Origin: a virus
Length of the DNA stretch: 21,472 bases
Direction: 5' to 3' (one strand)
IMG/VR virus record: IMGVR_UViG_3300045940_000057
Coordinates: 1 to 21,472 of that record
The notes below the pieces were generated by a model. That model worked only from the letters and a program-made list of their open reading frames with translations, searched no databases and had not been told where the DNA came from. The translations under genes were made by a program, and so were the position numbers. This document shows, piece after piece, positions 1 through 21,472 of the stretch (position 1 is the first letter of the stretch; each line of letters starts with the position of its first letter).

Positions 1-13
1 GGGGATTGCGGGC

Positions 14-256
14 ATGGCCGTGTTGGCAGTCTTGGTCTTCGCATTCTGGTTTCGATCCGTTTGTAGTTTTGCGAAGGAGCGCCCAGATATTGCACTGCTC
101 GAAGGTTCCGAATGGGTTAGTCATAAGAGATTCGAGGCAAGATCAAAGAGCCAGATTCCTTCGCCAGAACAGCGAAAACTGAGTCCAGCAAGGCTGGTCG
201 AGTCGACCGTCCCTGAGGCGCCAAAACATTTTTCCAAGGGTGCGGTCGATGAGTAG
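14..256 (+). CDS. Hypothetical small membrane-anchored protein (possibly 5'-truncated)
   Basis: I do not recognise this 80-residue protein. Its first ~14 residues (MAVLAVLVFAFWF) are strongly hydrophobic and look like an N-terminal membrane anchor or signal segment; the rest is polar, basic and probably disordered. The frame stays open to the left edge of the window (Gly-Ile-Ala-Gly before the Met), so the true start may lie outside and the ATG used here is only the first one visible. Its stop overlaps the start of the next gene (ATGAGTAG), which suggests co-translation. The base composition is less GC-rich than the phage head and tail genes to the right, consistent with an accessory or host-derived segment. 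Function unknown. Confidence 0.45.
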   Translation: MAVLAVLVFAFWFRSVCSFAKERPDIALLEGSEWVSHKRFEARSKSQIPSPEQRKLSPARLVESTVPEAPKHFSKGAVDE

Positions 257-704
257 GCACCGCGTTATACATATATCAGTGACTCAACTGGACGAGTCGC
301 TGGTGCCGATGTTTTGGCCCACAACAACGAAAGGCGCTGAATCCGCTATCGATAGAATTCAGGCCCTCGTTAGCCGCTCGGCCAAAGATTGGCTTCGTTA
401 TTCAGAAGGATGCTGGATGGTGCTCACGGAACTCACTGTCGATGATTTCTCAAACCTTGCTGTTCCGTTGCTGTCTGAGTCAGACCGGCTACTGATTCAT
501 TCGGTCTCCCCAGATGCGGAATTTCAGGGCATTCAAGAAGAGTGGGTATGGGATTGGCTTAACAAGTCACTCGCCACAACACAAGAGAAAGTTTCTCTTT
601 CTCCGGTAGTGCTTCCTTCCCCGCCTAAGGTGGAGTCTCAGAAATCTGACCACAAAGACTACGATCCGTTTGCGCAAAGCGACGATTATGACCCGCTCAA
701 GTGA
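249..704 (+). CDS. Hypothetical protein with acidic C-terminal tail
   Basis: Unrecognised protein of about 151 residues. I chose the ATG at 249, which overlaps the upstream stop codon; a GTG at 240 in the same frame would add three residues. The first ~110 residues look globular, with mixed alpha/beta character and several Trp. A proline/serine linker follows and then an acidic, aromatic tail (PFAQSDDYDPLK), a kind of short C-terminal peptide often used for docking. No catalytic motif is evident. Its 3' end overlaps the oppositely oriented repressor gene by 8 bases. Codon use is less GC-biased than in the structural genes, so I read it as a cargo gene with the preceding one. It sits where terminase genes might have been expected, but it is far too small and lacks Walker motifs. 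Confidence 0.5.
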   Translation: MSRHRVIHISVTQLDESLVPMFWPTTTKGAESAIDRIQALVSRSAKDWLRYSEGCWMVLTELTVDDFSNLAVPLLSESDRLLIHSVSPDAEFQGIQEEWVWDWLNKSLATTQEKVSLSPVVLPSPPKVESQKSDHKDYDPFAQSDDYDPLK

Positions 705-903
705 GACCAGTAGCCGTTTTTGCCCATTGCTTACCGTTCCGCGTTGCTAGGAATCGCACCGACAATTCATCCCGCCGGCGGATCGGCATTTGATCCTGTT
801 CCCATCGCGAGACGGTGTTTGTAGCGACGTCCAGGAGGCTCGCGAGTTCGGCCTGGGTGAGGCGGAGACTTTCCCGAATTGCGGCCAGTTCAGTTCCCTT
901 CAT
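697..903 (-). CDS. XRE/Cro-family helix-turn-helix transcriptional regulator
   Basis: A 68-residue protein that is essentially one HTH domain. The helix-turn-helix reads LRLTQAELASLLDVATNTVS followed by RWEQ, the classic XRE pattern (TQAELA, then VSRWE), at about residues 13-36. The tail after it is short and basic. The start at 903 is preferred because GAGG lies about 7 bases upstream; an in-frame ATG at 954 would add 17 residues that do not resemble the family. Such minimal XRE proteins act as dimeric DNA-binding repressors or as antitoxins. It is one of only two minus-strand genes here, has a matching upstream promoter overlapped by a dyad (1002-1030), and probably regulates itself. No partner toxin gene is recognisable next to it; the unknown genes at 14-704 are convergent rather than co-transcribed. 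Confidence 0.8.
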   Translation of the reverse strand: MKGTELAAIRESLRLTQAELASLLDVATNTVSRWEQDQMPIRRRDELSVRFLATRNGKQWAKTATGLT

Positions 904-1001
904 CTGGTTTTCCTCGCTCGCTCTGACGTGTGGGCAGGGCCTCGATATCTCCACGGGCTTCAGGAATCGGAGTCGGCGACTTAATTGTCGCGACGGGAAT
1001 T

Positions 1002-1030
1002 AGTATACGTGGGCGTATATAGTAATGCAA
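1002..1030 (-). promoter_or_regulatory. Candidate promoter of the XRE gene
   Basis: Read on the minus strand there is TTGCAT (plus 1025-1030) and TATACT (plus 1002-1007) separated by exactly 17 bases. The -10 matches the sigma-70 consensus at 5 of 6 positions, the -35 at only 3 of 6. Transcription would start near 995 and leave a leader of about 90 bases before the start codon at 903. The 16-bp dyad 1004-1019 overlaps the -10 and spacer. Prediction by eye only. Confidence 0.5.
1004..1019. promoter_or_regulatory. Inverted repeat, candidate operator O1
   Basis: TATACG-TGGG-CGTATA: perfect 6-bp arms around a 4-bp spacer, lying over the -10 element and spacer of the predicted repressor promoter. 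Size and position are what is expected for an autoregulatory site bound by an XRE dimer. Binding is inferred. Confidence 0.5.
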
Positions 1031-1036
1031 GCATTA
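1023..1036. promoter_or_regulatory. Inverted repeat, candidate operator O2
   Basis: TAATGC-AA-GCATTA: perfect 6-bp arms with a 2-bp centre, over the predicted -35. It is followed on the + strand by TTTTT, so a weak hairpin-plus-T-tract reading is possible, but the stem is short and AT-rich. The arm sequence differs from O1, so it need not bind the same protein. Confidence 0.35.
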
Positions 1037-1112
1037 TTTTTCGTTTTGGACCCGATTTGTCAGCGCTACCGCGGGTACTGAGAACCGATTCTTTACCCCG
1101 CAGCGTTCTGCA

Positions 1113-1144
1113 CCGCATGCAGCGACACACGCCGCATGCAGCGA
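1113..1144. repeat. 13-bp direct repeat in the left-flank non-coding region
   Basis: CCGCATGCAGCGA occurs at 1113-1125 and exactly again at 1132-1144 (19-bp period). A shorter relative (CCGCAGCG) lies at 1098-1105. Each copy contains the palindrome GCATGC. The region 904-1182 between the repressor start and the gpW-like gene holds these repeats, the promoter and the dyads; I see no gene there and no convincing + strand promoter. The repeats could be protein-binding iterons, for instance for a regulator or terminase small subunit; this is inference. Confidence 0.5.
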
Positions 1145-1182
1145 AAAACACTGCGTGGTTAAGGGAAAAGTTTTCCAGCATC

Positions 1183-1413
1183 ATGCGCGGCGTGACTCTT
1201 GAGCAGGTCCAATCCGATCTCGCCGAGTTCCGAGCAGCACGAACGAAAATCCTGCAAGCGCAAGCCTACGCAATCCACGGCCGATCCTTCACCCGGGCGG
1301 ACCTGCAAGAAATAAACGCCGAGATTCATCGCCTCGAAGGCATGGAGTCATCCCTTCAAAACGGGCGCAGTGGTGGAATCCGAATCCGCCAGGTGGTGAA
1401 CCGGTATGACTAA
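1183..1413 (+). CDS. gpW-like / DUF6148 head protein
   Basis: A 76-residue protein that begins MRGVTLEQVQSDLAEF and contains an AQAYAIHGRSFTRADLQEIN segment. The helix / 'GRSxTRADLxEI' / helix plan is the pattern I know from DUF6148 and gpW-type phage proteins, which sit immediately before the portal gene and in lambda gpW act in head-tail joining. I chose the ATG at 1183 because the family motif starts right after it; the same frame is open further upstream to 985 but that part crosses promoter and dyad sequence. A GTG at 1195 is an alternative. The ribosome site is weak. The stop overlaps the portal start by 8 bases (ATGACTAA), so it is co-translated with the portal gene. Confidence 0.75.
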   Translation: MRGVTLEQVQSDLAEFRAARTKILQAQAYAIHGRSFTRADLQEINAEIHRLEGMESSLQNGRSGGIRIRQVVNRYD

Positions 1414-2986
1414 CTGGCTCGACCGCGCGATTGATTCCGTCGCCCCAGTATGGGGAGCGAAGCGCCATCGTGCGCGAGTGGCAATCGACATCATGTCGGA
1501 TTCGAGCTTTGTCGGAGCCAGTTCCACGCACCGGAGCCTGCAGAACTGGACACCCCGTGCAAAGAGCGCAGACGACGATATCGGTAGCGGAAGCGCACTG
1601 TCGAAGCTGCGCGCGCGCAGCCGTGATCTGAATCGCAACGATGCCCTGGCTGCCGGAATTGGAAACACGATCGTTCTGAGCACGATCGGTGGCGGGCTCA
1701 AGTTGCAGCCGAAGCCTGACTGGAAGGCCGCCAAACTCAAAACCGAGGAGGCGGCTAACGAGTGGGGCGACAACACCTCCGGGCTCTGGCGGCTGTGGGC
1801 CGAATCCACGAATTGCGATATCACGCGGACGCAGAATTTTTACGGCCTTCAGGAGCTCGCGTTCCGGTCGTGCCTTGAATCAGGCGACGTGTTCACGCTG
1901 CTCGCAATGGTCCAACGCGATTACAGCATGTTCCAACTGTCGCTGCAGATGATCGAGGCCGACCTGGTCACGTCGAAGCCAGGGACGCTGTCCGATGCAA
2001 AGAACCGGATTGTCGAGGGCGTTGAACTCGACGCCGTTGGCGCGCCGATCGCCTATCACGTGGTGAATTACTACCCCGGGACCTCGCTGGCATTTGCGGG
2101 CGGGAAGTCACGCCGGCTGCGAGCGTTTACCGAAGATGGGCGGCGGCGTGAAGTTCTGCATATGTTCGACCGGCGCCGTCCAGGTCAGACGCGCGGCTAT
2201 CCGCTCTGCGCGCCGATCATCGAGAAACTCAAGAGCCTGAGCGCCTACAGCGAGGCCGAACTGAAAGCGGCGCTCGTGAACGCGTTCCTCACTGCGTTCG
2301 TGAAGTCCGAGCGTGGGATTGGCGATCAGGAGACGGGCAAGGTCACGCGTCCAGATAACTTCGAGTTGGGTAGCGGGAACATTCTCGAGCTGGTCCCAGG
2401 CGAGGACGTCCAATCGGTAGGAGTGACCCGTCCGAACGCCGGCTTCGATCCTTTTGTGCTCGCGATCCTGCGTCAGTGTGGCGCGGCCGTCGGTGTTCCG
2501 CACGAGGTCATCATCAAGCACTTCACCGCGTCGTATTCCGCGGCGCGCGCGGCCCTCCTCGAGGCGTGGAGGTTCTTCCGCAACCGGCGCCATTTCGTGG
2601 CGGACGCGTTTTGCACGCCAGTCTACGAGGCATGGCTCGAAGAGGCGATCGGCCTCGGCCTCATTTCGGCTCCTGGATTCTTTGACGATCCCGCGATCCG
2701 CGCGGCGTATCTGCAATGCGAATGGACCGGCGACGCCGCAGGCCAGATCAATCCCGTCGACGAGATCGATGCGGCCGAGCGCCGGATCAAGGCGAAGCTG
2801 TCCACGCGCGAGCAGGAAACGATGGAGCTCACCGGGCGCGTGTTCGATGACAACGTCCGGCAGCTGGCGAAAGAGGAAAAGATGCTCCGTGATTCCGGGC
2901 TCTCCGTAGAAACCGACCCAGCGCCGAAGCCGGGCCCAACTCCGGACCAGCGCGAGAAGAAGCAGGAGGACACCGATGCTGCTTGA
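1406..2986 (+). CDS. Portal protein, lambda gpB family (Phage_portal_2)
   Basis: 526 residues, the usual size for lambda-family portals, which form the dodecameric ring at the capsid vertex through which DNA is packaged and to which the tail attaches. Family features: an N-terminal MTNWLDRAIDSVAPVWGAKR arm, SRDLNRNDALAAGIGNTI near residues 72-90, an 'HMFDRRRPGQTRGYPL' motif around residue 250 followed by a helix of the type IIEKLKSLSAYSEAELKAA, and a charged, proline-rich disordered tail (ending REKKQEDTDAA). It overlaps the gpW-like gene by 8 bases and the protease gene by 11, the classical lambda W-B-C order. The partner terminase is not in the window. Confidence 0.95.
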   Translation: MTNWLDRAIDSVAPVWGAKRHRARVAIDIMSDSSFVGASSTHRSLQNWTPRAKSADDDIGSGSALSKLRARSRDLNRNDALAAGIGNTIVLSTIGGGLKLQPKPDWKAAKLKTEEAANEWGDNTSGLWRLWAESTNCDITRTQNFYGLQELAFRSCLESGDVFTLLAMVQRDYSMFQLSLQMIEADLVTSKPGTLSDAKNRIVEGVELDAVGAPIAYHVVNYYPGTSLAFAGGKSRRLRAFTEDGRRREVLHMFDRRRPGQTRGYPLCAPIIEKLKSLSAYSEAELKAALVNAFLTAFVKSERGIGDQETGKVTRPDNFELGSGNILELVPGEDVQSVGVTRPNAGFDPFVLAILRQCGAAVGVPHEVIIKHFTASYSAARAALLEAWRFFRNRRHFVADAFCTPVYEAWLEEAIGLGLISAPGFFDDPAIRAAYLQCEWTGDAAGQINPVDEIDAAERRIKAKLSTREQETMELTGRVFDDNVRQLAKEEKMLRDSGLSVETDPAPKPGPTPDQREKKQEDTDAA

Positions 2987-3851
2987 TGTTCTCTCTGCGC
3001 CGTGGGCGATCCTCCCGGAAAAGCTTGTCGAGATCACGGAGATTTGTTCCGCGCACATGCGTGGGGACAACGTCGATATCGAAGCAGTCGAGGCCAAGCT
3101 CGGACGGTCGCTGCAGAACGAGCGCCAGGGGTACGACGTGCACGCCGGCGGCGTCGCAGTGATTCCAATCACCGGGGTGATCGCAAAGCGCATGAATCTC
3201 TTTTCACGGATCAGCGGCGGCGCATCGACGCAGCTCATTCAGCGGGACGTGAAAGCGGCGCTGAACGACGACACGGTTCACAGCATTGTCCTGTCGATCG
3301 ACTCGCCTGGCGGTACCGTCGACGGCACGGAAGAGACCGCAGATCTCATCGCGTCATCCCGGGATATCAAGCCCATAGTTGCGCACGGTGACGGCCAGAT
3401 GACGAGCGGCGGCTATTGGCTCGGCGCTGCTGCGTCGCGCGTCTTCCTGAATGGCGCCACGTCTGTGACCGGATCGATCGGCGTCGTCACCCAGCACTTC
3501 GACAGGTCCGAGCTCGACAAGAAGATCGGTGTGAAGTTCACCGATATCACGGCCGGCAAATACAAGCGGATCGCCGGAGAGCATGCGCCGCTCTCGGCTG
3601 AAGGACGGGCAGTCATCCAGTCTCACCTGGACCAGATTTATTCCGTGTTTGTGGATGCGGTTGCCAGGAATCGAGGAACCACGCCGGAGGACGTCTTGGC
3701 GCGCATGGCGGACGGAAAGATTTTCATCGGCGAGCAGGCCCGGACGGCTGGGCTGATCGACGGATTCTCAACCATTTCCCAGCTCGTGGCCACGCTCAAC
3801 GGTGAGCGTCGTGCGCGCGCCCGGGCATTTCTCGGAGGAGGGCTCAATTGA
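2976..3851 (+). CDS. Prohead protease, S49 (SppA/gpC-like) family
   Basis: 291 residues. Phage members of peptidase family S49 process the scaffold and portal inside the procapsid, as lambda gpC does. Visible: a beta-rich core with VIPITGVIA (62-70), the SIDSPGGTVDG loop (107-117), the nucleophile region GQMTSGGYWLGAAA with Ser144, and AGKYKRIAGEHAPLS with Lys197 in the position of the catalytic lysine of B. subtilis SppA (Lys195 is the other candidate). An IGVVTQHFD segment follows the Ser helix as in SppA. Lambda gpC carries the scaffold domain at its C-terminus; here the protein ends after the protease domain and scaffold is a separate gene starting 4 bases before this stop. Start overlaps the portal end (ATGCTGCTTGA). 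Confidence 0.92.
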   Translation: MLLDVLSAPWAILPEKLVEITEICSAHMRGDNVDIEAVEAKLGRSLQNERQGYDVHAGGVAVIPITGVIAKRMNLFSRISGGASTQLIQRDVKAALNDDTVHSIVLSIDSPGGTVDGTEETADLIASSRDIKPIVAHGDGQMTSGGYWLGAAASRVFLNGATSVTGSIGVVTQHFDRSELDKKIGVKFTDITAGKYKRIAGEHAPLSAEGRAVIQSHLDQIYSVFVDAVARNRGTTPEDVLARMADGKIFIGEQARTAGLIDGFSTISQLVATLNGERRARARAFLGGGLN

Positions 3852-4375
3852 GCGACAAATTCATTTCGATCACGCAGGAAGAGAAGGACGAGTTGGAAAA
3901 TAAGGCCGAGGCTCGCGGCAAAGCCGCTGGCATCGCTGAGGCTGAGGCGAAGACGAAAGACCAGGTCGACGCTGCCCGCAAGGAAGGTGTCACCGAGGGC
4001 GCCACTGCCGAGCGGGAGCGCATCAAGGCCGTCCATGGCCGGGCAACTCCTGGCCACGACGCGCTGATCTCCGAGCTGATGTTCGACGGCAAGACGACCG
4101 GAGCCGAAGCTGGCGATCGGGTTCTCGCCGCCGAAAAGGCGAAGACCGGCGGCCGGCTCACCGAAATGCGTGGCAAGGCCCAACAGCCGGTCGACACTCC
4201 CGCTAATCCGGACAAGGAATCGGCCGACGTGAAGCTCGATCCGAAGGTGGTCGCCGCAAAGGCCAGGGCGTATCAGGCCGAGCAGAAGAAGCTCGGCATC
4301 GAGGTCACAACCGAAGAAGCCGTCGCACATATCCGCAAGGAAATGGGCGCTCCGGCAAAACCCGCGCACGAGTAA
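3848..4375 (+). CDS. Scaffold-like head assembly protein (Nu3-type), TTG start
   Basis: 175 residues, highly charged, predicted helical, rich in Ala, Glu and Lys, as expected for an internal scaffold that is removed before DNA packaging. The stretch AERERIKAVHGRATPGHDALISELMFDGKTT resembles, in two parts, the 'R..I...P...G....A..LAFDT..S...A...L' region at the C-terminus of many phage S49 protease-scaffold proteins. Start is TTG at 3848, overlapping the protease stop (TTGA); it is supported by GGAGGAGGG a few bases upstream, one of the strongest Shine-Dalgarno sites in the window, and there is no nearby ATG in frame. Proline-rich segment at about 115-130, then a second helical part. Exact function is inferred from position and composition. 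Confidence 0.75.
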   Translation: MSDKFISITQEEKDELENKAEARGKAAGIAEAEAKTKDQVDAARKEGVTEGATAERERIKAVHGRATPGHDALISELMFDGKTTGAEAGDRVLAAEKAKTGGRLTEMRGKAQQPVDTPANPDKESADVKLDPKVVAAKARAYQAEQKKLGIEVTTEEAVAHIRKEMGAPAKPAHE

Positions 4376-4405
4376 ACCGGGCGCCACTTTTCAAGGAGAG
4401 GATTC

Positions 4406-4789
4406 ATGAACGCAAAGGAAATCCGAAACTACACGGCCGGCGGCGCGGTCACTGCCCGCCGGATCGTCAAGTTCGACGGCTCGGGCAACATCGTCCAGGG
4501 CGCGGCGGCCACCGACCTGCTGATCGGCGTCTCGACCGATATCGACGCCATTTCCGCCGGTCCCGTCGACGTGATCATGGGCGGAACGGCCCGGATCAAG
4601 GCCGGCGGAATCATCACGCGCGGCCAGCAGGTCACATCGGACAGCGCGGGTAAAGCCGTGGTCGCCGAGCCGGCGTCCGGCGTAACCGTTCGTGTCATCG
4701 GCATCGCGCTGGAAACCTCGGCCGATGGCGATGAGATTGACGTGCTCCTGAGACAGGGCGCGTTGAGCAACGCGGAAGCGGAAAGCTAA
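4406..4789 (+). CDS. Capsid decoration protein, DUF2190-like
   Basis: 127 residues, beta-rich with many Gly, Ala and Val. The layout (N-terminal NYTAGGAVTARRIVKFD, then 'GxST' turns ILIGVSTD-like, VDVIMGGTARIKAGG, then GQQVTSDSAGKAV and a final VIGIALETSADGDEIDVLL) is the pattern of DUF2190 / trimeric decoration proteins that stabilise expanded capsids, the role of lambda gpD. It sits directly before the major capsid gene, the lambda D-E order. A clear AAGGAGAGG ribosome site precedes the ATG in a 30-base gap, consistent with high expression. Confidence 0.8.
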   Translation: MNAKEIRNYTAGGAVTARRIVKFDGSGNIVQGAAATDLLIGVSTDIDAISAGPVDVIMGGTARIKAGGIITRGQQVTSDSAGKAVVAEPASGVTVRVIGIALETSADGDEIDVLLRQGALSNAEAES

Positions 4790-4824
4790 ACCGCCAACCC
4801 ATTTAGAGAGAGGAGACGACATCA

Positions 4825-5766
4825 ATGAGCGGCAATGCCCCTTTTCCAATCGATGAAGAACTCACCTCGATCACGCTGGCGTACAGCAACGACAAGCTGA
4901 TCGCGGATCAGGTTCTTCCCCGTGTCGGTGTTGGCAAGCAGGAATTCAAGTACACGAAATTCGCGAAGTCCGACGCCTTCACCGTTCCCGACACCAAGGT
5001 CGGGCGCAAGTCCAAGCCGAACGAGGCCGAGTTCGGAGGGACCGAGGCCACCGACAGCGTGGTCAGCCACGGACTGGACAGCCCGATCCCTCAGGATGAC
5101 ATCGTGAACGCTGCGGGCCGCTTCGATCCGATCGGCCGGGCGACGACGCTGCTGACGCAGTTGATCGCTGTCGGCCGCGAGAAGCGCGCCTCAGATCTCG
5201 TGTTCGGCGCCGGCAACTACGCGACAGCCAACAAGGACACGCTGGCCGGCGCGACGCAGTGGTCCCACACCAGCTCCGATCCGATCAACGCGATCCTGGC
5301 CGCAATGGACACGATGGTAGTTCGCCCCAACAAGATCGTCATGGGCCGGGCCGTGTTTACCAAAGTGATCCAGCACGCGAAGGTCGTTGCGGCATGTCTC
5401 CCGGCGGGTGGCAACGCTGCCTCCGGTGGCGTTGCGACTCGTGAGGCGCTGGCCCGCGTTCTCGAGCTGGACGAGGTTCTCGTGGGCGAGGGCTGGCTGA
5501 ACACCGCGAAGCCGGGACAGACACCGGTTTATGCGCGCGTGTGGGGAAAGCTCGCGGCCCTGATCGTCCAGGACAAACTGGCGGCGCCTGATACGCCCGT
5601 CCTGTCGTTCGGCTACACCGCGGAATGGCAGAACCGCGTGGCCGGCCAGATTCCGGATCCCCATATCGGACTCCGTGGCGGCACGCGCGTCCGGGTCGGT
5701 GAATCGGTGAAGGAGTTGCTGATCGCCAACGATCTCGGCTTCCTGTTCATCGACGCGGTGGCGTAA
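4825..5766 (+). CDS. Major capsid protein (HK97-fold, gpE-type position)
   Basis: 313 residues. I recognise it as a phage major capsid protein of the kind with an N-terminal 'LTSITLAYSNDKLIADQVLP' region, a 'KQEFKYTKF ... DTKVGRKSKPNEAEFGG' P-domain segment, and a conserved 'YTAEWQNRVAGQIPDPH' stretch before a C-terminal 'ESVKELLIANDLGFLFIDAV' strand. It forms the icosahedral shell. The fold assignment to HK97 comes from family knowledge and cannot be shown here. A strong GAGAGGAG site lies upstream in a 35-base gap. The stop is directly followed by the ATG of the next gene. No protease-cleaved delta domain is obvious; the separate scaffold probably replaces it. Confidence 0.92.
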   Translation: MSGNAPFPIDEELTSITLAYSNDKLIADQVLPRVGVGKQEFKYTKFAKSDAFTVPDTKVGRKSKPNEAEFGGTEATDSVVSHGLDSPIPQDDIVNAAGRFDPIGRATTLLTQLIAVGREKRASDLVFGAGNYATANKDTLAGATQWSHTSSDPINAILAAMDTMVVRPNKIVMGRAVFTKVIQHAKVVAACLPAGGNAASGGVATREALARVLELDEVLVGEGWLNTAKPGQTPVYARVWGKLAALIVQDKLAAPDTPVLSFGYTAEWQNRVAGQIPDPHIGLRGGTRVRVGESVKELLIANDLGFLFIDAVA

Positions 5767-6033
5767 ATGTTCTGCCGCGCAAATTGGAAAGTGTCGGGCT
5801 TGCCGGGTGGCGATCTGCTGCCCGGTGAGACGCGCGAAATCGAGGACGAGGCGCTTGCCGCCCACCTGGTTGAAAACGGATCGATCTCGCCGGTCGAACC
5901 CGAGCAACCAGCGGAACCGGTCGAGGTGGAGAAGTGCGCAAGGTGCGGCGCTCCTCGCTCGAAGTTCAAAACTCCCCAGGCATGGGGATCGCACAAGAAG
6001 AACTGCGGGCCAGCGGCTCCGCCATCGGAGTAA
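5767..6033 (+). CDS. Small head-completion-region protein with C-terminal C2HC zinc finger
   Basis: 88 residues in two parts. Residues 1-43 form a small beta-type domain (GDLLPGETREIEDEALAAHL, then VENGSISP), a 'pGe..el.deeA..Lv..G' layout common in small phage proteins after the capsid gene. After a Glu/Pro linker there is a finger with Cys57, Cys60, His76 and Cys80 (CX2CX15HX3C), with PQAWGSHKKNC at its end, which should bind one zinc ion. The ATG immediately follows the capsid stop, with no clear ribosome site of its own, so it is probably translated by coupling. The position corresponds to lambda FI, but no sequence match to FI is claimed. Possible jobs are DNA or portal contact during head completion. 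Confidence 0.75.
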   Translation: MFCRANWKVSGLPGGDLLPGETREIEDEALAAHLVENGSISPVEPEQPAEPVEVEKCARCGAPRSKFKTPQAWGSHKKNCGPAAPPSE

Positions 6034-6036
6034 CGC

Positions 6037-6366
6037 GTGGCCCTGGCCTTCACCAACGACACCGATATCGAGGCGATGTTCGCGGACTCGCCGCACACCA
6101 TCACGGCCGGAGCAGTCACCGAGCCGTGCTGGTTCGACGAGGCGCAGGAGGTCGTTCTCGACGACGCGCTCAGTGGAGGCCAGATCACCTATTCGCCCGC
6201 GGCGATAGTCCAGACGAGCAAGTTTCCGGACGTTGCCAAGGGCGATCAGGTTTCGATTTCGGACGGTACGGAGGCGCGGACCTTCGAGGTGTGGCGGGCC
6301 CGGCGCCTGGACGACGGCGCCCTGAAAGAGCTGCTCCTCCGGGAGATCGAGGAAGAGGAATCCTGA
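6037..6366 (+). CDS. Head-tail connector (gpFII/neck-like), GTG start
   Basis: 109 residues, small beta protein ending in a very acidic helix (LLLREIEEEES). The pattern 'FADSPHTITAGAVTEPCWFDEA', 'GQITYSPAAIV' and 'GDQVSISDGTEARTFEVWRAR' matches the layout of FII-type head-tail joining proteins (about 110-117 residues): a beta sandwich with an 'I..GT.Y.V' hairpin near the C-terminus. Such proteins form the ring onto which the preassembled tail docks. The start is GTG at 6037, with GGAG 6 bases upstream and 3 bases after the preceding stop. The stop overlaps the next ATG (TGATG). Confidence 0.72.
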   Translation: MALAFTNDTDIEAMFADSPHTITAGAVTEPCWFDEAQEVVLDDALSGGQITYSPAAIVQTSKFPDVAKGDQVSISDGTEARTFEVWRARRLDDGALKELLLREIEEEES

Positions 6367-6806
6367 TGGCCGACACGGTAACGGAAGAAATTATCCAGTC
6401 GGTCATCACCGCGCTCGAAAACGGCGAGGGGAAGCCAAACCCGCTGGGGGTGAACCGGTCGCGCCGGCAGCCGCAGGAAATCGGCGAGCTGCCAATCGTG
6501 AACGTGTTTCTGATGAAGGAAACCGTCGATCAGCCGCGGGGCAATCCGAACGGCGTACACCGGACGCTCGCGATCATGGTGCGGATCTGGCATCACGCGA
6601 AGAGCGGCGTCACGGATTCGCTGATCGAGCCGATCCGGGAATACGTGGTCCGGGTAGTTCTCGGGGCGCTCGGCCGGTACGGGTTGGAGATCAGCACGGA
6701 GTGGGCCGGAGAGGACGTACCGGAGACCCACGTCGCCGTTGTCGACGTGCAGTTCGTCGTGACGTATGCGACGCGCAGGGGATTGCTGGCGGAGAGGTTG
6801 AAGTAA
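6366..6806 (+). CDS. Tail terminator (gpU-like)
   Basis: 146 residues. Alpha/beta layout typical of gpU-type terminators: an N-terminal helix (EEIIQSVITALENGEG), a strand with VFLMKETVDQP, then TLAIMVRIWHH, a helix of the type DSLIEPIREYVVRVVLGAL, and a final strand VAVVDVQFVVTYATRR. These proteins form the hexamer capping the tail tube once it reaches tape-measure length. The ATG at 6366 overlaps the upstream stop (TGATG) and has AGAGGAA upstream; the frame is open much further upstream but that part lies under the neighbouring genes. No gpZ-like gene lies between connector and terminator. Confidence 0.75.
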   Translation: MADTVTEEIIQSVITALENGEGKPNPLGVNRSRRQPQEIGELPIVNVFLMKETVDQPRGNPNGVHRTLAIMVRIWHHAKSGVTDSLIEPIREYVVRVVLGALGRYGLEISTEWAGEDVPETHVAVVDVQFVVTYATRRGLLAERLK

Positions 6807-7103
6807 ATGAATCTCCGAATTCTGGTGATCGCGTTTCTGTTGGCGGTGTTCACTGCACGCGCGGCCGCTCAGGAGTCCTCAGCCGAGCGCCAGGCGCGAT
6901 CGGAAGAAAAGATCGTGACGCTCGAGCGCCAGATGATCGAAAACGCCCGCAACATCGAGAAGCTCTCACGGGACATGAGCGAAATGCGTTCAGCGCAGGA
7001 TCAGTTCATCGGGTTCGGCAAGGGCCTCGGGCTGCTGCTGGCGATCATGCAGGGCGCTCAGACGGTTGGGAATTTTCTCGGGAGGCGGAAGCAACAGTCG
7101 TGA
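6807..7103 (+). CDS. Lysis-cassette protein with signal peptide, coiled coil and C-terminal membrane helix
   Basis: 98 residues. Residues 1-21 (MNLRILVIAFLLAVFTARAAA) are a convincing signal peptide or anchor with an Ala-rich cleavage region before QESS. Residues ~23-65 are a heptad-like charged coiled coil (EEKIVTLERQMIENARNIEKL). Residues ~68-91 are hydrophobic and Gly-rich (FIGFGKGLGLLLAIMQG), ending in a basic RRK tail. This resembles XhlA-type lysis proteins in its second half, with an extra N-terminal signal; a one-gene spanin or holin accessory is also possible. It lies directly before the lysozyme gene and overlaps its GTG start. The assignment to lysis rests on context and topology, not on sequence identity. 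Confidence 0.6.
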   Translation: MNLRILVIAFLLAVFTARAAAQESSAERQARSEEKIVTLERQMIENARNIEKLSRDMSEMRSAQDQFIGFGKGLGLLLAIMQGAQTVGNFLGRRKQQS

Positions 7104-7678
7104 TTCTCGGCGAATCCAATCCGGAATTCGTTGCCCTGGCCGAAGCGATCAAGGGCTGGGAGGGGTGCGTCGATCACTTCTATCTCGACACGAAGGGTCT
7201 CGTCACGATCGCGATCGGCCACATGGTTCGATCACTCGATGCCGCGCTGGCTCTCGATGGTTTCGTGGTTGGGAGCAGGACCGCATCGAAGTCGGAAATC
7301 GCGACCGATTTCTCTGTCGTTCAATACGCGAAACCCGCCATGTCGGCCACCTATTACGCGCCGAAGTGCGTCACGCGCATGACGCCCGATGCGATCCTCC
7401 GGCTGTTCGGAAACGACACCGACACCTCGCAGAAAGAACTGATTCTGGCGGTTCCCGGATTCACTGACATGCCGGAACCGGTCCAGGCGGCCGTGATCGA
7501 CATGCACTTCACGATGGGGATCAGCCGGCTTCGCACGAAGTTCCCGAAATTCATGGGCCACATGCTCGCGCGCAATTACGCCGGAATGCTGGCGGAGTGC
7601 AAGCGGACCGAGGACAGCGAGAACGCCAAACGCCGGAACGTGTGGACCGAGGCGCAGATCAGAAAGGCGGTCGCGTGA
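7100..7678 (+). CDS. Endolysin: GH24 (T4-type) lysozyme
   Basis: 192 residues, GTG start overlapping the previous stop (GTGA), with GGAGG upstream at 7081. The catalytic triad of T4 lysozyme is conserved with identical spacing: Glu21 (GWEG), Asp30 (YLDTKG) and Thr36 (VTIAIGH), matching T4 Glu11, Asp20 and Thr26. The C-terminal lobe has the usual 'P..VQAAVIDMHFTMG ... KFPKFMGHMLARNYAGMLAECKR' pattern. It cleaves the glycan strand of peptidoglycan. There is no signal peptide, so export should depend on the neighbouring holin candidates. Relative to T4 lysozyme (164 residues) it carries an insertion at about residues 45-90 (around FVVGSRTASKSEIATDF), of unknown role. Confidence 0.93.
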   Translation: MILGESNPEFVALAEAIKGWEGCVDHFYLDTKGLVTIAIGHMVRSLDAALALDGFVVGSRTASKSEIATDFSVVQYAKPAMSATYYAPKCVTRMTPDAILRLFGNDTDTSQKELILAVPGFTDMPEPVQAAVIDMHFTMGISRLRTKFPKFMGHMLARNYAGMLAECKRTEDSENAKRRNVWTEAQIRKAVA

Positions 7679-7800
7679 TCATCGCTTTCGTGGCGATCGG
7701 CGCCGGACTGGTCGGATTCGTGGCCGGCTGTATCTGGGCGATCCGGAACGAGAAGTCGGACTGGACGAAGTTCCGCGACATGGACGGGCGAAATGGGTAA
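7675..7800 (+). CDS. 41-residue single-TM peptide, lysis cassette
   Basis: Starts at GTG 7675, overlapping the lysozyme stop (GTGA), and ends inside the next gene. Residues 2-23 form a Gly/Ala-rich membrane helix (IIAFVAIGAGLVGFVAGCIW); the remainder is charged (RNEKSDWTKFRDMDG). No alternative ATG is suitable. The size, topology and site fit a small holin, antiholin or inner-membrane spanin remnant; I cannot choose between these. Confidence 0.55.
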   Translation: MIIAFVAIGAGLVGFVAGCIWAIRNEKSDWTKFRDMDGRNG

Positions 7801-8062
7801 CGGGAGATTTGCGGGATGGATGCCGAAAGCCAGGGTTAACCCGATTGCGTTCCTGGTTGTCGTCACGACGCTCGCGGTGTTCGGCCTGACGCTGCTTTTG
7901 CTGTTCGTGCCGATGCCGGAGTCGAACGCCGACACGATCAAGAGTGCGTTGGGGCAGATCGTCATCGCATGGGTCGCGATCGTCATGTACTACTTCGGAT
8001 CATCGAAGAGCGAGTTGGAAATAGATCCTCACGGCGGGAAACCGCCGAAGGAAGGTGAGTAA
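7793..8062 (+). CDS. Two-TM holin candidate
   Basis: 89 residues with two hydrophobic segments, about 17-40 (PIAFLVVVTTLAVFGLTLLL) and 48-68 (KSALGQIVIAWVAIVMYYFG), joined by a short loop with MPESNAD, and a charged C-terminal tail (SSKSELEIDPHGGKPPKEGE). The second helix ending in 'VMYYFGSS' is a pattern I associate with phage holin-type proteins. With two TMs it would be a class II-like holin that oligomerises in the inner membrane and releases the signal-less lysozyme. It overlaps the upstream peptide gene by 8 bases, and its stop overlaps the next start (TAATG). The end of the gene doubles as a Shine-Dalgarno sequence (GGAAGG) for the next gene. Confidence 0.68.
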   Translation: MGNGRFAGWMPKARVNPIAFLVVVTTLAVFGLTLLLLFVPMPESNADTIKSALGQIVIAWVAIVMYYFGSSKSELEIDPHGGKPPKEGE

Positions 8063-8238
8063 TGGCCACGCTCAACACGACGATGAACAGCATCCCCGCA
8101 TCGGTTACGGCAACCATTCGATTCACGCGCCGGCTGCAGTTCCGGCTCTGGCTCACGTTCGGGCTAATGAAGCTCGCCGCGATGGTTGCGCCGTTCGAAT
8201 TTCAAGTTCGGAAATATTCCGACGAGGAAGGTGAGTAA
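8062..8238 (+). CDS. 58-residue hypothetical peptide, lysis cassette
   Basis: ATG at 8062 overlapping the previous stop (TAATG), stop TAA at 8236-8238, then immediately the next ATG. The product begins MATLNTTMNSIPASVTATIR, then a basic stretch (FTRRLQFRLW), a hydrophobic helix (LTFGLMKLAAMVAPF) and an acidic end (YSDEEGE). It may be a peripheral or single-pass membrane peptide. A 13-base sequence at its end (8226-8238) repeats that at the end of the preceding gene. Support is the perfect fit between neighbours and a GGAAGG site at a sensible distance. Function unknown; similar tiny basic/hydrophobic proteins accompany holins in other phages, in my recollection. Confidence 0.55.
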   Translation: MATLNTTMNSIPASVTATIRFTRRLQFRLWLTFGLMKLAAMVAPFEFQVRKYSDEEGE

Positions 8239-8685
8239 ATGGCGAAATGGAAAACGTTTCTTGAGGCGGCGGCCGACGTCGCTCTGATCGGACTGTCGAA
8301 CTCCGGCGTCCCCGGAGTGGCGCAGGGCGCGATGATCGCAAAAACGATTCTGGATAAAGACGGCAACGCGCTCCAGCTTGTACCGCCGGCGCCCGGTGCG
8401 GTCGATCCCATGACGCGCGTTGACTTGATCCTCGCTCAAGTCGAGGCCGTTTCCAATGCGCTCAAAAACAGCGGCGACGCTCCACTGTCCAGCGCGCAAA
8501 AGAAGGCGATCGCCGTACAGGGAACGGCTGCCGTTCTCGCTGAATCCTTCGCCCTCGCCGGACGTGAAATCCAAGACAAGGCGCTACTGCAGGAAGCCAT
8601 CAACGATATGGCGACTGCTGCGGGAATCGTCGTGGAAGCGCGCCTGAAGTGGATGAAGGCCACGAAGGTCAAAGTCGAAGACTGA
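8239..8685 (+). CDS. Hypothetical helical protein (148 aa)
   Basis: Not recognised. 148 residues, mostly predicted helix, rich in Ala, with an N-terminal MAKWKTFLEAAADVALIGLSN segment that could associate with membrane, a Pro-rich hinge (VPPAPGAVDP), then long helices including DLILAQVEAVSNALK and REIQDKALLQEAINDMATAAG. The ATG directly follows the preceding TAA and uses the GGAAGG at the end of that gene as ribosome site. It is the last gene of the block between tail terminator and tail tube. It may belong to lysis or to tail assembly; the sequence does not decide. Confidence 0.6.
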   Translation: MAKWKTFLEAAADVALIGLSNSGVPGVAQGAMIAKTILDKDGNALQLVPPAPGAVDPMTRVDLILAQVEAVSNALKNSGDAPLSSAQKKAIAVQGTAAVLAESFALAGREIQDKALLQEAINDMATAAGIVVEARLKWMKATKVKVED

Positions 8686-8701
8686 TCGCAATCATCAATT
8701 C

Positions 8702-8723
8702 GCGGCCAAGCCGCATAGGAGGG
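8702..8723 (+). promoter_or_regulatory. Hairpin and strong ribosome site before the tail tube gene
   Basis: In the 41-base gap 8686-8726 there is GCGGC-CAA-GCCGC (5-bp stem, 3-base loop) at 8702-8714, then AGGAGGG at 8717-8723, four bases before the ATG. This gap separates the tightly overlapping lysis genes from the tail genes. The strong site fits the high copy number of tail tube protein; the hairpin may protect or process the mRNA. No T-tract, so not a terminator. Confidence 0.45.
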
Positions 8724-8726
8724 TAG

Positions 8727-9554
8727 ATGGGAATCACGACACCGCATCCGGACAATCTCACGGTAGGAGCGGGAAGTTTCTTATTCGACCGGTTCACGAC
8801 GGCAGGCGCCCGCACGGGCCTCCGGCATGTGGGCAACGCCGAATCGATCGAGATGACGCCGCAGGTGGAGCGGATCGAGAAACGTTCCAGCATGTCGGGC
8901 GCGCGTGGAATCCTGAAGCAGATCACCACGAACCGCGGCCTGCAGATCGCGATCCAGATGGACGAGTGGGACTCCAAGAACGTCGCCCTCGCGCTTCTGG
9001 GAATCGAAGGGGCCATGGTGCAGGCGGCAGACGCTTCGGTGACGGATGAACCGATCAACGGCGGCGTGGCGCTCGAGCTGGACACCTGGTATCTGCTGAC
9101 CGTCGAGACAACGCACGAATTGGGCGTGCTCAATCCCACCGTGTCAGCGATCAAGCAGGGCATGTCGACGCTCGCGGCCGAGAAGTACGAACTCGACCTG
9201 GAGACCGGAATGGTCCGGCTGCTGTCTGCCGGCGGCGCTGTTGCGGGTGTGACAACCTGGAGCGGCTCAGTTCCTGCGATCGTCGAGGCTGACGGTCACC
9301 GCATCATTCAGGGCCTCGAGTCGCCCACGATTCAGGGACACGGCCGGTATATCTCCGCAAGTGATCAGCTTTCCGGTCCGCGATACCTCTACGACTTCTG
9401 GAAGCTGGAGATTTCCGCCGATGCGGCCCTGCAGCTGATCAGCGCGGAGTTCGGCTCGTTCACGATCAACGCGACCGTCCTCGAAGACCCGACCAAGCCG
9501 GTCGGTCAGCGGTTCTTCCGGGCGATCCAGCTGGCCGCTGAAGAGGAGTCCTGA
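8727..9554 (+). CDS. Major tail (tube) protein
   Basis: 275 residues, beta-rich. Its position (after the terminator, before the two overlapping chaperone frames and the tape measure) is that of the lambda V tail tube gene. Internal features fit tail tube proteins: an N-terminal 'FLFDRF ... RHVGNAESIEMTPQVERIEKRSS' region, where an initial strand is followed by recognition of the neighbouring subunit, repeated 'TNRGLQIAIQMDEWDSKNVALALLG', and a C-terminal 'KLEISADAALQLISAEFGSFTINATVLEDP' strand region. Many copies stack as hexamers to form the tube. It starts at ATG with AGGAGGG upstream. No separate C-terminal Ig-like domain like that of lambda gpV is evident. Confidence 0.82.
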   Translation: MGITTPHPDNLTVGAGSFLFDRFTTAGARTGLRHVGNAESIEMTPQVERIEKRSSMSGARGILKQITTNRGLQIAIQMDEWDSKNVALALLGIEGAMVQAADASVTDEPINGGVALELDTWYLLTVETTHELGVLNPTVSAIKQGMSTLAAEKYELDLETGMVRLLSAGGAVAGVTTWSGSVPAIVEADGHRIIQGLESPTIQGHGRYISASDQLSGPRYLYDFWKLEISADAALQLISAEFGSFTINATVLEDPTKPVGQRFFRAIQLAAEEES

Positions 9555-9559
9555 GCCGC

Positions 9560-10009
9560 ATGAAGAAGGAAACTGAAGGCCCCCGCGTCATCACGATCGG
9601 GGGCCGCGACTGGCGGGTCGTTTCCAGGTTCACGAACGCCAACGACAAATACATGCTCGACGCCGCGGCGGCGGCCGGGATGAACATCGACGCCAAGAAT
9701 CCCGAGGAGCTTGTCCAGCGACTAATGAGCGCGATCGTCGACGGCGGCCACGCTCCGATTCTACTCGGGGGCATGCTGCTGCCGGCGGATGTGCCGGACC
9801 GGAAATGGCGGCCCAGGCTGGCGGCGGCCACGGCGGAATTCATGGAGGAGCTCACCGATCCAGAAGACAAGCAACTCGCGCTGATCCTGGTCGCGGAGTT
9901 GATCATCGATTTTTTCGAAGGCGCGCGCGCCTTATTGGGCTATTTCGCCGATGTTTTTCGCTCGGTCGAAAATCTGGGCGTGCGCGAACCGATCGCAGCG
10001 ACTTCCTGA
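9560..10009 (+). CDS. Tail assembly chaperone G-type (0-frame product)
   Basis: 149 residues, close to lambda gpG (140). Between tail tube and tape measure, as in nearly all siphophages, where this protein binds and solubilises the tape measure while the tube assembles around it. The N-terminus is a beta hairpin (RVITIGGRDWRVVSRFT) and the middle is helical (NPEELVQRLMSAIVDGG), with a hydrophobic helix (ALILVAELIIDFFEGARALLGYF) near the C-terminus. A canonical -1 slippery heptamer, TTTTTTC at 9910-9916, lies within codons Asp117-Phe-Phe119. ATG at 9560 is preceded by AGAGGAG. The remaining 30 codons after the slip site are read only by ribosomes that stay in frame. Confidence 0.8.
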   Translation: MKKETEGPRVITIGGRDWRVVSRFTNANDKYMLDAAAAAGMNIDAKNPEELVQRLMSAIVDGGHAPILLGGMLLPADVPDRKWRPRLAAATAEFMEELTDPEDKQLALILVAELIIDFFEGARALLGYFADVFRSVENLGVREPIAATS

Positions 10010-10257
10010 CGGACTACGGGCAGAGCGGGGAGATCATCCGCGTTCTGGCCGATCACGACCCTGAGCGATGTGAGGCCATCATGAATTGGCCCATGGCGGA
10101 CACACTCGAGGCCTTCGAGGCCCGCCTGATCCGAGAGGCGCGCGAGGAGCATCGCATGCAGGTGCTCCAGTGGACCATCCTCGCGCAGTCAGGGCGCGCC
10201 AAGCAAAAGAATCCGCCCAAGCTGCCGGAGATCTTGAAGGGACTGAAAAATGGCTGA
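9560..10257 (+). CDS. Tail assembly chaperone G-T fusion by -1 frameshift: join(9560..9916,9916..10257)
   Basis: Shifting -1 at TTTTTTC joins 119 residues of the G-type protein to a 113-residue T segment, giving 232 residues and ending at the TGA at 10255-10257. The T segment contains a plausible helical domain (GEIIRVLADHDPERCEAIMN, then MADTLEAFEARLIREAREEH), typical of the T domain that contacts tape measure and tube subunits in lambda. The -1 frame is open from 9805 to 10257. Caveat: the first ~30 residues after the slip are Arg-rich and look less protein-like than the 0-frame end of G, so a later slip or independent initiation (for example ATG at 10081) is not excluded. Confidence 0.62.
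9910..9933 (+). promoter_or_regulatory. -1 ribosomal frameshift signal: slippery heptamer plus palindrome
   Basis: T-TTT-TTC at 9910-9916 fits X-XXY-YYZ in the correct frame (GAT TTT TTC in frame 0). One base downstream lies the perfect 16-bp palindrome AAGGCGCGCGCGCCTT (9918-9933), able to fold as a GC-rich hairpin with a 6-bp stem and CGCG loop. The gap is shorter than the usual 5-9 bases to a stimulatory structure, so the hairpin's role is uncertain. Confidence 0.65.
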
Positions 10258-13200
10258 TCAGCCAGACACTCGCGTAAGGCTTTCGGCGGAGGGCGTCGAC
10301 GAAGTTATCAGGGCGTTCCGCCGGATTCAGCAGGAATGGGTTAAGACCAGCAAGGTTGTCCAGCAAAACCAGTTCGATATCGGGGCGGCCCTGGCTGGAC
10401 GACAGCAGCCATCCTCGGGAGCCCCTCCCATCATCAAACTTCCTCCAGTTCTCAAGAGCATCGGCCAGACGTCGAAGTCTGCAGCTGTCGGCATTGAGGC
10501 AATGGCCACCTCCATTGGCGCGCGCCTGGCGCCCAGTCTCGTCGGAATCGGAACCGGGGTAGGCGCAGCCATCATTGGAATTGAAGCGCTGTCGGTGGCC
10601 TTCAGGCTGGCCGGCAGGGCGGTCTCGGAATTCGCGGCTCTGGTTAGCGGCTCGATCGACGAGGCTGACGCCATCGGGAAGCTCGCGCAAAAAACGGGGC
10701 TCGCGTCCGAGACGCTCAGCGTGTTTTCTTTCGCCGCGAAAACGGCAGACGCGGACCTGGGAACGCTGGATACCGGCCTTCGCGGGTTTCAGAAAACCAT
10801 GGCCGCGTATGACAAGGGCGCGGATACCGCCGCAGACGCCACGCTGGCGCTCTTTGGATCGGCGAAGGCCCTGGAGGGCCTCAAGAGCGACGAGAGGCTC
10901 CTGAAGGTGGTTAAGGCCCTCGCCGCGCTCGGTCCTGAATACAACCGAGTGGGAATCGCAGAGGAGTTCTTCGGAAGGGGCGCACGCGACCTGCTCCCGC
11001 TCATCGATGATCTCGGTGGCGAAGGTTTCGAAAAACTGCGTAAGGAGGCCGAGAAACTGGGGCTCGTCTTCGACGACAAGGCCACCTCGGCCGCGCGTCG
11101 CGCGAACGACGCAATCGAGCGAATGAAGACGATCGCGCAGGGACTCGCAAATCAGTTTGCCGCGGGACTTGTCCCGGCGCTGGCTGATGTCGGAGAGGGG
11201 TTCAATAACGCGTTCGGTGGCGAAGGCGTGAACGCCATGAACAAACTGGGAGAGGTTTCCGGCAAGGTCCTGAAGGAATTGGCGACAGACCTGTTTTTGG
11301 TTTCGCTGGAAATCGAGGAATTCATTCGGAAATGGAAGGAATTTCTCAGCGTGCCTTCGCTGTCGCTCAAGCGGAATCCGGTTGGGCAGGTTAAGCAGCT
11401 TTTGTCCAATCTGGATCAGATCAACAAGGACATCCAAGAGCGGTTCAATAACTTTTTCGACCCCGATAAAGGCAAGGATGGGGATGGTAAAAACAAGGGC
11501 GACGGCACCGGCCTGTTCGACGCGGGAGACAAGGCAAAGAAAGTTGCCGACGCCCGTTTAAAGTTCGAGCAGTCGAGGCTCGATCAGGAGCTCGCTCTCA
11601 TCCAGGCGCAATTGAAACTCCGGGGCGCAGCCGAGCAGGCGGCGCTCGATGACACCCTTGACGCGATCGCGCGGCATTTCAGCCAGCGCCGGACACAGGC
11701 GGAGGACGAGGCTCAGGCCGAGATCGACATTCTGCGCAAGCGGGAAAATCTTATCGCCAGCACGCCCGTTGGTAAAGACGAGGCAGCGCGCATCGAGCGC
11801 GACACCCAGCTTGCCGAGATTCATAACCAGATCCTCGTCCGGGAAATCGAACTGAGGCGAAATCTTAGGGGCATCAGTCAGGATCACCAGAAAGCCGTTG
11901 TGGCCGCGCAAAAGACCCAGGAGGAAGCGCGCGCCGAGCAAGTCCAGCGCATCGGCGACGAATTCGCGGAGGCTCAGGAACAGCGAGAGAAAGCCCGGGA
12001 ACTGCAGCGGGACATCGAGGCGGAACTATTCGAACTGCAGGGCGACCGCCACCAGGCCGAATTGCTCCGAATCGAGAAAGAGGCGGAGGCCAAGGCGAGG
12101 GAACTGAAGGCGCTCGGAGTGGAGCAGCGGGAGATCGACGAGACGATCGCACGGCTTCGCGAGAAGCGCCTCCAGGAACTGGACAACAAGGAACTCGACG
12201 CGATTGCGGAGATCAACAAAAGGCAGCTGCTGTCCCAGGGGAAACGCCACGAGGCCCGGCTGATCGAGATTCAGCGCGAAGCGGAAGTACTCCGGCGGGA
12301 AATTCAGGCGAATGAGCCGGATTTCGAAAAGCGCTCCGGACGCGTCGACGAGTTTGTTCGGGTCCAGACTGCGATCGCAAACCTCGACCACGCCAAAGAT
12401 TCCGCCGACCAGGTGTTCCGGGACATCGCCGCGCGCCGGGAGGAAATCAACGCCGATGTTGCACGTGGAACGCTGTTTCAGTTCGAGGCGGACCGGCAGA
12501 TTCTCCAGATGGAGCGCTCGCGCCTGCCTGTCCTCCAGGAACTCGCAAGGAATGCGCGCGACGCTGCCGAGGCCACTGGAGATCCCGCCGCGCTGGAGCA
12601 GGCCCTCCAGCTCACTGCCGCGATTCGAGACCTGGCCATTCAGACCGACCTTGCCGCGCAGCAGGCTGCTCAATTTAAGGCCACGATCGAGGATTCGGCG
12701 ACGGGCGCGTTGGCGGATTTTTTTGCGGACGGTGTCACTGGCGCCGAATCGCTTTCCGATGCTTTCAAGGGAATGGCCGCCAGTATCGTTCAGGACCTCC
12801 GCCGAATCGCCGCGCAGATGCTTGCGACGCTGATCATTCAGAAGACTCTGCGCGCAGCGTTCGGGATAGTGGGCGCCGCGGCGGGCGGAGTCGATCCTCT
12901 GGGCGGTGGCGGCGCGCAGGGTTTTGCGTCCGGAGGCCTCGTTCGTGGGCCCGGCACTGGCACCAGCGATTCGATTCACGCGATGCTGTCGGCCGGCGAG
13001 TTCGTTATCAGGAAATCCGTCGTCGACGATCTCGGCGTCGATTTCTTCAAGGCGCTGAACACGCTGCGCTGGACGCCGAAGGCGCTCGGCGGAGTTCCCC
13101 GTTTCGCTGAGGGCGGACTGGTCGGGGAGGCGGCGGGCGGTGGCAGCTTCACCGGCGAAGTCGGAATCCGGATCGAGGATGACGCGATCTCGGCGCGCAT

Positions 13201-13288
13201 CATCCGAAACCCCAAGTTCCGGGATGGCGTCCTGAAGATCATCAACGAAAACCCCAAAGCGTTCGGCGCGGCCCTGGGGCGGCGGTGA
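10250..13288 (+). CDS. Tail tape measure protein
   Basis: 1012 residues, the longest gene here, in the tape-measure position after the chaperones; its ATG overlaps the T-frame stop. Domains: N-terminal helical arm (1-90), a hydrophobic Gly/Ala-rich segment at ~92-132 (LVGIGTGVGAAIIGIEALSV), a 'GKLAQKTGLASETLSVFSFAA' tape-measure motif (~143-163), a charged Gly/Asp/Lys linker near 400-420, a long coiled coil at ~425-815 rich in Arg, Glu and Gln, a second hydrophobic segment at ~843-885, then the motif SDSIHAMLSAGEFVIRKS (~905-922) found near the C-terminus of many tape measures. It sets tail length; at about 0.15 nm per residue, as in lambda, a tail near 150 nm is expected. No peptidase or lysozyme domain is seen. 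Confidence 0.93.
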   Translation: MADQPDTRVRLSAEGVDEVIRAFRRIQQEWVKTSKVVQQNQFDIGAALAGRQQPSSGAPPIIKLPPVLKSIGQTSKSAAVGIEAMATSIGARLAPSLVGIGTGVGAAIIGIEALSVAFRLAGRAVSEFAALVSGSIDEADAIGKLAQKTGLASETLSVFSFAAKTADADLGTLDTGLRGFQKTMAAYDKGADTAADATLALFGSAKALEGLKSDERLLKVVKALAALGPEYNRVGIAEEFFGRGARDLLPLIDDLGGEGFEKLRKEAEKLGLVFDDKATSAARRANDAIERMKTIAQGLANQFAAGLVPALADVGEGFNNAFGGEGVNAMNKLGEVSGKVLKELATDLFLVSLEIEEFIRKWKEFLSVPSLSLKRNPVGQVKQLLSNLDQINKDIQERFNNFFDPDKGKDGDGKNKGDGTGLFDAGDKAKKVADARLKFEQSRLDQELALIQAQLKLRGAAEQAALDDTLDAIARHFSQRRTQAEDEAQAEIDILRKRENLIASTPVGKDEAARIERDTQLAEIHNQILVREIELRRNLRGISQDHQKAVVAAQKTQEEARAEQVQRIGDEFAEAQEQREKARELQRDIEAELFELQGDRHQAELLRIEKEAEAKARELKALGVEQREIDETIARLREKRLQELDNKELDAIAEINKRQLLSQGKRHEARLIEIQREAEVLRREIQANEPDFEKRSGRVDEFVRVQTAIANLDHAKDSADQVFRDIAARREEINADVARGTLFQFEADRQILQMERSRLPVLQELARNARDAAEATGDPAALEQALQLTAAIRDLAIQTDLAAQQAAQFKATIEDSATGALADFFADGVTGAESLSDAFKGMAASIVQDLRRIAAQMLATLIIQKTLRAAFGIVGAAAGGVDPLGGGGAQGFASGGLVRGPGTGTSDSIHAMLSAGEFVIRKSVVDDLGVDFFKALNTLRWTPKALGGVPRFAEGGLVGEAAGGGSFTGEVGIRIEDDAISARIIRNPKFRDGVLKIINENPKAFGAALGRR

Positions 13289-13291
13289 CGG

Positions 13292-15190
13292 ATGCCAGTC
13301 GTTTTCCCTTTTGACCCGGACTGGTCGCCGGGACTGCGCGAGCGCGGGGAATGGCTGACCGACGTCATGCCGGCCCGGGACGGGTTCGAGCAGCGCGTCA
13401 AGGTCCGGCAATCTCCGCGGCTGCGCCTCTCCTGGCGTACGATGGCGCTCGACGCCCGGGAACACGCGTTGCTCCACGCGCTGCTGTATGGCGTCCGGAC
13501 GAACGAGTTCATCGTCCCGATGTGGCAGGACAAGCAGCCGCTCACAGCGTCCGCCAATTCCGGAACCTCGACGCTCACCGTGGCGACCGAGTTCCGGCGG
13601 TTCGTCGCCGGCGGGCAGGCCCTCGTGTGGCGCGATCCCTACACGTTCGAGCTGGTGACGATCGACTCGTTCAACGCGACAACGATCACGATCGACGGGA
13701 CGCTCGCGAGTACCTGGGCGGGCGACGGTCAGAACTGGGTGATCCCGGTCCGACCGGGGATTCTCGATCCGGCGGCGATGCAGATCGTCGGGCCCGCGGC
13801 GGGCATTGTGGAGGTGTCGTTCCTTTGTGAAAGTGTTCCACAAGGAACAGAAACCGCGGACCTACTTGAGCTGGAGCCGAGCCGGAACGGCGACGTAAAC
13901 GCGTCGTTTGAACCTCGCGCCTCGAGGTTGGATTCCCTCTCTGGCGCGATCGCCACGGTCGCGCGCAGTCAGGCTCCTGCCGTCACCTGGAATCCGTTTG
14001 TCTGGATTTGCGACGGACGCGACGAGGCGGCGGAAATGCTGGAGTTCCTCTCCGCCCGGTCCGGCCGTCTCGTCCCGTGTTTCGTCCCCACCTGGCAGCG
14101 CGATCTCGTTCTGACTGAGCCGATCGCCGCGGACGCGACGGAGATCCGGATCCGGAAGTCCGGTTACACCGAATTTCTGTTCGATCGCGTGGGCCGCCAC
14201 AAGCTGGCGCTCCTGCTGTTCAACGGGCAGAAAGCCTATGTCAGCGTGACCGCGGCCGAGGTCGACGGCGACGAAGAGGTCCTGACGCTGGCAGAAGCGC
14301 CGGGGATCGCGGTTCCGGTCAATTCGATGGTGTCCTTCCACCGTTACGTGAGGCTGTCGACCGACGAGCCGGAACTGATCTGGCACACGACGGACGTCGC
14401 CGAGGCGGCGCTGGACTTCACGGAGCTCCTGCTCCCGCCGCTCTCGATCACGACGGCCTGCCCGGTGGGAGAGGTTCCCTACGGTGAAGCGTGGACGCTT
14501 CAGCTCCAGACCTCCGGCGGCGCGGGCGATCTCGAATGGACCATCGATGGGCCGGTGGGCATGACGATCTCCGAGACCGGAGAGATCGAGTTCGACGCCT
14601 ACGCGGATTTCGAATTCACGGCAACCGTGACGGACTCCGCCGGCCAGCAGGCCACGCTGACGTGTTCGGTCCAGGTGGCGTGGGCGATGCCTACGGCGCA
14701 CACGCTCAACCCGGCGCCGAACGATCCGCCCGAGTCCGCCGGCGTCCGCGGATCGATCGACGATCCGGAGTTCGCCTACGACAGCGACGAAGACAGCGCG
14801 ATGGTGATGGAGCTGAGCGGCGGTACCGGAACCTCCGTCTTTGCGACGTCACACTTCCACGGAATTCCCGATCCGCCGCCAGGGTTCACACAGGCGGTGT
14901 TTAAGGTGCGCTGGCGCTATGACCCCGGCGGCCAGGTGAACGGCGCCACGGCGAAGATCGGGGCCTTCGACGGCATCGCTCCGAACTTCGCCTCGAACGG
15001 ATTTGAAATCCTGTTTGTGGCCGGGAGTGACCTGGACTGGCAGGTGACGAGTTCTTTGCCCATGTCGGCAGCCGAATACAGCGCCATGGTGAGCCAGACG
15101 ATCCGCGTCGCCCACTATCACGTCTCCGGTGAGTTCGCGAACCCGAAGCCGAGACTCTTTATCGGCAAGCTTGGAGTGGTCTTTACCTGA
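13292..15190 (+). CDS. Distal tail/tip protein with duplicated core, Ig-like domain and C-terminal accessory domain
   Basis: 632 residues, right after the tape measure, the position of lambda M / distal tail genes. Residues ~50-180 and ~232-370 appear to be two related halves, each with a helix (ALDAREHALLHALL; RDEAAEMLEFLSA), an 'FIVPMWQ' or 'CFVPTWQ' strand and a following beta unit. The 'ARSGRLVPCFVPTWQRDL' segment is of a kind common in phage tail proteins. Residues ~388-463 are a He_PIG/Ig-like domain (GEVPYGEAWTLQLQTSGG ... TVTDSAGQQATLTCSV). Residues ~466-632 form an extra beta-rich domain of unknown type, perhaps carbohydrate binding. Start ATG lies 3 bases after the tape measure stop; the stop overlaps the next ATG (TGATG). 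Confidence 0.72.
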   Translation: MPVVFPFDPDWSPGLRERGEWLTDVMPARDGFEQRVKVRQSPRLRLSWRTMALDAREHALLHALLYGVRTNEFIVPMWQDKQPLTASANSGTSTLTVATEFRRFVAGGQALVWRDPYTFELVTIDSFNATTITIDGTLASTWAGDGQNWVIPVRPGILDPAAMQIVGPAAGIVEVSFLCESVPQGTETADLLELEPSRNGDVNASFEPRASRLDSLSGAIATVARSQAPAVTWNPFVWICDGRDEAAEMLEFLSARSGRLVPCFVPTWQRDLVLTEPIAADATEIRIRKSGYTEFLFDRVGRHKLALLLFNGQKAYVSVTAAEVDGDEEVLTLAEAPGIAVPVNSMVSFHRYVRLSTDEPELIWHTTDVAEAALDFTELLLPPLSITTACPVGEVPYGEAWTLQLQTSGGAGDLEWTIDGPVGMTISETGEIEFDAYADFEFTATVTDSAGQQATLTCSVQVAWAMPTAHTLNPAPNDPPESAGVRGSIDDPEFAYDSDEDSAMVMELSGGTGTSVFATSHFHGIPDPPPGFTQAVFKVRWRYDPGGQVNGATAKIGAFDGIAPNFASNGFEILFVAGSDLDWQVTSSLPMSAAEYSAMVSQTIRVAHYHVSGEFANPKPRLFIGKLGVVFT

Positions 15191-15984
15191 TGAGCTACGT
15201 CGACCAGGAATTGAGCACGTTCGAAGGGAAGCCGGTCGAGCTGTATCACTTCGAGACCGCCGACGAGGAATGGTTTCTCACGAGCGCGGACGCGACGATC
15301 ACCGACGATGGGAACGACTACGAGCCGATCGCGCTGATCCGCTCCAGCATTGGCCAGAATTCCGAGTTAGGCGGCGGATCGATGGAGATTGAAATCCCGT
15401 CGAGCCATCCAATCGCCGAGCGATTCAAACCCTACGCGCCATCGACGCCCATGTCGCTCACCATCTACCGGAAACACGTGGGCGTTGATGATCGCGTGAC
15501 GGCCGCGGTGGGGCGGATCGTGGCCGCCTCGTATGGCGATAAATGCACACTGAGATTTGAGCCCGACTCCGGGCTGCTGAAAAAGCGCCTCCCTCCTCAA
15601 AAGTTTCAGCGCCCCTGCTCGCGGATTCTCTACGACGTCGGATGCGGGATGAACCCGGAAGACTTCAAGATCGTGGCCACGGTGACGGCGATCTCAAACG
15701 GCGGGGCGACTCTCGTCGCAGCAGAATTCGACAGCGAAGACGATCAATGGCTGCGCAACGGATACGTGAAGATCGGGGAGCAGCGCCGCATGGTGGTCGA
15801 TCATCAGGGCGACACGGTGATCGTGCTCGCACCGTTCATCGATATCGAAGCCCCGGTCGCAGCCAACGCGTTCGCCGGATGCAATCGCTCTTACTCCGAG
15901 TGCGTGAACAAATTCGACAACCTTAAACGGTTCCTCGGGTTCCCCTGGACGCCCGCGAGGAATCCTTTCGACGGGCTGGGATAG
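15190..15984 (+). CDS. Tail tip protein, phage BR0599 / gpL-like family
   Basis: 264 residues. N-terminal beta domain (YHFETADEEWFLTSADATIT, then YEPIALIRSSIG) and a C-terminal domain ending CNRSYSECVNKFDNLKRFLG, then FPWTPARNPFDG, the signature I know from BR0599/DUF2163-type tail proteins. Four cysteines, Cys143, Cys152, Cys231 and Cys238, are placed like the four in the C-terminal domain of lambda gpL, which ligate a [4Fe-4S] cluster; Cys119 is a fifth. The protein probably caps the tail tip between the distal tail protein and the gpJ-like protein. Start overlaps the previous stop (TGATG); 2 bases separate it from the next gene. A lambda K-like NlpC/P60 gene, usual downstream, is absent. 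Confidence 0.85.
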   Translation: MSYVDQELSTFEGKPVELYHFETADEEWFLTSADATITDDGNDYEPIALIRSSIGQNSELGGGSMEIEIPSSHPIAERFKPYAPSTPMSLTIYRKHVGVDDRVTAAVGRIVAASYGDKCTLRFEPDSGLLKKRLPPQKFQRPCSRILYDVGCGMNPEDFKIVATVTAISNGGATLVAAEFDSEDDQWLRNGYVKIGEQRRMVVDHQGDTVIVLAPFIDIEAPVAANAFAGCNRSYSECVNKFDNLKRFLGFPWTPARNPFDGLG

Positions 15985-15986
15985 CC

Positions 15987-18455
15987 ATGTTTGGTCTTGC
16001 GATCCTCCTCATCGTCAATATCGGGCTGTCGGCTATCTCGGCAATCCTCAAGAACCGCACGGCGAAGAAGGAGGACTTCAAGGGCCCCACCGCTGAGGAG
16101 GGCCGGTCGATCCCGGTGATCTTCGGAACGGTGAAGGTGCAACCTCAGGTCAACTGGTGGGGCGATGTCAGCGTCGACGGAAACAAGTATTACGCTGGGA
16201 TGTGGTTCACGCTTTGCCACGGCCAGATCGACTCACTTGTCGCGATTAAGGCGGCTGAAACCAAAGACGTTCCTTTCACCGCCGCCGCGCCGACAATGGG
16301 CCCGGACGGCGAGGACTTCATACAAATCGAGATCGACGAAGAGGAACTGTTTGGCGGCGAGGATCACGAGGGCGGCCTGAAGGGCTTTATCGACCTCTAC
16401 CGCGGCGGCCAGGGCCACGAGCCCAATGAATACCTAGCCAGCGCCGACGCGCTCGGCGTGACTCCCCCGTCGTATCGTGGGATCTGCCATGCTGTTCTTG
16501 CGGCGCCTGGCGGTTTCTACTTCGGGACGACGCCCTACATCAAGCCGCTTTCGTTCGTGCTGCGCCGGCTGCCCGATCCGTTCAGTGAGCCGACGCTCAA
16601 GGATATCGATGGGAATGCAAACCCGGCGTTCATCATCGCGGAGATTCTGACAAACAAGGTGTGGGGCCTCGGGATCGCGATCGAGCGTCTCGACGAGGCG
16701 AACTTCGTGGAGCAGGCGCAAACGCTGTTTGACGAGGGTTTCGGGCTGAGCGTCCAGCTTGAGAACGACGTCCAGGCGGATGACCTGATCACGAACATTC
16801 TCCGGCATATCGACGCCGCGATTTATGTCGATCCTTCGACGAGCCTCTGGACGCTGCAGCTGATCCGGGCGGATTACGACTCCGAGGACCTCCCGCTCTT
16901 CACCGACGCGGACGTGATCGACGATTCCCTGAGCTACAACCGGGGATCGTGGGAAGAGACGGTCAATCACGTCACGGTGACGTTCACCGGGGAGGACTTC
17001 CGGGACCGCGTCGTTCAATCCCAGGACTCGGCGAACTTCACCACGCGCGGGGAGATTTCCCCGAACGCGATCAATTTCCCGTGGATTCACGACGTCACCA
17101 CCGGGCAGCGCGTCGTCTCGCGCGAGCTGCGGGCGCATGCCCTCCCGTGGGCGAAGCTCGAAATGACGACGAACCGCCGGGCATTCCAGCTGCGCATGGG
17201 CTCACCGTTCCGGTTCAGTTCGGAAGCTGAGGGTATCCCCGAGAAGGTGTTCCGCGTGGCCACGATCGATTACGGCACGCTGGAGCGGGGCCAGATTCGC
17301 ATCACGGCCGTCGAGGATGTGTTCGGCGCCGGCTTCATCCCGTTCGTCGATCCCGGTGATTCGCTCTGGGAAGAGCCTGTGCCGCCGCCCGAGGAAGCGC
17401 GGGCGATCCTGATGGAAGCGCCCTATCAGCTGCAGCACGACGATCTGATCCGCGTGCTCGTCCACGCGTCCAGGGAGGACACGACATCGAACAAGTTTGA
17501 GGTGTGGGTCAAAGACTTTGGCGTCTCGGATTTCTACAAAACGAAGACGATCGTCGGCTTCACGCCCACGGGATTGCTGAGCGCGGATTACAGCGCGTGC
17601 ACGGACGCGCTCGACGCGACGGGGTTCACGGTGGATTTCGAAAGCGATCTTCCTTTTCTCGAAAGTTGTACGGCGACGGAGCGTGATCTCGGAAAGAATC
17701 TGCTCCTCGTCGACAACGAGATCATGGCGTGGCAGACCGTCGTGAACAACGGGAACGGGACGTTCACGTTCACGAACCTCGTCCGCGGCGTATATGACAC
17801 GGTTCCCGCGGCGCACGCGGAAGGCGCTCGCGTCTGGTTCATCAGCAAGGCGTATTTTGACGGGCCGGATGATTTCATACTGACCAACACGATCAAGAAC
17901 ACGCCCTACACGGAGGACGAGACAGTCGACGTTAAGCCGCTGCCGGTGAATCTCTCCGGGCAGGTGGTTCCAATCGGCGACGTGACGGAGGTCACGATCG
18001 AAACGGACAGCCGCGCGCAGAAGCCCTACCCGCCGGGCAACGTGAAAGTGAACGACGAGGCGTGTCCGGCCGAGATCGTCGGGGACGCCGTTCTCACCTG
18101 GGCGCATCGGACGCGGATGATGCCGGATCGCGTCGTGATCCATCAGGACGCCGTGATCGTCGTCACGCCGGAGGGAACCTACACCGTGCAGGCGATCATC
18201 GACGGGGACGTGGTCCGCGAGTGGACCGGCCTCACGGGAACGTCCCAAACGTACACGCTCGCGGAGCGCGAGGCCGACGATCCGGATTTCAGCAAGCCGA
18301 CAACGCTGCGCATCTTCCCGGTGAACGGAGGACTTGAGGGAACTGTCCGGGACAAGACGTTCGTCATGCACCATCCGGGAAGCCCGATCGTCACGGAGGG
18401 TTTCGAGTTCTCTGGATCGCTGATCGTCACGGAAGGGTTTGGGTTTGGTTTGTAA
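15987..18455 (+). CDS. Central tail tip / host specificity protein (gpJ/TipJ-like, Phage-tail_3)
   Basis: 822 residues. N-terminal hydrophobic segment (residues 2-21), then 'GRSIPVIFGTVKVQPQVNWWGDV' in two adjoining parts (~39-61), a motif shared by TipJ-like tail proteins. Residues ~210-345 (IIAEILTNKVWGLGIA ... FVEQAQTLFDEGFGLSV ... WEETVNHVTVTF) match the Phage-tail_3 region that forms the tail hub of gpJ. Residues after ~470 look like fibronectin/beta modules that carry receptor contacts. The last 24 residues hold two copies of a 12-residue unit (PIVTEGFEFSGS, LIVTEGFGFGL). Its role would be opening the tube and recognising the host. It is shorter than lambda J (1132 residues), so the long C-terminal extension is missing and the fibres downstream may take over adsorption. 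Confidence 0.85.
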   Translation: MFGLAILLIVNIGLSAISAILKNRTAKKEDFKGPTAEEGRSIPVIFGTVKVQPQVNWWGDVSVDGNKYYAGMWFTLCHGQIDSLVAIKAAETKDVPFTAAAPTMGPDGEDFIQIEIDEEELFGGEDHEGGLKGFIDLYRGGQGHEPNEYLASADALGVTPPSYRGICHAVLAAPGGFYFGTTPYIKPLSFVLRRLPDPFSEPTLKDIDGNANPAFIIAEILTNKVWGLGIAIERLDEANFVEQAQTLFDEGFGLSVQLENDVQADDLITNILRHIDAAIYVDPSTSLWTLQLIRADYDSEDLPLFTDADVIDDSLSYNRGSWEETVNHVTVTFTGEDFRDRVVQSQDSANFTTRGEISPNAINFPWIHDVTTGQRVVSRELRAHALPWAKLEMTTNRRAFQLRMGSPFRFSSEAEGIPEKVFRVATIDYGTLERGQIRITAVEDVFGAGFIPFVDPGDSLWEEPVPPPEEARAILMEAPYQLQHDDLIRVLVHASREDTTSNKFEVWVKDFGVSDFYKTKTIVGFTPTGLLSADYSACTDALDATGFTVDFESDLPFLESCTATERDLGKNLLLVDNEIMAWQTVVNNGNGTFTFTNLVRGVYDTVPAAHAEGARVWFISKAYFDGPDDFILTNTIKNTPYTEDETVDVKPLPVNLSGQVVPIGDVTEVTIETDSRAQKPYPPGNVKVNDEACPAEIVGDAVLTWAHRTRMMPDRVVIHQDAVIVVTPEGTYTVQAIIDGDVVREWTGLTGTSQTYTLAEREADDPDFSKPTTLRIFPVNGGLEGTVRDKTFVMHHPGSPIVTEGFEFSGSLIVTEGFGFGL
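18386..18455 (+). repeat. Two-copy 36-bp coding repeat at the 3' end of the gpJ-like gene
   Basis: GATCGTCACGGAGGGTTT at 18386 recurs almost unchanged at 18422 (one base inserted before the T run and codon-level drift), a period of 36 bases or 12 residues. It encodes the tandem 'IVTEGFxF' units at the C-terminus. Short Gly-rich repeats of this type are seen at the ends of phage tail proteins. Confidence 0.7.
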
Positions 18456-18478
18456 GTTCGAAAAGGAACGGAGACGCC

Positions 18479-19555
18479 ATGCTTAGATTTTGCGATAGTT
18501 TTGATGCCCACTCGACCATTGCGACGCGTTACACGGTGGTCGCTACCAGCGACGCGCCGACGATTGCGACCTCGAACGCGCGAACGGGGTCGAACTGCAT
18601 GCAGTTCGCCAACGCGAACGCGAACGCGACGTGGGTCCGTTACGCTTCCCGGAGCATTGGGGCCAACGTCGCGGAAGTGATCGTCGGGTTTGCGTTTTAC
18701 ATGACCCAGCTTCCCTGGTCGGGAGACGCCTTGCGCGGTCAGCTTGTTTCGTTCATCGACTCTGCGACAAAGCAATGCGAGGTAAGGGTCAACTCCTCCG
18801 GTCAGATCGCGGCGTACAACGCGTCCGGCACGCTCGTCGGAACGTCCGCGGAAACACTGCCACTCAATTCGACATACGTGTTCATCGAAGTCCGGGCCCT
18901 GATTCACGCCAGCGCGGGACAGATTGAAGTCAGAGTTAACGGCGCGGTCTGGCTGAACCTGACGGGCCTCGACACGCTCGCCACGGCAAACGTGTATTGC
19001 AACGTGATCACGTTCGGCAACTTCACCGGCATGGGCACGGGCACAACGCAGCCGATCCTGGGATTCCGGGTCGACGATCTCTACATCATCGACGGAGACG
19101 ACAACTCGGATGGCCTTGACGATTTTATTGGCGATCACTCGATTCGCGCGTTTCTGCCGACCGGTGACGGTGACGAACTGGACTGGGCGCGCGGCGGCGC
19201 GGACAGCGGGAGCGATTCGGGTCAGATTGACGAAACCACGGCAAACTCGGACACGGACTACCTGACGACAAGCACGCCAACCGATCAACACCTTTCCACG
19301 TATGGCGATTTGTCTGTCGGAACCATCAAGGCTGTCGTGATCACGCCGTTCGCGCGCAAGGACAACGGCGGAGCGACAACGCTTCTCGGGCTCACCAAGA
19401 GCGGCGGAACGATCTATCAAACCGCCGATTCGATGACGCTCACGACGGGCTATCAGCTGGGATTTCTGAAGTTCGTTGAAAATCCCGACACGTCGGCGCC
19501 GTGGACGATCACGGAATTCAATAATGCTCAGTTCGGATTCGAGGCGAGCGCCTAA
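18479..19555 (+). CDS. Tail fibre-type protein with LamG/concanavalin-like fold
   Basis: 358 residues. The opening MLRFCDSFDAHSTIATRY is a pattern I associate with phage proteins that begin 'FDSFDHYAT' and carry a LamG-like jelly roll. Strands such as EVIVGFAFYMTQLP, GQIEVRVNGAVWLNLTG and the 'FRVDDLYIIDGDD' segment (DDLYI..D) complete that domain at about residues 5-205. A second part follows, 'FIGDHSIRAFLPTGDGDELDW' (two pieces), then residues up to the end with 'DTDYLTTSTPTDQHL'. These proteins probably bind surface glycans. AAGGAACGGAG precedes the ATG in a 23-base gap. Stop overlaps the next start (TAATG). Confidence 0.72.
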   Translation: MLRFCDSFDAHSTIATRYTVVATSDAPTIATSNARTGSNCMQFANANANATWVRYASRSIGANVAEVIVGFAFYMTQLPWSGDALRGQLVSFIDSATKQCEVRVNSSGQIAAYNASGTLVGTSAETLPLNSTYVFIEVRALIHASAGQIEVRVNGAVWLNLTGLDTLATANVYCNVITFGNFTGMGTGTTQPILGFRVDDLYIIDGDDNSDGLDDFIGDHSIRAFLPTGDGDELDWARGGADSGSDSGQIDETTANSDTDYLTTSTPTDQHLSTYGDLSVGTIKAVVITPFARKDNGGATTLLGLTKSGGTIYQTADSMTLTTGYQLGFLKFVENPDTSAPWTITEFNNAQFGFEASA

Positions 19556-19770
19556 TGGCCGCGCGCGTCAGTCAGGGTCTCGTCGAAGCGATCACGGAGA
19601 ATCCAACCGTCCGGGTGAGTCAAAACGTGGTCGAATCCCTCACGGCGGATCCAACCGTTCGTGTGAGTCAGTGTCTCGTCGAAGTGCTGATTCCGGCGTC
19701 GGGCGGCGGTCCATTAAACGAGGGAATTCTCACGCGCTGCCGGCTGACTGAAGGAAAACTGATCGGATGA
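19555..19770 (+). CDS. Short tandem-repeat protein (RVSQ repeats), adsorption module
   Basis: 71 residues. Residues 4-48 hold three tandem 16-residue units: RVSQGLVEAITENPTV, RVSQNVVESLTADPTV and a partial RVSQCLVEVLIPAS. Each unit looks like two beta strands (RVSQxLVExL) with a Pro turn, so the protein could form an extended or beta-helical filament. I have a recollection of similar 'RVTQL.VEVL' repeat proteins beside phage fibre genes; I cannot verify it here. The tail after residue 49 is Gly-rich then basic (GGGPLNEGILTRCRLTEGKL). Overlaps the LamG-like gene (TAATG). Role unknown; attachment or capping of fibres is a reasonable guess. Confidence 0.68.
   Translation: MAARVSQGLVEAITENPTVRVSQNVVESLTADPTVRVSQCLVEVLIPASGGGPLNEGILTRCRLTEGKLIG
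19564..19700 (+). repeat. Three tandem 48-bp coding repeats
   Basis: Units begin at 19564, 19612 and 19660, an exact 48-base period; the third is incomplete. Codons differ between copies (CGC, CGG, CGT for the leading Arg) while residues are kept, so the repeat is maintained at protein level rather than by recent duplication. Confidence 0.8.
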
Positions 19771-19783
19771 CAGGAGAGATTTT

Positions 19784-20830
19784 ATGATCCCTTTCGGAAA
19801 GGTCCACCCTGGTTCAACGCTCTATGTGCCGTTTGCTTCGTTCGCCGCGGGGACAGGCGCAAACGCTGTCGTCTCTAACTTCGTCGTGGGTGATATCAAA
19901 ATCTACAAGAACGGCGGAACCACGGAGCGCGCGTCGACGACAGGGTTCACGTTGCTGGACACGGACGGAATCGATTTTGACGGACTGGTCGGCGCCAATG
20001 GATTCTCGATCGATCTTTCCAGCAACGCGACCGCCGATTTCTTCACGGCCGGGGCGTCGTACTTCGTGTTCGTGTCAACCGTCACGATCGATTCACAGAC
20101 AATCACGTTTTTGGCCGCGACATTCTCGATCGGCTATGAGGGCGCGCTGATCGATACGACGATCGCGTCGCTGTCGTCGCAGACGTCGTTCACGCTCAGC
20201 ACCGGCCCGGCCGAAGACGACGCGCTGAACGGTTGCCGGGTGATCATTCATGACATTGCGAGCGCCGTCCAGCTGGGATTGGGGCTGATCACGGATTACG
20301 TTGGAGCGAGTAAGACCGTCACGCTGGCCGCCGGCGTAACGTTCACGGCCGCGGCGGGAGACAACATTTCGATTCTGGCGCCGATCGATGTGCACAGGGT
20401 AGGTGGAACGGTTCAGACGCCCGGCGACATTCCGGCGATGCTGACGACGATCGACGATTTCGTCGATACGGAAGTGCTCGCCATCAAGGCGAAAACCGAC
20501 AACCTGCCATCCGATCCTGCGGATCAATCCCTGATCATCGCGGCGACGGACGCGATCATGACGCGCCTCGGGACCCCAGTGGGGGCGGACCTGTCCGCCG
20601 ATATCGCTGGCGTCCCGGACGCGGTCGGCGGTCGCGTGATTCCGGAGACTGTCGCAGCGGTGGGTGTCGAGCCGACACTCGATCAGGCCTTATCGTTGCT
20701 CCTGGCGCGCAAGTTTAATTTCGAAATCGACGGCGAGACGCTCCGAATCTACGCGCTTGATGGCGATACGGAGATTGCCACGTTGGACATTGGCGCGGCG
20801 CCGCACACGAGTTGTTTCAGGGCGACGTAG
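19784..20830 (+). CDS. Tail fibre / receptor-binding candidate
   Basis: 348 residues. Residues 1-118 form a domain I recognise from many phage fibre loci: MIPFGKVHPGSTLYVPFASF, then DIKIYKNGGTTERASTTGF, then LLDTDGIDFDGLVGANGFS-like and a final strand IDSQTITFLAATF. It is probably the tail-attachment end. Residues ~125-200 are another beta unit (SLSSQTSFTLSTGPAEDDAL). Residues ~205-255 are helical (DDFVDTEVLAIKAKTDNLPS), probably a trimeric coiled-coil neck. The C-terminus (LLARKFNFEIDGETLRIYAL) is a small strand-rich tip. AGGAGAG stands 6-7 bases before the ATG. It is the last + strand gene of the operon and ends 15 bases before the convergent membrane gene. Confidence 0.72.
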   Translation: MIPFGKVHPGSTLYVPFASFAAGTGANAVVSNFVVGDIKIYKNGGTTERASTTGFTLLDTDGIDFDGLVGANGFSIDLSSNATADFFTAGASYFVFVSTVTIDSQTITFLAATFSIGYEGALIDTTIASLSSQTSFTLSTGPAEDDALNGCRVIIHDIASAVQLGLGLITDYVGASKTVTLAAGVTFTAAAGDNISILAPIDVHRVGGTVQTPGDIPAMLTTIDDFVDTEVLAIKAKTDNLPSDPADQSLIIAATDAIMTRLGTPVGADLSADIAGVPDAVGGRVIPETVAAVGVEPTLDQALSLLLARKFNFEIDGETLRIYALDGDTEIATLDIGAAPHTSCFRAT

Positions 20831-20845
20831 AGGCGTGGTTGGCTC

Positions 20846-21460
20846 TTAGCGGGCGCCAACGAGCGCCCGCTGATCTCGGCGAACCTTGCTTGCTGGTCGG
20901 AAACCAGAATACATCGCGACGGACATCTTCGATCCGACCTGAGTCGAGCCGCCAAGCATAGGTGGCAGGCTCCGGCGAATGGACAGATTTTCGAGTTTGC
21001 CCGCGAGGTATCCGATGAGCGCCAGAGGCATGACCGCCAACAACAGTAGCGGCGATCGAAAGATCACATAGGCCAGGCTCGCAAGCCAGGCGTCGTTTCT
21101 GATCGCTGAAAGCCCCTTTTTCTGTTCCTCGCTGAGAGATGACGCCATCAGCGGATCGTTGACCTTGAACAGCGGACAGGGCCAAATAATGACCTGGATC
21201 GCAATGACGATGATCCGGACCACGCTGAGCCTATGCGCAAATCGAATCATTCGATTCAATGATTCCCGGAGCTCGATGTATGTCTCGGAATCAAATCGGA
21301 TGTTCCCTTCCGCGGCGTAAGCGAACAGCCTGTCGCGCGCCTTGAACAGTTCAAAGCGATATTCTTCCAGGATGGTTGGGCGAAAACAGCGGTACCAAAG
21401 GAACCAGAGAAAGCCCAAGCCAATGACGATTTTAATCGTGGTCATCGGGTCAGAGATCAT
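20846..21460 (-). CDS. Hypothetical membrane protein, convergent to the fibre gene
   Basis: 204 residues, not recognised. Hydrophobic segments at about 9-24 (IVIGLGFLWFLWYRCF), 80-96 (VVRIIVIAIQVIIWPC) and 132-155 (VIFRSPLLLLAVMPLALIGYL) suggest three membrane passes, with a charged cytoplasmic or periplasmic part between (EYRFELFKARDRLFAYAAEG) and a basic C-terminal tail (RPASKVRRDQRALVG). I took the ATG at 21460, with GGACGA upstream; an in-frame ATG at 21445 is possible. It is transcribed against the late operon and is less GC-rich, so it could be a lysogenic-conversion (moron) gene, a superinfection-exclusion protein or the first host gene beyond a prophage. The sequence does not decide. 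Confidence 0.6.
   Translation of the reverse strand: MISDPMTTIKIVIGLGFLWFLWYRCFRPTILEEYRFELFKARDRLFAYAAEGNIRFDSETYIELRESLNRMIRFAHRLSVVRIIVIAIQVIIWPCPLFKVNDPLMASSLSEEQKKGLSAIRNDAWLASLAYVIFRSPLLLLAVMPLALIGYLAGKLENLSIRRSLPPMLGGSTQVGSKMSVAMYSGFRPASKVRRDQRALVGAR
20848..20871. terminator. Perfect hairpin between convergent genes, possible terminator
   Basis: AGCGGGCGC-CAACGA-GCGCCCGCT: 9-bp perfect GC-rich stem with a 6-base loop, just after the fibre stop (20830) and overlapping the last codons of the minus-strand gene. Location between convergent genes fits a bidirectional terminator. No T-tract follows on either strand, so efficiency as an intrinsic terminator is doubtful. Confidence 0.45.
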
Positions 21461-21472
21461 GGTTCGTCGTCC

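What the first reader, a model, noticed from the sequence alone, without database searches (positions are those of the whole stretch)
18386..19700. Two different short-repeat families at adjacent adsorption loci
The gpJ-like protein ends in tandem 12-residue 'IVTEGFxF' units, and two genes later a 71-residue protein consists mainly of 16-residue 'RVSQxLVExL..PTV' units. Both are short, beta-prone and Gly/Pro-turned. They may be docking strands by which the fibres attach to the tip, or a copy-number-variable element that tunes adsorption. I do not know a described function for the RVSQ repeats.
Basis: partly seen in the sequence, partly recalled or inferred. Interest (0 to 1): 0.6.

Follow-up and report, generated by a model that had tools for sequence, protein, structure and literature searches.

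The report
Short repeats docking phage tail adhesins
A small phage protein made of short repeats is encoded right after a sugar-binding-type tail protein, the same gene pair recurs in very different phages, and its fusion to tail-tip proteins in some of them suggests that it is the peg-rail on which the phage hangs its host-gripping proteins.

Summary
Both repeats are real. The gpJ-like hub (15987-18455) ends in two 12-residue IVTEGFxF units. A 71-aa ORF (19555-19767), overlapping the stop of a two-domain lectin-like fibre gene, is two-thirds RVSQxxVExL units (3 x 16 aa). The RVSQ unit is widespread and unnamed: no Pfam or NCBIfam family, 'unknown' in PHROGs. In 29 of about 39 IMG/VR loci found by the repeat, the gene just upstream is a fibre of the window's family. 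In an unbiased fibre sample, 46 of 73 following genes carry short tandem repeats (9 of 142 controls). In several lineages the array is fused to the tail tip itself: to the distal tail protein (relative of JBD30 gp49, whose N-terminal loop wraps the fibres) or, once, to the hub C-terminus. I conclude that RVSQ arrays are docking rails for lectin-like adhesins. The IVTEGFxF tail sits where JBD30's hub docks its receptor-binding protein. No binding was shown: AlphaFold leaves the repeats unstructured and undocked. Phage Chi has four such fibre genes, then a 709-aa repeat protein whose extended length (234 nm) matches its ~220-nm fibre, a testable guess. Copy-number tuning is not supported: 17 Caulobacter phage records all keep three units.

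The parts
15987..18455 (+). gpJ/GTA-type baseplate hub protein (822 aa), relative of JBD30 hub gp53 and of PDB 8vjh 'minor tail protein'
   Evidence: phrog_1101 E 7e-189, phrog_6284 1e-109; Phage-tail_3, Rcc01698_C; PDB 8vjh_A 2e-57, 8rk3_o 9e-55
18387..18452 (+). two tandem 12-residue IVTEGFxF units, the hub's C-terminal tail
   Evidence: aligned with the JBD30 hub docking tail and with xGYGxxYGxxxGG tails of other hubs
18479..19555 (+). two-domain lectin-like fibre/adhesin (358 aa): N-terminal jelly-roll domain plus conserved C-terminal domain
   Evidence: phrog_2448 1.7e-27; family alignment A2; fold of relative L038: N-domain Z 16 to ConA/CBM-type domains
19124..19552 (+). conserved C-terminal domain of the fibre, proposed docking domain
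   Evidence: more conserved than the N-domain (0.35 against 0.29 mean identity); repeat type tracks its tree
19555..19770 (+). RVSQ repeat protein (71 aa), proposed stand-alone docking array
19561..19704 (+). three 16-residue RVSQxxVExL units
13292..15190 (+). distal-tail protein (GTA g12-like), relative of JBD30 gp49 residues 176-559; here without the N-terminal fibre-wrapping extension
   Evidence: phmmer to JBD30 gp49 1.3e-28, to array-bearing relatives L026 5.5e-40 and L042 1e-47
19784..20830 (+). second putative fibre/adhesin (348 aa), unresolved
   Evidence: weak phrog_496 tail fiber E 0.03

Best explanation
The RVSQ protein is a small docking array. Each 16-19-residue unit is an extended peptide that binds one copy of the neighbouring lectin-like fibre protein, probably through the fibre's conserved C-terminal domain, so that an array of n units hangs several adhesins on the tail tip. 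In this phage the array is a separate 71-aa protein with three units. In relatives it is the N- or C-terminus of the distal tail protein or, with another unit sequence, the C-terminus of the hub. The IVTEGFxF pair is the equivalent docking tail of the hub for a receptor-binding protein, as the hub C-terminus is in JBD30. Shown here: the repeats, the gene pairing, the fusions, the two-domain lectin-like fibre. Inferred: physical binding, one adhesin per unit, the C-domain as partner, how the free 71-aa protein is itself anchored, and which adhesin the hub tail holds.
For: Conserved pair: repeat-first sample, 29 loci with a fibre-family gene directly upstream of the repeat gene, and several of the remaining records also hold a fibre gene. 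Fibre-first sample, independent of the repeat: 46 of 73 next genes carry tandem units, mostly of period 16-20 aa, against 9 of 142 control genes. Named phages: Caulobacter CcrSwift gp98-gp99, Mesorhizobium Cp1R7A-A1 gp113-gp112, Brevundimonas Leszy/BabaJaga, Chi-like phages. Fusions: L026 has 11 RVSQ units N-terminal to the distal tail protein, order TMP-fibre-array::Dit; L042 has three RVSQ units C-terminal to it with the fibre gene next; L134 and L161 carry other repeats N-terminal to it; L110 has six ~19-aa repeats at the hub C-terminus followed directly by the fibre gene. Structural precedent: JBD30 gp49 N-terminal domain wraps around the tail fibres, and the gp53 C-terminus docks into the receptor-binding trimer (PMC11445458). 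Repeat type follows the fibre C-domain tree (5 changes, 0 of 200 shuffles as low) better than the N-domain tree (8 changes, 8 of 200).
Against: AlphaFold on a natural fibre-stop-array read-through did not dock the repeats (pLDDT 33-55; C-domain plus array). The model is a single chain and the array part of the alignment had only 10 rows, so this is weak evidence, but it is not support. About a third of fibre genes have no detectable repeats in the next gene. No virion evidence: phiCbK proteomics found eight proteins and neither the repeat protein nor the fibre (PMC3556154). Many arrays sit in large proteins not tied to Dit or hub. The tree test has few non-RVSQ labels (44/6/4) and could reflect ancestry.
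Confidence: 0.6

Rival explanations
1. The small protein after the fibre gene is an assembly chaperone for the fibre (like Tfa or T4 gp38/gp57) and is not in the virion.
For: Position directly downstream with overlapping stop/start, small size, no virion detection in phiCbK.
Against: The same units occur inside structural tail proteins and in proteins of 500-1000 aa; a chaperone does not need 2-11 tandem units.
Confidence: 0.15
2. The repeats form a self-assembled fibre shaft (for example a trimeric beta-spiral of 15-18-residue repeats) carrying or extending the adhesins.
For: Repeat length near the 15 residues of the adenovirus triple beta-spiral (own knowledge); turns rich in Gly/Pro.
Against: Three units are far too short for a shaft; AlphaFold gives no solenoid or strand ladder, though trimers cannot be tested there; the pairing with one fibre family is not explained.
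Confidence: 0.12
3. The units are themselves receptor-binding modules whose number tunes adsorption.
For: Adsorption locus; unit number differs between lineages; some arrays have near-identical neighbouring copies.
Against: The motif R-V-[ST]-Q-x-x-V-E-V-L is shared by phages of very different hosts, unlike a host-range element; 17 Caulobacter phage records all keep three units.
Confidence: 0.07

Closest known systems
JBD30 baseplate: gp49 N-terminal domain I wrapping tail fibres; gp53 C-terminus docked in the gp54 trimer (PMC11445458)
   Same: Homologous distal tail protein and hub; an extended peptide of the tail tip holds adhesins; fibre genes lie beside the distal-tail gene in L026 and L042 as gp47/gp48 do in JBD30
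   Different: JBD30 gp47/gp48 were not found to belong to the lectin-like family; its wrapping domain has no recognised tandem repeat; here the array is a separate protein
phiCbK/CcrSwift gp98 (phrog_13560) with gp99 (phrog_2448)
   Same: Stand-alone 69-aa protein with three units beside the same fibre family
   Different: Repeat gene lies upstream of the fibre gene; function never described
Chi-like phages gp32-gp35 plus gp36 (phrog_7226)
   Same: Fibre family genes followed by a protein built in part of strand-like repeats; hub and distal tail protein homologous
   Different: Units of 25 aa in the best-defined C-terminal part, 709 aa in all; not hit by the RVSQ unit profile
Adenovirus triple beta-spiral shaft
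   Same: Repeat length of 15-18 residues
   Different: No shaft predicted, three units only

Membership tests
GTA/JBD30-type baseplate hub | Phage-tail_3 and Rcc01698_C domains and full-length homology to a solved hub | tested here: met
GTA/JBD30-type baseplate hub | C-terminal tail docks a receptor-binding protein | not testable with these tools
   position matches; no complex predicted
phrog_2448 lectin-like fibre family | Full-length match and two-domain architecture | tested here: met
RVSQ repeat family (phrog_13560 and relatives) | Tandem units R-V-[ST]-Q-x-x-V-E-x-L, 15-19 aa | tested here: met
   unit profile E 2e-14, three units; the profile's seed included the window's units; PHROG match alone weak, E 0.016
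RVSQ repeat family (phrog_13560 and relatives) | Adjacent to a phrog_2448-type fibre gene | tested here: met
Docking array for adhesins | Direct binding of units to the fibre | tested here: inconclusive
   AlphaFold single-chain read-through, array pLDDT 33-55, not docked
Folded fibre shaft (triple beta-spiral or solenoid) | Confident repetitive fold of the array | tested here: inconclusive
   none seen in monomer models; trimer not possible
Tfa-type fibre chaperone | Homology to a known chaperone family | tested here: inconclusive
   no Pfam or NCBIfam family above its cut-off

The most novel reading that the evidence does not exclude
A general 'beads on a string' adhesin: one extended polypeptide of short repeats threads or carries many copies of small two-domain lectin-like proteins. 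In phage Chi the single ~220-nm flagellum-gripping fibre would be one extended gp36 chain (709 residues x 0.33 nm = 234 nm) decorated by gp32-gp35, and the window's RVSQ protein is a minimal three-bead version.
Probability: 0.25. Interest if true: 0.88.

Novelty: new variant of a known kind. Interest (0 to 1): 0.62.

Why it matters
It gives a testable function to families annotated only as 'unknown' (phrog_13560/phrog_7226 and phrog_2448), found in phages of Caulobacter, Mesorhizobium, Brevundimonas, Salmonella and other hosts, and to a class of 'repeat of unknown function' at tail tips. It offers a simple modular rule for how phages swap and multiply adhesins: match the peg to the adhesin's base. 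It also offers a candidate for the long fibre of phage Chi, whose protein make-up was still described as unshown in 2023 (PMC10399903).

Tried and rejected
Direct searches with the window's 71-aa and fibre proteins in IMG/VR found nothing, because the tool reaches only close relatives; patterns and a consensus query were needed. IVTEGF[GED]F as a DNA pattern gave two chance hits, so this tail has no close relative at hand. Natural fibre::repeat single-gene fusions were sought and not found. AlphaFold on a read-through of fibre stop plus array, whole and C-domain only, gave no docking. PDB sequence search with the array consensus gave mostly designed proteins, rejected as chance. JBD30 gp55, the gene after its RBP, is not a repeat protein. 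The fold of the fibre C-domain stayed unclear (best Z 7.3, CBM-type sandwiches), though the same fold is predicted in many phage proteins. Literature search for the motif found no paper on it.

Full report
WHAT IS THERE. The window is a 21.5-kb IMG/VR fragment of a siphophage-type tail module. The gpJ-like protein is a baseplate hub of the GTA/JBD30 kind. It ends in two perfect-period 12-aa IVTEGFxF units. Next comes a 358-aa fibre (phrog_2448, unknown function), then, with overlapping stop/start, the 71-aa RVSQ protein, then a second 348-aa adhesin-like protein. Both repeats exceed chance (0 of 1000 shuffles).

THE RVSQ UNIT IS WIDESPREAD. A synthetic consensus found the unit in Caulobacter phages and a 595-kb uncultured phage (E 1e-5 to 3e-4), with marginal matches in Brevundimonas and Chi-like phages that the translations bear out by eye. 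A DNA pattern found 42 IMG/VR loci, about 39 of them real. The unit is [A]-R-V-[ST]-Q-x-x-V-E-V-L plus 5-8 turn residues; in 109 units chosen for R, Q and E, the residues V, [ST], V, V and L are also strongly preferred. Arrays have 1-11 units, mode 3. They occur as proteins of 67-120 aa or as parts of larger proteins, often beside other short repeats (L024 holds RVSQ and KSGFG units in one protein).

IT TRAVELS WITH ONE ADHESIN FAMILY. In 29 of the RVSQ loci the gene directly upstream is a fibre of the window's family; further records hold such a fibre near or elsewhere. To avoid circularity I sampled the fibre by its own C-terminal motif. Of 73 genes directly after a fibre, 26 carry RVSQ units and 46 carry RVSQ or another tandem short repeat, mostly with a period of 16-20 aa; 9 of 142 control genes do. 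The other repeats have different letters but a similar shape: RVTRQxVEVLG, VRLTAANVNVL, VSKVSRYDV, QAALVELDAQSVRAS.

FUSIONS TO THE TAIL TIP. The window's 13292-15190 protein is a relative of JBD30 gp49, the distal tail protein, residues 176-559, and lacks the N-terminal part. In L026 that N-terminal part is 11 RVSQ units; in L134 and L161 it is other tandem repeats; in L071/L153 a repeat ORF ends in the first residues of the distal tail protein. In L042 three RVSQ units form its C-terminus, with the fibre gene next. In L110 the hub itself ends in six ~19-aa repeats (QVAALERFTLI) followed at once by the fibre gene. [quoted passage not shown] The window's IVTEGFxF units begin where that tail begins; several other hubs there end in xGYGxxYGxxxGG.

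STRUCTURE. AlphaFold of L038 fibre plus array (stop read as Gly) gives a confident two-domain fibre (pLDDT about 92). The N-domain is a jelly-roll of lectin/CBM type (Z 16; also phage J-1 Dit CBM2 and the Douge baseplate). The C-domain is more conserved, without a clear PDB match. The repeats are low-confidence and undocked in both jobs. Repeat type follows the C-domain tree better than the N-domain tree; the numbers are small.

CHI. Phage Chi has four genes of the fibre family (gp32-35; gp33 and gp34 E 1e-38) followed by gp36, 709 aa, with seven regular 25-aa units near its C-terminus and less regular ones before. Relatives of gp36 occur in 160 phage records and of the fibre in 202, with closely similar host lists. 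The single Chi fibre is about 220 nm long (PMC9266447); an extended gp36 chain would be 234 nm. Chi's fibre protein was called unshown in 2023 (PMC10399903). From memory, immunogold in the relative YSD1 assigned its fibre to YSD1_29, which may be another gene; this counts against the idea and could not be read here.

CONCLUSION. A docking rail for lectin-like adhesins is the most economical reading of the pairing and the fusions (0.6). Chaperone, shaft and receptor-binding readings remain. Copy-number tuning is not supported by the Caulobacter phages.

Noticed in passing
19784-20830: 348-aa protein of another adhesin type (starts MIPFGKVHPGSTLYVPF) with a helical, coiled-coil-like C-terminal part by eye; may be the trimeric receptor-binding protein held by the hub tail.
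   Followed up: no
L042:150-1928: The distal-tail protein also has five N-terminal 'VPVKRLSLGLHMRRVSAD' repeats, a further repeat type opposite the RVSQ end; perhaps for a second adhesin.
   Followed up: partly
L167:14142-16271 (phage Chi gp36): 709-aa repeat protein after four lectin-like genes; extended length matches the reported length of the Chi tail fibre.
   Followed up: partly
L024:3-1352: One protein carries RVSQ units flanked by KSGFGKVG-type units, so two repeat kinds can share a chain.
   Followed up: no
L018:4971-7763 (Erythrobacter phage R6L hub): Hub C-terminus GDLRLTEDGDVRATEAGDLRVLEA, a tandem TE-containing tail reminiscent of IVTEGF.
   Followed up: no
GU169904.1 (Staphylococcus phage SA1) 8515-13900: A record named as a 147-kb Staphylococcus phage holds both the Chi-type fibre and the Chi-type repeat gene; may be a mixed assembly.
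   Followed up: no
20846-21460, minus strand: 204-aa ORF on the opposite strand after the tail module, match to phrog_13156 of unknown function (E 3e-15).
   Followed up: no
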